Made by a program: the position numbers and the translations under genes | The notes under the pieces: generated by a model | Told to the model about the DNA's origin: nothing | Databases searched by the model: none | The model's input: only the letters and a program-made list of their open reading frames with translations | Assembly: GCA_000306725.1 (NCBI GenBank) | Contig: CP003083.1 | Coordinates: forward strand, 1,488,001 to 1,552,000 | Direction of reading: 5' to 3' | DNA length: 64,000 nt | From: Methanolobus psychrophilus R15 | GTDB lineage: Archaea > Halobacteriota > Methanosarcinia > Methanosarcinales > Methanosarcinaceae | In this document: positions 1 to 64,000 of the stretch, one piece after another | How positions within the stretch are numbered: position 1 is the first letter of the stretch | How the letters are laid out: each line of letters opens with the position of its first letter

Positions 1-562
1 CCTCACCATTGTAGAGTACTTTCCCGGCAAAGACAAATCCTTCCTCCATTCCATAGGGTCTCATGTAAGGAATGATCTCGGTTTCCTGGCCAACCTCAGT
101 ATCCCAGCCAACCCACATTTCCTCGCCAGAGTGAATAACGGCTTTGGTGAAGTCTACCATATCCTCGTCAACATCCTCATATTTTACAGAGATAACTGAA
201 TCTCCCATCTGATCTACGGTAAAAGAGGTCTTATATGCAACAAAGGTACCCATGTTCCCGTCTTCATCCATTCCGTCAACGGTTATTTCTTCAACTGTGA
301 GTTGCTCAACCGTACCATCTGGTTTTGTAACTGTTACTTCAGGAACAGTAGACATATCAAAAAGGATATGTTCGTAAGGGTGACCCCACATAATGTAAAT
401 GTCTTTTGTGTCTCCAAGTTCTGCAATGTAGTCTATCGGAGCTACATCCCAGATAGTATCTTCGCTATCACTGGGGAAAACCATAGTGAAATGTGCAGCT
501 GCAATACCTGATGAACAAAGAATGATCCCTGCTAAGAATAAACTTAAGATAATTCGTCTCAA
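1..562 (-). CDS. DUF4198-type exported metal-binding protein (partial, C-terminus off window)
   Basis: The reading frame runs from a TTG codon at 562-560 to the left window edge, giving 187 visible residues. A strong ribosome binding site (GGAGGT) lies about 8 nt before the TTG and decides this start. Residues 1-23 are a signal peptide ending AAA, so the mature protein would begin with His24 (HFTMVFPSD). The start HF-x-M-x-x-P, followed by a WGHPYEH segment and a VTKPDG segment, fits the DUF4198 family of periplasmic components associated with nickel/cobalt uptake. The family assignment is from motif memory. The gene is transcribed away from the radical SAM gene, with a 209-nt shared spacer. 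Metal binding is inferred, and the partner transporter is not in the window. Confidence 0.65.
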   Translation of the reverse strand, partial: MRRIILSLFLAGIILCSSGIAAAHFTMVFPSDSEDTIWDVAPIDYIAELGDTKDIYIMWGHPYEHILFDMSTVPEVTVTKPDGTVEQLTVEEITVDGMDEDGNMGTFVAYKTSFTVDQMGDSVISVKYEDVDEDMVDFTKAVIHSGEEMWVGWDTEVGQETEIIPYMRPYGMEEGFVFAGKVLYNGE

Positions 563-771
563 ATTGAACCTCCAATTGGTTTAGTAATTGAAGATGGTAG
601 ATAACACTAAATAAATACTTGTTGCTACTAAGAGCGGCTATTAATAAAGGTTATAATAACAAATGCTATGATTAAGAATATTAATGGCAACTCATATAGA
701 AGTGATTCAGAAAGGATCTTTACTTGACGCAAGGTTTCAATAAGAAAGAAACACTATCCTAGATTGTTGTC

Positions 772-1746
772 ATGACAAAATATTCACCAATAACTGCTGC
801 AAAAGCCCTCTGGCAAATGCGGATCAAAAAAAGACCTTTTGTACTCTCCCATGCAGTTAATTCTTCATGCAACATGAGATGCAAATTCTGCGAGTACTGG
901 AAGGAGAGCGGACCCCAGATGGAGCTGCAAGAGGTTTTCGGGCTACTGGACGAGGCAAGAGATTTTGGCATACAGGTCTACAATGCATGGACCGTTGAGC
1001 CGCTGCTGAGAACTGACCTTGCGCAGATATTCGAGCATGCCAAAAATCTCGGAATGACGACATCCATGATAACCAATGGCCTTCTGCTGGAGAAGAGAGC
1101 CGGGGAACTTGTTCACCTAGACTATCTCTCAGTGTCAGTCGACGGTACATCCAGCTATAAAGAGATAAGAGGAGTCGATTTTGAGAGGATACTGCCCGGC
1201 ATCATCAGGGCCCGTGAAGTAATGGGCAAGCCCTTGCTGTTGAACTGCGTCATCAGCGGAAAGAATCTTGATGATATCGAGGAACTCATTCTCTTTGCAA
1301 AGAACCTCGACCTGAAGATATCCTTTGAACCCATGTACGAGTTTGGCAGCATTGCCTCAGATACATGGAAAGAGCTTGGCATAAGAGATATGGAAAAATA
1401 TCGCAGTACTGTTAACAGGATCATCGAAATGAAGAAAAAAGGTTACCCTGTGATCAATTCCCTGACATACCTTGGAATGATAAGGGATCTGAGAACTGAC
1501 TATACATGCCATGCCAATGACCTGATACTGTGTGTTGCATCAGACGGGAGCATTGAGAACTGCAGGGTACACAGGGAGCCGGTAGGAAACATCAGGGATG
1601 GCATTGAAAATGTATGGGAAAGGACACGTAAAGAAAGAAAGGAAAACGCGGCAAAATGTGAAAAATGTCTGTTCTTCGGATATGTGGAAAACAGCATGCT
1701 CTATGATTTCAATCTTGAGGTCATGAGACACTATGACTGGATGTGA
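772..1746 (+). CDS. Radical SAM protein with SPASM-like C-terminal cysteines
   Basis: This 324-residue protein carries the radical SAM [4Fe-4S] motif C33-x3-C37-x2-C40 (CNMRCKFC), followed by the TNG and SVDGT segments usual in the SAM-binding barrel. The last 80 residues hold further cysteines (CHANDLILC, ENCRVH, CEKC) in a SPASM-like pattern that could hold an auxiliary iron-sulfur cluster. SPASM enzymes modify peptides or cofactors, but HpnH-like lipid enzymes look similar, and the substrate cannot be read from this sequence. The gene stands alone, reads away from the DUF4198 gene and has no strong Shine-Dalgarno before its ATG. Confidence is high for the superfamily and low for the reaction. 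Confidence 0.85.
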   Translation: MTKYSPITAAKALWQMRIKKRPFVLSHAVNSSCNMRCKFCEYWKESGPQMELQEVFGLLDEARDFGIQVYNAWTVEPLLRTDLAQIFEHAKNLGMTTSMITNGLLLEKRAGELVHLDYLSVSVDGTSSYKEIRGVDFERILPGIIRAREVMGKPLLLNCVISGKNLDDIEELILFAKNLDLKISFEPMYEFGSIASDTWKELGIRDMEKYRSTVNRIIEMKKKGYPVINSLTYLGMIRDLRTDYTCHANDLILCVASDGSIENCRVHREPVGNIRDGIENVWERTRKERKENAAKCEKCLFFGYVENSMLYDFNLEVMRHYDWM

Positions 1747-1825
1747 GCTGAAGTCCATATATCTAAGACTAATTTTATATAATTTATGTTATAATATATG
1801 AGATATCTAAGACAGGTTGATTTCC

Positions 1826-2451
1826 ATGATATCTCCAAAAACCCGCAGGGTCCTTCTTCTAACTATAATATCCTTTCTGCTGGCATTGCCGGCATTGGTA
1901 GCAAGTGCGAGCGCAGAAACTGTTGTACGCATATCCCCCGAAGTGACGCACGTCAGTGAGAACGGGAACTTCTCCCTGGAAGTGTTCATTGAGCCTGATG
2001 CTGTGGTTTCAGGTGCTGAGTTCGTGTTGACATACGACCCTTCACTTGTGAAAATAATTCGTGTTTCTGAAGGCGTTTTCCTTAATCAGGAAGAAGAACA
2101 AACCATGTTCTCACCCGGCAGTGACAATACCAACGGTACACTAAGCGGAGTGTACGTACTGGTGCTGGGAAGAGGAAGGCACTTGATGCAGGTACTTTCG
2201 CAAACATAGAGTTCATCGCCACAGGAAAGGAAGGTATTGCCCATATTGAACTCAGGGATGTTACAATCACTAACTCCACTGGTACAAAATTACCGGTGGT
2301 AATTAAGAGCGGCAGAGTGCTTGTAGGCGATGTACGGGACACCAGCCCACCATCGAACACAGACCAGACAAAGAAAGCAGGCTACCGACAATCGGCGCTG
2401 ATTATTTTTGCACTGGCAGGCATGTTCCTGGCAGCAAAGAAGAAATTGTAA
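1826..2451 (+). pseudogene. Cohesin-domain surface protein, interrupted by a frameshift
   Basis: The first frame encodes a signal peptide and the N-terminal half of a cohesin fold (VRISPEVTHV, FSLEVFIEP, GAEFVLTYDP) and stops at TAG 2207-2209. Near 2155-2165 the coherent sequence moves to another frame, which continues through GAGKRKALDAGTFANIEF and FIATGKEG to a C-terminal hydrophobic anchor with a basic tail (FALAGMFLAAKKKL), ending at TAA 2449-2451. The two parts together make one complete cohesin-type surface protein of about 208 residues. ATG 1826 is preferred over TTG 1817 because AGGTTGA lies just upstream. The break is a true mutation, a recoding site or a sequencing error. It converges on the SAM hydrolase gene. 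Confidence 0.7.
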
Positions 2452-2476
2452 GATAACGGGGTGCCAGGTACCCTTG

Positions 2477-3256
2477 TCACTTATTTTCTGTGATCTGAAT
2501 ATTTACTCGGTCCCCATTGCGCAGGCCCAGTATTTCTGCAGCACTTCCCTGGTTCACTGCAATCTCGAAAAACTCATGGCTTCCTATGATACAAAGTATG
2601 TCGCCAACCTGCACTTGCCCGTAGGTTTGAAGGAATGGGACACAATGACCTTCAATCTCCAGGACCGTTCCGGGCAGGATTTTCCGGTGAACGAGATTAT
2701 GAGGGATATTAGTTATCACATTTCCAAAGTCGTCAATATAGTTAACTTCAGCCAGTATACAATTATCCCGGATTACTGCATCCGAAATATCAAGACCGAT
2801 ATAATCATCGATCTTTCCGCCAACTTCTCCGACATCCATACCCTTTGCGATAAAAGCCCCTACGCGTGCGAAGATATCCCTGCCATGAAAGGTTGATGAG
2901 ACAGTGTTTAGAAGATCCTTATTGGTAATTTCGTAGACCTCAGGATCACCCAGCTTCCCTGCTGCAGGCACCATGAGTCCATTGTCGGGACCTACGAAGT
3001 ACTGTCCTCCCGAAACTATCACTATCGCTTTTCTGGAGGTGCCCACTCCGGGGTCAACAACAGCTATATGGACCGTCCCTTCCGGAAAATATTTTACCAC
3101 ACTGTAGACGGCAAAGGCGCCTGCGCGTATATCCGCATGCGGGACCAAGTGTGTGATATCCACAATATCCATACCGGGACAGATACCAAGTATCACAGCT
3201 TTGAGAGAAGCAGGATAGAGGGTACCGAAATCAGTTGTAAGGGTCACGATTGCCAT
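2477..3256 (-). CDS. SAM hydroxide adenosyltransferase (DUF62 family)
   Basis: This 259-residue cytosolic enzyme has the full family signature: N-terminal LTTDFG (Asp9), VVDPGVGTSR (Asp68 and Arg75), GPDNGL near 90 and FHGRDIF with His124. Members such as the Pyrococcus enzyme use the Asp-Arg-His set to activate water and split S-adenosylmethionine into adenosine and methionine. The length is normal. It lies downstream of thiC on the same strand, but the strong terminator at 3338-3364 separates the two. Its physiological role in archaea is not well established; removal of excess SAM is a common proposal. Confidence 0.9.
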   Translation of the reverse strand: MAIVTLTTDFGTLYPASLKAVILGICPGMDIVDITHLVPHADIRAGAFAVYSVVKYFPEGTVHIAVVDPGVGTSRKAIVIVSGGQYFVGPDNGLMVPAAGKLGDPEVYEITNKDLLNTVSSTFHGRDIFARVGAFIAKGMDVGEVGGKIDDYIGLDISDAVIRDNCILAEVNYIDDFGNVITNIPHNLVHRKILPGTVLEIEGHCVPFLQTYGQVQVGDILCIIGSHEFFEIAVNQGSAAEILGLRNGDRVNIQITENK

Positions 3257-3337
3257 AATAGCTGGATTTGCGCAGTACTATAAAATTTGTATGATACGCA
3301 AAGAGATACTCTGGAAAAAGAAAAAGAGTGAGAAAAC

Positions 3338-3364
3338 AAAGTAATGCCCTCTGGGCATTACTTT
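3338..3364 (-). terminator. Hairpin terminator after thiC
   Basis: On the minus strand AAAGTAATGCCC pairs perfectly with GGGCATTACTTT across a 3-nt loop. The stem begins at the thiC stop codon and is followed by a T-rich run (GTTTTCTC, then TTTTTCTTTTT). It probably insulates the downstream SAM hydrolase gene from thiC transcription. Confidence 0.75.
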
Positions 3365-4647
3365 AAGAGGTTGTAGCTCTTGTTGACTATCTTGAGTGCG
3401 CAGAAGTCACCGCACATTGTACATGCGTCTTCGTCACCAGGTGCTCTGCTGTCTCTGATGCTTCTTGCGAGTACAGGGTCGAGTGCGAGTTTGTACTGTG
3501 CTTCCCAGTCAAGTTTTGCGCGTGCTCTGCCCATTGCGAGGTCAACATTGCGGGCTGTTTCCGGGTACTTGACCATGTCACCAACGTGAGCAGCGATCTT
3601 TGATGTCCTGACACCCTCAACTACATCCTGAAGGTTTGGAAGTGCAAGGTGTTCTGCTGGTGTTACATAACAGAGGAAGTCACAGCCTGCTGCTGCGGAA
3701 GCTGACGCACCGATTGCTGTTACGATGTGGTCGCGGCCTGCACCGATGTCTGATACGAGTGGACCGAGCATGTAGAATGGTTTTCCATCACTCATTGCTT
3801 TCATAAGTTTGACGTTCATCTCTACCTGGTCAAGTGGTACGTGACCCGGTCCTTCTACGATTACCTGAAGGTCGTATTTGTCGTGTGCTTTCTGTGCGCA
3901 TTCGGAGTTGATGATGAGCTCCTGCACCTGTGCTCTGTCGGTTGCATCGGCAACTGCACCTGCACGCATTCCGTTACCTGTTGAAAGGGTGACTTCGTGC
4001 TCTTTAAGGATCTCACAGAGATAATCAAAATGTTCGAAAAGTGGGTTTTCCTTCTCGTTGTGGAGCATCCAGGTGCTCATAAATGCACCTCCACGGGAAC
4101 AGAGACCACCGAATCTGCCGTGTGCCTTCAGCCTGTCAAGGACAATATTGTTGATACCGGTGTGGATTGCCATGAAGTTCGTGCCGAGCTTAGCCTGTTC
4201 CTCGGTTGCATACCATAGATCGTCCTCTGTCATGTGGACAATGGAACCGTCCCTCTTTGCTGCGGTAATGAATGCCTGGTAAAGTGGTACTGAACCTACT
4301 GAAAGGGAAATTGCGTCACACACCTTCTTCCTGATACCAAGGAAGTCTCCACCGGTACCGAGTTCCATAAGTGTGTCTGCGCCTGCTGCCTCTGCTGCCT
4401 TTGCCTTTGCGATTTCCATCTCTTCATCAACGATATCTGATGATGCACCTATGGATGCATTGACCTTGGTCCTGAGTCCTTCACCGATACCACAGAGTTT
4501 GACGTTCCTGTATGGTGACATGGGGATAACGATTCTGCCTGAAGCGATACCGCGCCTTATGAACTCAGGGTCTTTGCCTTCATCCTTGGCTACGATCTTC
4601 ATCTCTTCTGTAATTATACCATTCTTTGCATCTGTTACTATTGTCAT
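3358..4647 (-). CDS. thiC: Phosphomethylpyrimidine synthase ThiC
   Basis: This 429-residue enzyme converts aminoimidazole ribotide to hydroxymethylpyrimidine phosphate in thiamine synthesis, by non-canonical radical SAM chemistry. Diagnostic segments are NASIGAS, ELGTGGD, VEGPGHVP, MLGPLVSDIGAGRDH and the C-terminal cluster-binding motif C409-x2-C412-x3-C416 (CTMCGDFC). This is one residue shorter than the bacterial spacing, as I recall for other archaeal ThiC. A GAGGA ribosome binding site precedes the ATG, and a TATA-like TTATATACG lies about 45 nt upstream of the start. I see no TPP riboswitch in the leader. No other thiamine gene is nearby. Confidence 0.96.
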   Translation of the reverse strand: MTIVTDAKNGIITEEMKIVAKDEGKDPEFIRRGIASGRIVIPMSPYRNVKLCGIGEGLRTKVNASIGASSDIVDEEMEIAKAKAAEAAGADTLMELGTGGDFLGIRKKVCDAISLSVGSVPLYQAFITAAKRDGSIVHMTEDDLWYATEEQAKLGTNFMAIHTGINNIVLDRLKAHGRFGGLCSRGGAFMSTWMLHNEKENPLFEHFDYLCEILKEHEVTLSTGNGMRAGAVADATDRAQVQELIINSECAQKAHDKYDLQVIVEGPGHVPLDQVEMNVKLMKAMSDGKPFYMLGPLVSDIGAGRDHIVTAIGASASAAAGCDFLCYVTPAEHLALPNLQDVVEGVRTSKIAAHVGDMVKYPETARNVDLAMGRARAKLDWEAQYKLALDPVLARSIRDSRAPGDEDACTMCGDFCALKIVNKSYNLLK

Positions 4648-5017
4648 GATCTGTTCCTCGGTATTTGATGTACCCTACAAGAATCATATCGTATATAACA
4701 CTTTTTAAAAAATTTACTTTAATGAAAATCAACTTAACTTTATTTGCTATCTGTAACATACAAAAGTACAACATATACACAGAATATTTTACAGAAAAAA
4801 AGATGAGAGAGATTGCAAAATGGATGAAATGTGACTTTTGTTAAACCTAAATTGAATTGATGTTAAATTAAGTTGTGTTGTTTTATATATAGATAGAATT
4901 TTGCAGGAGATGATGATTAAAACCTTGCTATAATAATAAAGAACATAATAATAAAGAAAATGAGATGCATAAACAAAAAAAAATAACAGGTTGGGCAAAC
5001 TCAGATCCAGCCTGATA
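4648..5017. other. AT-rich spacer with the thiC promoter
   Basis: This is a 370-nt gap between the thiC start and the end of the glycosyltransferase gene. It holds the thiC ribosome binding site and TATA-like element at its left end. The rest is A/T-rich with no convincing RNA fold. The 82-residue open frame across 4789-5037 on the minus strand is low-complexity, overlaps the end of the glycosyltransferase gene and is not called as a gene. Confidence 0.6.
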
Positions 5018-5965
5018 TTATCTCTTTTTGTCTTCAAGAGACCTTAAGTCCTCTGATAATTTGCGGAGCATGCGCAGGTTCTCCCGGTGAAGGGATACCG
5101 TAAGATCGCTCAGCATTCCAAAAAAGAACATCTGGAAACCTGCAAGAAGAAGAATGGCGGTAAGAATTGTAAGAGGTATGCGGGTAACACCCTGCACCCA
5201 TTGAAAGACGACGAACAGGCCCGTAATAAAACCAGCCAGCATAAAAGCCACGCCTATGATACCGAAGTAGAACATAGGATTATGCAGTCTGGCCATCTTG
5301 TAGATAGTCCTGGCTATTCGCGCACCATCTTTCACCGGATGGAGTTTGGTATCAGCTTTATAATGCCTTTTCAGGTAGGAGATCGGGACGACCTTTATCC
5401 TGTGATCCTTCTTGATACTGTCAATGGTCATCTCGGACTCTATTTCAAAGCCCTTCTCCCTCAGTTCAAAAGACTTCACAGCTTTATGGGTATAACCCCT
5501 GTAACCGGTCAGAATATCATCAAGCCATTCCCCGTATGCAAAGCCGAATAGCTTGTTAAGCATCCGGTTACCAAAGTGATTAAGCTTTGTAAAAGCTCCT
5601 GCTTCGTAATCTGCAAACCTGTTTCCCATGACATGGTCTGCACTGCCGTCCAGGAGAGGTTTCATAATTGCATGCACGTCGCTTGCAAGATATGTGCCGT
5701 CGCCGTCTATCATTACAATATATTTGCTTTCGATAAGGATAAATGCTTCCTGGATAGCCTGGCCCTTGCCCTTACCACTCTGGACAATCACACGGGCACC
5801 CTCAGCCTCCGCTATGCTTCGTGTAGCATCAGTGCTGTTACCGTCAATTACAAGGATATTGTCGAAGCCCTCGGACCTGAAATCCTGTATCAGCTGTCCG
5901 ATAGTGGCTTCCTCGTTAAGTGTGGGTATCAGAACACACACTTCTTCGTTGGGCAATGAACTCAC
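5018..5965 (-). CDS. Membrane-anchored family 2 glycosyltransferase (dolichol-phosphate sugar / AglJ-like)
   Basis: The protein starts with the GT-A strand VCVLIPTLNEEATI and contains a nucleotide-sugar binding region with the metal-binding D-x-D (MIDGDGTY) and a TGYRGY segment. Two C-terminal transmembrane segments follow, starting near HNPMFYFG and PLTILTAI. This layout fits archaeal polyprenyl-phosphate glycosyltransferases, such as the first enzyme of S-layer N-glycosylation, working at the inner face of the membrane. A TTG at 5998 would overlap tbp; the GTG at 5965, 10 nt after the tbp stop, is preferred. Close spacing suggests co-transcription with tbp. The lipid and sugar substrates are inferred. 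Confidence 0.8.
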   Translation of the reverse strand: MSSLPNEEVCVLIPTLNEEATIGQLIQDFRSEGFDNILVIDGNSTDATRSIAEAEGARVIVQSGKGKGQAIQEAFILIESKYIVMIDGDGTYLASDVHAIMKPLLDGSADHVMGNRFADYEAGAFTKLNHFGNRMLNKLFGFAYGEWLDDILTGYRGYTHKAVKSFELREKGFEIESEMTIDSIKKDHRIKVVPISYLKRHYKADTKLHPVKDGARIARTIYKMARLHNPMFYFGIIGVAFMLAGFITGLFVVFQWVQGVTRIPLTILTAILLLAGFQMFFFGMLSDLTVSLHRENLRMLRKLSEDLRSLEDKKR

Positions 5966-5975
5966 ACTTGTCCGA

Positions 5976-6527
5976 TTAGAGGAGGCCCATACTGTCAAGC
6001 TGCTGCCTTACGACCTCAACACCCTGCTCACAATTCTCAGGGGATTTGCCGCCGGTGACAACCAGTTTACCTGAGCTGAAAATGAGCACTACTACCTTAG
6101 GATCCTCAATGCGGTAGACAAGCCCCGGGAACTGCTCTGGCTCATATTCGATGTTCTCAAGACCAAGCCCTATTGCAATCGCATTCAGGTTCAGGACAGC
6201 CTGCAGATCTGCGGAGGCAACTATATTCTGGACGGTGATCTCTGGTTTTTCGATAGTCTTGATGCCTATTCCATTGAGCTTTTTGGCCATGTTGCCTATG
6301 ACCGTGTGGACATCAGCTACATTTTTTGCGCCGGTGCATACCACTTTCCCAGATGTGAACACCAAGAATGCAGCCTTTGGATCAGAAACCCTGTAAACGA
6401 GGCCGGGAAACTTTTGTTTGTTATACTCTGCACCCTCGAATTCAGCCTCTATCTTAGTGAGATCGAATTCTTCTGCAAGCTTTGTAGACGCTACTACATT
6501 CTCAATCTTGATATTATAATCTGACAT
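5976..6527 (-). CDS. tbp: TATA-box-binding protein
   Basis: This 183-residue general transcription factor consists of two direct repeats of about 90 residues, each with the pattern V-x-N-(V/I)-VAS, (E/Q)xFPGLVYR(V/I)-x-DPK and FxSGK(V/L)V(C/V)TG. The saddle-shaped fold binds the TATA box and recruits TFB and RNA polymerase. GAGGATATACC precedes the ATG as ribosome binding site. The promoter has two TATA-like runs (AGATATATAAG and TTTATATATCC on the minus strand) and a 10-bp palindrome AAATGCATTT at 6613-6622, the same 10-mer seen twice in the sod leader. Confidence 0.97.
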
Positions 6528-6677
6528 GGTATATCCTCGTATTTAAAGCGAAGTTATATTCAGCAATTGGATATATAAACTTATACCCTCTTGCTTATAT
6601 ATCTTTTTAAAGAAATGCATTTGGCATTTGTCCAGGCCCACCCACGCATACAACAGGCAATATCCTATATAAAGTAG

Positions 6678-7781
6678 TCATCCTTGAATTTTTTTAAGGC
6701 CTGTAAGGATTGCATCATACTTGCTGCACACCCGTTCGATAAGGCTTCCATCCAGGTTCCTGTGGGTGGGAACAAGTATGTCAGCCCCTTCGCTCACATT
6801 CACGCCCCCGGCCGAAAGACCATAGTCAGGAGCTATAATTACGCCTTCTGCAGATACTCCAAGCCGCAAATCCTTCACGATACGGGCTACCATCTCTGTT
6901 GCCGGTTTGACCTTCTTACTGAAAACAAGAGCCTTTGAAACATATCTTTCTTCCAGGTCCTCAATAAACTCGGTGCTCTCTTTCACCTTCTCAGGGTCGG
7001 AAATATTCTCCAGCGCCTTCATAGCTTCGATAAGGTCGTCAAATGTTGTAGATCCGACTTCGATTATCTCACCGTCATAGTACTTGCTGACACGCTCCCT
7101 GTATCCCCTGGAGATTACAAGCTTATAGATATCAGCAAGATCTTCCAGTTCTTCCTCCGTCGGATCATATGCATTGATAACCCTGTAATCCCGGATGCCG
7201 CACATCCCCATAAGGGATTCATACATTGGTGTCACTCCCACGAACCTGCGTCCAAGCCATTTGTTAAGGCCACTCTGCCCGCTCTGCTGCCTGGAAAGTT
7301 CGACTATCTTCTGCTTGATAGCCTCAGGATCATTGGACTGCAGCCCAAAGTAATCCGCAAAAAGAGGAGTTGTTCGGAGCAGCTTGGTCCTGCCATGAGG
7401 GACAGCCTCGACAAGCCCCCTTTCCTTGAGCTCACGTATGTGATCATAAGCAGAGTTACCTCTCTGGTCGATCAGATCTGACTGGACCAGCGGCTGATGA
7501 TATGCAATCATTGAAAGGGTTCGCAGCATCGGAGCGCTCAGTTCTTTGGGAGCGAATGGACGTACGATCTCCGCATAAGCTGGCTTCACCTGCATTACAT
7601 AGCGCTCTCCCAGATCAAGTATCTCAATGCCGCTCTCACGCCCTGTGTAATCAGCAATGAGACCCTTGACAACAGTGATCACCTGTTTCTTGGGCTTGTT
7701 TAGCAGCCTTGCCAGTGTCAATGCATCGATTGCTGAACCCGCGGCAAAAAGAGCCGCTTCAATTGCTTCCCTGTCATTCAT
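6678..7781 (-). CDS. scpB: Segregation and condensation protein B with long C-terminal extension
   Basis: Residues 1 to about 190 are a ScpB winged-helix dimer: EAALFAAGSAID, LIADYTGRESGIEILD, a LRTLSMIAYHQPLVQSDL segment and RELKERGLVE. ScpB joins ScpA as the non-SMC part of archaeal condensin. The protein is 367 residues, nearly twice the usual 180-200. The added part (about 200-367) contains LEDLADIYKLVISRGYR, a helical stretch and a globular-looking end (VIIAPDYGLSAGGVNV) that I do not recognise. The gene starts 18 nt after scpA and is the last gene of smc-scpA-scpB. The core call is firm; the extension has no assigned role. Confidence 0.88.
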   Translation of the reverse strand: MNDREAIEAALFAAGSAIDALTLARLLNKPKKQVITVVKGLIADYTGRESGIEILDLGERYVMQVKPAYAEIVRPFAPKELSAPMLRTLSMIAYHQPLVQSDLIDQRGNSAYDHIRELKERGLVEAVPHGRTKLLRTTPLFADYFGLQSNDPEAIKQKIVELSRQQSGQSGLNKWLGRRFVGVTPMYESLMGMCGIRDYRVINAYDPTEEELEDLADIYKLVISRGYRERVSKYYDGEIIEVGSTTFDDLIEAMKALENISDPEKVKESTEFIEDLEERYVSKALVFSKKVKPATEMVARIVKDLRLGVSAEGVIIAPDYGLSAGGVNVSEGADILVPTHRNLDGSLIERVCSKYDAILTGLKKIQG

Positions 7782-7799
7782 ATTTTGTCGTGCACCTCT

Positions 7800-8633
7800 T
7801 CAGACCGCCTTAACGGCACCATCAAACGGATACACATAAAGCTCGCCAAAAAGCTCTTTCTGGGCCAGCCATATTTTCTTTTCAGTTGCCAGGAAAAGCA
7901 GGGACACATATGTCATTATATTCTCGGACCTGTCCTCACCCAGAAGGTCTGAGAACTTTATGAAGTCCTGCTGCTGAAGATCTTGCCTGAGCTTCTCCCC
8001 AAGGCTTTTTACACGCCCCAGGATATCTTCTTCATGAGCAATGCCAAGAACTTCATCAGTAGTGACAGCAGACCTTTCCTCCAGCCTGCGGCGGACGTTG
8101 CGGTCCTTCCTGCGCGTCTCCACTTTTTCTGCCTTCTGCAGCTCAAGTATAAGTTCATGCAAAGTGACAGGTCGCGTGGCCTGGCGGCGGATGGGGAGCT
8201 TTGGCATAGGATACTCTTCCACATCATAGAAGTCCAGGTCATCTTCAAATGAATCAAAACCAGCATCTTCTTCATCTTCCTGGACGATTCCCGTGGATTT
8301 CATTCTCAGGAGGATGGAAGCATACAGCAGAGTCCTGCCTGATATGCGCAGGTCCATCATCTGCATATGCTCTATACGATCAAGGAAGATATCAGTAACA
8401 CTTACGATATCAATGTCCCATGGATTGATGTCCCCGTCCTTTGCAAGATTCAGCAGTATCTCAACCGGCTCACTGAGTACATCCTCTGAAAACTCTATCC
8501 GGGAAATATCAACACCCAGTGCCCTGAGAGTTTCCATGAATTGAGGGTCTATAAATCCATGCAACGGAGACTCTACCGAAGGGATGGCCTCCACAGTCAA
8601 TCCAATATCCATATCCCCGATGAGCTCGTTCAT
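7800..8633 (-). CDS. scpA: Segregation and condensation protein A (kleisin)
   Basis: This 277-residue protein is the kleisin that bridges the SMC heads. It has the family core EPVEILLNLAKDGDINPWDIDI followed by LLYASILLRMKS, an acidic middle (EDEEDAGFDSFEDDLDFYD) and a C-terminal winged-helix region (LFLATEKKIWLAQKELFGEL). The ATG overlaps the smc stop codon as ATGA, which indicates translational coupling and matched production of the two subunits. N-terminal residues 1-45 are longer than in many bacterial homologues. Confidence 0.92.
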   Translation of the reverse strand: MNELIGDMDIGLTVEAIPSVESPLHGFIDPQFMETLRALGVDISRIEFSEDVLSEPVEILLNLAKDGDINPWDIDIVSVTDIFLDRIEHMQMMDLRISGRTLLYASILLRMKSTGIVQEDEEDAGFDSFEDDLDFYDVEEYPMPKLPIRRQATRPVTLHELILELQKAEKVETRRKDRNVRRRLEERSAVTTDEVLGIAHEEDILGRVKSLGEKLRQDLQQQDFIKFSDLLGEDRSENIMTYVSLLFLATEKKIWLAQKELFGELYVYPFDGAVKAV

Positions 8634-11600
8634 CGTAACTTCACACCTGTAATGCTTGTAATATTGTTTTCCTGCATAGCTACCCCGATGGTTCTTTCAG
8701 CAGCCTCTATCATGGGTTTTCTCAGGGAGACCACGATGAACTGAGCATTCCTTACAGCTGTTTTCACACGCTGGGCAACTTTTCCTGCATTGGAACCGTC
8801 AAGGAACATATCGATCTCGTCAAATGCATAAAAAGGAGCAGGCCGATACTGCTGGATAGCAAATATGAATGCCAGGGCTGTAAGGCTCTTCTCCCCTCCC
8901 GACATCGCTTCCAGGCGCTGCAGGGTCTTCTCTCTTGGTTGTGCCTTAAGGGTGAGCCCACCCGAAAACGGCTCATCGAAATTATCAAGGACCAATTCGC
9001 CAATCCCATCGGAAAGTTCGTTGAATATCTCCCTGAAAGGCTCGTTTATTCCATGGAAAGTGGCCATGAAAGTTTCTTTTTTAAGCTCCTCGTACTGCTG
9101 GATCCTTTCAAGTATCTGCTCCCTTTCCCTTGAAAGAGTGTCCCGCCTTGTGATAAGTTCATTTATTCTCAGTTCTACTTCAGTATACTCGTCGATGGCA
9201 CGCATGTTGACAGGTTCAAGTCTTTCCATAGCCTTTTCGATCGAAGCTATCCTTGTGCGCACGGTCTCATAATTGGGGACTTCAGCACTGTCATCTATGC
9301 CACGTCTCTGGAGCTCTTCTATCAGCTCGCATACCTGCTCTTCCAGGGCCACTTTTGTGGCATCAAGCGCCATCTTGTGCCGCTGGGCCTCTTCATGCTT
9401 TGACCTTGTTGCATCGAACTGCTTCCTGGCAGCAACATGCTCTTCGTGAAGAGAAGCGCGCTGCTGCTGCATTTCTTTCAGCTGCTCTGCAAGTTCTTCT
9501 TCACGCTGTTTTTTCTCCAAGAGGGACTGCTCAAGTCCTTCTATCTGTACTTTAAGCTCTTTGACACGCTGTTTATGGGAGGATTTCTTCTCCTCCATGG
9601 TCCTGATAAGCTCCCTGTTCTCCTCCATCTTTGAGTTGGAGTAATCCCGGTCAAGTTTCAGGGCATTTATATCAGATTCAATATCACGCACCCTGTTATC
9701 AAGGCGCCTGAGTTCTTCATCCAGCTGTTCAGCCTGCCGGTTGAGTTCAGGGATCTGGGAGCCTGCAAGTTTTTCATCAAGCACGGAGATATCCCTTTCA
9801 AGGGATTCCACAAACAAGCTTCTCTCTTCCTTGCGGGAAACAACGCTTTCCATCTCATCCCGGAGTAGCCTGCGGGACTCTTCAATGTCTGCAAGCTCGG
9901 CATTCTTTGACTCGATAAGCTGGGTAAGTCGCTCACCCCTACCGGAAATCTCCTCAAGGTGCATCTCCTTCTTTGATATTTCCTTGTCATACTCATGGAT
10001 CTCGCGGTTGACCTGGGCTATATGACCCTCTATCTGGTCGAGCTTCTTGATAGAAGTGCTACGCCTTGAGTCGAACTCGGTTATCTTTTCGGCGAGCTTG
10101 ACAAGTTTATCCTTTTCGGAGGCTGCAAATGAAAGACCCGAACGCTGCTGCTTCGAACCTCCCACCATAGCACCGCTCTTCTCGACCATATCACCCTCAA
10201 GGGTCACCATCCTCAGGCCGCTCACCATCCTCAGGCCGCCCCTAGGGGGGCGGGCGTTGGTCATGGTGTCAACTATAAGAGTATCCCTGAAAACGTACCA
10301 GAAAGCGGACTCGAACCTGGAATCAAAATCAATGAGATCTATAGCATACCCGACAACCCCCTGCCGGTCAGACAGGTCCTTATAAGGTCTGCGCGGCTCC
10401 ATTTTGTTCAATGGCAAGAATGTTGCCCTGCCACCCTGCCTCTGCTTAAGATAATCAATGGCTCTTGCCGCATCTTCGTCATTCTCTACAACCACGGACT
10501 GCATCTTTCCGCCTGCAGCTATCTCAAGAGCTGTGGAATATTTATGGTCCACACTCCCAAGCTCTGCAATTGTGCCATATATCCCAGGAAGTCCATGGTG
10601 CTTCTTTTCGTTCATCACCATCTCGACAGCCTTGGAATAATTGCTGTGATCCTCGGCACCCCTGACACGCACCTCAATTCGGGCGTAATCCTTCTCATAG
10701 TTACGCAGCTCAGCCTCAAGATCTTTTATGACGCTCTGTATCTGGGAGCGGTTACGTTCAAGGTCATCAATATCCTTGGTGAGAGAGTCTATCTTCTCAT
10801 TCAGCTTCTCAATGTCATATTTTACTGAAAGCGTGTCACTTTCAGAGGATTGGGATTTTGACTGCGCATCCTCTATCTCGCTTTCGATATCTCGCACTTC
10901 AGCGGATTTCCTTCTGAGAGAGTCCAACAGGCGGTCCTCATTGCGCATCAACTCGTTTTTTTCATTCTTTGCTGTTTCCAGCTGGGACCTGAGCGCGGAG
11001 ATCTCATCCCTGGTCTGCGCGAACCTGGCATCCACATCCGCGATCTTGCTCTGCAGTATCATCCGCTGTGTCCGGCGGTCCGACATCTCTGCCAGGATGC
11101 CTTCCTTGCGCTCGGACTCTTCGGATACCCTGGAATCAAGCACCTCAAGCTTGCCTTTGATCTCATCGATCTCGACAAATGTCTTCCTTCGCCGGGACTC
11201 GATATCCTCAACCTCGTTATCTGCAAGCTCGATGCTGTCCCTGCATCGGGACATTTCACCCCTTATCCCTTCAATATCCTTCTTGATCCGGATCTGCTCA
11301 TCCTCTCCGGTCTTCTGTATGGAGGATGTCAGCTCCTCTAAAGCCCTTTCAAGCTCTTCCACCCTGCTTTGTCTTTCTGCAAGCGAGGTTGCCAGCTTCT
11401 CAAGCACATCTTCCTTCGCTTCAATATCAGCAGTCACTAAACCCAGTTCCGTCTTTGCATCCTTGAGCTTGGCAAGCAGCACAAAGCCCTCGAACTTCAT
11501 CTTCTCTGCCTTTAGGGACTGGTACTTAAGAGCCTGGTCACGTTCCTCTTTGAGCTTCTCAAGCTGCTGGCCAACTTCCCCTATGATGATGTCGACACGC

Positions 11601-12172
11601 TCAACCCTTTCGCGCACGATCTCAAGTTCATTCAAAGCCCTCTCTTTCTTGCTGTCGAATTCTGCCACGCCTGCGATTTCGTCAATGATCTTGCGTCTTT
11701 CAACAGGAGTCATGTTGATAATACGGGTAACGTCACCCTGCATCACGACATTGTAGCCTTCCGGGGTGACTCCCGCCTTTGCCAGGTGAGTATGTATGTC
11801 AGTAAGGCTAACTGCCTTGCCGTTGAAATAGAAATAGCTGTAGTAACCACTATCTGTCTCGCGTATTTTGCGCGTAATGGATACTTCATCACTTGCGACC
11901 GGCATCTTGTGGTCCGAGTTATCGAACTTGATAGTGACCTGGGCGAAGTCCGGTCTCTTTGCGCTCTCGCCGTTATAGATAAGGTCTGTGAGCTTCTCAG
12001 CCCTCATTGTCCTTGAGCTTGAGAGGCCCAGCACAAAAAGGATACCATCTATTATGTTGGACTTGCCACTACCATTGGGCCCGGATATGGTGGTAAAACC
12101 TTCGTAGAAAGGGATCTTGACCTTTTTACCGAAGGACTTGAAGTTTATAAACTCAATTTCCTTAATATGCAC
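8630..12172 (-). CDS. smc: Chromosome segregation ATPase SMC
   Basis: This 1180-residue SMC protein has Walker A GPNGSGKS at 31-38, two long coiled-coil arms (about 170-500 and 680-1010), a hinge around 520-680 (GLPGIYGTIAEL, SGAMVGGS), the signature LEAMSGGEKSLTALA and Walker B FYAFDEIDMFLD. It is the motor of archaeal condensin. An in-frame 18-bp tandem duplication at 10205-10240, in the segment after the hinge core, gives LRMVSG-LRMVTL, where family members normally have one such unit. It is 25 nt downstream of the coiled-coil protein gene and overlaps scpA by 4 nt. Confidence 0.97.
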   Translation of the reverse strand: MHIKEIEFINFKSFGKKVKIPFYEGFTTISGPNGSGKSNIIDGILFVLGLSSSRTMRAEKLTDLIYNGESAKRPDFAQVTIKFDNSDHKMPVASDEVSITRKIRETDSGYYSYFYFNGKAVSLTDIHTHLAKAGVTPEGYNVVMQGDVTRIINMTPVERRKIIDEIAGVAEFDSKKERALNELEIVRERVERVDIIIGEVGQQLEKLKEERDQALKYQSLKAEKMKFEGFVLLAKLKDAKTELGLVTADIEAKEDVLEKLATSLAERQSRVEELERALEELTSSIQKTGEDEQIRIKKDIEGIRGEMSRCRDSIELADNEVEDIESRRRKTFVEIDEIKGKLEVLDSRVSEESERKEGILAEMSDRRTQRMILQSKIADVDARFAQTRDEISALRSQLETAKNEKNELMRNEDRLLDSLRRKSAEVRDIESEIEDAQSKSQSSESDTLSVKYDIEKLNEKIDSLTKDIDDLERNRSQIQSVIKDLEAELRNYEKDYARIEVRVRGAEDHSNYSKAVEMVMNEKKHHGLPGIYGTIAELGSVDHKYSTALEIAAGGKMQSVVVENDEDAARAIDYLKQRQGGRATFLPLNKMEPRRPYKDLSDRQGVVGYAIDLIDFDSRFESAFWYVFRDTLIVDTMTNARPPRGGLRMVSGLRMVTLEGDMVEKSGAMVGGSKQQRSGLSFAASEKDKLVKLAEKITEFDSRRSTSIKKLDQIEGHIAQVNREIHEYDKEISKKEMHLEEISGRGERLTQLIESKNAELADIEESRRLLRDEMESVVSRKEERSLFVESLERDISVLDEKLAGSQIPELNRQAEQLDEELRRLDNRVRDIESDINALKLDRDYSNSKMEENRELIRTMEEKKSSHKQRVKELKVQIEGLEQSLLEKKQREEELAEQLKEMQQQRASLHEEHVAARKQFDATRSKHEEAQRHKMALDATKVALEEQVCELIEELQRRGIDDSAEVPNYETVRTRIASIEKAMERLEPVNMRAIDEYTEVELRINELITRRDTLSREREQILERIQQYEELKKETFMATFHGINEPFREIFNELSDGIGELVLDNFDEPFSGGLTLKAQPREKTLQRLEAMSGGEKSLTALAFIFAIQQYRPAPFYAFDEIDMFLDGSNAGKVAQRVKTAVRNAQFIVVSLRKPMIEAAERTIGVAMQENNITSITGVKLR

Positions 12173-12197
12173 GTGATTCCCCTTTCATTACAAAGGA

Positions 12198-13016
12198 TTA
12201 TTTCCTGCGGGTAACAGTTACCACTGCATCTTCATTATCGCGGGATTCGACCGTCTCGTAATCTGTCTCAGTCTGCTTGCGCCTGGCCCGGTTTTCATCT
12301 TCTGCAACAATATAATCACAGGAATTGTGCGGCTCCGGAAGGGTTTTACGCATTTTCCTCTCGTCATCGGTTTCTGCGACAATATACTCTGAACGGGACT
12401 GCGGTCTCTGAGGAGGCTTTGCTTCAACTTGCGGAGGTGCTTCCCTGATATTAAGGCGTGCATTGGCAGGCCTGCCGACAGTGTTGAAGGAATCATTGCG
12501 GGACTGTTCTGTGGACCTGACAGAAACATTGGCCCTGTTTGCAGGAATCGCTGGCTGCGGAGGAACAAATTGCCTGACAGGAGCTGTTATAATGGGAGTA
12601 GCTGAAGGAGGAGAAGCTCGGGTTCGTGGAGGCTCGGGTTCGTTTTCAGGCTCAGGCCTGTATAACCTGGGCTCCATTTTCTCGACTGGCTTCTCAACCG
12701 CCTTTTCAACAGTTACTTGCGGTTTGAACTCCTCTTTTTTCTGCTGCCGGGAAACAGAGATCTCACTCAGGGACCGAATCATGGATTTCTGGTCGAGCAG
12801 TTCATCCATTACGCCATTAAGGTTGCTGGCAAGCGACTGGATCTTGTGTTCAAGGTTGACGATCCGGTTGTTAACATCAAAATCACTCTTCAGATCACTA
12901 CGTATTTCCCGCAGAATCGAATCTCGCAGCGTGTTTTTAATATCCTCGAGTTCCGCTTCCTTTTCCTTCAACTGGCGTTCAAGCCTCTCAACTATAAAGT
13001 CTCTGTTCTCATTCAT
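12198..13016 (-). CDS. Unrecognised coiled-coil / proline-rich protein next to smc
   Basis: I do not recognise this 272-residue protein. Residues 4-100 are a strongly charged coiled coil (VERLERQLKEKEAELEDI, VNLEHKIQSLASNLNG). Residues 110-190 are rich in Pro and Glu and look disordered. The tail repeats a short motif: EYIVAETDDERKMRK, then DYIVAEDENRARRK, each an acidic YIVAE(D/T) followed by a basic cluster. There is no signal peptide or membrane segment. It lies 25 nt before smc, probably in the same transcript, between the rad50 and smc transcription units. Position and shape suggest an adaptor for SMC/kleisin or the chromosome; this is inference. Confidence 0.7.
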   Translation of the reverse strand: MNENRDFIVERLERQLKEKEAELEDIKNTLRDSILREIRSDLKSDFDVNNRIVNLEHKIQSLASNLNGVMDELLDQKSMIRSLSEISVSRQQKKEEFKPQVTVEKAVEKPVEKMEPRLYRPEPENEPEPPRTRASPPSATPIITAPVRQFVPPQPAIPANRANVSVRSTEQSRNDSFNTVGRPANARLNIREAPPQVEAKPPQRPQSRSEYIVAETDDERKMRKTLPEPHNSCDYIVAEDENRARRKQTETDYETVESRDNEDAVVTVTRRK

Positions 13017-13149
13017 GCAAAGCCTCGCAAAATCATTCGGTCCCTCATGTGTTTCAAAAATCCTGATATATTATATGGACAAAAGTATAATATAACTTAT
13101 GGTTGCTTTTTTTATATAACTCTTAAATAAGCCTTTTTTGCGGCAGGAA

Positions 13150-15810
13150 TCATTTTGCAATGATCGCCGAACTATTAGTCACGGGGTCTTTCTCCACAGC
13201 AAATACATGGTCTGCAGAATCTATCAGTGACTCATCATGCGATACTACAAGGATCTGACCCACACCGATGTCGCGCATCATGTCTATCAGCTTGATCAAC
13301 TGGTTAACATGTCCTTTATCCAGGAAAACTGTAGGCTCGTCCATGATCAGAGGAGGAAGTCCGGCCTGCTTTCCGGCTACGCCAAGCGAAAGCAGGCGAT
13401 ATATAGCGCACCTTAGTACAAGGTTGAACAAAGCCCGCTCCCCACCGCTCAGCAGCCTGGGCTCAAGGGAAGTTCCGTCCTTCTCGAACACAGTAAGGTT
13501 GTAGTCCGCATCAAGCCTTACATGGGAGTAAGCATTATTAGTATACATGAAAGTGAATATCTCATTAATGAAAGCGTCCAGGGCCCCGATATTGTTGGAG
13601 CGCAACTGAGATCGGATGCGCATATACATCGCCTCGAGCTCTTGCGCATCCACATAGATAGCATTGAGATAATCCACCTTGTTATTGAGCTGGTCAAGAA
13701 CAATTCTCAGGCTTTCGAAGCGCTTCAGCTCACTTTCAAGCATTCCCGCCTGCTTTGTGATCTCTTCCCGCTCCGCTTGCAGCCTGAAGATCTCCGATCT
13801 TATGACACCAAAGGCTTCTTCGTAGTCCCTGAGCAGTGATTCCAGCTTAGTTATATCAAAGTCTCCCACCTTGCTGCTTATCTCACGAAGGGACTCATTC
13901 TTTTCAGCGACCTGACCATCGAAAATAACGATCATTTCCCTGAAATTTGTGATCTTGTCCTCCATCTGCGCAATATCGGTTTTCATCCTGTCTGCTTCAA
14001 CGAGGTCCGTGCGAACCTTCCGAGCGGCCTCAAGGAGTTTCAGGCACTCAGAATGCTCTTTCTCAGCTACTTCCAGTTCCTGCTTCAATAGCCGGACTTT
14101 GTCCTGTAATCCCTTTACAGACTCCTCTATAAGGGACCGCCGGGAAGAGAGCTCCTCTTTCTTCTTATCATGCTCAAGAAGCAGAGATTGGTATTCCAGA
14201 GCCAGCTTTTCAAGACTACGTATGTTCTCTTCAGAGGACTCTATTTCCCTGCCTGTGGCCTCAATTTCATTTCTGTGAACCCTGGCCTCCCTGACACGCC
14301 CCAGTTTGGAATCCAGAGCCTCCTGTTTTTTCTTCAATGCAGCTAGTTCTGTCTGGAGCTCCTTCGTTTTCTGGGAGTCCGAAGCTGTAGCCTCCTCAAT
14401 GCATGAACCTTTAAGATCCTGCATGCACGTCGGGCACTTTCCTTCGCTGAGGAGCTGAGCAGACTTTTTTATTCGCTCCTGTATTTCTGTAAACTTTGCA
14501 AAAAGCTCTTTTTCCTTGCCATGCATACTTTTTTGCTGATCGGTCACAAGATCGAAGATCTCCTCGATGTTCTCCAGCTTTTCCCGTGTCAGTCCAAGAG
14601 GCTCAAGGTTTGAGATAACAGAAACCTTCTTTTCCTCAAGCTGTGCTATTTTGGCGCGCGATGTTTCAATATCTGACTGTATACCTGTAAGCTTTCCCTT
14701 GCCCTGGGAAACAGACTTTCCCAGCTCATGGACATGTTTTTGGTTTTCTGCCAGCGAGTCAGCAAAGGTCGTTTGTTCTTTTTCAATTACCGCCTTGTTT
14801 TTGCTTATATTGCTTATCCTGTCTCTCAATGAGCGCTCACTGGTGTCTATTCTTGATATTGTCTTTTCTATGTCCGAATCATCAAAGCCGAATTCAGAAC
14901 AAACGTCCCTGATCCTCTTTCGTAGCTCCTCCTGCCCGACTCTTGAGGAAGCGATACTCTTCTCCATGGACCCTATCTGGATATACGCGCGGGTCTTCTT
15001 TTCATCGAGTTCCTTTATCTGGGACTGGACAGAAACCTTTTTGCCTGCCAATTCCCTGAATTCGGCAATCTTTTTTGAGGTCTCGTCTTTCAATGACAGC
15101 GCACGGTCCTTCTTATCATTGAGAGAGGAGATCTCCCTTTCAAGATTCCCGGAGCGTGTGCGCAGTTCTGCAAGTTTTTCAACAGGCTTTGATTCTTCTA
15201 TATCCCTGGCGGCTGCATCCACTTCTTTGATGCGGCGTTCCGTATCCTTCTGGTGGCGGCCAACACCTACGCGTGCACTTGATGCCCTCTCCCGGTACTC
15301 TTCCAGTTTCCCAAGCTGCAGGAGATCGTCTATCATCTTCTGCCTGTCCTTTGGCCTGGAGTTTATCAGCACATCGATCTCACCCTGCCTGATGTAGACG
15401 CAGTTCCTGTAGGCTTCTTCATCCATGTTAAGCAATGAACGGATAGCATCATATGTACGTGTAGGCTGGTCAAAGAGGATCTCAGAATCCCTTCTGAGGA
15501 TAGCACCCGTATTGGAAGCACGTCCCTTTTCAGGATCATTCCTGAAGAATTGCTCTATTGAGTAATCATGACCATTCTGCTCGAAATCCAGCATTATAGA
15601 AGCTTTTGTAGCACCTTTTCGGATGATATCTGAAATGACAAAATCCTTATCGAGCGTTTTGCTGCCGAAAAGACATGTAAAGCACGCTTCAAGCAAGCTG
15701 GATTTTCCGCTCCCGTTGACTCCTGAGACTACGGTCACACCATCCTGGAAAGAGATGTCCAGTTGCTTATAGCTTCTTATGTTCTCTATCTGCAGTCTTT
15801 TTATCCTCAT
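13150..15810 (-). CDS. rad50: DNA double-strand break repair ATPase Rad50
   Basis: This 886-residue ABC-type ATPase has Walker A GVNGSGKSS at 30-38, two coiled-coil arms, a zinc hook C459-P-T-C462 at the apex, the signature LLSGGERALFNLVLR and Walker B LPPLIMDEPTVFLD. It pairs with Mre11 to tether and process DNA ends. The ATG overlaps the mre11 stop by 4 nt (ATGA), indicating translational coupling. Length and architecture are normal for archaeal Rad50. Confidence 0.97.
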   Translation of the reverse strand: MRIKRLQIENIRSYKQLDISFQDGVTVVSGVNGSGKSSLLEACFTCLFGSKTLDKDFVISDIIRKGATKASIMLDFEQNGHDYSIEQFFRNDPEKGRASNTGAILRRDSEILFDQPTRTYDAIRSLLNMDEEAYRNCVYIRQGEIDVLINSRPKDRQKMIDDLLQLGKLEEYRERASSARVGVGRHQKDTERRIKEVDAAARDIEESKPVEKLAELRTRSGNLEREISSLNDKKDRALSLKDETSKKIAEFRELAGKKVSVQSQIKELDEKKTRAYIQIGSMEKSIASSRVGQEELRKRIRDVCSEFGFDDSDIEKTISRIDTSERSLRDRISNISKNKAVIEKEQTTFADSLAENQKHVHELGKSVSQGKGKLTGIQSDIETSRAKIAQLEEKKVSVISNLEPLGLTREKLENIEEIFDLVTDQQKSMHGKEKELFAKFTEIQERIKKSAQLLSEGKCPTCMQDLKGSCIEEATASDSQKTKELQTELAALKKKQEALDSKLGRVREARVHRNEIEATGREIESSEENIRSLEKLALEYQSLLLEHDKKKEELSSRRSLIEESVKGLQDKVRLLKQELEVAEKEHSECLKLLEAARKVRTDLVEADRMKTDIAQMEDKITNFREMIVIFDGQVAEKNESLREISSKVGDFDITKLESLLRDYEEAFGVIRSEIFRLQAEREEITKQAGMLESELKRFESLRIVLDQLNNKVDYLNAIYVDAQELEAMYMRIRSQLRSNNIGALDAFINEIFTFMYTNNAYSHVRLDADYNLTVFEKDGTSLEPRLLSGGERALFNLVLRCAIYRLLSLGVAGKQAGLPPLIMDEPTVFLDKGHVNQLIKLIDMMRDIGVGQILVVSHDESLIDSADHVFAVEKDPVTNSSAIIAK

Positions 15811-17408
15811 AAGTAGTCACCAAGGTTGTACTGCCGTGGTTTGGAAGCAGCTTTATGTCCCCTATCAGAAGATGCTTCCGGTTCCTTTTCCTGATCAACG
15901 ATCTCATGAGCCTTCTCTACAGAAGAGGCATCATCGTCAGAGAATATATACTGCCGGACATCTGCATCGTGCTTCTGTTCAGCATGACCTTCAGTTACTT
16001 CGGGCATTTGAGTTATTTCAGTTGACTCGAGTGCTTCGGTTGATTCAATTGATCCGGGCACTTCGTTTAATTCAGTTGCCTCATCTGCATCGGAAACATC
16101 TTCTTTTGTCTTAACACTCTGGTCAAAGCTCTGGTCACAGTTATCTACTGCAACAGCCTCAGCCTTACCATATGCAGTGACTGATATAAATTCATGAGTA
16201 GCTTCATGGGAGACCACCTGCGAGGAAGGTTCGACAGACTCGCCCTCAGGCAATGCCACAACTAAGGGAACCTCCACCCTGTTCGTGAAATCCATCCTGT
16301 CGAGCAATTCACCAAGCCTGTCCTCTACTTCAGTGTCAACCCTGCTCTTTACGAGCACAGGGTCCCTGATTATCTCGTCGATCATGATGCCACCCTGTGT
16401 AAGATTCATCTTCCCCAGTTCCTCTTTGACCGCCTCATCGGGATCTGTAAAAGAAAACGACATATATACATCCGGGGAAATGTCACCGGCCCTCAGGTCC
16501 CTTATAGCGGGGACAAGGGCCTTGCGGGAAAACAGGAATTCCTCTATCTCACTGAACTTGATCTTGATCTCAGGATCTCCCGTGATATTCACAAATACTA
16601 CCTTGTCCTCGACATCACGTTCTTTGATAGCAGAGAATATTTCCTCGTAAGCCTGTGAGCCTTTGCTGAGCTTGACATGTATGAATACAAAATCCCTGGT
16701 AGGTATTACCCTCTTGCTTATCTCGACCCCATCATCGCCTGCAGTGACGATATTATAGGAGCGGGGCTCAAGTTCGGATGCACCGTTGCGCTCGGTGCTG
16801 CCGCAATAGGTAACCCAGGTCTCTCCTACCTTGATTATTTCATGCTTGTGATTATCACCGAGGAGCACGGCATGCACATCAAATGGAAGGGAAGCCAGAA
16901 CCTCCTGCACATCCCACTCCCCAAAAGCAAAGGGCTTCATCATTTGGTGCATTACAAGCAGATTATATTGTGCATCATCCTCAATATTAAAAACAGAATA
17001 ATCGAACAGAGGAATCCGGGATTTGGGTACATGGTCAATCCCATATACAGCTACGCTGCCCAGCCTGTAAGGTGTGGTCCCAAGGCGTATGACAAGCCCC
17101 ATGCTTTCATAAAGGTCAAGCCACTGTGTGCTTTGCTTGCTCTCATGGTTACCCACAACCGCAAGTAAAGGAATCCGGGCATCTTTTAACCGGGAGAATA
17201 GTTTCATTGTCTCCAGAATGTCATCCAAGGTAGGATTTCTTGAGTCGAAAAGATCACCTGCATGTACAACAGCATCGGCCTTCATTGAAATGGCATCATC
17301 GATCACCTTTGCAAAAGCATCGAGAAAATCCTGCCTGCGTACTTCGCTGTGGTACTGCCGGTAACCTAAGTGTGTATCCCCTGTGTGGATTATTTTTGTT
17401 TCATCCAT
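15807..17408 (-). CDS. mre11: DNA double-strand break repair nuclease Mre11, with long acidic tail
   Basis: The first 350 residues form the Mn-dependent phosphodiesterase: DTHLGY, HAGDLFD, VVGNHES, NLLVMHQMM and LLGDNHKHE supply the metal ligands and the catalytic His. At 533 residues it is longer than typical archaeal Mre11. Residues about 400-520 are acidic, Ser/Thr/Glu-rich and repetitive (STEALESTEITQMPEVTEG), probably disordered. The very end is KPRQYNLGDYL, in which QYNLGDYL fits the loose PCNA-binding pattern Q-x-x-L-x-x-aromatic-hydrophobic. It is first in the mre11-rad50 operon, divergent from the pilin-like operon. Confidence 0.95.
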   Translation of the reverse strand: MDETKIIHTGDTHLGYRQYHSEVRRQDFLDAFAKVIDDAISMKADAVVHAGDLFDSRNPTLDDILETMKLFSRLKDARIPLLAVVGNHESKQSTQWLDLYESMGLVIRLGTTPYRLGSVAVYGIDHVPKSRIPLFDYSVFNIEDDAQYNLLVMHQMMKPFAFGEWDVQEVLASLPFDVHAVLLGDNHKHEIIKVGETWVTYCGSTERNGASELEPRSYNIVTAGDDGVEISKRVIPTRDFVFIHVKLSKGSQAYEEIFSAIKERDVEDKVVFVNITGDPEIKIKFSEIEEFLFSRKALVPAIRDLRAGDISPDVYMSFSFTDPDEAVKEELGKMNLTQGGIMIDEIIRDPVLVKSRVDTEVEDRLGELLDRMDFTNRVEVPLVVALPEGESVEPSSQVVSHEATHEFISVTAYGKAEAVAVDNCDQSFDQSVKTKEDVSDADEATELNEVPGSIESTEALESTEITQMPEVTEGHAEQKHDADVRQYIFSDDDASSVEKAHEIVDQEKEPEASSDRGHKAASKPRQYNLGDYL

Positions 17409-17555
17409 CTTGGGATATGATACGCATTACCCGTTTTTAAGATTGCCTGTTAAGGCATTGTTGCTGTCAACAAAATGAAACACAGTCGCTCAAAGGCAAC
17501 CTACATATACTACACATATAATTATAATAATTGGCACTATAATATTAGAGGAGCC

Positions 17556-18023
17556 ATGGACACCAAAGGACAGATGACTATCGACTATCTGATAAGCATT
17601 ACAATATTTTTGCTTGCAATGGTCTTTGTATTCAATTATACATCAGGATTATTCACGCCTTTCCAGTCTAACTCTGATGAAGTCACATTGATAGCGGACA
17701 GGGTATCTATAAGTGTAGTTGAAAAGAGGATGAGCGCCGGGGACGAGGATGTCCCTAATCTCATCAATGATCAGAAGATGGCGGCTTTCTTTGATGAGCT
17801 AGATATAGAATATTCTTCAACCATAGATTCCCTGGGTATGAACGGCAGCTATCTTCGATATGACCTGAATGTTACTGCAGAGAACAGCAGTGGTATCATT
17901 TCTGCTGCCGGAAAACAAATCCCGCAGCAAGTGAACGTAGGACAAACAAGAAGAATTGTCCTGTGCATAGATAAGAATTCAGGGAGCACAGAAATGATAA
18001 TTCTGTCATTCAGGGTGTGGTAA
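17556..18023 (+). CDS. Pilin-like protein A1 (operon A; Q-leader, DUF7287-like)
   Basis: This 155-residue protein begins MDTKGQMTIDYL and has one hydrophobic segment at about 8-30 (ISITIFLLAMVFVF). KG|Q followed by an acidic residue a few positions later resembles the archaeal class III signal peptide cut by prepilin peptidase (the Q-x-S-x-E-type motif). The remainder is a small extracellular domain with Asn-x-Ser/Thr sequons (NGS, NVT, NSS) and the end ILSFRVW. The start ATG 17556 is set by AGAGGAG just upstream; an in-frame ATG at 17475 would add a non-pilin leader. TATA-like sequence lies at 17515-17545. It is the first gene of operon A and the counterpart of B1. Function unknown. Confidence 0.8.
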   Translation: MDTKGQMTIDYLISITIFLLAMVFVFNYTSGLFTPFQSNSDEVTLIADRVSISVVEKRMSAGDEDVPNLINDQKMAAFFDELDIEYSSTIDSLGMNGSYLRYDLNVTAENSSGIISAAGKQIPQQVNVGQTRRIVLCIDKNSGSTEMIILSFRVW

Positions 18024-18024
18024 C

Positions 18025-18639
18025 ATGAGAGAGCTCATTATATTCAAATCTGAAAAGGGCACACATGCCCAGATGCACACCCTTGAGGCAATAATGGCTT
18101 CAATTATCATGTTCGCTATTATTGTATTCACCGTACAGGCAACCTCTCTGACCCCTCTCACTTCCTCTACAGCCAATGCTCACATAGAAGCCCAGCTCCA
18201 GACCATGGGCCAAGACATACTCAATGCTCTTTCTTATTCATCTTACGGACAGGATTCAGATCTGAAGATAGATATCCTGAACTGGGACGGTGAGCAGTAT
18301 GTCTGGAACGGAGTAGTATACAGGACAGTTAAAACGCCACAGCACGAGCTTCAATCCAGTTCACTTGCGCAGACACTCGAATTCATCGCAGTCAGAAGAG
18401 GAATTGCCCACAATGTGCATTTCAGCTGGATAAATGAAGATGGGGTCGCTGTTTCCCGGAGATACATCTACAACGGGGACCCCTCAAACAACGCTGTAGT
18501 CATATCAAAGAGAGTTCACTTATCCGATACCGATGTCGGCAATGCAGCTGATTTCATGGCACGCACTGGAATCCCGGATGCTGATCCTACTGGTTTCTAC
18601 AATATTGTGAATGTAAAGATGACTCTATGGAGAATGTAG
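18025..18639 (+). CDS. Pilin-like protein A2 (operon A; DUF7288-like)
   Basis: This 204-residue protein has an A15-Q16 cleavage-like site (HAQMHTLEAIMA) directly before a hydrophobic helix (SIIMFAIIVFTVQA), then an exported domain. It shares with B2 the AQ(M/L)HTLE start, an NG-x-P-x-x-NAVV motif in the C-terminal half and a C-terminal W-R (MTLWRM here, LTAWRV in B2). It starts 1 nt after the A1 stop, and its own stop TAG is followed in frame by TGA. The HTLE motif resembles pilin-like families of haloarchaea. Function unknown; probably a minor pilin. Confidence 0.8.
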   Translation: MRELIIFKSEKGTHAQMHTLEAIMASIIMFAIIVFTVQATSLTPLTSSTANAHIEAQLQTMGQDILNALSYSSYGQDSDLKIDILNWDGEQYVWNGVVYRTVKTPQHELQSSSLAQTLEFIAVRRGIAHNVHFSWINEDGVAVSRRYIYNGDPSNNAVVISKRVHLSDTDVGNAADFMARTGIPDADPTGFYNIVNVKMTLWRM

Positions 18640-18646
18640 TGATCGT

Positions 18647-19501
18647 ATGAAAAGATTAGGTGATTCCGCTCAGTTACTGTTGATTGCAGGTTTTGCCATA
18701 GGCGTAGGCATCGTTATAATTACAGTCATGCTGAACAACGTGATATATGCCAGCAACATGGCATCGGAATCAAGTATCGATACTTCCCGCTATGATATTG
18801 CCAACGCCATCCAGACCACCACTGAAGCATATCAGGATGCTTACAGGTATTCCATGAATAATGGCACAAACGGCGATTATGACAATTATATCGACTCATA
18901 TTCAAAAAAAGCTTCACAGAACTATGCAACCGCAGGTTTTACTTTCCACCTTCAGAACCATAATTTCTCAGACCCCTACTTCACTAACAACGGACTTGCA
19001 GGAGGAAAAGACAACTGGACCCTTGTGAGTAATGTAAATTCTACGGAAGTATTTCTTATAGACATTCCAAACACGTCCATTATGGGAAATGAGTCTAATC
19101 CACTTGTAATTGAAGCTGTCAAAAGTGGTATGAGTCTATGGTCAATTGAGATGTACAATTCAAGCGGGAAGGTAAATATCACTATTACAGACGGTTCTCT
19201 AACATCCAATACCAAAAGCATAATTGATACAGTGGTCAATCTTAATATAACAGGCAATAAGATTAATGCAGAAATGGTCTCATTCAATTTTTCTGCTTCC
19301 ACATCAGGCCATGACTATTCAATAAATATCTACAACGGAAGCACTACTGTTGGCATTTACACAATATCAGGGAACCTCACATCCGGACAGCCATTTACAC
19401 TTATAAGACATAAGGTGGCAAATCCAACCCTAAGGATGGCTTCCAGCCGAATGAGTATAAACCGGACAATACCTGTTTCCCTTCCCGGAGGGGGCTTATG
19501 A
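18647..19501 (+). CDS. Pilin-like protein A3 (operon A; DUF7261-like)
   Basis: This 284-residue protein begins MKRLGDSAQLLLIAGFAIGV, with A8|Q9 before the hydrophobic helix as in the other Q-leader members. The exported part is Asn/Ser/Thr-rich with many sequons (NNGTNG, NISG-like, NITITDG, NLNITGN), suggesting heavy N-glycosylation. It corresponds by position and N-terminus to B3, but is much longer (284 versus 153 residues). It follows A2 by 7 nt and overlaps the A4 start by 4 nt. Function unknown. Confidence 0.78.
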   Translation: MKRLGDSAQLLLIAGFAIGVGIVIITVMLNNVIYASNMASESSIDTSRYDIANAIQTTTEAYQDAYRYSMNNGTNGDYDNYIDSYSKKASQNYATAGFTFHLQNHNFSDPYFTNNGLAGGKDNWTLVSNVNSTEVFLIDIPNTSIMGNESNPLVIEAVKSGMSLWSIEMYNSSGKVNITITDGSLTSNTKSIIDTVVNLNITGNKINAEMVSFNFSASTSGHDYSINIYNGSTTVGIYTISGNLTSGQPFTLIRHKVANPTLRMASSRMSINRTIPVSLPGGGL

Positions 19502-19971
19502 GAGAACTGGCAGGCGATGAGAAGGCAGTATCTGTTCCGATAGGATTCATACTCACTTTCACTATCTCAGTCCTTGTGATGGTGGTTGTCCTTACATCAT
19601 TTTATTCATTGATAGGACAGGCAGAGCAAACCGTCATGCGTGATGAATTCGAAATACATGGAAGCGATATTGCAGCCCGCATAACAGCCATCGATACTAC
19701 TGTTGGTATAGCAAGGGAGGCAGGTGCCAGTATTGAAGGGATAGGTTACAGGCTATCCCTGCCGGACAGGATAGCAGGGAAGGAATATTCGGTCGAGTTC
19801 TCAAATCTTACAGATGATATAATCATCATGTCTGAAGGAAGGTATGAAACCAGAGTCATGGTACCCTATTCCACGGAAGATACCAATGTAACGCCAACCA
19901 TTCTTTACAGCTCAAAAGGTGAATACCTGATAGATTATAACTCACTGACAAATACGATCGATATATCCTGA
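19498..19971 (+). CDS. Pilin-like protein A4 (operon A; DUF7266-like)
   Basis: This 157-residue protein starts MRELAGDEKAVSVPIGFIL, where KA|VSV before a hydrophobic helix matches the archaeal pilin pattern. After the helix come GQAEQTVMRDEFEIHG and a domain ending YNSLTNTIDIS. B4 is the counterpart, sharing the VSV-x-x-(G/E) start and the -x-DEF/-DQF stretch before a short helix. The ATG overlaps the A3 stop as ATGA, with GGAGGGGG just upstream as a strong ribosome binding site. Function unknown. Confidence 0.78.
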   Translation: MRELAGDEKAVSVPIGFILTFTISVLVMVVVLTSFYSLIGQAEQTVMRDEFEIHGSDIAARITAIDTTVGIAREAGASIEGIGYRLSLPDRIAGKEYSVEFSNLTDDIIIMSEGRYETRVMVPYSTEDTNVTPTILYSSKGEYLIDYNSLTNTIDIS

Positions 19972-19977
19972 GAGTGA

Positions 19978-20772
19978 ATGTGCATGGACAGCAGAAAAAA
20001 GGCAAGAAAAAAGATAAGTGCATCTGAAGATGCTGTTTCAGAAGTACTGGGTTTCAGTATCACCATAGGAGTGTTGGTCTTGTCGCTTGCTGTAATAGGA
20101 ATCTCAGGTTATCCCATGATAGAACAAATGCAGGAAAGGGGGCATCTCCTGAACATTGAACAAAGCTTTTCAGTGTTGCAGCCTAATATTAACAAAGTGG
20201 CATACGGGAAAGCTCCTTCCCAATCCGTGGAACTTAAGATGTACGGAAGCATGATATCAGTTACAGGGACCAGTTACATGAATTTGAGCCTTCAGGTATG
20301 GAATAGCACCAGTTCCAGCTATAATACCCAGTCTATTGAAAAACAGATGAGGACTATAGAGAATGAATATGGGGAGAATGCCGTAGCCTATGAGAACACA
20401 GGTGCATGGGCCAGATATCCACATGGCAGCTCCGTAACAGTCTCAAAACCGGATTTTGCGTATCATGATAACGTATTACTTATTCCCATGGTGACTATTT
20501 CAGGATCAAAGAGCATTTCAGGTGCGGGGCTGACACGTGTGGTTTCCCAGGGAGGGCAAATATCAGTATCAGTATATGAGAACGTATCCATGGTCAACAT
20601 GACTGTTAAAAGCAACTACTACGAAGCCTGGGGAAGATATTTTAGTGAAACTCTGGACATGGATATCAATGCTATTGATGCTGCAAACAATACAGTATAT
20701 GTAAGCCGTGCGTATTCTCCCGGCATAGATGTGTTTGTCACAGTAACCCCAATGACTGTAACTATCGAATAA
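19978..20772 (+). CDS. Pilin-like protein A5 (operon A; DUF7289-like)
   Basis: This 264-residue protein has a lysine-rich leader and the processing region DAVSEVLGFSITIGVL, close to the AVSE(V/T)LG start of many archaeal pilins. After the helix is EQSFSVLQPNINKVAYGKAPS, shared with A6 and B5 (EQ-(A/S)-F-x-V-L/F, then P-S/V). The C-terminal half has a second family mark, YYEAWGRYF (A-W-x-x-Y). The start could be ATG 19978 or, with better ribosome-site spacing, ATG 19984. It is 6 nt after A4 and 8 nt before A6. Function unknown; a larger minor pilin is likely. Confidence 0.78.
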   Translation: MCMDSRKKARKKISASEDAVSEVLGFSITIGVLVLSLAVIGISGYPMIEQMQERGHLLNIEQSFSVLQPNINKVAYGKAPSQSVELKMYGSMISVTGTSYMNLSLQVWNSTSSSYNTQSIEKQMRTIENEYGENAVAYENTGAWARYPHGSSVTVSKPDFAYHDNVLLIPMVTISGSKSISGAGLTRVVSQGGQISVSVYENVSMVNMTVKSNYYEAWGRYFSETLDMDINAIDAANNTVYVSRAYSPGIDVFVTVTPMTVTIE

Positions 20773-20780
20773 GAGGTGTT

Positions 20781-22250
20781 ATGTTGATCAGAAATATGTC
20801 CAGGTCCGAAATAGCCGTATCATCCGTTGTTGGAATAATAATACTCCTTGCACTGACTATTGTATCTATAAGTGTTATCCTTCTATACTCAACTCCCTCA
20901 ATGAATAGCATGCAGGATATGGCCAATTCCCAAAGGGTTGAGCAGGCATTTACAGTGTTTGACTCCAGAGTTAGCAAGGTGGCACTGGGAGAATCACCGA
21001 GCCAGACAACTTCATTCTCCATTATGGACGGTAGTGTTAGCGTCAACGGGGATGATAGATCTTATCAAAACAGCCAGATAGTAGTGGTATGCACCCAGCT
21101 CAATAGTAGTCCATGGTATACTAATTTCAATAACAACAGATATAAATGGAACAGCTGGGCAGCTTATGAGAGTTATCCAAACATGACGGTGTTCAATGCA
21201 TCCATGGGAAGTATCACCTACAACCAAGCAGATCGGGTCATAGGATATGAAGGTGGGGGCGTATGGTCAAAATACCCAACCGGCAAGGCAGTCATGATAT
21301 CCCCTCCGGAGTTCCATTATAATGGAGAAACGCTTACATTGCCCATAATGAAAATTGATGGAAATGAGGTATTCAGCGGGAGGACAGATGTTGCGGTGAC
21401 TGTGAGTTCTAATAACATGCCTGTAGTGTTGTATCCTGAGAATGCGATCAATACAAAAAAAGTGAATCCTTTAGCTTCAGACAAAGTTCTCATCTATATA
21501 AAAAGTGAGTTTTACACAGCGTGGGCTGAATATGCAAACTCTTTAACTTACGCCAGTGCACAGACCGATGAACTGAACCAGACTGCCATTGTAGAACTTG
21601 AAGTGATGCCGGAAATGGGAAAGGATCAGCTCAAGCAAGTATTCAAGATTGGTGCCCTTAACCAGTCAAATCCTGCACCGATGTATAATTTTTTGTTTAA
21701 CTTGGAGGCAAAGTCAAGTCAGGGACTAAATCCAAGCAATTATCAGATAACAGCTTCATCTGGCACGAAGACCCTTACATACACCCTTGCAAAAAAAGGA
21801 GGTGCCAACCAGCTTCAACTGGGACTAATTTATAAAGATACAGCTATTGGAGGGGGCACCGAAACATGGGAAGGGACAGATGTGTTCTTTGTAAACGGTT
21901 CAAAGGAGGACCAAGCTTCCAGCGTAGACTTGCTGAGTAACTCTTTTGATATGAAGTATACTGCAAATTCACCAGATTTCTCCTGGGGTCCTGTCAGTCT
22001 CATAAGCATACCACCTGATATGGATATCACAAAAACTCAAAACAGCACACAGTCATTGTATGATGTTTCTCAGCATTATATGAAACTTCTCACAATGGAT
22101 GGTTCAGTCATGTTCAATATACAGTCACCTGGAAAATCAGATCCTGTGGACTATTCAGAGTCAACGCTGACACTGCTATATGACGGGATGCCGGGAAGTA
22201 TCACTTACCTTCATGTGAGCAGGAACGACCTTGCAATTACACTGAGTTAA
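20781..22250 (+). CDS. Pilin-like protein A6 (operon A; enlarged A5 paralogue)
   Basis: This 489-residue protein is the last and largest of operon A. It starts MLIRNMSRSEIAVSSVVGII, with an AVSS pilin-like site before the helix, then EQAFTVFDSRVSKVALGESP, clearly homologous to A5 and B5. The A-W-x-x-Y mark is FYTAWAEYA at about 250. Residues about 270-489 form an additional domain with no counterpart in A5 or B5. AGAGGTGTT just before the ATG is the ribosome binding site. By analogy with large tip pilins it could cap the fibre, but this is inference. Operon B lacks an equivalent. Confidence 0.77.
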   Translation: MLIRNMSRSEIAVSSVVGIIILLALTIVSISVILLYSTPSMNSMQDMANSQRVEQAFTVFDSRVSKVALGESPSQTTSFSIMDGSVSVNGDDRSYQNSQIVVVCTQLNSSPWYTNFNNNRYKWNSWAAYESYPNMTVFNASMGSITYNQADRVIGYEGGGVWSKYPTGKAVMISPPEFHYNGETLTLPIMKIDGNEVFSGRTDVAVTVSSNNMPVVLYPENAINTKKVNPLASDKVLIYIKSEFYTAWAEYANSLTYASAQTDELNQTAIVELEVMPEMGKDQLKQVFKIGALNQSNPAPMYNFLFNLEAKSSQGLNPSNYQITASSGTKTLTYTLAKKGGANQLQLGLIYKDTAIGGGTETWEGTDVFFVNGSKEDQASSVDLLSNSFDMKYTANSPDFSWGPVSLISIPPDMDITKTQNSTQSLYDVSQHYMKLLTMDGSVMFNIQSPGKSDPVDYSESTLTLLYDGMPGSITYLHVSRNDLAITLS

Positions 22251-22331
22251 GCTTTGGATAGGAAAATTCATAGAAGAATTATATAAAAGCGCATCCAAAA
22301 GTAAGTATATTATAAGGTAGTGTGATGAAGT

Positions 22332-22445
22332 ATGCTCTGGAAAGGCAATAGCGCCGTATCAGATACTACAAAAGTTATATTCACCCTTTTTCTTTATCTG
22401 TTATTAATCATAGCCATCGTATTAGCTATAAGTTTTTACCGTTGA
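22332..22445 (+). CDS. 37-residue membrane peptide between the two pilin-like operons
   Basis: This short gene encodes MLWKGNSAVSDTTKVIF followed by a single hydrophobic helix (TLFLYLLLIIAIVLAISF) and a terminal Tyr-Arg. The NSAVSDT segment before the helix copies the AVSE/AVSS pilin cleavage region of A5, A6 and B5, but the protein ends right after the helix with no exported domain. It has its own TATA box (TTATATAAAAG at 22279-22289), about 50 nt before the ATG, and a ribosome-site-like AAGGTAGTGTGATGAAG. It may be a real micro-pilin or helper, or the remnant of a longer pilin. Function unknown. Confidence 0.55.
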   Translation: MLWKGNSAVSDTTKVIFTLFLYLLLIIAIVLAISFYR

Positions 22446-22614
22446 AGTTTGGTTCATGACACAGACGTGTTGCATATTTCTGTGTGCCCTAAAGGGGTTA
22501 AGACTGGGTTAAAAAAGTAAGAAACATGAAATGGGCAGGTTTTACTTTAGAGATTTTAATCAGATACATTAAAAGCAAATAATATTTATATGACATTGTA
22601 CATATATTATCTGC

Positions 22615-23592
22615 ATGATAGATGAAAAAGGGCAAATTGCCGTGGACTTCCTTCTTGGGATTTCGTTGTTCCTAATTGCTCTTATGTTCATAGTACAATT
22701 CATTCCAGGTCTTTTCCTGCCCGGTTCGGCAAACGAGGGAAGCCTTGATCATACTGCCTACAGGACAGCCACGGTCCTTGCTGAAGATCCCGGATGGTGG
22801 GGGAACACCACTACAAGCAATACGGATTGGGAACACAATCCTGCTGACGTCAAAAGAATTGGTCTTGCGGCTGACGATGACAGCAGTTCAAAACTGACAA
22901 ATAGCCCAAACCTCATCTCAAAGAATAAAACACTCGCAATGATGCAGATAGATGAAAAAGTTTTCGTGGAGAAACTGGGCTTGTATGATAACGTAAATGA
23001 AGCCCTTTTTTATTACGGCTACAACATATCTATCACAAAGAATATCACAGATAGTGCATCCCTGGTCCTGGAAAATGTGCCTCTGGCTCGTGGAAGCATG
23101 ATCCCTGCAGACAGAGATGTGATTAAAATAGTGCGCATCGTCCTGATAGAAACAGGAAAAGTCGCTTACTTTGATGCAGATGAATTTATTACACCCTATC
23201 CTACCCCATCTAACATGACTTCATTGAGCGTCGCCGGACCTAAGAACGAAGATGTCACAGTAATCATAAGCAAATTTAACATAACAGGAACCAATCCTAA
23301 ACTTGAGAGCATAGAGCTGAATGGAACCACACTCGCTCCTTCTTCTGATTTCAATGCATACAAAAGGATTAACGGCATATATTCACCCATAAACTTAAGT
23401 GAGTCACTAGAGTGCAATGACATGCTGCGTTTGGATCTCAATTCCAGTCTTTTTAGCGCAAACCAGACTTACCTGTTAGAACTGACATTCAATGATATCT
23501 GGTTCACAATGTCAGGAGCACCACTGGAGTATACATCAAGAGAGGAGGCTTTCTATGAGCCTGCTTACCTCAATGTGATGGTGTGGAAATGA
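22615..23592 (+). CDS. Pilin-like protein B1 (operon B; counterpart of A1)
   Basis: This 325-residue protein starts MIDEKGQIAVDFLLGISLFL, the same KG|Q plus acidic residue plus helix as A1. The exported domain has DPGWWGN, RIGLA and many sequons, and ends NVMVWK, echoing the A1 and A2 tails. It is about twice the length of A1. A TATA-like AATATTTATATG at 22581-22592 lies so close to the ATG that the transcript is probably nearly leaderless. It opens operon B and overlaps B2 by 4 nt. Function unknown. Confidence 0.8.
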   Translation: MIDEKGQIAVDFLLGISLFLIALMFIVQFIPGLFLPGSANEGSLDHTAYRTATVLAEDPGWWGNTTTSNTDWEHNPADVKRIGLAADDDSSSKLTNSPNLISKNKTLAMMQIDEKVFVEKLGLYDNVNEALFYYGYNISITKNITDSASLVLENVPLARGSMIPADRDVIKIVRIVLIETGKVAYFDADEFITPYPTPSNMTSLSVAGPKNEDVTVIISKFNITGTNPKLESIELNGTTLAPSSDFNAYKRINGIYSPINLSESLECNDMLRLDLNSSLFSANQTYLLELTFNDIWFTMSGAPLEYTSREEAFYEPAYLNVMVWK

Positions 23593-24107
23593 ACGATAAA
23601 GCACAACTGCATACTCTGGAAGGTCTTGCTGCTGCACTGCTGATGACATTGACGATACTGACCATTACCCAGAGTGCCATGATAATAACACCACAGAACG
23701 AACTGGTGATGGACGTCCAGCTAAAACAAATTGCATCCGATGCATTGACAGTACTGGACAGCGCACCGGAGGCAACGATCAGGAACGATCTGACTGAATG
23801 CATTGCGAGCTGGAACATGACTGAAGCAAGCCTGACTGTAAACAATCTTGGGATGCTTGATAATGAGCTATCATACCTTCTTCCAGATATACTCTACAAT
23901 GTCAACATAGCATATTTTGATGTGGGCACACAAAAATTGACAGACAAGAAGGTTATCGTTAACGGCGCGCCCACAGAAAATGCTGTTGTAGCCAGGCGTT
24001 TAGTGTCACTCTCCAATTCTACGGTTTCCAGTTCTGGCGGAGCATGGGGCATTGCAGATGATGAGTTGTTGATCGTGGAGGTGAGACTAACAGCATGGAG
24101 AGTTTAA
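23589..24107 (+). CDS. Pilin-like protein B2 (operon B; counterpart of A2)
   Basis: This 172-residue protein begins MNDKAQLHTLEGLAAALL, with A5|Q6 before the helix, matching A2 (AQMHTLEA). The C-terminal half has NGAPTENAVVARR, matching NGDPSNNAVV in A2, and it ends LTAWRV. The ATG overlaps the B1 stop as ATGA; an in-frame GTG at 23583 is the alternative start. It overlaps B3 by 13 nt. Function unknown; probably a minor pilin. Confidence 0.79.
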   Translation: MNDKAQLHTLEGLAAALLMTLTILTITQSAMIITPQNELVMDVQLKQIASDALTVLDSAPEATIRNDLTECIASWNMTEASLTVNNLGMLDNELSYLLPDILYNVNIAYFDVGTQKLTDKKVIVNGAPTENAVVARRLVSLSNSTVSSSGGAWGIADDELLIVEVRLTAWRV

Positions 24108-24556
24108 GAAAGGATAACAAAGGTCAGTGGATAGTACTTTCCGGATTGGTCATATCCCTCATCCTGGTGGCGATAGCAGTGCTTGCTAACCAGGCAGTCA
24201 TCAATGGTTATTACTCATCGAATGCAGTGCTGGAATTGCCAAAAGAGGACATAAGGGAGCTGACATTGCAAACCAGGGAGAATACAAGGATGATCCTGGA
24301 TATGTCTTATGAACTCAACCAGACAAACAACAAAACCGTGCCGGTAATATTTGAGGATATTTTCATCAACTGCAATGATCAAATGAAGGCACTTTACGCT
24401 ATACGCGGACAGGCAATCGATACCAGAATGATGCAGATGCAGATTACTAATGAAACAAACATGTCCGGGAAAGATATCATCTGGGTGAATATCGAATATA
24501 ATGACGGCAGAACCAGATATGTTTCAAGTCCGGAAGTCATAGAGGTGGAGAAATGA
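24095..24556 (+). CDS. Pilin-like protein B3 (operon B; counterpart of A3)
   Basis: This 153-residue protein starts MESLRKDNKGQWIVLSGLVI, with KG|Q before the hydrophobic helix. The exported region has an ELTLQTRENTRMIL helix and sequons (NQT, NKT, NET, NMS), and is shorter than A3. A strong GGAGGTGAG lies about 10 nt before the ATG, inside the end of B2. The stop overlaps the B4 start as ATGA. Function unknown. Confidence 0.77.
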   Translation: MESLRKDNKGQWIVLSGLVISLILVAIAVLANQAVINGYYSSNAVLELPKEDIRELTLQTRENTRMILDMSYELNQTNNKTVPVIFEDIFINCNDQMKALYAIRGQAIDTRMMQMQITNETNMSGKDIIWVNIEYNDGRTRYVSSPEVIEVEK

Positions 24557-25008
24557 GACCGCTATTGAAAAATGAAGAAGGGGTTTCAGTCATCGTAGAA
24601 TATATCCTGCTGACGCTGATATGTATCGGATTCTTCATGGTGATCACTGTTAATTCCTATGATATATTCCTTCAGCGCCCAAATTCTGTCGTTGTCGAAG
24701 ACCAGTTCAGTGACATCGGAAACATGATGAGCACTGTGATTACAGACATGTACCTGATCCTTCCTGCCAACGGAATGATGGAAATGGAATACAGGATACC
24801 GGATAAAGCAGGACAGGAGACGTATTATATTAATGCGGATATCAATTTGGATGATGGTCCGGAAGACCAGATAATAGAAGTGGGTTCCTATTCATCCGGT
24901 CAGAAAGTAAGAGTGACTATAGGAGGGATTGCTGCAACAATGCCTATCAACGGCACGGTATCAAGCAGCTCCACACATCGTGTGATCAGCTATGACTCAA
25001 CTACATAG
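24553..25008 (+). CDS. Pilin-like protein B4 (operon B; counterpart of A4)
   Basis: This 151-residue protein starts MRPLLKNEEGVSVIVEYILL, with EG|VSV and a Glu inside the helix start, a classical type IV pilin feature. After the helix is VVEDQFSDIGNMMSTVI, equivalent to the RDEFEIHGSDI stretch of A4. GAGGTGGAGAA precedes the ATG. It overlaps B5 by 17 nt. Function unknown. Confidence 0.78.
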   Translation: MRPLLKNEEGVSVIVEYILLTLICIGFFMVITVNSYDIFLQRPNSVVVEDQFSDIGNMMSTVITDMYLILPANGMMEMEYRIPDKAGQETYYINADINLDDGPEDQIIEVGSYSSGQKVRVTIGGIAATMPINGTVSSSSTHRVISYDSTT

Positions 25009-25735
25009 GAATAATGCCGCAGTCTCTGAGACTCTGGGATACATTATATTGTTCGGGATTGTGACTTTGTCGATGGGTACCATATATGCTATTGGTTATC
25101 CGGTGCTACAGTCAAATATCGATGCAAATGTGTTTGAAAGTGCAGAGCAGAGCTTTATTGTACTCCAGAGCAACATGAAAAGGGTGTCCTTCGACCAGGC
25201 ACCTGTGAAGACCCTAAAGATGAAACTTCACGGTTCCGAGATTTCAGTGAACGACCATTCATCTAATATAAGTATTAGTTATGACGGTACTCACCTCGGA
25301 ACTTACCCCATGGGGGATATACAGTTCTCAAAAGGTAAAAAATCCATAAGCTATGAAATGGGAAGTGTGATTAAGAGATATTCCCCCACATCCATGATCA
25401 TGGTGTCAAAGCCTCCCATATACACCAGTACCATGGATAATCAGAGTGTGACAACTATCGGCATAGTCTCGATCAACGGAAATGCGTGGCTTTCAGGCAG
25501 GGGAATCACAACCGTTACAATGAGTCACAATTCCAGTAGAATGGAGATGCTGCCATCGGGACCTACAGACGTAACAGTCCAAATAGACAGCGCACATGCC
25601 CCTGCGTGGAAAATGTACCTAGAAGATGCCGGCTTTTATATCTCCCCCAGCAGCCCATCTTCGACTGTCATAGCCACTAAGAATGATACAAGACTGATAG
25701 TAAGTCATCATACAGTTGACGTCGATATGAAATAA
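24992..25735 (+). CDS. Pilin-like protein B5 (operon B; counterpart of A5/A6)
   Basis: This 247-residue protein starts MTQLHRNNAAVSETLGYIIL, with an AVSETLG pilin site. It then has AEQSFIVLQSNMKRVSFDQAP, aligned with A5 and A6, a P-(P/D)-F/I region near KPPIYTS, and HAPAWKMYLEDAG as its A-W-x-x-Y mark. It is the last gene of operon B and is followed by the bidirectional terminator at 25778-25799. Function unknown; probably a minor pilin. Confidence 0.79.
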   Translation: MTQLHRNNAAVSETLGYIILFGIVTLSMGTIYAIGYPVLQSNIDANVFESAEQSFIVLQSNMKRVSFDQAPVKTLKMKLHGSEISVNDHSSNISISYDGTHLGTYPMGDIQFSKGKKSISYEMGSVIKRYSPTSMIMVSKPPIYTSTMDNQSVTTIGIVSINGNAWLSGRGITTVTMSHNSSRMEMLPSGPTDVTVQIDSAHAPAWKMYLEDAGFYISPSSPSSTVIATKNDTRLIVSHHTVDVDMK

Positions 25736-25777
25736 TCGCGAACACCTTTGATCGCAATTAAGAAAAAAGAGAAGAGA

Positions 25778-25799
25778 AAAAGGAGTATTTACTCCTTTT
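25778..25799. terminator. Bidirectional hairpin terminator
   Basis: AAAAGGAGTA and TACTCCTTTT form a perfect inverted repeat with a 2-nt centre. It sits between the convergent ends of B5 and the SdrD-B protein gene and has A/T runs on both sides, so it can end transcription from either strand. Confidence 0.7.
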
Positions 25800-25803
25800 A
25801 TAT

Positions 25804-26694
25804 TTATTCCTTCCTGCGCTGCATTATGAATGCAAGACCGAGGATCGCTGCTATTGGCAAAGCGATGGTCGGGAACTCAGGGATCTCCTGTCCGGGCAGG
25901 AAGTAAATTCCTGCATCTATGTCCTCATAGTACTGTCCTGAGATAAGTGCAAAGCAATCTGTTTTCCCGAATTCGTCTGCATCACTGTCAGTTGCTGTGC
26001 TGCCCTGCCCTTGCGGAGCGAAAACTGATCCGGTAGGCTTCAAAAATTCTATGTAGTAGCTGCCTGGTGCAAGTCCTGTGAATATATAGTATCCACTGTT
26101 ATCTGTTGTTGTGTTTGCAACAAGTTCCCCATCACACTTGTAGAGCTTGACTTCAACTCCTTCAATGGCGGGTTCACCAGCATCCTGGATACCATTGTTA
26201 TTCTGGTCTTCCCAGACAAAGTTACCAACACTTGCTGGTTTGTACATGCCTGCGTCAATGGTGCAGTTATCGTTATAATTCCTGATCTTGATTACTGAAG
26301 TCATGCCAGTTGCTGTGTTGGCATCACTGTCTTTATTGTCATTTGTGCCCTGATCCATAGGTGAGAATACATATCCTGAAGGCAGAATGAACTTGACCTT
26401 ATAATTTTTATTGTTATTTACGGCAAATTTGTAGATGCCGTTGGAGTTAGTCGTTGTTTCTCTTATCTTTACAAAATTGCCATTGGCGTTCTTAGAATAG
26501 AGCTCTACCTTTACACCCTTAATTCCCGGCTCTCCAGAATCCTGTATACCGTTCCCATTGAGGTCGTCCCACACAAGGTCACCTATGTGACATGCTGATG
26601 CCGGAAGTGTCAGTGCCACAAATACCACTATGGCAAGGGCCAGCACTCTGACAGGCACGTGCCTGAACACATCACTTATGATTCTTTTTACCAT
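25804..26694 (-). CDS. SdrD-B repeat surface protein with PEF-CTERM sorting signal
   Basis: This 296-residue protein has a signal peptide ending near PASA, then two SdrD-B (collagen-binding B-type, Ca-binding) domains. Each opens with (I/V)G(D/N)(L/F)VW(D/E)D-x-N-x-NGIQD-x-GEP and closes with a DAG(M/I)Y motif. The C-terminus has PEFPTIALPIA, a hydrophobic helix and QRRKE. This is the PEF-CTERM signal, which archaeosortase (ArtC type) processes to anchor proteins to lipid. ATG 26694 follows a GGTGGT ribosome site and is preferred to ATG 26721. It faces the pilin-like operons tail to tail. Structural or adhesive role inferred. Confidence 0.88.
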   Translation of the reverse strand: MVKRIISDVFRHVPVRVLALAIVVFVALTLPASACHIGDLVWDDLNGNGIQDSGEPGIKGVKVELYSKNANGNFVKIRETTTNSNGIYKFAVNNNKNYKVKFILPSGYVFSPMDQGTNDNKDSDANTATGMTSVIKIRNYNDNCTIDAGMYKPASVGNFVWEDQNNNGIQDAGEPAIEGVEVKLYKCDGELVANTTTDNSGYYIFTGLAPGSYYIEFLKPTGSVFAPQGQGSTATDSDADEFGKTDCFALISGQYYEDIDAGIYFLPGQEIPEFPTIALPIAAILGLAFIMQRRKE

Positions 26695-26970
26695 AATTGT
26701 ACCACCATTTCTTACGTACATAATGTTTGTACTTTATGTAGAGTTGTTTTGTGAGGATATAAACTTTGCTAATTAATGTAGTAAGTTGTCATGATAATAA
26801 TGATGAGAGAACAACTTAATAGTGCCCGCAGAAACAACAGAATGAGAATAGAAGATTGTCGAAAAGGTACAGAAGAACATGTGCGAAAAAGAGCAATAAG
26901 GGAACATGGATTTACAAAGACCCTGCCCCACTTATGCATAAAAAAGAAATGGACTTTCAATGAAGGGATA

Positions 26971-29900
26971 TTAACTGATAGTTATCATCCCCTTCGGCCT
27001 TACTAATATCAGCTCGCTCTCGTTTAACATATCACTTACATTGTTCGTGTTATACGCATAGGCACTTATGTAGGCATTTCCTGCAATCTGGCTCGTAAAG
27101 TTGACAGTGTCTGAACCAATGACAGTGGCATTTATGAGAGTCACACCGTCCGAAGTGTTATAGTTGGTGAAGGATCCAAGGCTTGTGTGAAGCACCACAT
27201 AGGCAAAACTGGCATTCCCGGTAATATCATTTACTGTTAAGGTTATATTTGTGGATTCGCCTATGAGCAGCACGGAATGGTCAGGTACTACTGACAATTC
27301 TCCCAGAGAATATGACAAGGGGCTTAAACCACCTCCTCCTCCGACGGGCATGCCTCCTGCGCTGGGAATGTAGATGGTGATGTTCTCACCACTCAGATCA
27401 GTATACGTAATCGTGGATGATGGCAGTATCAGAGGCACATAACCTGCGCCTTCCACTTTCATCTGATACCATATACCCCACTTGTCACCAGGACCCAGTG
27501 TCGGCAGCTTCCACTCAAAAATGGACATGGTACCGGATGTTGTGATTGCAGGCTCTGCATTGTTCCTTCCGGGAGGTACAGGGATATCGAACTGGGTCAG
27601 ATTGCCGGTCGTTGCATTGCTGCTTCCCGAAATATATGTGACCTTTGCCACAGCCATTGGAGATACATAATTGTAAGGAACATGCAGGTTGAGTTCCGGA
27701 CCACCCGCGGAGAAGTTCGTAATCTGCATTGCTATTCCCTTGAAGATTTCCTTAAGGACACTTGAGTTCGGAGCAAAATAGTATTCACCACCGGTGATAC
27801 TTGCAATTTCGGCAAGTATGGGGTCAACCTCAGACTCGGTGTTACCGAAACCTACGGTGTAGATCGTGGTGTTGTTGGCTTTTGCCCTATATGCTTCCTC
27901 CAGCAGGGAGTGATAACCTGCATTATCTATACCGTCTGTCATGATGACAATCGTGGAATTGGCATCCACTGAGGAGAGTTCATTATTGGCAACGTACAAT
28001 CCCTCATCTATAGCTGTCAGTCCGTCGGCTGTAATTGTATCTATCACATTGCTCAGATGGGAAATGGAGTCATTTTCAAGGGTTGATGTCACGCTGGCAG
28101 TCCACCCGCTCCAGGAGACAGGAGTACTTTCAACAGATGCTTCCGGTGTAGAAAATACAATATCGAAACATTCAGAGCTCCACGTTGAATATGGCTCAAC
28201 CTGAGAAAGCGAAGTAAACGAAGAACCGTCCCATTTCTGTATGTTCAGGTCAGTGTTTCCATCAGATGTCATGAGGAACATCTCATTTGAAGCCGGATCA
28301 GGAGTAAGCTGTGCCCACCTAGTATATCCACTGCTTCCAAGGTCCAGTGCTGATGACTCGCTGCTCCATGAACCGGACCATGTCCGGTATTTAGGAACGG
28401 TACTGCGATCTCCCCAGACCACCAGCCCCTTGCCTGACTGTTGCTCGAATGCTACATCAAATGATCTGACATCAGCGCGATAAGTATAATCCTCAATCCA
28501 ATCAATATTATTCCATGATCCAGACAATGATAAACCATCCCAGACACTCACACCAATCCAATAAGCATGATCTTGTAAACCCATAAGTATTGTATCAGAA
28601 TTAGGATCTGCTGCCAACTTTACCCAATAGACAGCATCAGGTGAGCTGTAGATGGTTTGCTCATTTTTCCATGAGCTGCCATTCCATATGCGATATTTCC
28701 CAATACTTTGAGTACCACCACTTGGCCCGATATCTGCCCAGACTACCATTGCATTCCCAGATTCCTGTTCATAAACAACATCAAAACATTGGTAACTATA
28801 GGCTCTTGCATTATTTGTAATAATTTCAGGATTTCCCCATGATTCGCCGTCCCATACCTGTGCGCGTATATTCCGGTTACTATCATGAGTTACAAGTACC
28901 ATTTCATCTGAATTTGGGTTTGCTTCAAGCCGTATCCACCCTACTTCACCGGAGCCTGTGTAGGTGCTATTCGTATATTCCGGAGAACTCCATGAAGATC
29001 CATCCCACACCTGATAGCGAGGCACACGGGAATGCTGTTTCACATCCATATAGACAACTACAGCATCACCAGACAACTGCTCATATTTTACATCAAAGCC
29101 TCTTCTTGTGCTCTGACTCAGTTCAGTACTGAGCTCCCTCACCAAACCCCAGGAGTTACCGTCCCATATCTGGGCATTTACATCTTTCAGATCATCACCT
29201 GTAACCATTATTATCTCAGGCCTAACAGGGCTTGATTCCAGCAATACGAAATATGGAATCCGATCAATATTTTGAGCAGATTTTTCCATAGACCATCGCG
29301 ATTCTTCACTGAACCATGTCCTGTACTTGGGAGTGCTCTTTCCGCTGTCCTCACTGCCATCGTAATAAGCGGTCATGACGGTGTCCACAGGTGAACTTGA
29401 AACTGTTACCGTGAAGAGGGTATCTGTGCCTGAATGCGATCCCTTGGCAATATTGAGAAGATACGTATTTCCAGAATACAGGAGTGAGCTTACCTGACAA
29501 AGGCCTGTGGAGCTGGCTGATGAGTTCAAATAATCTATGCCATCATAAAGTGAGACTATCATTCCAGAAGCATCAGCCCATGAAAGATCAAAAGCATACA
29601 GACCAGTAGAATGAGGAGTAAAATAACCGGTCCAGCTACCATTATCAAGCAAATAACTTGTCTGGCTGTCGGAGAGTGAAGTGCCTTCAATACTATAAAG
29701 AGCCAGGCCTGCTTTGTCACCGCGGGATTCATCAAAACTCGAAATGAATGCATGGGATGATAACTTGGCTGCACTCAATTTATCAATATAAGTTGATACA
29801 GCAAAGTTTTCACTTGCACTGCCCTGATTAATAACTTTCAGCGTCCATTCCCCTATTTCAACATAATCATCCTCCGGATGAATATACGAAAGAGGGCTGA

Positions 29901-32900
29901 GCCAGATATACTCAGAGGTGTCCCTTGTCAGAGAATAAGTTATTGTGACCAGAGGCATTCGTCCGTTAAGATGATTCTTGTGATTATTAGGGTTCGTTTC
30001 CGAAGATAAGAACAAATCAGACCTTCCGGAGTTATAACCGGAACCTATTAGCACAATATCACATGATTCGCCCCATTCGGGAATCCTATCATTACCCCAT
30101 TTTGCATTGGTTATGTCGAAATCGATAACTTTATTCCTAACTGTTGACGTCAGATATTTGGATTCGATAGTATATGACGTGTCAAAATCTGCAGTACTGA
30201 AGTCGCCTGATACCCAAGTGCTGCCAGAAGTATTATACATCCACGAAGGAGTGTCATAATCTGTCAAAACATCATACGCCCTTATGTATCGACCACTGCT
30301 GCCTGGGTCCTGTGCATAAGAGGTTGTAGGCCCGGACAAATACATTTTTACGCCCTCAATTTGTGCATTGTGGGTTGGAGCATCCGGCAACTTCCACCGA
30401 AAGATAATGGATGCCTGGCCCCTATCCGTAACATAAAGATTTGTGTCCGCTGATTTATCTGCTGCCGGTTCTACAGAAGTGACATAAGTGTCAAACAGAG
30501 GTAAGCGCACATCTATTGGCACCTCTTCCCTGCTATCAAAATAATAACCTGTAGTGTCATTATTTTTACCATATATCTTTCCGGAAGGGCTTATCAGCTG
30601 GACATCCAGATCCGAAGAACTGCTTATCCAGTCCAACTTCACTTTCAAGTCGCTGATAGTTTCATTTATCTCAAAAGTGGTTTCAAATGAGTTTCCGGCA
30701 CCCAGCATACCATTGAAGGAGTAGTCGTAAGGTGTGAAGCCTTCTACCCCGTATTCTGCAGAATCCAGATCATAATCGCTTATTTCCTGTGCAATGGAGT
30801 TATACACTTTGCTTAATTCAGAACTCGTAGGCGCGTTATAGTAAAGTCCCCCAGTCTCAAAAGCTATACTCTGTAGAAGAGGCTCATCGAGATATTCAGC
30901 AGTTCCCATACCTATTGTATAGACGATGATTCCATTTGCCTTTGCAACTGCAATGGCTGAATTAACCTTATTTGGATCATCACAGACACCGTCCGTAAGT
31001 ACTATCATTACTTTTTTTGACTCCGGGCGCCCATTCATAAGCATGCCGTTTGCATCTGTCATACCTTCACCCATGTAAGTAGCCCCATTTGCTGACAGAA
31101 CATCTATGGCACTAATTACTAAAGTTTTATTATCAGATGAGTCCAGAGGGGTGAGTTGTTTATCTATGCTGGTAGATGAGGAAAATGAAACTACACCTGC
31201 CTGTGCATTAGATATCAGATTGCCTACAAAGTTTTTAGCAGCTGTTTTTGCGTCTGTCATTGGTTGTTCAGGGGAAGTGCCCAAGAATTTCATACTCCCC
31301 GACCTGTCAATAACAAGCACGACATCCAGAGGAGTTCCCGCATAGTAGTCAGGAGCCATACTTCCTGAGCGGTCAAGGACCAGCATTGCACTTGCTGCGG
31401 GTCGTATGATTGGGAGTTCTCCTTCTATTGAGATGATCGTTGTTACGTTCACAGTACCACCGGATGTTACATTGGATGGTTCCACATCCAGTATCACACT
31501 CATGAAAGGCTCGGACTTCACGCTTATATTTGTTGAGGCGTTGATGCTGCCACTGGTAGCCAGGATTGTCGCATTTCCGGAAACATTGCCTAAGAAGGAG
31601 GCTTTTACCTTTCCACTGGCATCTGTTGCCACATTAATAATATTCGTAGCGTTGATACCATCGACTGTCAGGGTACCGACTGTCGTATTGGTATTGTTGA
31701 GAGTCACAGAAATGCCAGGGATTGCATGGCCCCATTCGTCCAGTGCGACAAGGGAAACAGTAGCTTCATGATTACCATTTAATCCCTGTGCAAGTACGGC
31801 ATTTGGAACCGAATACAAGTCCAACAGATATAAAGGGCCAGCTGCAAAATAAAGAGTGGTGCTGTTTGTGAAATTAGTATAACCAGAAGCATCCCTGTAG
31901 GTCGCTGTTACTGCGAGGGACTCAACATAAGGAGTAGGACCAACTATAGTATTTGCCTGCCCCTGGTTATTTAAAGGTATCAGCACAAGATTACCATTAG
32001 CTGTTGTGAACCTGACCAGTTCTTTAATAGGAGTCGTGCGGGGCAATATTGGATTTAAGAACTGATCTACCGGCCGGGCTGAGAGGACATAGGAATCCTT
32101 GTTATTGGAAAGAGCAAGTCCAGGATTATGTGAGAGATACAAATTATCGATCTCATCTGCAAGACCTGTTATAGTTATGTTGCCCTGAAGTGAAGTATTC
32201 GCAACAACTATGTTAATGATGTTTGCACCTGCTCTTTTATCGGTCCTGAAAATATTGGCAAATTGCCCGCTGGGATCCGTGGTCCCATTATAATACGCAA
32301 GTCCCGCAGAGTTATATTCCACAGGACTGTTGTAGGCAGTGTTTTCAGGAGATGTCAAACTGAAATTGAGATTGACATCCGGTGTAGGATTGTCATAGAT
32401 ATCATAAAGACGCACATACATGCTGGAGGTCGTGTTCACTGTATATTCATCGTTGTATACAGCTCCGATCCGTGAGGGTTCCCCGGGAATGACCACCAAT
32501 TCCGTAAAGTTGGAGGCTGATCCGGTTGTCGATGTGATGTTAATATTGCCTGCAATGGTAGAGTTCAAGCTCAGAACAGCATTTCCGGTTACAGGATTGG
32601 CAAGTATCTCCAGGGCGGTCCAGTTTACGCCTGCTGCGCCTTCGGGGATGAGTTCAAGATGTGTTATGTTGCCAGGACTTATTGAAAGTGTTACATTTTC
32701 CGAATGTTCGCTTATGACAATATCCAGATATATCAGCTCACTTGAATTGATATTGCCAAAAATATCCACAGGGGTAAAAGTAATATTTGTGATATTGCCT
32801 GCAACATTTACGGGATAATCGACATCTACCAGAATCGAACTGGCAGCCAGAGGAAGGAAAGTAATATTTGTTAGATTGTACGAAGTACCTGAGCTTGCAT

Positions 32901-33186
32901 TGACCTGTGCCGTTCCAGAAACACTGGAATTTATCTGTATTTCCGCAATGCCGTATGTGTCGGTGTACGCAGAAGATGAATTGAGTATACCAAATGTAGT
33001 TGTGAAGTTTACGAGAGTGTTATTCACAGGAGTTGAATTATTTGTTACTCTCACAATGACATCCACGGGTTCACCGGAGTTACTCTGCATGTCCGTAGTA
33101 AGCATCTCAACATCCAAAGCTAAAGCGGATAGACTGATGGCAAGAAAGATGATAGAGGCATAGATAAACTTATTGGGGCACTTCAT
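26971..33186 (-). CDS. Giant exported protein with Ig-like, VWA, DNRLRE-type and WDG-repeat regions
   Basis: This 2071-residue protein has a signal peptide (1-24). Invasin/Big1-like Ig repeats follow (about 25-580; SGEPVDVIVRVTNNSTPVNNT-type units). Two MIDAS motifs DRSGSM lie only 22 residues apart (605 and 627), the second inside a complete von Willebrand A domain (to about 800). A DNRLRE-like carbohydrate-binding type region spans about 900-1090. About six repeats with W-D-G-x-S-W spans follow (about 1270-1670). A VWA half-domain without its own MIDAS (from about 1690, VIMTDGIDNAG) precedes a last Ig-like stretch. It ends NESELILVRPKGMITIS with no membrane anchor or CTERM signal. Sequons are very frequent. 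A cell-surface adhesin or matrix protein is inferred. Confidence 0.85.
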   Translation of the reverse strand: MKCPNKFIYASIIFLAISLSALALDVEMLTTDMQSNSGEPVDVIVRVTNNSTPVNNTLVNFTTTFGILNSSSAYTDTYGIAEIQINSSVSGTAQVNASSGTSYNLTNITFLPLAASSILVDVDYPVNVAGNITNITFTPVDIFGNINSSELIYLDIVISEHSENVTLSISPGNITHLELIPEGAAGVNWTALEILANPVTGNAVLSLNSTIAGNINITSTTGSASNFTELVVIPGEPSRIGAVYNDEYTVNTTSSMYVRLYDIYDNPTPDVNLNFSLTSPENTAYNSPVEYNSAGLAYYNGTTDPSGQFANIFRTDKRAGANIINIVVANTSLQGNITITGLADEIDNLYLSHNPGLALSNNKDSYVLSARPVDQFLNPILPRTTPIKELVRFTTANGNLVLIPLNNQGQANTIVGPTPYVESLAVTATYRDASGYTNFTNSTTLYFAAGPLYLLDLYSVPNAVLAQGLNGNHEATVSLVALDEWGHAIPGISVTLNNTNTTVGTLTVDGINATNIINVATDASGKVKASFLGNVSGNATILATSGSINASTNISVKSEPFMSVILDVEPSNVTSGGTVNVTTIISIEGELPIIRPAASAMLVLDRSGSMAPDYYAGTPLDVVLVIDRSGSMKFLGTSPEQPMTDAKTAAKNFVGNLISNAQAGVVSFSSSTSIDKQLTPLDSSDNKTLVISAIDVLSANGATYMGEGMTDANGMLMNGRPESKKVMIVLTDGVCDDPNKVNSAIAVAKANGIIVYTIGMGTAEYLDEPLLQSIAFETGGLYYNAPTSSELSKVYNSIAQEISDYDLDSAEYGVEGFTPYDYSFNGMLGAGNSFETTFEINETISDLKVKLDWISSSSDLDVQLISPSGKIYGKNNDTTGYYFDSREEVPIDVRLPLFDTYVTSVEPAADKSADTNLYVTDRGQASIIFRWKLPDAPTHNAQIEGVKMYLSGPTTSYAQDPGSSGRYIRAYDVLTDYDTPSWMYNTSGSTWVSGDFSTADFDTSYTIESKYLTSTVRNKVIDFDITNAKWGNDRIPEWGESCDIVLIGSGYNSGRSDLFLSSETNPNNHKNHLNGRMPLVTITYSLTRDTSEYIWLSPLSYIHPEDDYVEIGEWTLKVINQGSASENFAVSTYIDKLSAAKLSSHAFISSFDESRGDKAGLALYSIEGTSLSDSQTSYLLDNGSWTGYFTPHSTGLYAFDLSWADASGMIVSLYDGIDYLNSSASSTGLCQVSSLLYSGNTYLLNIAKGSHSGTDTLFTVTVSSSPVDTVMTAYYDGSEDSGKSTPKYRTWFSEESRWSMEKSAQNIDRIPYFVLLESSPVRPEIIMVTGDDLKDVNAQIWDGNSWGLVRELSTELSQSTRRGFDVKYEQLSGDAVVVYMDVKQHSRVPRYQVWDGSSWSSPEYTNSTYTGSGEVGWIRLEANPNSDEMVLVTHDSNRNIRAQVWDGESWGNPEIITNNARAYSYQCFDVVYEQESGNAMVVWADIGPSGGTQSIGKYRIWNGSSWKNEQTIYSSPDAVYWVKLAADPNSDTILMGLQDHAYWIGVSVWDGLSLSGSWNNIDWIEDYTYRADVRSFDVAFEQQSGKGLVVWGDRSTVPKYRTWSGSWSSESSALDLGSSGYTRWAQLTPDPASNEMFLMTSDGNTDLNIQKWDGSSFTSLSQVEPYSTWSSECFDIVFSTPEASVESTPVSWSGWTASVTSTLENDSISHLSNVIDTITADGLTAIDEGLYVANNELSSVDANSTIVIMTDGIDNAGYHSLLEEAYRAKANNTTIYTVGFGNTESEVDPILAEIASITGGEYYFAPNSSVLKEIFKGIAMQITNFSAGGPELNLHVPYNYVSPMAVAKVTYISGSSNATTGNLTQFDIPVPPGRNNAEPAITTSGTMSIFEWKLPTLGPGDKWGIWYQMKVEGAGYVPLILPSSTITYTDLSGENITIYIPSAGGMPVGGGGGLSPLSYSLGELSVVPDHSVLLIGESTNITLTVNDITGNASFAYVVLHTSLGSFTNYNTSDGVTLINATVIGSDTVNFTSQIAGNAYISAYAYNTNNVSDMLNESELILVRPKGMITIS

Positions 33187-33382
33187 ATAGACACCTGTGA
33201 GTGATTTAGCTACTGGGAATAGATTTTAATCTTTCGATTTTTGATGGTCGACACTATACTATAATATATGCATATTAAATATATAAAAAGAATGTAGATA
33301 TGATATTCAAATAAATTTGAACTATCTCTTGCACAATACTTAAATCGGTTACTTCTGTTAATCTAGCCAAAAGGTGAAACTT

Positions 33383-33814
33383 ATGAAGAAAGCGATCATT
33401 GAAACCGAGAAAGGCAACATTGTACTGGAATTGTTCGAGAAGGATGCGCCAAAGACCGTAGAGAACTTTGAGAAACTGATAAACAAAGGATTCTATGACG
33501 GGCTCAGTTTCCACAGGGTTCTGCCCAACTTCGTGATTCAGGGTGGATGCCCCAAGGGCGATGGTACCGGTGGACCGGGTTACAGCATCAAGTGTGAAAC
33601 AAAAGGTAATCCGCGCAAGCACGGCAAGGGTGCGCTCTCAATGGCACACGCCGGCAAGGATACAGGCGGCAGCCAGTTCTTCATCACTCACTCCCCACAA
33701 CCACACCTTGACGGCATACACACCGTCTTCGGCCAGGTCATCGAAGGCATGGATGTCGTGAACAAGATTAAGCCAAAAGACGTGATGAAGAAAGTCACTG
33801 TTGTTGAAGAATAA
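33383..33814 (+). CDS. Cyclophilin-type peptidyl-prolyl cis-trans isomerase
   Basis: This 143-residue single-domain cytosolic cyclophilin speeds prolyl isomerisation during folding. Motifs: [13 protein letters not shown] with the catalytic Arg, GTGGPGYSI, and GGSQFFIT. The ATG at 33383 follows AGGTGA, so the GTG at 33374 is part of the ribosome binding site. A GCAG/CTGC mini-hairpin with a T-rich run (33824-33860) may be its terminator. Confidence 0.95.
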
Positions 33815-33982
33815 ATTCATTTAAGCAGCACCATAATACTGCTCTTTCCTTTTTTCATTTATTATATTATTTTATTATGTCCTTTATATTTAGCAGACTC
33901 TCTTTTTTATATTCAGGCATACTCCTTAACTTAACAGAATCATGTTTCAGAAAAATATTTATAATAAAAAGCGAAAGATATG

Positions 33983-34006
33983 CGTTATGTATAACAGAAC
34001 ATAACG
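33983..34006. promoter_or_regulatory. ModE-like palindrome upstream of modABC
   Basis: CGTTATGT (33983-33990) and ACATAACG (33999-34006) are a perfect 8-bp inverted repeat around an 8-nt centre. Bacterial ModE boxes have the form CG-T/C-TATAT-spacer-ATATA-x-CG, so this is a close relative in shape and sequence. It lies about 20 nt downstream of a TATA-like TATTTATAATAAA and 52 nt before modA. There a bound repressor would block initiation when molybdate or tungstate is plentiful. The regulator gene is not in the window. Confidence 0.65.
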
Positions 34007-34057
34007 GAGACAGACCGAATCCACCGTTGTTCTGGCTAATAAAAAAAGGAGAACAGC

Positions 34058-34855
34058 ATGGCATTAAACAAAAAACATATTATGGCAATAGCAGTCATAT
34101 TGATGATCGTGCTTTTTGCAAGCGGATGCACAGATAAAGAGACAGAACAACCACAGGTCACGCTGACAGTATCCGCCGCTGCAAGCCTCACGGAGGCTTT
34201 CACTGATATGGAGGCGGAATTTGAAACAGAGAATCCTGATATTGATGTCGTGTTCAATTTTGCGGCATCAGGTACGCTCCGGTCACAGATAGAGAGTGGA
34301 GCACCCATAGATGTGTTTGCCTCAGCCGCTCAGGACCAGATGGACATGCTCGCCTTCAGAAATTTCATCTATAACGATACAAGAGAGGATTTTGTGGAAA
34401 ACTCGTTAGTGCTGATCGTTCCAAAGAGCAATGAATTCGGGATTACCAGCATGGAAGCCCTGCAAAGACCAGAAGTAAAGAATATAGCTATCGGAAATCT
34501 AGAGACAGTACCCGCCGGCAAATATGCAAAGGAATCAATGACCAATGCAGGAATATGGGACAGCGTTTCAGGCAAGATGCTTATGGGTGAGAACGTTAAG
34601 CAGGTACTTGTCTATGTGGAACGGGGAGAGGTTGATGCCGGATTTGTATTCGGAACTGATGCGTCACCTGCAAAACCTGGCTCAATTGAAGTCATTACCT
34701 CTGTACCTGTAAGCACTCCCATCACCTACCCCATAGCTGTAGTCTCATCCACCAGTCACCTTGAAGAATCCCAGCTCTTTGTTGATTTCGTCACAGGAGA
34801 AAAAGGTAAATCCATACTGGAACAATATGGATTCAGTATTCCTAATAACGGATAA
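34058..34855 (+). CDS. modA: Molybdate ABC transporter substrate-binding lipoprotein
   Basis: This 265-residue protein has a lipobox (LFASGC, Cys24), so it is lipid-anchored outside the membrane. The family pattern is LTVSAAASLTEAF, FNFAASGTLRSQIE and APIDVFASA, the usual oxyanion-binding loops of ModA. VNSLVLIVPK-like and EVDAGFVFGTDA stretches follow. AAAGGAGAAC precedes the ATG. It is the first gene of modABC behind the ModE-like palindrome. Tungstate or molybdate preference cannot be told apart here. Confidence 0.93.
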   Translation: MALNKKHIMAIAVILMIVLFASGCTDKETEQPQVTLTVSAAASLTEAFTDMEAEFETENPDIDVVFNFAASGTLRSQIESGAPIDVFASAAQDQMDMLAFRNFIYNDTREDFVENSLVLIVPKSNEFGITSMEALQRPEVKNIAIGNLETVPAGKYAKESMTNAGIWDSVSGKMLMGENVKQVLVYVERGEVDAGFVFGTDASPAKPGSIEVITSVPVSTPITYPIAVVSSTSHLEESQLFVDFVTGEKGKSILEQYGFSIPNNG

Positions 34856-34861
34856 ATTCGA

Positions 34862-35530
34862 ATGCTTGAACAGGTATGGTTCCCCCTTGTAATAACACTT
34901 AAGATAGCGGCGATATCCACTCTCATAGTGGCAATACTGGGCACCATCATATCTTACATCCTGGCCAGAAGGGAATTCATGGGAAAGTGGCTGGTCGATG
35001 TGCTGGTCACACTGCCTATGGTACTCCCTCCCACAGTGACCGGCTACCTTCTCATCGTGCTCCTGGGAAAGAACGGGATCCTTGGGAAGGTCCTTTTCGA
35101 CCTGACAGGTATTAGTTTACTGTTCACCTGGCAAGTGGCAGTCATAGCCGCATTTGTCGTATCCCTGCCACTTATGGTCAAGACCACCACAGCAGCCATC
35201 GAGGCCGTGGACAGGGATTTCGAATATGCAGCATTCACCCTGGGGAGAAAGGAACTTGAGACAGCACTTTTCATAACGCTCCCCCTTGCTAAAAAGGGAA
35301 TACTTGCAGGTATAGTCCTGAGCTTTGCAAGGGCAGTGGGAGAATTCGGTGCGACTCTGATGGTTGCCGGGAACATCCCCGGAAGAACGAACACAATGGC
35401 CATCTCCATTTACAGCGCCTTCCAGGGGGGCAACAATGAGCTTGCCAACATGCTGGTGATCATACTCGTGACCGTGTCCCTGCTCTCCATGGCTATAACT
35501 GCAAGACTTGTCAACCGCTGGAAGATATGA
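34862..35530 (+). CDS. modB: Molybdate ABC transporter permease
   Basis: This 222-residue integral membrane protein has five or six transmembrane segments and the cytoplasmic EAA-type loop that contacts ModC (TLGRKELETALFITLPLAKKGI, then GEFGATLMVAGNIPG). TLPMVLPPTVTGYLL is characteristic of ModB. It starts 6 nt after modA and ends 9 nt before modC, so the three genes are one transcript. Confidence 0.94.
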   Translation: MLEQVWFPLVITLKIAAISTLIVAILGTIISYILARREFMGKWLVDVLVTLPMVLPPTVTGYLLIVLLGKNGILGKVLFDLTGISLLFTWQVAVIAAFVVSLPLMVKTTTAAIEAVDRDFEYAAFTLGRKELETALFITLPLAKKGILAGIVLSFARAVGEFGATLMVAGNIPGRTNTMAISIYSAFQGGNNELANMLVIILVTVSLLSMAITARLVNRWKI

Positions 35531-35539
35531 GGTTACATT

Positions 35540-36661
35540 ATGGGCATCAAAGTGGATTTCAGAAAACGTCATTACATGAAAAAAAGTGATAAAAAGAAAG
35601 GCATAGAACCTGTTTTCATGCTTGATGCCAAATTCGAGGCAGGAAATGAGCTGGTGGTCCTTTTCGGACGATCAGGCTCCGGGAAGACCACAGCACTGCA
35701 GTGCATATCAGGACTGCTGGAACCCAATGGCGGCAAGATAATCGTTAACGACAAGGTATACTTTGACTGCCATAAAAGGATCGACCTGCCGGTGCAACAG
35801 CGCAGCCTCGGATACGTGTTCCAGAACTATGCTCTTTTTCCGCACATGGATGTGAAAAAGAACATTGCCTACGGACTGAAAGGATATAATGAGGAGGAAA
35901 AAGGAAGAAGGGTCGGAGAAATGCTACGGTTGCTCCATATCGAGGGCCTTAAGGACAATTATCCTTCCCAGCTCTCAGGGGGACAGAAACAGAGAGTGGC
36001 ACTGGCCCGCGCACTTGCGCCAAAGCCGGAAATACTGCTGCTTGATGAGCCTTTTTCGGCGCTTGATGCGGTCGTACGCATGAAATTGAGAGAGATGATA
36101 AGGAGAATACAGAAGGAGCTTGGCATTCCGATACTGTTCATCACTCACAATCCGGTGGAGGCTTTCACTATGGCTGACAGGATGGTTATCTTCCATAACG
36201 GACGGGTCCAGCAAACAGGCACTCCCGAAGAGGTATTCTATCATCCCCAGAACAGTCATGTGGCTGAACTGGTAGGCATGACCAACATATTTGAAGATGC
36301 TATTGTGGGAGACGAAGATACTGCTACGGGTACTGTCCTGCTCCGCAAGGATGAACTGCAGGTAAGCGCGATGCTGCAGAAGCTGAAGGCGGGCAGGAAT
36401 GTCTCATGGGGTATCCGCCCTGAGAACATCCATATCTTATCAGAAGAGGACGAAACTGATCCACTGGAAGAGAATGTATTCAGTGCATCGGTAAAGAGCA
36501 TTGTGAATAAGGGTGCAAGCAAGCTTATTTATATTGATATCGGGCATCATCAAAATCTTCTCATAGCTGAAACATCCAATCAGACTTTTGAGAAATTGCA
36601 CCTTGAAGCAGGAGATGCCTGCAAAGTGAAACTGGATAAACGGAAGATTGCGGTATTTTAG
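35540..36661 (+). CDS. modC: Molybdate ABC transporter ATPase
   Basis: This 373-residue ATPase has Walker A GRSGSGKTT at 43-51, the Q-loop VFQNYALFPHM, signature LSGGQKQRVALARAL, Walker B ILLLDEPFSALD and switch His (FITHNP). The C-terminal part from about 240 (WGIRPENIHIL, then a TOBE/MOP-like end) fits ModC regulatory domains. It ends with TAG. It powers ModAB import and presumably supplies Mo or W for formylmethanofuran dehydrogenase; the MoeA fusion lies 9 kb downstream. Confidence 0.94.
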   Translation: MGIKVDFRKRHYMKKSDKKKGIEPVFMLDAKFEAGNELVVLFGRSGSGKTTALQCISGLLEPNGGKIIVNDKVYFDCHKRIDLPVQQRSLGYVFQNYALFPHMDVKKNIAYGLKGYNEEEKGRRVGEMLRLLHIEGLKDNYPSQLSGGQKQRVALARALAPKPEILLLDEPFSALDAVVRMKLREMIRRIQKELGIPILFITHNPVEAFTMADRMVIFHNGRVQQTGTPEEVFYHPQNSHVAELVGMTNIFEDAIVGDEDTATGTVLLRKDELQVSAMLQKLKAGRNVSWGIRPENIHILSEEDETDPLEENVFSASVKSIVNKGASKLIYIDIGHHQNLLIAETSNQTFEKLHLEAGDACKVKLDKRKIAVF

Positions 36662-36757
36662 GGTATAAGAGCCTTCATCTTAAATGTGGTCCATGCATAG
36701 GACTTAAAGGGCACCTTCCATCAGGCTTTTAAGATAGTATTTCATTTTTCACATATA

Positions 36758-38071
36758 ATGAAATTTCTGGAGAATCTTTTCAGGAAAAAACCAAAAGGTG
36801 CCCCGCAGGACACTTTCAGGCTGGAATTTGGAAGACTACCTGAATTGGTCCGGGCAGAATCAAAAAAAGAATTGGACGATATCGGACCAGTTATCAGGGC
36901 GAAGTATACCGAGATAGAGACATCACTGGAAGAGCTCAGGGATATCAAAGAGAGCCTCCTTCAGGCAGAACCGATGGAGAACGCAAATAAGAGAATGGAA
37001 AAGCTTGGGGATTCCAACCGGGAAAATGTAGCTCATAACCTTGACCTGATCATTGAAAAGATCACTCTTCCCCGGAGCAATGATCCCAGGGATGCCATCG
37101 ACCTTTACACTGATTCAAGGTCGATTATGAAAACTGTCGTTGATAATACCCGTAGGAGCCAGATGTATATCAAAGCCCTTTATCCCCAGGAATTCGGGAG
37201 GATAAAACATGGCCTTACAGAACTTGAAAGCCGGTTTGGTGAGCTTCATAGCATCCTAAAGGCTGAAAAGGAAAAAATGGATGCCTTCGAGAGGCTTCCC
37301 GGTGAGATAGAGAACATTAGCCAGACAGAAAGGGATATGCTACAAATCCAGGAGAATATCCACAGCTTTGAGTCAAAGCATGGAACTGCAAGTGAAAAGC
37401 TCGCTGCCTCTGTTGTGGCACTGGATGCACTTGAAAGAAGCAGTGAATTCGAAAGGGCAAAAATACTCGAGGAAGAGATCCATGCTCTCAAAGTGAAGAT
37501 ATCAGCCATCGATTCAGATATAGAGCGACTGTTCACTCCCCTGTCAAAAGCAATCTCCAGGATGGAGAAGCAGGATAAGAACGAGATCCATGTACTGTCA
37601 GCAGAGAACCGGACAGTCCTTGCAGCCATAAAGGATAAACCTGGTTCGCTCACAAAAAGTGAGCTTGACCCTTTTCTTGATGAACTGGCAACACGGGTGA
37701 AGAACAAAGATCTGGGACTGAAAGAACAGATGTATGATAAGATACTCGGACAGGTCAGCAAGCTAAAAGACCCTTCAACGATATCAGATCTTCGTGACAT
37801 AAAAGAAGGCTACTCTTCCAGAATGAAGGAACTGAAAGCTGAGTTGGGGCAAATACAGGTTTACCGTGACAGGGAACGTATGGAAAATGACAGGGTACGG
37901 TACATGAACATGATGAGTTCAATAGAAGAAGAACTGGCTCAGGAGAAAATGCACCTGGAAAGCCTGGCAGAGCAGCAGGAAAGGTCAAAAGCAGAATTAC
38001 GCCAAGGACTCATACCTGTTTTTGGGGATAATATAGAAGTTATCTACCATGATCAACATACACATACGTAA
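36758..38071 (+). CDS. Unrecognised cytosolic coiled-coil protein
   Basis: I do not recognise this 437-residue protein. It opens with a basic stretch MKFLENLFRKKPKGAP, then DTFRLEFGRLPELV, and nearly all the rest (about 50-430) is charged coiled coil with few breaks (LEELRDIKESLLQ, MSSIEEELAQEKMHLESLAEQ). There is no signal peptide, membrane segment or nucleotide motif. It lies 97 nt after modC and 13 nt before ppsA, so it may be co-transcribed with ppsA. The protein might be a scaffold or cytoskeletal-like element. Confidence 0.75.
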   Translation: MKFLENLFRKKPKGAPQDTFRLEFGRLPELVRAESKKELDDIGPVIRAKYTEIETSLEELRDIKESLLQAEPMENANKRMEKLGDSNRENVAHNLDLIIEKITLPRSNDPRDAIDLYTDSRSIMKTVVDNTRRSQMYIKALYPQEFGRIKHGLTELESRFGELHSILKAEKEKMDAFERLPGEIENISQTERDMLQIQENIHSFESKHGTASEKLAASVVALDALERSSEFERAKILEEEIHALKVKISAIDSDIERLFTPLSKAISRMEKQDKNEIHVLSAENRTVLAAIKDKPGSLTKSELDPFLDELATRVKNKDLGLKEQMYDKILGQVSKLKDPSTISDLRDIKEGYSSRMKELKAELGQIQVYRDRERMENDRVRYMNMMSSIEEELAQEKMHLESLAEQQERSKAELRQGLIPVFGDNIEVIYHDQHTHT

Positions 38072-38084
38072 GAGGGGTTAGGCA

Positions 38085-40493
38085 ATGGAAAATAACAGAT
38101 ATATCCGATGGTTTGAAGAGGTAACTATAGAAGATGTTCCTTCAGTCGGAGGCAAGAATGCCTCTATAGGGGAAATGTACAGGGAACTGACAGGTAAAGG
38201 CATTAAAGTACCTAACGGCTTTGCGATTACGGCGGACGCCTACTGGCATGTTCTCGAATCTGCGGGCGCGCTTGGGGAGCTAAAGCAGACCCTTGAAGGG
38301 CTGGACACCGAAGATGTACGCGACCTTGCAATAAGAGGGAAAAAGGCAAGGAATATTATACTCAATGCGGATATGCCTGATGATCTGTGGAGTGAGATAA
38401 AAGAAGCATATGATAAACTGAGTGAACAGTACGGCCCTGATGCCGATGTAGCAGTGCGTAGCTCGGCAACCGCGGAGGATCTGCCCAATGCTTCATTTGC
38501 GGGCCAGCAGGAAACATATCTGAACATACATGGATACCATTCCCTGAAAGATGCATGTATCAGGTGTTTTGCCTCGCTTTTCACGGACAGGGCCATTTCC
38601 TATCGTGTCAATAATAACTTTGACCATTTCAAGGTTGGGCTGTCCATCGGAGTGATGAAGATGGTGCGCTCGGACCTGGCCTCCAGCGGAGTTATGTTCA
38701 CCATCGACACTGATAGTGGATTTGAGGAAGTCGTATTCATAACTGCTGCCTACGGACTTGGAGAGAACATTGTGCAGGGACTTGTCAACCCTGACGAGTT
38801 CTATGTGTTCAAGCCCACACTGAAAGAAGGATATAAGTCAATTATCGATAAGAAACTAGGTGAAAAGGAGATCAAGATGATCTACGGGCGTGGTGATTCC
38901 CGTATACTCACCCGCAATGTGGAAGTTCCGGAGGCGGACCGGAAAAGATTCTGCATCAACGATGCGGAGATACTCCTTCTCGCTCAGTACGCAGTAACCA
39001 TTGAGGATCATTACTCCAAGAAGAACGGGAAAAAGATGCCAATGGACATTGAATGGGCGAAGGACGGTGAAACCGGAGAGTTATTCATTGTGCAGGCAAG
39101 GCCTGAGACCGTGCAGTCCCAGAAAAAGAAGGATGTCCTTGAAACTTACTATCTTGATCAGAAATCTTCAGTTATTGTTACAGGCCGAAGCATCGGTCGC
39201 AAGATAGCAGCGGGCAAGGTACATGTGATCCCTGATGTTTCAAGGCTCCCTTCCTTTAAAGCCGGAGAGGTGCTTGTGGCAGATACCACAACACCTGACT
39301 GGGAGCCGATAATGAAAAAAGCTGCCGCAATCATTACAAATAAGGGCGGAAGGACCTGCCATGCAGCTATTGTCAGCCGTGAACTGGGCATACCGGCTGT
39401 GGTGGGTGCCGCAGGCGCCACTGAGAAGCTAAAGACAGGCATGGAAGTCACTGTAAGTTGTGCTGAAGGTGATGTCGGGAGAGTCTATGAGGGCATACTC
39501 GATTTCCATACTGAAAGCCTTGACCTGAAGGATTTGGAGAACACCAGGACAGAGGTAATGATGAACCTCGGAAACCCTGAAGAAGCTTTTTCCCTGTCCA
39601 TGATCCCCAATAGCGGTATTGGTCTTGCAAGGCTTGAGTTCATTATCTCAAGTTACATACAGGTGCACCCCATGGCGCTGGTGCATCCGGAAAGAGTTGC
39701 TGATGCAAACGATGCTGAGGAAATTGAGAGACTCACAAAAGGTTACAGCAGCAAAGAGGACTATTTTGTCGAAAAGCTCTCCTTTGGGGTCGGCACCATT
39801 GCAGCTGCATTCTATCCCAAGCCTGTGGTCGTGCGTATGAGCGATTTCAAATCAAACGAGTACGCGAGCCTGCTGGGAGGCAGGTACTTTGAGATTGAGG
39901 AAAGCAATCCAATGCTGGGATTCCGTGGTGCTTCACGCTATTACGATGAGCGCTACAGGGAAGGGTTCGCACTTGAGTGCAGGGCGATGAAGAGAGTGCG
40001 GGAAGAGCTGGGGCTTACAAATCTGATCCTTATGATACCTTTCTGCAGACGTGTTGACGAGGCGGGGAAAGTGCTTGCAGAAATGAAAAAACACGGGCTT
40101 GAAAGAGGAAAGAGTAGTCTTCAGGTGTATGTGATGTGCGAGATACCTAGCAACGTGCTCCTGATAGATGAGTTCAGCAAATACTTTGATGGTTTTTCGA
40201 TAGGTTCCAATGACCTCACCCAGCTCACCCTTGGAGTGGACAGGGATTCGGACATACTTGCAGAGTCCTTTGATGAAAGGGATGAGGCGGTCAAGAGAAT
40301 AGTGTCCATGGCCATACAGGGAGCAAAGCGCAACGGCAAGCATAGCGGGCTATGCGGGCAGGCACCCAGCGATTTCCCGGAATTTGCGGAATTCCTTGTA
40401 AGAGAAAGCATTGATTCGATCTCCCTTAATCCCGATTCCGTGATGCAGATAGTGCCCAGGATACTTCAGACAGAAAGAGATATGGAAAGATAG
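38085..40493 (+). CDS. ppsA: Phosphoenolpyruvate synthase
   Basis: This 802-residue enzyme makes PEP from pyruvate and ATP, giving AMP and phosphate, the entry to gluconeogenesis in methanogens. The ATP-grasp domain is at 1-350 (VGGKNASIGEM, VRSSATAEDLPNASFAGQQ). The swivelling phosphohistidine domain has GGRTCHAAIVSRE with catalytic His426. The C-terminal PEP-binding barrel has SIGSNDLTQL and GLCGQAPSD with the catalytic Cys. AAGAGGGGTTAGG precedes the ATG. It ends with TAG. Confidence 0.96.
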   Translation: MENNRYIRWFEEVTIEDVPSVGGKNASIGEMYRELTGKGIKVPNGFAITADAYWHVLESAGALGELKQTLEGLDTEDVRDLAIRGKKARNIILNADMPDDLWSEIKEAYDKLSEQYGPDADVAVRSSATAEDLPNASFAGQQETYLNIHGYHSLKDACIRCFASLFTDRAISYRVNNNFDHFKVGLSIGVMKMVRSDLASSGVMFTIDTDSGFEEVVFITAAYGLGENIVQGLVNPDEFYVFKPTLKEGYKSIIDKKLGEKEIKMIYGRGDSRILTRNVEVPEADRKRFCINDAEILLLAQYAVTIEDHYSKKNGKKMPMDIEWAKDGETGELFIVQARPETVQSQKKKDVLETYYLDQKSSVIVTGRSIGRKIAAGKVHVIPDVSRLPSFKAGEVLVADTTTPDWEPIMKKAAAIITNKGGRTCHAAIVSRELGIPAVVGAAGATEKLKTGMEVTVSCAEGDVGRVYEGILDFHTESLDLKDLENTRTEVMMNLGNPEEAFSLSMIPNSGIGLARLEFIISSYIQVHPMALVHPERVADANDAEEIERLTKGYSSKEDYFVEKLSFGVGTIAAAFYPKPVVVRMSDFKSNEYASLLGGRYFEIEESNPMLGFRGASRYYDERYREGFALECRAMKRVREELGLTNLILMIPFCRRVDEAGKVLAEMKKHGLERGKSSLQVYVMCEIPSNVLLIDEFSKYFDGFSIGSNDLTQLTLGVDRDSDILAESFDERDEAVKRIVSMAIQGAKRNGKHSGLCGQAPSDFPEFAEFLVRESIDSISLNPDSVMQIVPRILQTERDMER

Positions 40494-40636
40494 GCAATCT
40501 CTTCTCCTGAATCGTTTGGCTGGAAGATGCTGTTCAAATCTGCATGGATATCGTTAATACCCCTCTGTTAAGGAGAAACAAAAATAGTTATTGTAAATGA
40601 CGATAAGAAAAGTCTTCTACAGAACCGTATTCCAAT

Positions 40637-40769
40637 AGGTTTATATTTTGTGCTTATTCATATTTATCTATGCAAAAATGCATTTCAAAAATGCATTTAG
40701 AATTGCAGAGACAATCTTAACATTTGTATTTGGGGAAATAAAACAAAGCGTTTTGAGATAATCATTCTC
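40637..40769 (+). promoter_or_regulatory. sod leader: TATA, tandem 13-bp repeats and Fur-box-like site
   Basis: The spacer 40494-40861 has no gene. It holds a TATA-like TTTATATTTT near 40640. AAAAATGCATTT occurs twice with 13-bp spacing (40674-40685 and 40687-40698), and its core AAATGCATTT is a palindrome also found in the tbp promoter. GATAATCATTCTC at 40757-40769 matches 12 of 13 bases of the right half of the bacterial Fur consensus. The repeats lie where a repressor could bind over the start site. The regulatory role is inferred. Confidence 0.45.
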
Positions 40770-40861
40770 TGTAAGTATAGTAGGTGGGAAATTCATTCGC
40801 GTTAGTATCAAAGAATTTTCCAGAAACCATACCAGTGATCTAGAAAGAGTGGGGAAAGAAT

Positions 40862-41485
40862 ATGGCTAAAGAATTATATAAACTACCGGCTTTGAAATAT
40901 GGTTATGCAGACTTGGAACCATACATATCCGAGGAACAATTGCGAATACACCATGACAAACACCATCAATCCTATGTGAATAATGCAAATTCACTTTTGC
41001 AGATGATGGATAAGGCAAGAGAAGAAGGAACGGATTTCGACTATAAGGCAACTGCCAAGGCTTTTGCTTTTAATCTGGGCGGTCACGTATTGCATGATTA
41101 TTTCTGGTGGGAGATGACACCTGCGGAAAAAGCAAGCAAAGAACCAACCGGTGAATTGTCCGATGCAGTAAAAGAAAACTTCGGAGGCTTTGAAAGATTT
41201 AAAAAGGAATTCAGCCAGGTAGCATCAGGCGTGGAAGGTTCCGGCTGGGCGGCATTGACCTTCTGCACAGACACCAACAGACTTGGAATAATGCAGATAG
41301 AAAAGCACAATGTCAACCTGATACCTGACTACCCGATAATTATGGCCCTTGACGTATGGGAACATGCCTACTATCTGGATTACAAGAACGAAAGAGGCAA
41401 GTTCATAGACGCGTTCTGGAATATAGTAGACTGGGAAGAGCTTGACAAGTGGTTCAAGAAAGTCCAGAATCATGACACCGCATGA
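40862..41485 (+). CDS. Superoxide dismutase, Fe/Mn family
   Basis: This 207-residue cytosolic enzyme dismutates superoxide. Metal ligands are His30 (IHHDKHH), His78 (HVLHDYFWW), Asp164 and His168 ([11 protein letters not shown]). The substrate funnel Tyr lies in the HHQSYVNN segment. Iron or manganese use cannot be decided by eye. GTGGGGAAAG precedes the ATG. If the TATA at 40640 is the promoter, the 5' leader is about 200 nt, unusually long for an archaeal mRNA, and contains the repeats noted above. It converges with the histidine kinase gene. Confidence 0.95.
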
Positions 41486-41676
41486 TGTCAGAAAATTGCA
41501 AATGAAAACAAAAGTATAATAATCTTTTCTAAAAGGCAAATTCATAGACCTTTTTGGGAATACCGCTAACCTGAAATAGACAGGAAGAGCTAAAAGGGCA
41601 TGAATGGATGTCTTTTTTATTTTATAAAAACACGTGTCTGGAACTATATTTAATTTTATACGGCATTAGATTACAT

Positions 41677-43953
41677 TTATGCCTCTGCCTCACAAGGAAT
41701 GACAAAAGTGAATACACTTCCTTTTCCCGGACTGCTTTGAACCCATACCCTACCGCCATGCATTTCTACGAATTTCTTTACCAGCACCAGGCCAAGGCCA
41801 GTTCCCTCATATGCCCGGTTTATATCAGGATCCAGTTGTTTAAACGGTTTGAATAGTTCCTTTTGCTGCAGGTCGGATATCCCAATACCATTATCCTTCA
41901 CGCTGACAGACATCTCATTTGCATTACAGTCCAGTATTACTTCGACACTGCCGCCAGACGGAGTGAATTTTATTGCGTTGCTCAACAGGTTGTACATTAC
42001 CTGCCTTATTTTCAATTTGTCAGCATGAATTTCACAACCCGGCCCTTGTGCTGTAGTGAAAAGACGGATATCCTTGTGTTTTGCAAGCGGCTCCATGGTT
42101 TGCATGAGCTCTAAAAGCAATTCGGATATCCTGAAAGTCTCAGGGTTCATATCCATTTTACCGGCTTCTATCTTTGATATATCAAGGATGTCATTTATAA
42201 TATTGAGTAGATGTCTTCCACTCCGGTTAATGTTGGATGCGTACTGTTTCTGTTTCTGGTCCAGCTCTGTGAACAGTTCAGAGGCAAGTATGTCTGAAAA
42301 ACCGATTATGGAATTTAAAGGCGTGCGAAGTTCATGGCTCATGTTAGCAAGGAACTGGCTCTTTGTCTGGTTAGCTGACTCAGCCATCATTTTTGCTTCC
42401 ACAAGGGCGCTTTCAGCTTCCTTACTTTCAGTAATGTCGAATATGATCCCCTGGAGAGAGAGAATGCTACCTTTGCTGTTACGTTTTATCAGGGTCCTCT
42501 CGTCTACCCAGCGAACCTCTCCGGATTTTGTCAATATCCTGTATTCCTGCTGGAAATCATTTTCGCTTTCTTCGATTTTACCCTTAAGTTCATTTTGGAC
42601 ACGTTCACGATCTTCCGGGTGAACAATACCCTTGTACCATATATGGCCGCTTGTCAGTTCTTTTGGGTGATAGCCCAGATTCCTTATACCATCGGAAACA
42701 ACCTCTATCGGCAATTCACTGGTAAAATTATACTTGAACACTATCACAGGACTGCTGTTTACCACATTTTCCATCTCTTTCATGGATATGCTGGACTTTT
42801 CCAGAGCCTCGAGTATGTCATTCAAGCCCTGTGGGATTTCCTTAAAATCAACATCAACATCTGTATTTGCCCTGATGGTCAGTTTCCCTTGCAAGGCTTC
42901 TTTGGAAATATCCTGAAAATCGCTGACAATCCTGCTTATCGGCCTGGTTATGGAATTTGCGATCAAAAAAGCCATACCTCCCATGAACAGGATGGCAATC
43001 GCGGAAATAGTCATAAGTTGCCGTTGAAGTTCATCGGCGCCTGCAAACATCTCTTTTTCAGGTACCACAAGTACGAAGGAAGACTCACTTGACCCTACAG
43101 GCTCATAGAACATCACAACATACTCACCTGTGATTGGGTCGATGGTTCTTACATAGCCACTATTACCGTCCATGATATCTGCGCCCATTTCCATAAAGCC
43201 GGGATTGCCAAACTCCTGAAGCGCACTGAAGCCTATCCATTCTTTTTCCTGGGGATGGGACATCAGTATTCCCGTATTGCTGACCATGAAAGCATAGCCG
43301 GTATCAAAAATGGTTACGTTGCTGACAATACTATCGATGTAATCAAGTGAAAGATCCACTCCCCCGATACCTATGAAAGTCCCGTTATCAGTTATCGGAG
43401 AAACAAAACTTACAATCAGGGCCCCATCGTAGAAATATGGTTCCGTGATGACATCCGCGCCAAGATGTTTAGGCATCTGATAATAATCGGATGTCTCATA
43501 ATACAAAAGAGGATCAAGCCGGACAGAGCCGTTAAGCTTGTTCCAGTAAGGTATGAACCTCCCGGTTCCATCATGACCAGGACTCCCCGCGTATTCAGTA
43601 TCCATGCCATCAAATGCATTGGGTTCATAGCATACATAGGTGCCTAGCAGATAAGGATTATCCATAGTTATCTGCCTAAGGATACTGTTTACTTCATTGC
43701 GGTCCCCATTGTGCTGTTTCATTGTGCTTGCAATGGTTCGTGCCATAGCCATGCTTGCCTGCATATCCTTGTCGAACAGGTTGGCATAATTCTCAGCCGT
43801 AGTCACTGATTGCTGGTAGGCAAGCTCTGTTTGCTGGTTCCTGACAGTCGAGGTAATAGCCATTGTGGCCCCGACCATAACCAGTACTGTTCCAATGGTT
43901 ATAAGGAACAACAATTTAGTTTCAAGCCCTATGTTTTTCCATTTCATGCCCAT
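41677..43953 (-). CDS. Membrane histidine kinase: Cache sensor, HAMP, PAS, HisKA, HATPase
   Basis: This protein of about 758 residues starts with a transmembrane segment (LLFLITIGTVLVMVGATMAI). A double Cache extracellular sensor follows (about 40-300; FDGMDTEYAG, GIGGVDLSLDYI). It continues with a second membrane segment (MTISAIAILFMGGMAFLI), a HAMP linker, a PAS domain with PAC end (EYRILTKSGEVRWVDERT), the H-box SHELRTPLNSIIGFSD with His541 by the TTG-start count, and an ATPase domain (NAIKFTP, DNGIGI, GTGLGL). The start could be TTG 43956, ATG 43953 or ATG 43947. No response regulator is adjacent, so its target is unknown. A small extracellular ligand is likely from the Cache fold. Confidence 0.93.
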   Translation of the reverse strand: MGMKWKNIGLETKLLFLITIGTVLVMVGATMAITSTVRNQQTELAYQQSVTTAENYANLFDKDMQASMAMARTIASTMKQHNGDRNEVNSILRQITMDNPYLLGTYVCYEPNAFDGMDTEYAGSPGHDGTGRFIPYWNKLNGSVRLDPLLYYETSDYYQMPKHLGADVITEPYFYDGALIVSFVSPITDNGTFIGIGGVDLSLDYIDSIVSNVTIFDTGYAFMVSNTGILMSHPQEKEWIGFSALQEFGNPGFMEMGADIMDGNSGYVRTIDPITGEYVVMFYEPVGSSESSFVLVVPEKEMFAGADELQRQLMTISAIAILFMGGMAFLIANSITRPISRIVSDFQDISKEALQGKLTIRANTDVDVDFKEIPQGLNDILEALEKSSISMKEMENVVNSSPVIVFKYNFTSELPIEVVSDGIRNLGYHPKELTSGHIWYKGIVHPEDRERVQNELKGKIEESENDFQQEYRILTKSGEVRWVDERTLIKRNSKGSILSLQGIIFDITESKEAESALVEAKMMAESANQTKSQFLANMSHELRTPLNSIIGFSDILASELFTELDQKQKQYASNINRSGRHLLNIINDILDISKIEAGKMDMNPETFRISELLLELMQTMEPLAKHKDIRLFTTAQGPGCEIHADKLKIRQVMYNLLSNAIKFTPSGGSVEVILDCNANEMSVSVKDNGIGISDLQQKELFKPFKQLDPDINRAYEGTGLGLVLVKKFVEMHGGRVWVQSSPGKGSVFTFVIPCEAEA

Positions 43954-44194
43954 CAAATTTATAAACGGCCTTCTGATCGGAGCACAACAGTCTCCTTAAA
44001 TAGTAACTCTAAATTAAAGTATTCTGTGAGTATTTATAAATATACTGTTCCATATATAAATATTAAGCTCCGTAATTTGTTTAATAGCTCTTTTAAAAAG
44101 CAAAATAACCTGTAACGACATTAAACATTTTCATCACTAATTTTAGAAAAGGTAGTTTAGAGGGTATGTAAAAGAGATTAAAAAAAATAGAAAG

Positions 44195-44269
44195 CGATCC
44201 CGAAGGGATTCGAACCCTCGACCCTCGGGTTAGAAGCCCGATGCTATATCCTGGCTAAGCCACGGGACC
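44195..44269 (-). tRNA. tRNA-Arg(TCT)
   Basis: The minus strand folds into a complete cloverleaf. The acceptor GGTCCCG pairs with CGGGATC (one G-T) and the discriminator is G. The D-arm contains TAGCCAGGATATAGC. The anticodon arm is TCGGG-CTTCTAA-CCCGA with anticodon TCT. The T-arm is GAGGGTTCGAATCCCTT. CCA is not encoded. A T-run (TTTTTTT) lies just downstream as terminator. Confidence 0.95.
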
Positions 44270-44428
44270 ACTTTAGATGCTCAGAGGTACGAAATAGGCG
44301 TTTATGCATAAAAGTCTTTTGTATCAAACAGGAAAGTACATAAATATCTGAGCAGGTAATTCGATGCGCGAATAGAAATATATAATAGTTTAGCATCAAA
44401 TCTACCATTAATTTAATGAGGCTTTATA

Positions 44429-45307
44429 ATGAGCGAACTACTGATCTATTATAATGGCGAGTATGTCCCAAAATCGAAGGCTACGACATCGGTTTATGAC
44501 CATGGTTTCCTCTATGGGGACGGCGTCTTTGAAGGCATAAGAGCATACAACGGACGTGTTTTCAAATTACGCGAGCATGTCGACAGGCTCTATGACTCTG
44601 CAACGGCCATAGCCCTGAAAATCCCCATGACCAAGGAAGAAATGGAGGAAGCAATCCTTGAAACTCTCAGGAGGAACAATCTCAGGGATGCTTACATCAG
44701 ACCTATCGTTTCAAGAGGTAACGGCGACCTTGGACTTGATCCCAGGAAATGTCCAAAGCCCAATGTATTCATCATCAGCCAGGAATGGGGTGCAATGTAC
44801 GGTGATCTCTATGAGACCGGACTTACAGGAGTTACTGTCGCGGTCAGAAGGAACGCCGCAGATGCGCTTTCGCCAAACATCAAATCACTCAATTACCTTA
44901 ACAACATCCTTGCCAAGATAGAAGCCAATGAAAAAGGCGGTGATGAGGCAATCTTCTTTGACAGCAACGGCTATCTCTCAGAAGGTTCGGGTGACAATAT
45001 ATTCATCATAAAGAACGGAAAGGTCTATACTCCTCCGACGGTCAACAACCTGAGAGGCATTACTAGAGCGACTGCCATCGAGCTGCTTGAAGAGATGGGC
45101 ACTATGGTCCATGTTGAGAATCTGGGTATGTTCGACCTCTATACGGCTGATGAGATATTCGTCACCGGCACAGCTGCAGAAGCCGCTCCTCTTGTCAAGG
45201 TCGACGGGCGCGCTATAGGCGACGGAAAGCCAGGACCCATCACAAAGAAAATGGTCGAGGCCTTCAAACACATCACCCAGAATACAGGCACTCCAATATT
45301 CAAGTGA
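44429..45307 (+). CDS. ilvE: Branched-chain amino acid aminotransferase
   Basis: This 292-residue fold-type IV PLP enzyme carries out the last step of valine, leucine and isoleucine synthesis. Motifs: [16 protein letters not shown], the catalytic Lys152 in [22 protein letters not shown] (the E-x-x-x-x-N cofactor loop) and the phosphate-binding LRGITRA. GAGG lies before the ATG. It is a separate transcript from the tRNA. Substrate use as a branched-chain enzyme, not a D-amino acid or ADC lyase relative, follows from the strong match of the whole layout. Confidence 0.94.
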
Positions 45308-45493
45308 ACTGATTTGGAAGGATTATCCCTTCCATGTACTTTTTTTGAACTATGTCAGGCATCACCTGATTATATACTATAAGAATTATATACAAATAGG
45401 AGAATAATATCCTGCTGATAACACACTGGTTTTGCAGCAAGATAGCCCGTTAATGTGTATATATGTATTATAGAACCTGACAGAGGAATAACA

Positions 45494-45742
45494 ATGGAAA
45501 TAACAGGAGAAAAAGGCAAAGTAGTAATGGAGAACCTGAAATATCTGAACGATTCGGTAATGGCCATATTACTGCTTATGCCTGTGACCCTTTTGATAGT
45601 CTTTGAAGCTCTTGATGACAATCCTACCTTGAAACTGCTCTCCATTCCCACGTGGGCTGTGTACCTCTTGGGGCTCTGGTATGTTACTTCAAGGATATTC
45701 AAACTTAACAAAACGCTTATAGCATATCTTGAAGAAAAGTAA
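45494..45742 (+). CDS. Small two-helix membrane protein
   Basis: This 82-residue protein has two hydrophobic helices (VMAILLLMPVTLLIVF and WAVYLLGLWYVTS) joined by a short polar loop, with charged ends. ATG 45494 is set by AGAGGAATAAC; an in-frame ATG at 45455 would add 13 unlikely residues. It ends 6 nt before the moeA fusion and is probably in the same transcript. I do not recognise the family. Confidence 0.6.
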   Translation: MEITGEKGKVVMENLKYLNDSVMAILLLMPVTLLIVFEALDDNPTLKLLSIPTWAVYLLGLWYVTSRIFKLNKTLIAYLEEK

Positions 45743-45748
45743 GAGCAC

Positions 45749-47665
45749 ATGGAACGTAAGGAATTCAGAGAGCTAACCCCTGTGGAAGATGCAAGAAAAC
45801 TGGTAAGCCGGATAAAAGTACTTTCAGGAACCGAATATATACATGTCGGCAATGCTACCGGGCGTATCCTGGCTGAGGATGTGCTCTCAGCTGTTGATGT
45901 GCCTGCATTTAACCGCTCTGTGAAGGATGGTTACGCCCTGCGCGCCAAAGACACTTACAAGGCAACAGAGCCGGAACCTATCTCCCTCAGACTTACAGCA
46001 TCCATACCTGCAGGCTGTGCTGACAGGTTCTTTGTTAATGACGGGGAAACCATAGAGATCTCAACCGGTGCGCCCATTCCAGAAGGTGCTGATGCGGTCA
46101 TAATGGTTGAGCAGACAAAACAGACAGAAAATACTGTGTATATTTATCAGCCGGTGCACATCGCAGAGAACATCATGCGCGCAGGTTCGGATATAATGAA
46201 AGGAGAGCGTGTGCTCAGGAAGAATACCCGCATCGGTTCAAGAGAGATAGGGGTGCTGGCATCCATCGGCAAAATGGAAGTTCCTGTAAAAAAACTTCTT
46301 GTGGGCATTATTTCAACGGGTGACGAGCTCATCGAACCGGGGAAGGAGCTGAAGCCAGGAAAGATATTTGATGCAAATTCCTACGCCATAGCCGCAAATG
46401 TAGAAGAATGCGGCGCAATACCCAGGATGTATGGCATTGTCCCGGATGAAGGTAAATTGATGGAAGAAGCACTTGACAAGGCGATAAATGAGTGCAACAT
46501 TGTCCTGACCTCTGGCAGTACTTCAGCTGGTATCGGCGATATCATGTACAGGATAATAGAGGATAAGGGAGAAACACTTACTCATGGCATTGCCATCAAA
46601 CCCGGGAAGCCGGTCGTCATCGGGATGATCAATGGGGTTCCCACTATAGGGCTGCCCGGGAATCCGACCTCTGCACTCAGCATATTCAACGAATTCGTGG
46701 CACCGATCATATATAATTCGCTTGGGATCGCGCCTACATTTAAGGCAAAGGTATCTGCAGTAATGGGAACAGGCATCCGCTCGGGAGGGCGCGAGGAGTT
46801 GTTCCCTGTGGGAGTGGTACGTGGCAGGGCATATCCTGCGGATAAGACATCAGGTGCCATTACAACCCTTGCAGATGCTGACGGCATAATTGAAATCAGG
46901 GCGCAGACAGAGTACATAGAGGCAGGCATTCCGGTAGAGGTCACAATGTTCGGTAATGCCAGAAGCCCGGACATAATGTTTGTTGGCGGGCAGTGTCCGG
47001 GTGTCGACCTGCTTGAGGACATGACAGGAAAGATGATCAGGACGCTCAACATGGGGTCCAGCGCAGGGTTCACAGCAATTGCAGGGGGCACCACTGATAT
47101 TGCAGGCGTCAACATGCCTGATGCAGAAGGAGAGTATAACCTTCCGGTCATTATGAAAATGGGCCTTACAGGCGTTGTGCTTGTCAAAGGATACAGGCGC
47201 GAACTTGGACTTATCTTCCTCCCCGGGATGGAGGTGGCGGAACTTGGGGATCTGCCCGGCCTGCGCCTGATCAACAGGAACCGGGGATCAGGGACAAGGG
47301 CTATACTGGATAGGGAGATAGGGAGGCTTGCGGCAGAGAAGGGCATTTCCAGGGCGGAACTTGCAAAAGCCATTGAAGGTTACAACTCCGGATCAAAGAC
47401 ACACCGTTCTGTATGCGATGCGATAAAGGATAAAAGAGCGGATGTGGGGTTTGGCCTGAAGGCTGCGGCTGAGGAGGCAGGACTTGCATTCCTTCCTGTG
47501 ACAGAGGATGAGTTCGATTTTGTGATACGCAAAGATGTACTGGATGCAAAGGAGATCAAGTCGTTCCTTTCAGTATTGAACTCGCATGAATTCTCAGAGA
47601 GGCTTCCTGCAGGGTTACGTACCTATGAGAGAACCGGTGAGACCATATCGCTGCCTGAAATGTAA
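45749..47665 (+). CDS. moeA: MoeA molybdopterin molybdenumtransferase fused to a periplasmic-binding-type domain
   Basis: This 638-residue protein joins MoeA (1 to about 405) to a LysR/PBP-type domain (about 410-638). MoeA inserts molybdate into adenylylated molybdopterin. Visible motifs are VDVPAFNRSVKDGYA, STGAPIPEGADAVI, GIISTGDEL, TSGSTSAGIGD and GLPGNPTSAL. The C-terminal part has VGGQCPGVDLLE, NRNRGSGTRAILD and a final FDFVIRKD, typical of the small-ligand domain seen in archaeal MoeA fusions. That domain may sense or deliver the metal oxyanion. It links to modABC in function. Confidence 0.92.
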   Translation: MERKEFRELTPVEDARKLVSRIKVLSGTEYIHVGNATGRILAEDVLSAVDVPAFNRSVKDGYALRAKDTYKATEPEPISLRLTASIPAGCADRFFVNDGETIEISTGAPIPEGADAVIMVEQTKQTENTVYIYQPVHIAENIMRAGSDIMKGERVLRKNTRIGSREIGVLASIGKMEVPVKKLLVGIISTGDELIEPGKELKPGKIFDANSYAIAANVEECGAIPRMYGIVPDEGKLMEEALDKAINECNIVLTSGSTSAGIGDIMYRIIEDKGETLTHGIAIKPGKPVVIGMINGVPTIGLPGNPTSALSIFNEFVAPIIYNSLGIAPTFKAKVSAVMGTGIRSGGREELFPVGVVRGRAYPADKTSGAITTLADADGIIEIRAQTEYIEAGIPVEVTMFGNARSPDIMFVGGQCPGVDLLEDMTGKMIRTLNMGSSAGFTAIAGGTTDIAGVNMPDAEGEYNLPVIMKMGLTGVVLVKGYRRELGLIFLPGMEVAELGDLPGLRLINRNRGSGTRAILDREIGRLAAEKGISRAELAKAIEGYNSGSKTHRSVCDAIKDKRADVGFGLKAAAEEAGLAFLPVTEDEFDFVIRKDVLDAKEIKSFLSVLNSHEFSERLPAGLRTYERTGETISLPEM

Positions 47666-47733
47666 CGATTGGACGGGAGAATTGGGATTTATCGGGAAAT
47701 CTTTTTTAGTTTAGCACGGTATTGTAGGTGCAA

Positions 47734-48825
47734 ATGAGCATAAACGAAGAAATAATATCAGTAGAGGAAGAAATCAGGAAAACGCCATACAATAAGGCTA
47801 CTTCCTTTCATATCGGTAGGCTTAAGGCCAAACTTGCCCGTCTGCGCGACGAGGTAATCAAAAAGGCATCCAGCAAATCAGGAGGAGAAGGATACTCCGT
47901 CAGGAAGTCAGGCGACGCTACCGTTACCCTTGTAGGTTTCCCTTCGGTCGGTAAATCCACCCTGCTGAACAAACTCACCGGCGCTAATTCACAGGTGGGC
48001 GCCTATGAGTTCACTACACTTGATGTCATCCCCGGTGTGCTTGAATACAAGAACGCAACGATCCAGATACTGGACGTGCCGGGACTTGTAAAAGGTGCCG
48101 CAAGCGGGCGCGGACGAGGCAAGGAAGTTATTGCGGTGGTAAGGAACTGCGACCTTGTGTTGTTCCTGATGGATGTATACCATCCTCAGCACTACCAGGT
48201 GCTCACCCAGGAGCTTTACGATGCCGGCATACGCCTCAACCAGAAGCATCCGGACGTAGTTATCAAAAGACAGGATCGTGGAGGTGTGACCATCAGCAGC
48301 ACCGTTGACCTGGAAATGTCTGATGAGCTCATCAAGACCATCCTTGGCGAATATAAGATCCATAACGCCCATGTGCTGGTGAGAGAAAGTATCAACGTAG
48401 ACCAGCTCATTGACGTGATCATGGAAAACAGGGTTTATGTACCAGCTGTCGCTGTGATAAATAAAGTGGATATGGCAGATGAATACGTACTCAATAAATG
48501 CAAGAAGGAATTCCCTGATGCAACCTACATATCTGCAGATAAGGAAAAGAACCTGCAGGAAGTAAGGGATGTCATCTACGATGCCCTCGACTTCATAAGG
48601 ATATACCTGAAACCCCAGGGAGGACCCGCAGACCTCGAGGAGCCCCTCATAGTCCGCAGCGGTACGACCATCGGGGATATCTGTGATCGATTGCACCGCG
48701 ATTTCAGGAGAAAGTTCAGGTATGCCCTTATATGGGGTAAGTCCGCAAAACACCCCGGCCAGAGAGCAGGCCTTGACCATGTCCTGCGCGACAAGGATCT
48801 TCTTACCCTGATAATAGCAAAGTGA
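47734..48825 (+). CDS. DRG/Obg-family GTP-binding protein with TGS domain
   Basis: This protein of about 363 residues has a helical N-terminus, then the G domain with G1 GFPSVGKST, switch TTLDVIPG, G3 DVPGL and G4 NKVD. Between G3 and G4 is the helix-turn-helix insertion typical of archaeal and eukaryotic DRG. The C-terminal TGS domain ends YALIWGKSAKHPGQRAG and VLRDKDLLTLI. These GTPases act on ribosomes. ATG 47734 is chosen over GTG 47728, which is part of the ribosome binding site AGGTG. Confidence 0.93.
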   Translation: MSINEEIISVEEEIRKTPYNKATSFHIGRLKAKLARLRDEVIKKASSKSGGEGYSVRKSGDATVTLVGFPSVGKSTLLNKLTGANSQVGAYEFTTLDVIPGVLEYKNATIQILDVPGLVKGAASGRGRGKEVIAVVRNCDLVLFLMDVYHPQHYQVLTQELYDAGIRLNQKHPDVVIKRQDRGGVTISSTVDLEMSDELIKTILGEYKIHNAHVLVRESINVDQLIDVIMENRVYVPAVAVINKVDMADEYVLNKCKKEFPDATYISADKEKNLQEVRDVIYDALDFIRIYLKPQGGPADLEEPLIVRSGTTIGDICDRLHRDFRRKFRYALIWGKSAKHPGQRAGLDHVLRDKDLLTLIIAK

Positions 48826-48881
48826 GCACTTTTTTGCATAACAAATAAGTACCATTATGCATTTATTGTGCTGATCAACGT

Positions 48882-48954
48882 AGTCCTGTAGGGTAGTGGT
48901 CAATCCTTTCGGCCTTTGGAGCCGAAGACCGTGGTTCGAATCCGCGCAGGACTA
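48882..48954 (+). tRNA. tRNA-Gln(TTG)
   Basis: The cloverleaf is complete. The acceptor AGTCCTG pairs with CAGGACT and the discriminator is A. The D-arm is GGGTAGTGGTCAATCC. The anticodon arm is TCGGC-CTTTGGA-GCCGA with anticodon TTG. The T-arm is CGTGG-TTCGAAT-CCGCG. CCA is not encoded. It borders the long gene-poor stretch on its right, but I found no second copy of its 3' end that would mark an integration site. Confidence 0.95.
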
Positions 48955-49308
48955 CTAAAATATTTAATATAGTCCTGCTTAGATACTGCTTTTTGCATGT
49001 ATGGAATCAAATCATTGTAGGGACATAAGCAATTATATTATATTCCCCAAAACCAAGGATAATTTCTGTTAGTAACCCTAATGCGCTGCTCCCAAAGCCC
49101 ACATCTAATAATTTGTATTTCTACCACATAACATAGAGCCTTACTAGATTAATAAGTAAAATGGATTTATCTAGTAAATTAATAATTGATGTGTTCTGCT
49201 TTTAGAGAGCAAGCACTGATTATAGAAGCAATTTAGGTTGAACATTGTAATCAGCTAGAGCGTTTACAAAAAATATAGAATATATAGAATACATTTTTAT
49301 AGTATCCA

Positions 49309-49490
49309 GATTATACAGAAAGTAGTTCAACATACTAAGGTAGTATGAGGCGCCTGGAAACCACCACGCTTTAAGGCGCCTCTCTCCTAACGAATCCGAG
49401 ATGTTCCCCAACATCTCTCAACTGATTCACTCCCGTGTTGCGGTTCATTTTCCCCACGACCCGCAATAATTAGTAGGTCTTTTCTTTATT
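49309..49490 (+). ncRNA. Candidate structured small RNA 1
   Basis: The gene-poor stretch 48955-50712 contains four similar TATA-plus-hairpin units; this is the first. A TATA-like TATATAGAA begins at 49281. Downstream are CATACTA/TAGTATG (49331-49347), GAGGCGCC/GGCGCCTC (49347-49354 with 49375-49382), and GAATC/GATTC (49392, 49424) enclosing the perfect hairpin GAGATGTT-CCCC-AACATCTC (49398-49417). TTGCGG/CCGCAA (49438, 49461) follows, then a T-rich tail TCTTTTCTTTATTT. No open frame fits. The strand is chosen from the TATA box and the T-tail. Function unknown. Confidence 0.45.
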
Positions 49491-49811
49491 TAACATAACC
49501 TTTTATTAATAATGCTAGTGACAAGTTATTTTATTACAGGATTCTATTTTAGCAGCAGCAAAAATTAAGGTCCCTAGTCAAATTGGCGAGACTTTATGTG
49601 TGTTTATAATATATACAAGCGGATATAATTATAATTTATCTAGTGCTTAAGGTGTGTACTGATGATTATAAACTCTTACCCCATAAGCAGGACATAATTT
49701 TAGTGCAATAATAAATTAATAAGCTATATAAAAAAGGTGGTTACTTATATCCATTTACTAATTATGAGAAATATAAATTCTATATATGTATATAGACGGA
49801 TTATTAATTTC

Positions 49812-49900
49812 AAACGTACGCGGGGAAAACCCACAACTGCAACAAACGGAGAAGTCCGAAATATATCACAAATAATGACAGTGCAGTGCATTTTTGATTT
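49812..49900 (+). ncRNA. Candidate structured small RNA 2
   Basis: A TATA-like CTATATATGTATATAG lies at 49780-49794. About 20-25 nt further begins a GC-richer island: GGGG-AAAA-CCC (49822-49832), and ACTGCA (49836) pairing with TGCAGT (49882) around the hairpin CGGA-GAAG-TCCG (49847-49858). A T-rich run ATTTTTGATTTGATTT follows. The shape is a small two-part stem with an inner tetraloop. Identity unknown and fold judged by eye only. Confidence 0.35.
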
Positions 49901-49994
49901 GATTTAATTATTGTATATTAAGTTATACTAAAATGGTGGTGAGTCAGAAGGTAATTTCGATATTGGTTTATAATATATAAGGCTAATTTAAACT

Positions 49995-50205
49995 GGACAC
50001 GGGGAGTGAATAAAAGAAAGCGAGGGAAACCTTATTGGAACCTTTGTCCACCTCCTGTGAATAAGTGAAACATGAGCCCCAATTCTCATGTTAAAACATA
50101 AGTTCCCCGAAAGCAACCCACAAAAGATGGTTTACTTGAGAATTATGTGAAACTCAAGACAGGAGGCTCACTATGGGTATCGTAATCCCGCACGATGCCC
50201 TTTCT
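49995..50205 (+). ncRNA. Candidate structured small RNA 3 (multi-branched)
   Basis: A TATA box TTTATAATATATAA at 49967-49980 precedes GGACA (49995), which pairs with TGTCC (50045). Then CCTCCTGT (50051) pairs with ACAGGAGG (50159), enclosing AACATGAG/CTCATGTT (50069, 50085) and CTTGAG/CTCAAG (50135, 50153). The end is GGGTATCGT/ACGATGCCC (50175-50200) followed by TTTCTT. This gives about 210 nt with a closed multi-branch loop. I do not recognise it as RNase P, SRP, intron or riboswitch RNA. Confidence 0.45.
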
Positions 50206-50283
50206 TCGCTGAATTCAAGTTGATTCATTTTTGTTCAAAAGTTAGATTCAATAAAGATATATTTTTAAAATCTAAAATTAATG

Positions 50284-50350
50284 TGCAGGGAGCATAAAAC
50301 CTTGACTAACCAACCACTAAGGGCATCGTATTGGCCACGATGCCCACACT
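50284..50350 (+). ncRNA. Candidate structured small RNA 4 / hairpin repeat
   Basis: A TATA-like GATATATTTTTAAAA lies at 50255-50269. About 50 nt later GGGCATCGT and ACGATGCCC form a perfect 9-bp hairpin (50321-50345). Its arms are nearly identical to those of the hairpin at 50175-50200, one base differing. No T-run follows, so this may be a repeat of the same element instead of a separate RNA. The following 360 nt up to 50712 hold only the promoter of the next gene. Confidence 0.3.
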
Positions 50351-50712
50351 TATAACACAATTCAGAGTATCTTTTGAGAATCCCATCTTAAACTCGTAAA
50401 AAGAGAAAGAATTACAAGTCTTTTGTTTTGATATCTTACAGTAAAGAACCCTAAAAATAGTAGGGGCAAGAGAAACATTATCTATCAGTATTTGATCCTA
50501 CAAAAGCGAATCTTGATTTTGAATACAACACTGCACGGTCGGGTCCTTATGTTATTGAACTGGAACTCTGAATGTTAATAGTTCTTTTAAAGTCCATATA
50601 TGGTCAGTTATTCTTTCACCCATGTTGAATATATGCGATGTATTTGTAGATTATTATATTCCAACACTGGTCCAAACAAATAGTTAAATATTTACTACAG
50701 GTTTATTTAACT

Positions 50713-51105
50713 ATGACAGAACAGGGGAAAATTACCAGTTTCAGGTTGCCTGATGAAATACTTGTGAAACTCGATAAATTGCAGGCAAATGGCTTTATCA
50801 AAGATCGCACAGATGGTGTGATCAAAGGAATTGAACACCTTTACAAAGAAAAAGAGGTAATAACCACAGCTTCCGGATTTTTAAATATGTTAAAAGAGTT
50901 TGTTAAATATCCCAGTATAATAATAAACTGGGATAAGCTGTCGGGAGATAGTGATATCCACACTGTGAATGAATATGGCGGATACGATAGAATACACAAG
51001 CTTGGGAAAGAGCACGCAAAAATATATCGATCAACTAGTGACGAAAATATAGTTGTGACCATAACAGCTGAACACGTCGGAGTAAGTGAAATGGAAGGAA
51101 AATAA
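50713..51105 (+). CDS. Ribbon-helix-helix-type putative DNA-binding protein
   Basis: This 130-residue protein starts with a likely ribbon-helix-helix unit: a short strand (KITSFRLPDEIL) followed by two helices (VKLDKLQANGF, DRTDGVIKGIEHLYKEK). The C-terminal half (about 55-130) is not recognised; it may bind a ligand or form oligomers. It is monocistronic, with a TATA-like TTAAATATTTAC about 25 nt upstream of the ATG. It could regulate the neighbouring small RNA region, but nothing in the sequence proves that. Confidence 0.6.
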   Translation: MTEQGKITSFRLPDEILVKLDKLQANGFIKDRTDGVIKGIEHLYKEKEVITTASGFLNMLKEFVKYPSIIINWDKLSGDSDIHTVNEYGGYDRIHKLGKEHAKIYRSTSDENIVVTITAEHVGVSEMEGK

Positions 51106-51343
51106 AGCCAAAGGGCTATCACCTGCAACCACCTAAAAACAACACATTCAGACATGAATTTCAAGCTTTTCGCCACCTTGATCTCCCTTATATTCTCACT
51201 TGGCTGCGTCCTGCCATATTCTTGAAGATCCTGCAGCCCATATCATAATTAAGGAACATTGTTCCAATTGCAATAAATCCCAATAGATCGTTAGTATCAT
51301 TGTACTTGTCTTATCAGGCTTGGATATTCAGGGGGTTGTTGTA

Positions 51344-52735
51344 ATGGGGGCTCGACACAGGATAGCGATTGGTTTAGTGATATCTCTTTTTATTATTGGT
51401 GGTGCAAATAATGCTTTAGCAGAGAGGGCGGAGGGGACGGAAGCACGCGTTTCAAACTCAATTGATTCATACAATCCGGCAATTTACGGAGACTGGATAG
51501 CATGGGATAACAGACGTGCTTTTTCTCCCGCTGAGATCTACCTGTACAATATATCATCAGGAGAGGAACTGCTGTTGACACCAATCCATACTATGACTTC
51601 AGAATATCCTGCGATCTATAAAGACAGGCTAGTGTGGAACGACTGGCGTCAGGACACAACGGGAGAAAATATGTTCTCTGGCATTTACATGTATAACATC
51701 TCTTCAGGAGAAAATAAGTTATTGATAGAAACATATTCTTTTTCCGCCCCTGTGATCTACAATGATGTGATTGTATGGCAGGATGAACGCTATGAGAACC
51801 CGGTGATCTATATGTACGATATATCGACCGGGGAGGAACAGCAGATAACAACCCATAATTCAGACCAGGCAAATCCTGTGATCCATGACGATGCAATAGT
51901 GTGGCAGGATAACCGGAGTGGGAGCTGGGACATTTATATGTATGCCATATCTACCGGAGAGGAGCGGCAAATCACCAGGGAAGTTTCAGATCAGACCAAC
52001 CCTGCTATCTATGGCGATAAGATAGTGTGGCAGGATTACCGGGAGGGGAACTGGGACATCTATATGTACGATCTTTCGTCCGAAAAAGAGATAAGGCTAA
52101 CCACAAGCGAGTCTGATCAGATAGATCCTGCAATATGTGGGGACAGGATCGTCTGGGTGGATGGATATCTTGAGATACTAATGTATGACATGTCTACCGG
52201 AAAAGAACTTCAGATAACTGACTGGGAAGACCATTCTTCAATAACAGAGGCAGAATGGAGAGGTCAGCCTGCAATTTACGAGAACAGGGTTGTATGGTCA
52301 GATGGACGCAATGGAATGGATCACCATGACATATACATGTTCACTCTTGAAGAGCAAGTACCAGAAGAGGTAATGGAGGGTTTTGTAGAAGATCCACTGG
52401 AAGCAACTGGAACTCAACAGGATCTAGCCACTGATTCGGAGGATTCTGGCACGCAAAGCTATGGAAGCATGAATACAGGCACCACTGGCAATAAAGGGGC
52501 GAACGCAATAGAAAACGCCGGAGAATCTGAACAGCTCATACTTAATTCCAGCCAGGAGGAAACTCCATCTACTGCAGAGAGCAAAAAGCAAGTTGAGAAT
52601 AATAGCACAACTGTTGCCAGTGCGACTGATAACTTAGAATTGGAAGATGGACGCAGTACTCCTGCATCTGGCATCTCCGTAGTCTTGCTGGCAGTGGTCA
52701 GTGTAGCCTTGTGGCTATTCAGGAGGCGAACCTGA
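51344..52735 (+). CDS. TolB-like beta-propeller surface protein
   Basis: This protein of about 463 residues has a signal peptide (IGLVISLFIIGGANNALA), then about seven repeats of roughly 45 residues with the pattern NP(A/V)I-x-(G/D)D-x-IVW-(Q/V)D and (D/E)IYMYD(I/L)STG(K/E)E-x-QIT. These are TolB/WD40-like propeller blades. A Ser/Thr/Glu-rich stalk follows (about 345-440), then a membrane helix (VVLLAVVSVALWLF) with RRRT, but no PGF or PEF sorting motif. ATG 51344 follows GGGGGTT; TTG 51320 is less likely. Such proteins are common on Methanosarcinales surfaces. Binding role inferred. Confidence 0.85.
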   Translation: MGARHRIAIGLVISLFIIGGANNALAERAEGTEARVSNSIDSYNPAIYGDWIAWDNRRAFSPAEIYLYNISSGEELLLTPIHTMTSEYPAIYKDRLVWNDWRQDTTGENMFSGIYMYNISSGENKLLIETYSFSAPVIYNDVIVWQDERYENPVIYMYDISTGEEQQITTHNSDQANPVIHDDAIVWQDNRSGSWDIYMYAISTGEERQITREVSDQTNPAIYGDKIVWQDYREGNWDIYMYDLSSEKEIRLTTSESDQIDPAICGDRIVWVDGYLEILMYDMSTGKELQITDWEDHSSITEAEWRGQPAIYENRVVWSDGRNGMDHHDIYMFTLEEQVPEEVMEGFVEDPLEATGTQQDLATDSEDSGTQSYGSMNTGTTGNKGANAIENAGESEQLILNSSQEETPSTAESKKQVENNSTTVASATDNLELEDGRSTPASGISVVLLAVVSVALWLFRRRT

Positions 52736-52802
52736 AGAATATATTGGGAGGGCATGCCGGAATCATCCATCAGGAAAGACAGTATCCGGTTATCTGGTAT
52801 TC

Positions 52803-53306
52803 CTACACTTCCCTTTTAAGTTCCTCACTATCCCTGCATTTGCAAAAGTCGCACAAGGCCAGCTCAACACCCGACTGCTTGCTCTTGACAGGACAATAAT
52901 ACTCGCCTCCCTGGGAGGTGATCATCAGCCCGCCGGGGAAGATCATCCCCGGAGGATGTATCGTCCGTTTTGCGACAAACACAAGATAAGGAGTGACCAC
53001 GGCCACAAAACGGAGGAATGCTCTTTGCCGGGGGTTACTTTTGTCTTTCTGCTGGCTTATCCTCGTAAGAAGGTCCCTGTGCTCTTCGTCGTCTACAGGC
53101 TCGGCCTTATCTGATGTTTTGCAGGTCCTGAGCTCCTGGAAAGCCTCGTACAGGTAAGTGAAATAATCAGAGGAATAGGCTTTCCTGTACTTCCCGGGCA
53201 GGTCCTGCACGCTGTCAACAACTGCGGCTCGGGCAAGGCAGATATCCTCGTTCGATATTTTCCGGGCTTCTTTTTGCAGGGAATTCAGGAGGTCTGTGGA
53301 ATCCAT
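52803..53306 (-). CDS. DUF2115 / UPF0305 family protein
   Basis: This 167-residue cytosolic protein resembles the methanogen-restricted UPF0305 (DUF2115) family: N-terminal helices (DLLNSLQKEARKISNEDI), HPPGMIFPGGL, a YYCPVK segment and a C-terminal CDFCKCRD. The four C-terminal cysteines could bind a metal or cluster. Function unknown. It may be co-transcribed with the upstream membrane-protein gene 98 nt away on the same strand. Confidence 0.7.
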   Translation of the reverse strand: MDSTDLLNSLQKEARKISNEDICLARAAVVDSVQDLPGKYRKAYSSDYFTYLYEAFQELRTCKTSDKAEPVDDEEHRDLLTRISQQKDKSNPRQRAFLRFVAVVTPYLVFVAKRTIHPPGMIFPGGLMITSQGGEYYCPVKSKQSGVELALCDFCKCRDSEELKREV

Positions 53307-53404
53307 TTCAACGAATGTATTTCCTTAATTCTAGATATACCTTAAAGACAGGAAATGAAAATCCATCTTTTACCACTCATATTTAGTCATTCTGTTGGAA
53401 CCTA

Positions 53405-54004
53405 TCACTTATATGCGACAGCTGCGGCTCTGCAATGAGAAGTCACAAAGGCAGATACAGGCCCGTACATGCCCTGTGTGCAAAAGATGGTGCTCTTCAC
53501 ACCATATCCACCCCGGAGCACGATGGTGTGATGTTTTGGATGGAACATGACCTTGCGGACATTATTCCACCTGAGACTCTGATCCTGCCTGCCCGCCGCC
53601 ATCATGCCTGCACCTGCAGCAGTGGGATTGCGGTTCAGCAGTCCTATGACGATCAGCAGGACATTAGCCACGCGGTTCCGGGACCTCTGTGGTTTGCGGG
53701 TTAATGTCCTGACACCTTTCTCATCTACGGAGTATGATAGCATATACCTGTTCCCATAGTAGATGAAAATGAAGACCCCTGTCAGCAGGAAAAGCAGAAA
53801 GACCATGAAAAGGAAATATCCGAATCCGGAAGTATTGGTGCCATCAGTAAGGAGGGAACCATCTATCAATGAAGGGAGCAAAATTAGGGACAAGATCATA
53901 CCAGTGAACAAAAAAGCAATAGCTAGGGCCCTTGCAACTTCAAGCATGATGAAACGGTTTGTGAGAATACTGACATCGATATCCCATTCAATGCTGTTTT
54001 CCAT
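53405..54004 (-). CDS. Unrecognised two-helix membrane protein
   Basis: This 199-residue protein has two hydrophobic helices (ALAIAFLFTGMILSLILLPSLI and GYFLFMVFLLFLLTGVFIFIYYG) near its N-terminus and a soluble C-terminal domain. In that domain YSVDEKGVRTLTRKPQRS and NVRKVMFHPKHHTIVLRGG resemble a bacterial PH-like fold. There is no signal peptide cleavage site. Family not recognised with certainty. Confidence 0.6.
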   Translation of the reverse strand: MENSIEWDIDVSILTNRFIMLEVARALAIAFLFTGMILSLILLPSLIDGSLLTDGTNTSGFGYFLFMVFLLFLLTGVFIFIYYGNRYMLSYSVDEKGVRTLTRKPQRSRNRVANVLLIVIGLLNRNPTAAGAGMMAAGRQDQSLRWNNVRKVMFHPKHHTIVLRGGYGVKSTIFCTQGMYGPVSAFVTSHCRAAAVAYK

Positions 54005-54145
54005 AATCAGGGTATGTTAAGAAAACATTAAATTGTTTCCTGTTAAATTATGATTGGAAATGAGATACCAATAAATGATGTAATGAATGATATCAATGAA
54101 CGATAAGTATAGATGAGATTATAGTAAAAGGTACAGGTGGTAATA

Positions 54146-54502
54146 ATGCAGGAGGATATACAAGTAAATGACGTGAAGGGTTTCCAGCCAAGGTCGGTCC
54201 GTTATGCAAAACAGATTGATGAGGCTTTTGGCGAAGGTCTTGCCGGATTCTATAATGCGGTCTGGGCAGACAGGGAGAACGGGCTTTCAAAGAAGGACAA
54301 GCATCTGCTTGTGTTTGCCATTGCATGCTCTAACCTTAAGACAGAGAGTGCCGTCAAGATACTCCAGAGGCTCAAGAAGTTCGGGGCGACTGCCGAGGAG
54401 ATCAAGGACGCGATGATGATAGCGGCATGGACCGGAGGCATCCAGAACTTCACCGATGTTTCACCGGAAGTGCTCAGGGAAATGGAAAGGCTGGGCTTCT
54501 GA
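54146..54502 (+). CDS. Carboxymuconolactone decarboxylase-like (AhpD-superfamily) protein without CxxC
   Basis: This 118-residue all-helical protein fits the CMD family: FYNAVWADRENGLSKKDKHLLVFAIACSNLKTE, AVKILQRLKKFGATAEEIKDAMMIAA. The redox Cys pair of AhpD is absent; only one Cys is present, in the usual region. The enzyme reaction is unknown. ATG 54146 has AGGTGG five nt upstream and is preferred over GTG 54137. Confidence 0.8.
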   Translation: MQEDIQVNDVKGFQPRSVRYAKQIDEAFGEGLAGFYNAVWADRENGLSKKDKHLLVFAIACSNLKTESAVKILQRLKKFGATAEEIKDAMMIAAWTGGIQNFTDVSPEVLREMERLGF

Positions 54503-54525
54503 GCCAGCCGCTTTTTCAGGCAGGA

Positions 54526-54807
54526 TCATATTATCAGGCCGAGGATATACCTTCCGAAGAAATATATCTGTAATAACAGTATCAGAGGCATCCCAACCTT
54601 AAATGACATGTGACGTGTCTTATGGCGGAAGTACTGCATTCCGGCAATCGATCCGATGCTTCCTCCAATGATAGCCCATAGGAAGAGAGTCTTCTCCGGT
54701 ATCCTGCTGCCACGTTTTTTGGCTTTTTTCTTGTCTTTGCCCATCAGGTGAAAGGCAGCAATGTTCACAGCCATAAAGTAAAGGAGAACTAACACTGAGA
54801 TATCCAT
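54526..54807 (-). CDS. DUF1294 family membrane protein
   Basis: This 93-residue protein has three hydrophobic helices. It carries the family pattern MG-x-DK-x-x-A-x-x-x-x-x-RIPE-x-x-L, then GGSIGS-x-AGM and RHKT-x-H-x-F. Function unknown. It is convergent with the CMD-like gene and starts divergently from the lipoprotein promoter; AAGGTC precedes the ATG. Confidence 0.85.
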   Translation of the reverse strand: MDISVLVLLYFMAVNIAAFHLMGKDKKKAKKRGSRIPEKTLFLWAIIGGSIGSIAGMQYFRHKTRHMSFKVGMPLILLLQIYFFGRYILGLII

Positions 54808-54960
54808 GACCTTAGATTTATAACATTGTTTTTAAGTTTTTCCGGTTAAAGTTTTACATGCCATTTAAGCAATTGTGATTAACAGTCACAGTCATTTATA
54901 TAAAAACCCGCACTCAACAGGCAATACTTTTATTAATCAGAGACATCACCATGAAATTGA

Positions 54961-54974
54961 GATACTATAGTATC
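54961..54974. promoter_or_regulatory. Perfect 14-bp palindrome in the lipoprotein leader
   Basis: GATACTATAGTATC is a perfect inverted repeat, 40 nt before the lipoprotein ATG and about 60 nt after a TATA-like TTTATATAAAAA. It may be an operator. The same stretch sits inside a possible 17-codon leader frame (54951-55004), which is too short to call. Confidence 0.35.
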
Positions 54975-55013
54975 ATTAGTAAGATAGCAATATTCAAATG
55001 GTAGGCGGCACTC

Positions 55014-55427
55014 ATGAAAAGTAAATGGTTAATGTTTATTATATTGATTGCACTTGTGATGGGATCCGGGTGCGCGGATGATCAGACAGAAGCAGATGAT
55101 ATGACAGAAGGACAGGCTCAGACACCGGCAGGGGAACAGGAAGCTGACGGAGCACCTATGTCAGCTGTTGAATCAGCAAAACATATGGCAAGTATGGAAT
55201 ATTATGGCTTAGTACCTCCTGAGCTGGAGATCAACAGGGGAGACACTATCACCTGGAGAAACAACAACAAGCAGAAAGTATACACCCTTATCAGTGACGA
55301 CGGGCTCTTCGATGATCAGGAGATGAAATACGGAAACACATTCTACCACATCTTTGAGAGCAGCGGGACATACACATTCAGCATCGCAGACACTCCCGAT
55401 ATGACCATGACCGTAAATGTAAGATGA
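55014..55427 (+). CDS. Lipoprotein with a cupredoxin-like domain lacking copper ligands
   Basis: This 137-residue protein has a lipobox (MGSGC, Cys20), an acidic linker and a C-terminal cupredoxin-like domain (about 65-137): LEINRGDTITWRNNN, SDDGLFDDQEM, FESSGTYTF, then MTMTVNV. In copper-binding relatives a His follows the first loop and a Cys and His precede the last Met. Here those places read KQKV and FSIADTPDM, so only Met remains. It is therefore probably not an electron carrier. Outer-face location is inferred from the lipobox; function unknown. Confidence 0.75.
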   Translation: MKSKWLMFIILIALVMGSGCADDQTEADDMTEGQAQTPAGEQEADGAPMSAVESAKHMASMEYYGLVPPELEINRGDTITWRNNNKQKVYTLISDDGLFDDQEMKYGNTFYHIFESSGTYTFSIADTPDMTMTVNVR

Positions 55428-55511
55428 AAGTTGATGGAATCTGTTTTAAACACACTTAGAGGCCATTATTAGATGGCCTCACCAATTACATGATTTGATT
55501 TCAATCCTCTT

Positions 55512-55910
55512 TCAGTCCTCTTTTTTGAAATCAAGGGATATGGAGTTCATGCAGAACCTCTCGCCTGTGGGCGCAGGACCATCATCGAACACATGACCCA
55601 GATGGCTGCCACACCTGCTGCACAGCACTTCTATTCTCTTCATAAAATAGCTGTTGTCTTCATGCCGGACAATGCGATCCTCAGAAATGGGTCTTGTGAA
55701 ACTTGGCCATCCCGTACCGGAGTCATACTTTGATTCCGAACTGAAAAGTTCCTGTTTGCATGCAGCACACAGATAAGTGCCCTTTTCCTTGGAATTGTAA
55801 TACTTGCCTGTAAATGCTGGTTCAGTGCCTTTTTGTCTCAAAACCAGATACTCGTCTTTGGAAAGTATCTGTTTCCACTCATCTTCTGATCTCTTGATTG
55901 TTTCTGGCAT
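55512..55910 (-). CDS. msrB: Peptide-methionine (R)-S-oxide reductase
   Basis: This 132-residue repair enzyme reduces methionine-R-sulfoxide in proteins. Zinc is held by Cys48, Cys51, Cys97 and Cys100; the catalytic Cys120 lies in RFCMNS. The usual resolving Cys in the SG-C-GWPSF loop is Thr66 (SGTGWPSF), so it is a 1-Cys type enzyme needing an external reductant. ATG 55910 follows AGGGGTT; an in-frame ATG at 55925 is less likely. Confidence 0.94.
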   Translation of the reverse strand: MPETIKRSEDEWKQILSKDEYLVLRQKGTEPAFTGKYYNSKEKGTYLCAACKQELFSSESKYDSGTGWPSFTRPISEDRIVRHEDNSYFMKRIEVLCSRCGSHLGHVFDDGPAPTGERFCMNSISLDFKKED

Positions 55911-56206
55911 ATCTAACCCCTTCATTAGTTCTAACTATCGGGAATGGTATTGGGAATATTTCAACCGGGCTCCCCTTTCAGACTGAAAAGAAAATTTTCA
56001 GCTCATTTAAAGTGGCTGATGTATAGATAAATAAATAACGATAACATTAGTCTAATAATTAGATAAATATAAATATTAGCGCAAAGCAATAAATATTGAG
56101 AAAACAAAATCTCATTGGGTAGTTTTGAGCTCCAGTCAAGATAGAATGCCAAGGGGGTATTAATACCGAATGGATTGCGTACTATGAACAGAACAGGAAG
56201 CAAGCA

Positions 56207-56491
56207 TTGTCCCTGATTGGGAACATGCCGCTTTCCACACGATACAGAAGAGAACTTGACCTGTGGATCAACAATTATCTTGACCCTTTTGTCCTGAACA
56301 GGGCAGTAGCATCAAGAAAGAGGGATTCTGCAGATCCGTTCGCCCTGATCCGCACGGAAGCCGAAAAAGACCTTGAATTCACCGTGCTTAATGCCACAGA
56401 AAGGGACAGGACCGGAGGAGACATACTCCTTATGGAAAGTAATCTTTTATTGCAGTTCAATATGCTGCTATCACACATAAAAGCATCCTGA
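56207..56491 (+). CDS. Small hypothetical protein, start uncertain
   Basis: This frame encodes 94 residues from a TTG at 56207, with AGGAAG upstream. The sequence is helical and charged (TRYRRELDLWINNYLDPF, TEAEKDLEFTVLNATERD), with no recognised domain, signal or membrane segment. The same frame is open back to 56129 and reads protein-like (NTEWIAYYEQNRKQAL) but has no ATG, GTG or TTG start there. An out-of-frame ATG at 56170 lies 12 nt after GGGGG, so a small deletion or error near the start is possible. Confidence 0.45.
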   Translation: MSLIGNMPLSTRYRRELDLWINNYLDPFVLNRAVASRKRDSADPFALIRTEAEKDLEFTVLNATERDRTGGDILLMESNLLLQFNMLLSHIKAS

Positions 56492-56656
56492 TAGCGCCGG
56501 GGAAGTTGTTCTCTTACACTTCCCTTTGAGGATTTATTCAGGTCTGATGGGACCACAAAAATGAATCTATAGTCTGACACGGATATCGGAGCTGTTTTTT
56601 AATTCAACTCATTTAAAAACAACGCATTTATGAACCTTCAGGACTATTTTACTTAC

Positions 56657-58204
56657 ATGTCTCAAGTCAGAAAACCCCTTTTGCTCATGATACTTGACGG
56701 GTGGGGCTATACACAGGAAACAATAGGAAACGCAGTGCTTGCCGCCAGGACACCGGTCCTTGACGGCCTTATAGACAAATATCCTTCATGTCTTCTGGAG
56801 GCTTCGGGAGAGTCTGTCGGCCTGCCCATGGGACAGATGGGGAATTCAGAGGTCGGGCATCTTAATATCGGTTCAGGAAGGACCATATACCAGGATTTTA
56901 CCAGGATCAACAAGTCCATAGAAGATGATGACTTTTCCAGGAATCCCGTATTTCTTCAGGCCATCGCTAATGTAAAAAAGAACAGTTCCTCACTTCACCT
57001 AATGGGGTTGTTCTCCTACGGTGGTGTCCACAGCCACATGTATCATATGAGGGCCCTGATCGAGTTGGCAAAAAAGGAAGGGCTTGAAAATGTATACATC
57101 CACGCTTTCCTTGACGGCAGAGACGTGTCACCCAGGGCTGCCCTGGAAGATATGAAAGGCCACGAGGAGTTCTGCCGCTCCATCGGATTCGGCAAGGTAG
57201 CCACAGTAATGGGCAGATACTATGCGATGGACCGCGATAAAAGGTGGCAGCGAACACAACTTGCTTACGATGCACTCACTTTCGGAGAGGGCCTTCTCGC
57301 AAGAGATCCCGTGTCTGCCATAGAAATGGCTTATGACAGGGGGGAGAACGACGAATTCGTCAAACCCACAGTAATAATCGATGAGCAGGGCATACCTGTA
57401 GCAACTGTGAAGGATGGGGACTCGCTGGTGTTCTTCAACTTCAGGCCGGACAGGGCCCGCCAGCTCACATATGCATTCGCGAATAAGGATTTTGATGCTT
57501 TTGTAAGAATGGTGCACCCCAAAGTTTTCTTTGTATGCATGACCGAATACGACGAGGTACTCAATGTCCCCATTGCCTTCCCGCCGGAGAATATAGAGAA
57601 CACCCTTGGAGAGGTACTGAGCAGGGCGAACTTAAAACAGCTTAGGATTGCTGAGACCGAGAAATATGCCCATGTGACATTCTTCTTCAACGGTGGCGTG
57701 GAGAAACATAACGAAGGAGAGGAGAGATGCCTCATACAGTCTCCCCGGATAGCAACCTATGACCTCAAGCCGGAGATGAGCGCCTATGAAGTTACCGAAG
57801 AACTTGTAAAAAGAATCAGATCAGGAAAATATGACGTCATCATCCTCAACTTTGCCAATATGGACATGGTCGGCCATTCTGGTACATTCGATGTGACAGT
57901 GAAGGCTGTAGAGGCTATTGATGAATGCGTCGGCAGGGTGATCGGTGTGCTGGTGAGTGAAGGAGGAGCTGCGTTCATCACAGCGGATCATGGCAATGCA
58001 GAGAAAATGACAGATTACATTACAGGAAAACCGCATACTGCACATACATCCAACCCTGTGAGGTGCATACTTGTCAACGGAGGCGAAGGCATCACCCTCA
58101 AACCCGGAAAACTCGCAGACATTGCACCCTCCATGCTGGAACTACTTGGCATCAGCAAGCCGGATGAAATGACAGGAATTTCCCTGCTGGCAAGGAACAG
58201 ATAA
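56657..58204 (+). CDS. gpmI: 2,3-bisphosphoglycerate-independent phosphoglycerate mutase
   Basis: This protein of about 515 residues interconverts 3- and 2-phosphoglycerate. It starts [12 protein letters not shown] (metal-binding Asp) and has the catalytic Ser in [15 protein letters not shown]. Later motifs are [43 protein letters not shown] and [12 protein letters not shown], with [11 protein letters not shown] as the second metal site. ATG 56657 is preferred: the TATA-like ATTTAAAAA at 56608-56616 would place the transcript start after the ATG at 56630. It converges with fen, 13 nt apart. Confidence 0.95.
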
Positions 58205-58217
58205 ATTCAATAAAAAA

Positions 58218-59234
58218 TCAGAACCAGTTGTCAAGTGTCTTCTGGCCTCCCCCGGAAGACACCTCCAGTTTTTCTAAAGCCTTGCTGACCCTCTCACGGG
58301 AAAAGTCATGCTCATCGCATAGTAATTCCAGTACCGAATCTGTTTTTGGTTTTTTCCAGTTGAGCCCATAATCCTTTGTAACCGGGGGGTTCATAAAAAA
58401 ATCCTTTATGTTACCCAGGTCAGGAATTTCATTACCCGTTGAAGCAAGGATCTTTTCGATGCTCCCATGCTCCTTAACGAGCTTGAGGGCCTTCTTGGGA
58501 CCTATATTTGTAATCCCCTGGTTGTAATCAGTGCCCACACAGAGTGCAATATCTATCAGTTGCTCACGGGTTACATCCAACCCGAGAAGAGTTTCTTCCA
58601 GTTCCATAACCTCGGGTTTCACATCCACATAGAGGTTCTTTTTTGGCAATTTTCTCTTCCCGGATACCGTCAGGTTCCTGACAACGCGTGGGGCGCCGAA
58701 AAGTAAAGAGTCATAATCCTGCGAGCCTGCATAATCCGCATCTCTTTTGATTACCATATAAGCCGCTTGGGCTTCACCCTCCGATGGAGCATCCAAAAAT
58801 GGGATACCCATGGCATTCAGCAATTTCCTGGAATCTTCGACAATTGTCGCATCTACCCGTGAAGAAGCTTGAGCGTATTTGTACGCCTCCTCAGCAAGTC
58901 CCTCTTCCTGTGCCTGCTCCCATTTCATTTGTGCATTTTCACGGGCCTGCACGCGCTTCTCGATTGTAGGGGACTTCATCTGGGGAGGCTTACCGTCAAA
59001 AACAAACACCGGCCTTATCCCTGCTTCCATAAGGCTTGACATCCTGTAAAGAAGCCCTGAGAGATGGGAGGTGATATTGCCCTTTGAATCCTTTAAGGGA
59101 GTGCCATCCTTCTGGCGTATAATGCTGAGAAACTGATAAAGGGTGTTATAGGCGTCTATGGCAATTACCTTAGAAGAAAGATCTGACAATTCTACTGGTT
59201 TCTTTTTCAGGAGGTCCCCTAGATCAACACCCAT
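58218..59234 (-). CDS. fen: Flap endonuclease 1
   Basis: This 338-residue structure-specific nuclease trims Okazaki-fragment flaps. It has the N-domain ([40 protein letters not shown]), the I-domain acidic cluster ([27 protein letters not shown]) and the DNA-binding helix-hairpin ([17 protein letters not shown]). The C-terminus QKTLDNWF (331-338) is a classical PCNA-interacting peptide. Length is normal for archaea. Confidence 0.97.
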
Positions 59235-59277
59235 TGTATTGCCTGCCTAACCTGCTTACTTCACTGGCTGAAACTAT

Positions 59278-59565
59278 TTATTCCAGCCTGACATCGATGA
59301 CGGAATCATCATTAGCGTCTATTTTCCCCACCCTGAGGATGTTTCCCGCCCAATCGATAAGATTTGTTTTTGTAATCTGTACCTGATGAATATCATTGTT
59401 GACCTTATTTTTGTGTATTATAAGGAGATTACGTCCTGCATCTTCGTTCTTACCCAGTTTTGAGACGATATTCTTTATGAGTTGCTCAAACTCAGAGTAT
59501 ATAAGAACCTCAGAACATTTCCCAGCTTTCTTTATAATACCTACCGGTTCTAAATTAATGCGCAT
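59278..59565 (-). CDS. Small hypothetical protein, TrmO/TsaA-like in outline
   Basis: This 95-residue protein opens INLEPVGIIKKAGKCSEVLIYSEFEQLIKNI, which recalls the start of TrmO (TsaA/YaeB) proteins (PIG-x-I, then a hydrophobic strand and EF/EY-x-x-x-L). It lacks the long central part and the C-terminal SAM-binding section of those enzymes. The end (KIDANDDSVIDVRLE) is an IDV-type strand also seen in TrmO. It may be a short relative without methyltransferase activity. It begins 43 nt upstream of fen's left neighbour spacer on the same strand as fen. Confidence 0.5.
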   Translation of the reverse strand: MRINLEPVGIIKKAGKCSEVLIYSEFEQLIKNIVSKLGKNEDAGRNLLIIHKNKVNNDIHQVQITKTNLIDWAGNILRVGKIDANDDSVIDVRLE

Positions 59566-59685
59566 ATACGCACCTCTATGTTAGAATGGAAAACTATCGA
59601 ATCTTAGTACGTCATTCGACGTATATATGGTTTTCGGATTTGTATTTAGGACTGGTAGAAAATAGTTATAACGAATTCGTTCAAT

Positions 59686-60009
59686 TTATCTGTAACGGGT
59701 TCTGTCCATAGAAGTAGCCACCTCGTCTATCCTGACGAGCACTTCACCAACTCGCTTATCGAGATTGCCTTCAACGCTCTGGATATTTATCCTCAGTGAG
59801 CGCTCTTTTGCTTCCAGCATATTATCAATCTTTCTCAGGCGCATATCCACGGAAAGGATCATTGCGGCTAAAGCTCCCACCATTACCATAGCAGACAGCA
59901 CAATTAAGGCATTTGCAGGGCTGTACTGGAATCTTCCAAGCCATTCGTAGGTAAGAACAAATGCAGATACTACCATTACTATTGAGAATATTATATCCCG
60001 GCTTTCCAT
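59686..60009 (-). CDS. Small membrane protein with C-terminal coiled coil
   Basis: This 107-residue protein has two hydrophobic helices (IIFSIVMVVSAFVLTYEWL and ALIVLSAMVMVGALAAMIL), then a charged coiled coil (MRLRKIDNMLEAKERSLRI, NLDKRVGEVLVRIDEVATS). The shape suggests an oligomeric membrane anchor. No family recognised. It starts divergently from the presenilin-like gene. Confidence 0.6.
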   Translation of the reverse strand: MESRDIIFSIVMVVSAFVLTYEWLGRFQYSPANALIVLSAMVMVGALAAMILSVDMRLRKIDNMLEAKERSLRINIQSVEGNLDKRVGEVLVRIDEVATSMDRTRYR

Positions 60010-60163
60010 TGCGTTCCCTCTTGCGTTATATGCGCATCCCTTGTATTTATATCATTTGTTTTTAATAAAGAGTGGCATAGCATTAAATAGTGCATATACA
60101 TCTAACATATTCAATAGAAATATAAAGATTTGTATTTACTAATTAATAACGGGAGTTACGATA

Positions 60164-61087
60164 TTGAGCTCAGAAAATAAAAGTATTCAGGAATATGTGC
60201 CTATGCTTGTAATGGCAGGTATCATATTGGTGGTACAGGTAATTGCCTTACTGCTTGCAGCACCCATGGCGGCTAACGACATGAGAGCTTTTGAAGATCC
60301 GGATTCAGCCGCAAACAGCATATTCTATATTATTTTCGTGCTTGCCTTCACCTTTGTCCTGTTGATGGCTATCAAAAAGAATATGAAATGGATCATCCAG
60401 CTGACAATTCTGCTGGCTGTGGGCTCCACAATGTATTATGTATTCTTTGCCCTGCTCTCAATTGCAAATATATCCTCCCTGACAAACAATGTCATTTCCA
60501 TTACTGTCGCAGCTGCTCTCACTATCCTGCTCTACAAGTTCCCCGAGTGGTATGTCATTAATATCATCGGACTCATAATCGGTGCCGGAGCCAGTGCCAT
60601 ATTCGGCATATCCCTTTCGATACTGCCTGTAGTGGTATTGCTGGCACTGCTGGCGATATACGATGCAATCGCTGTCTATAAGACAAAACATATGATCGAC
60701 CTTGCGGAAGGAGTTATGGACCTGAGATTACCCATACTATTCGTTATACCAAAGCACCTGAAGTATTCATTCATCGAAGACTCATTCAAAAAGGAAGAAG
60801 GCCAAAAGAGAGAGGCTTTCTTCATGGGCTTGGGCGATGCTATCATGCCGACAATACTGGTCGTATCTGCAAACGTATTCCTTGTAGAAAAATATGGAAT
60901 AGATCTTATAGCCGGTTTCATCACAATTCCTGCAATTGCAGCAATGGTTGGAACCATAATAGGATTCATAGCCCTGAGTGTATTGGTAATGAAAGGAAAG
61001 CCACAGGCAGGACTTCCGTTCCTCAATGGCGGAGTCATCCTGGGTTATATAGCAGGTGTCCTTATAAGCGGAACACCACTATATTGA
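60164..61087 (+). CDS. Presenilin-like intramembrane aspartyl protease
   Basis: This 307-residue protein has about nine hydrophobic helices. The two catalytic aspartates of the A22 family are visible: Asp167 in LLAIYDAIAVYKT (YD motif) and Asp225 in FMGLGDAIMP (GLGD motif). The third mark, PAL, is replaced by GLPFLNGG in the expected place near the C-terminus. Archaeal members cut transmembrane peptides such as signal-peptide remnants. The start is TTG with GGGAGTT eight nt upstream. It is monocistronic and converges with the AhpD-like gene. Confidence 0.9.
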   Translation: MSSENKSIQEYVPMLVMAGIILVVQVIALLLAAPMAANDMRAFEDPDSAANSIFYIIFVLAFTFVLLMAIKKNMKWIIQLTILLAVGSTMYYVFFALLSIANISSLTNNVISITVAAALTILLYKFPEWYVINIIGLIIGAGASAIFGISLSILPVVVLLALLAIYDAIAVYKTKHMIDLAEGVMDLRLPILFVIPKHLKYSFIEDSFKKEEGQKREAFFMGLGDAIMPTILVVSANVFLVEKYGIDLIAGFITIPAIAAMVGTIIGFIALSVLVMKGKPQAGLPFLNGGVILGYIAGVLISGTPLY

Positions 61088-61107
61088 AGCTTCCTGTATC
61101 GAAGAGG

Positions 61108-61578
61108 TTATTCCTCTTCAGGTGGCTGGGAAACGATACTGCAGACAGAACAGTTACCCTCCCTGCCAGCCATTTCGGTCTTGATGCTGTTAAGCTGGGA
61201 ATCCAGGGAGCGCGTACCTTCCGCAAGTACAGCCGCACTGGAAATGGTAGCTGCTATGAGCGTGGCACTGAACATCGCCTCTTTTGAGACCCCCAGACGC
61301 TTGGCGACCCTCACATGTGTCCTGAGGCAATACTCGCACCGGAGTGCAGAAGCCACCGCTATGCTTATCAATTCAACTGTTTTGGGGTCTATGAAATCCA
61401 TCTGGCGCATGACACTGTTCTCATAGATCATCCTTGAAATGAATAAGCTTGGCATATCTTTCATGAAGTTGATGATATAGGGAATCTCACCATAGCGCTC
61501 TTCCACATCCTCAAGCAGTTCCGCAACAGCTTCTTCCGGCTCCTGGTCCAGGATCTTTTTGATCTTTTCAATTTCCAT
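61108..61578 (-). CDS. AhpD-like CMD-family protein with two CxxC motifs
   Basis: This 156-residue protein has the AhpD-type redox site LRCEYCLRTHVRVAKRLG (C-x-x-C-x-x-x-H) in an all-helical CMD domain. Near its C-terminus is a second pair, GNCSVCSIV, outside the CMD core. It starts 37 nt after mmp7 on the same strand and so is probably the last gene of the mmp15-mmp17-mmp7 operon. A thiol-based redox role linked to methyl-coenzyme M reductase activation is an inference from position only. Confidence 0.82.
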   Translation of the reverse strand: MEIEKIKKILDQEPEEAVAELLEDVEERYGEIPYIINFMKDMPSLFISRMIYENSVMRQMDFIDPKTVELISIAVASALRCEYCLRTHVRVAKRLGVSKEAMFSATLIAATISSAAVLAEGTRSLDSQLNSIKTEMAGREGNCSVCSIVSQPPEEE

Positions 61579-61615
61579 GCTATAACCCCGATGAATCGGA
61601 TACCTGCGGATTCAC

Positions 61616-62551
61616 CTAGATGGCAAAACCGACCTCTGATTCACGTTTGATCTTGATCAGTATATAATTCTTCATTTTGGATGGAAGCACCCGTGCGAGC
61701 TCTATGAGGCGGGTCCCTTCATCAAATTCAAGGTCCTCGACCTTCTTATGGAACTCAGCATAGGGAAGTTTTACGCGCAGACCATCCAGTTGCAGAGTCA
61801 CCGGTGCAGGTGTAAGCACCTGTTCTATCTGGGGGATCTGCTCATATATTTCTTTCATAACACGCGGAGGAAGCACCGAAAGAGGGTCCTTTGACATATC
61901 CTCCCTCATAAGGCCAACGACTTCGGCAACTTTCTGGTTCATTATATCCAGAGAGCTCAGCTCTTCAGATTTTCGCAGGCGATGGGCCACCCTGCCGATA
62001 TTCCCTACATAGACATCAGCATTTGGGACATCTTCTGTCCTGAGGTCCGGACCCCCTGTTGCAATAATAGGTATATCTATACCTTCAAATAACTTGGGTT
62101 TTTTATTTTTGATACAATCTGCAAATGTCCCGAAAGAGAAAAGGGCGATATCGTGTTCGTTGATAAGCCGTCGTTCATAGTCAGCAGAAAGTGCAACTCT
62201 CCTGCCCATTCCCCTGGCCAGGCCTATCATATTGGTGTTTGCCCCGTCCCTGCGCAGATGCTCAGCAACGTCACAGGCCGAGTGGGGGAGATGATGGGCA
62301 GCAAGTGTGGGCGAGACCACAGCTATTTCAGTACCTGTAAGAGGCGCACTGGTCAGCTTGCCAAGCAATTTCGTGCCCAGCTCCTGAATAAGAGGAACAT
62401 CTTTTTTCGGGATCAGCATTATTAGCGTGACTTCAGTAGCTGCGGGAATCTTCTGGATGAGGTATCCTCCCATATCTTCAAGGAGTTCGGTGATAAGAGT
62501 ATGTTTATGAATACCGCCTTCATAGATATATGGTTCAAGCACTGCCGCCAT
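61616..62551 (-). CDS. Methanogenesis marker protein 7
   Basis: This 311-residue protein matches the UPF0288/marker 7 family of methanogens (VLEPYIYEGGIHKHTLITEL, GPDLRTEDVPNADVYVGN, PPRVMKEIYEQIPQI). Marker proteins 3, 7 and 17 have been found with the ATP-dependent activation complex of methyl-coenzyme M reductase. ATG 62551 overlaps the mmp17 stop (TAATG) and follows GGAGGTG; the longer frame from 62602 lies inside mmp17 and is rejected. Confidence 0.85.
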   Translation of the reverse strand: MAAVLEPYIYEGGIHKHTLITELLEDMGGYLIQKIPAATEVTLIMLIPKKDVPLIQELGTKLLGKLTSAPLTGTEIAVVSPTLAAHHLPHSACDVAEHLRRDGANTNMIGLARGMGRRVALSADYERRLINEHDIALFSFGTFADCIKNKKPKLFEGIDIPIIATGGPDLRTEDVPNADVYVGNIGRVAHRLRKSEELSSLDIMNQKVAEVVGLMREDMSKDPLSVLPPRVMKEIYEQIPQIEQVLTPAPVTLQLDGLRVKLPYAEFHKKVEDLEFDEGTRLIELARVLPSKMKNYILIKIKRESEVGFAI

Positions 62552-63150
62552 TATTGCACCTCCTGCAGTTCGGCAAGCATCTGGTGAGCCTGCTGTATCC
62601 ACTCCGGTTTTAAAGTGTCTTCGCTTGCTACAAAAATAAAACTGTTCTCTTTCATGGCATGATACCGGACCCTGAAGCCTTCAGGGGTCGACCTGATAGC
62701 CATCTCGATGAGCCTGGACTGTAGGCTCTCTTTCGGGTCAGCTATAAGCATAGATTCAAGAGATATAATCTCCTTTTCCGGATCCTGGTCCTGGCGCACT
62801 ATAAGTGTATTCCTTTCAGGCTGCAGCACCTGACCACGCCCATATCTGGCCCATAGTTTCTCCAGAAGCTTAGGGAGGTACTTCTCTTCCCTTATTGATA
62901 TCTTGACCTCTTTGCGCTCCATGACCCCATATCCCAGGCTGGCAACATCCACAAGCCTGACAGGAGGCTGGCTGCCTCTCAAAAGGATAGCCATCTGGAA
63001 CAGAGAATCTTCCGGCCTGAGAACGATCCTTATCCGCCCTATGGCTCCGCCCAGCATAAGTTCGGAGATGACATCAGCTACAATGCTCCTGTAAGCTTCA
63101 GCTTCATCCGGAACAGCTGACTCTACAACAAATGTTTCAAGAGCTTCCAT
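62551..63150 (-). CDS. Methanogenesis marker protein 17
   Basis: This 199-residue cytosolic protein fits the marker 17 family (METFVVES-like start, IRIVLRPEDSLFQMAI, VDVASLGYGVMERKEVKISIREE). It is thought to work with marker 7 in activating methyl-coenzyme M reductase. ATG 63150, five nt after the mmp15 stop and behind GGAGGAG, is preferred to the ATG at 63201 inside mmp15. It overlaps mmp7 by one base. Confidence 0.83.
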   Translation of the reverse strand: MEALETFVVESAVPDEAEAYRSIVADVISELMLGGAIGRIRIVLRPEDSLFQMAILLRGSQPPVRLVDVASLGYGVMERKEVKISIREEKYLPKLLEKLWARYGRGQVLQPERNTLIVRQDQDPEKEIISLESMLIADPKESLQSRLIEMAIRSTPEGFRVRYHAMKENSFIFVASEDTLKPEWIQQAHQMLAELQEVQ

Positions 63151-63154
63151 AGGG

Positions 63155-64000
63155 TCACTCCTCCACGAACCCGGAGGCCAGGAGAGCACTTCCCACAGCA
63201 CCTATCATATGGGAATTCGGGGGGACAAGTACTTCGATCTTGAGAAGCTCGCTGAGCGCCTTGGGCACACCTTCAATGAGAGATGAACCACCTACGAGGA
63301 TAAGAGGCTCCTTCACGTCGACTTCCTGCAATTGCTGCTCAAATATCTGCTCGACCACACTATGACAGGCAGCGGCTGCGACATCTTCAGGAGTGGCACC
63401 TTTTGCAAGGGAATTTACCAGTGACTGGATACCGAAAACGATACAGTAGCTGTTCATGTCCACTTTATTCTGCATACCTTTCACCGCCAGGGCACCAAGT
63501 TCGGTGATATCCACGCCAAGCCTTTTAGCAGTCATATCCAGGAAACGTCCGGATGCTCCGGCACAAATACCCCCCATTGTGAACATGCCGGGTATACCGT
63601 CATCAACGGATATGGCCTTGTTGTCCATACCCCCGATGTCTATAACAGTGGCAGGGCCTTTCTGCTTATTGGCAAGATAAACGGCACCCTTTGAGTTAAC
63701 TGTGATCTCTTCCTGCACAAGCTGGGCATTGAAATGTTCACCCACAAGAAAACGGCCATATCCCGTGGTTCCTATCGCCTGGATGTCTTCCCGCCTGACA
63801 CCTGCCTGTTCAAGTGCTTTATCAAAAGCTTCCGTTGCGCTTTCAATGACCTTGATCGTAGGCACCCATCCGGTACCGAGTATCTTGTCATCTTTCATTA
63901 CAACAGCCTTGGTTGTGGTGGAACCTGAGTCTATGCCTGCGGTAAGGCCGGTCTGGTGCTCCCTTGCAAGCAGATGCTTCCTTCTTGCGATCGTGGTCAG
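63155..64000 (-). CDS. Methanogenesis marker protein 15 (ASKHA ATPase; N-terminus off window)
   Basis: Only the C-terminal 281 residues are visible; the frame is open to the right edge. The visible part starts before the phosphate-binding motif [12 protein letters not shown]. It has [12 protein letters not shown] and the two cysteines typical of 2-hydroxyacyl-CoA dehydratase activators ([13 protein letters not shown] and [13 protein letters not shown]), which in relatives hold a [4Fe-4S] cluster between subunits. [12 protein letters not shown] closes the nucleotide site. It probably couples ATP hydrolysis to low-potential electron transfer in the mmp operon. Confidence 0.85.

Follow-up and report, generated by a model that had tools for sequence, protein, structure and literature searches.

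Two consecutive operons at positions 17556–25735 of the window (the whole 64,000-nucleotide stretch of Methanolobus psychrophilus R15 DNA analysed here) encode two anciently diverged sets of prepilin-like proteins. With a probability of about 0.55, slightly better than even, we read them as minor-pilin cassettes of a PilB4-type archaeal type IV pilus (T4P), one machine being furnished with alternative tips. The DUF families concerned have had no assigned role, and one of them, DUF7288, was detected in 193 of the 295 Halobacteriota genomes sampled, about two thirds. Each slot now has a candidate role, a likely motor is named, and whole cassettes are seen to be swapped at fixed slots. A literature search on DUF7287 found no paper, and one on M. 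psychrophilus pili found nothing useful.

The two operons comprise 11 ORFs on the + strand, confirming gene for gene the layout given in the preliminary description. Neighbouring genes of operon A nearly all abut or overlap (gaps of 1, 7, –4, 6 and 8 nt), successive genes of operon B overlap by 10, 13, 4 and 17 nt, and the operons are 364 bp apart. The features of the locus are as follows.

17511..17530, + strand: putative TATA-like AT-rich stretch 5' of operon A, read from sequence only
17556..18023, + strand: A1, DUF7287 prepilin, 155 aa, KG|QMTIDY leader (Pfam 2.9e-33; site kept in 113 cassettes)
18025..18639, + strand: A2, DUF7288 prepilin, 204 aa, A|QMHTLE and NGDPSNNAVV (Pfam 1.3e-44; AlphaFold model)
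18647..19501, + strand: A3, DUF7261-like prepilin, 284 aa, A|QLLLIAG without acidic residue (sub-threshold Pfam match; slot homology to B3)
19498..19971, + strand: A4, DUF7266 prepilin, 157 aa, A|VSV (Pfam 2.9e-11)
19978..20772, + strand: A5, DUF7289 prepilin, 264 aa, A|VSE (Pfam 1e-26)
20781..22250, + strand: A6, second DUF7289 pilin with a DUF7308 domain, 489 aa (Pfam 2.1e-21 and 2e-20)
22332..22442, + strand: short one-helix ORF between the operons, 37 aa (tblastn, 34/37 identical, in L034 and L064 only)
22581..22592, + strand: putative TATA-like stretch 5' of operon B, recognised from the letters alone
22615..23592, + strand: B1, DUF7287 prepilin, 325 aa, long B-clade form (Pfam 4.3e-18)
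23583..24107, + strand: B2, DUF7288 prepilin, 174 aa (Pfam 2.7e-23)
24095..24556, + strand: B3, slot-3 (DUF7261-like) prepilin, 153 aa (profile match to A3)
24553..25008, + strand: B4, slot-4 (DUF7266-like) prepilin, 151 aa (profile match to A4)
24992..25735, + strand: B5, DUF7289 prepilin, 247 aa (Pfam 4.5e-33)
26971..33186, – strand: Big, secreted Ig/VWA/beta-propeller protein of 2071 aa, candidate tip adhesin (VWA 1.1e-32, Big_1 2.8e-12; propeller model pLDDT 87.6; Foldseek; synteny)

The 37-aa ORF showed no conservation beyond the nearest species by tblastn, and an NCBIfam search gave nothing informative for the locus.

Judged by their profiles, A1–A5 and B1–B5 are slot-by-slot homologues, belonging to DUF7287, DUF7288, DUF7261-like, DUF7266 and DUF7289; the cassette formula is S1-S2-S3-S4-S5, with an extra S5b in A. 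A1, A2, A4, A5, A6, B1, B2 and B5 scored above the Pfam cut-offs (DUF7287/7288/7266/7289). B4 reached 16.9 bits (0.0054) against DUF7266, under the cut-off of 27.6. Neither A3 (22.9 bits) nor B3 (14 bits) attained the 27-bit cut-off of DUF7261, and these two are named DUF7261-like, slot 3 being assigned only from gene position and the A3–B3 profile match. A profile–profile comparison of A with B partners, a test named in the preliminary description, gave a clean diagonal on which all five pairs match (A1-B1 7.6e-22, A2-B2 2.8e-22, A3-B3 1.3e-10, A4-B4 9.9e-15, A5-B5 2.7e-38), bearing out its claim of colinear homology. Off-diagonal scores were much poorer; the exceptions were the A5-A6 and A6-B5 matches, which were expected, and a weak N-terminal similarity of A4 to A5/A6.

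Prepilin-peptidase-like sites, also anticipated from the letters, are near-invariant in every slot across 113 cassettes: G or A almost always at position –1, a short charged leader, and then one hydrophobic helix. Position +1 is Q in S1–S3 and V-S opens S4 and S5; D+5 was present in 110 of 113 S1 and E+6 in 112 of 113 S2 proteins. The leader motifs are thus conserved phylum-wide in the form first described. The genome has a single Peptidase_A24 match, at C1:1380169, and PilA-type pilin genes lie apart from the cassettes (e.g. C1:2312 kb). The AlphaFold model of A2 (pLDDT 82) has an antiparallel sheet and long N-terminal helices; a structure search with it gave no significant match to a solved pilin or other PDB entry. 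The DUF7289 profile matched the archaeal pilin 8fj5 weakly, over residues 1–35 only (E 0.063).

Cassette gene order is conserved across Halobacteriota, and the haloarchaeal order DUF7287/7288/7261/7266/7289, to which the preliminary description likened the operons, is real in Halobacteria neighbourhoods; with the near-invariant sites, this phylum-wide order agrees with an ancient multi-pilin set. The proposed duplication at this locus did not hold. In the cassette tree, A and B form two old clades and Methanomicrobiales rows fall within the B clade, which places the A/B split before the divergence of Methanosarcinales and Methanomicrobiales. This tree, together with the 26–35% pairwise identity of A/B partners, led us to reject a recent local duplication. 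What did arise later by duplication at the locus is a second set of A type (A'), and the M. psychrophilus R15 genome lacks it. Similarly, the long A3 and long B1, taken earlier as signs of local change, are constant traits of their clades. Among relatives, the locus is occupied by A, by B, by A+A', by A+B or by as many as four cassettes, Methanolobus arrays containing 1–4 sets, and Methanohalophilus genomes show FlaCDE-A-TM205 (G138), FlaCDE-B-Big-TM205 (G214) and FlaCDE-A-B-Big-TM205 (G246). Old cassettes are arrayed here, and related species keep, lose, swap or add whole sets at a fixed slot. This behaviour at one spot points to a single pilus machine whose tips can be exchanged.

There are no motor genes at the locus, in keeping with the earlier expectation that ATPase and platform lie elsewhere. 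The synteny survey suggested at that time found the linkage in other lineages: the cassette directly adjoins a VirB11 ATPase-TadC pair in Halobacteria (L130, L201, L205–L208, L214, L233, L234), and a TadC-ATPase pair is convergent with it in Methanomicrobiales L216 and L217. Because of this adjacency in haloarchaea and some Methanomicrobiales, we match the set to the pilin set of the PilB4-type T4P variant (clade 2, Fig. 4B, Makarova, Koonin and Albers 2016, PMC4858521); the match is by architecture, not arCOG numbers. That variant likewise has a several-pilin set beside VirB11 ATPase and TadC in haloarchaea, where the ATPases are long and carry extra domains, and its ATPase/TadC modules evolve apart from the pilin sets. 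It differs from the present case, where ancient A and B clades stand in tandem away from the motor, linked to a dedicated ArlCDE-like gene and to VWA/propeller proteins that are candidate adhesins. In M. psychrophilus, the best motor candidate would be the ATPase/TadC pair at C1:413–417 kb, tied to the cassette within this genome by tree and profile only. ATP_413 (G000) and orthologues from eight cassette genomes form one clade (99/95) with the cassette-linked ATPases, and cassette-free Methanosarcina G036 has no member of it. The TadC_413 class was present in 45 of 45 cassette-bearing and 0 of 13 cassette-free relatives, counts that represent few independent events since the genomes are related (presence and absence both occur within families f1 and f2, and the negatives of f4 come from incomplete genomes). 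In some lineages B may be served by a separate motor, because the ATPases beside the B-type cassettes of L219 and L232 fall in a different clade, on branches that are long and weakly placed.

Big is convergent with operon B and lies outside it. B cassettes are nearly always followed by such a giant VWA and beta-propeller protein (absent beside B in L050 and L197), and A sets are usually without one. By inspection, Big has its own N-terminal signal peptide. In Foldseek its propeller model matched propeller lectins at 1.7e-9, PLL/PHL lectins and WD40 propellers being the best fold matches; a sequence search of the PDB, in which homology to PilY1 was sought, gave no match. In other lineages, similar modules are grafted into the pilins themselves (VWA/PKD in S4, VWA in S3, FG-GAP propeller in S2). 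A fusion of Big into the giant DUF7288 of family f3 was considered and rejected: there was no Big profile match, and the insert is FG-GAP.

The five-gene set would make minor pieces of a type IV pilus, probably the tip. The predicted prepilins would be cut by the single detected peptidase and assembled by the C1:413–417 kb pair. Less certainly, S1–S5 would initiate and cap a pilus with its shaft built from a stand-alone PilA-type pilin such as that at C1:2312 kb. A and B would supply this machine with alternative tips, the B tip carrying or docking secreted Big as an adhesin, and in Methanosarcinaceae the dedicated cytoplasmic ArlCDE-like protein would couple motor to regulator. Interchangeable minor-pilin Tips have been shown on one Tad pilus in Myxococcus (PMC12075869), where the Kil (Tad) machine is served by several minor-pilin clusters (TadE/F/G), some with large C-terminal modules; these Tips are three-protein and bacterial in sequence, and are likened to S1–S5 by organisation. 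The bacterial tip complex of PilY1 and minor pilins, with the modular VWA pilins, resembles Big in architecture, combining VWA with a beta-propeller and using minor pilins as the adhesin mount; in fold, the Big propeller comes nearest to PLL/PHL-type lectins and not to PilY1. If the tip model is true, the cassettes would be an archaeal counterpart of the Tad tip complexes, a parallel that matters since Tad is considered to be of archaeal origin (PMC6668835).

The preliminary description spoke of two fibres with different tips. Two heteropolymeric filaments, A and B each forming its own with one of the five pilins (e.g. DUF7289) as shaft, are possible although rather unlikely. Both operons hold complete five-slot sets, their length differences are constant between clades, and the L219/L232 sets adjoin a different ATPase clade; Makarova 2016 (PMC4858521) moreover proposed that the PilB4 set includes a dedicated major pilin, in which case the set would form more than a tip. 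However, one motor class accompanies cassettes of either type and cassettes are exchanged at one slot within Methanohalophilus, both more telling for one fibre, and we therefore prefer a single PilA-type pilus on which complexes of minor pilins serve as exchangeable tips. Single copies per slot with bulky VWA, PKD or propeller inserts also suit rare tip subunits better, and separate PilA-type genes exist. A short pseudopilus-like piston serving to export or display Big and other giant surface proteins of its kind is improbable: the conserved five-pilin composition recalls GspG-K and B is linked with Big, but Big, having its own signal peptide, needs no such export and is usually missing from A sets.

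In sister genera, an archaellum switch-type (ArlCDE-like) protein is encoded directly upstream of the cassette; it is missing in G033, which retains A. It shares the Arch_fla_DE domain with the euryarchaeal archaellum ArlCDE switch/scaffold, but forms a separate class, usually longer (mostly 700–1050 aa) and linked to pilins rather than archaellins. This neighbour, and the archaellins present in most cassette carriers, might be accounted for if the cassettes decorated or modified the archaellum. We regard that as very improbable, since the two ArlCDE classes differ, Methanohalophilus G214 keeps the cassette and its only ArlCDE-like gene with no detectable archaellin, and Methanosarcina G036 has archaellum-type ATPases and no cassette. 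In M. psychrophilus, no match to the archaellin domain (PF01917) was found at the locus. A tentative, rather doubtful extension of the alternative-tip reading is a type IV pilus with tip cassettes exchanged from a genomic array and a motor with its own ArlCDE-type switch ring, i.e. a non-archaellar pilus under taxis-like control of extension, retraction or even rotation. For archaeal T4P other than the archaellum, Makarova 2016 (PMC4858521) reported no evidence of regulation by chemotaxis; the cassette-linked protein makes such control directly testable. The presence of an ArlCDE-like gene beside the cassette was the most unexpected observation of this analysis.

All eleven pilin-like genes of the preliminary description were found at window 17556–25735 on the + strand, in two close-packed operons, A (A1–A6) and B (B1–B5). 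The genome, whose nearest relatives are Methanolobus, is a single contig of 3.07 Mb (window at C1:1488001–1552000). Pfam assigned A1 and B1 to DUF7287, A2 and B2 to DUF7288, A4 to DUF7266, A5 and B5 to DUF7289, and A6 to DUF7289 plus DUF7308; A3, B3 and B4 scored under the cut-off. The supposed homology between the operons was borne out by profile–profile comparison, in which partners of the same slot matched each other and little signal lay off the diagonal. The haloarchaeal family names and gene order given in the preliminary description also proved correct (Pfam assignments and mapped loci). DUF7288 was present in 193/295 Halobacteriota genomes sampled (83/107 genera), and the order S1-S2-S3-S4-S5(-S5b), S5b being the slot of A6, held almost everywhere in maps of ~150 loci. 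We conclude that the locus is a real, conserved pilin system of a known kind, mostly uncharacterised, and that several of its features are new: the tandem cassettes are ancient, they are exchanged whole, adhesin modules go with them, and an ArlCDE-like protein is linked to them. In a third type of cassette (L054, L126 and L127), S3 and S4 measure ~590 aa and the neighbours are MinD/FleN-like and KaiC-like genes.

The prepilin-peptidase-like sites proposed before the N-terminal helices were near-invariant by slot over 113 cassettes. Position –1 was Gly or Ala with scarcely any exceptions, and +1 was Gln in S1–S3, with Val-Ser in S4 and S5. Asp occupied +5 of S1 in 110/113 and Glu +6 of S2 in 112/113; no such acidic residue was seen in S3. 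One Peptidase_A24 gene was found, and the cassette prepilins are probably cleaved.

S1, S2, S4 and S5 were concatenated for a tree (quick method, midpoint rooting only), in which A and B formed distinct clades, the former taking in Methanosarcinaceae, Methanoperedens and Methanocella and the latter Methanomicrobiales and further lineages. Since each clade spans several lineages, the A/B split predates these orders. In Methanolobus, where mre11-rad50 lies on one side of the slot and a molybdate-type ABC transporter on the other, the contents were A+B, A+A' (a second A-type set), A+B+A', B alone (G007) or larger arrays (G008, G017). In Methanohalophilus the slot is flanked by an ArlCDE-like gene and the gene of a small membrane protein, and it contained A (G138), B and the large secreted protein Big (G214), or A, B and Big (G246). 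Therefore, two genera hold tandem A–B, and sets are lost or exchanged whole. Paired or tandem sets were also observed in Methanocella, Methanoperedens and one haloarchaeon. The nearest species shares the 37-aa one-helix ORF that lies between the operons here (window 22332–22442, +), with 34/37 residues identical; elsewhere the ORF is missing.

Convergent with B lies the following gene.

Window 26971–33186, –: Big, with Ig-like and VWA domains and an N-terminal signal peptide by inspection

Big followed B in Methanohalophilus and in every mapped Methanolobus B set with its downstream end covered; related VWA/Ig proteins adjoin B-type genes in Methanocella. Its eight W-D-G repeats (~52 residues each) were modelled as a beta-propeller (pLDDT 87.6, pTM 0.90), nearest by Foldseek to PLL/PHL-type and related lectins (1.7e-9), with WD40 propellers tying with lectins in a second aligner. 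Near each other, at ~aa 605 and ~aa 627, are two DRSGSM motifs, and the second VWA has no start of its own; one VWA may be interrupted by another VWA plus the propeller. Elsewhere such modules are fused into the pilins themselves: VWA or PKD into S4 (L219, L221, L227), VWA into S3 (L218, L132) and an FG-GAP propeller into S2 (L056, L057). This linkage fits pilins that bear adhesive modules at an exposed end. The FG-GAP inserts, ~1300 residues, split the DUF7288 pilin (L056:3920–8608, L057:5041–9855) in an order-level relative family. Big occupies two frames in Methanococcoides G255 (L198:12373–18867) and Methanohalophilus G214 (L236:2613–7811), suggesting decay or sequencing error. The B5–Big interval encodes an SdrD_B-domain surface protein (window 25804–26721, –); only the nearest species (L034) also has one in this position.

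As the preliminary description suggested, the motor is encoded elsewhere: the cassettes have neither an ATPase nor a TadC gene beside them, whether in the window or in any of the Methanolobus loci mapped. In Halobacteria, ATPase and TadC immediately precede S1 in nine mapped loci, one with an opposite-strand pilin gene inserted between, and in two Methanomicrobiales loci the cassette is followed by a convergent TadC-ATPase pair. The architecture of these linked loci is the same as that of the PilB4 variant, which has its own pilin set and a haloarchaeal ATPase with extra domains (Makarova 2016). Of the five VirB11/TadC-type loci in this genome, archaellum included, the best candidate is the pair at C1:413–417 kb; in a 49-sequence tree its ATPase (413.5 kb) and orthologues shared one clade (99/95) with the ATPases that are linked to cassettes in Halobacteria and in L216/L217. 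Its TadC class occurred in 45/45 relatives with clear DUF7288 and 0/13 without (G056, with weak and partial matches, left out), a strong association among akin genomes rather than 58 independent events. ATPases of a different clade, on long branches, stand next to the B-type cassettes in L219 and L232, and genomes with B alone (e.g. G007, G039, G045) carry the 413 class. The mechanism we prefer is the tip model, in which A and B would provide one pilus with alternative tips; that A and B each build their own filament, giving two fibres, is less likely.

Methanococcoides, Methanohalobium, Methanosalsum and some Methanohalophilus encode an Arch_fla_DE protein immediately upstream of A1. In its C-terminal domain it shares 57–67% with the long Methanolobus paralogue versus 42–53% with the archaellum copy. 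Here the long copy lies away from the cassettes.

C1:2307456–2310233 (L060:9456–12233): long Arch_fla_DE copy, of the class that is cassette-linked in sister genera

The gene beside it belongs to the membrane-protein family found next to the cassette elsewhere, and a PilA-type pilin gene is nearby; because of these neighbours we read the locus as a former cassette site, the cassette having since moved. The long form was present in 27/31 Methanosarcinaceae relatives with the cassette (the four others include three drafts) and 0/5 without. In the archaellum, ArlCDE couples the motor to chemotaxis via CheF (PMC8978795). The ArlCDE-like protein may likewise act on the pilus. Methanohalophilus G214, in which no archaellin was detectable, keeps one ArlCDE-like gene, adjoining its cassette.
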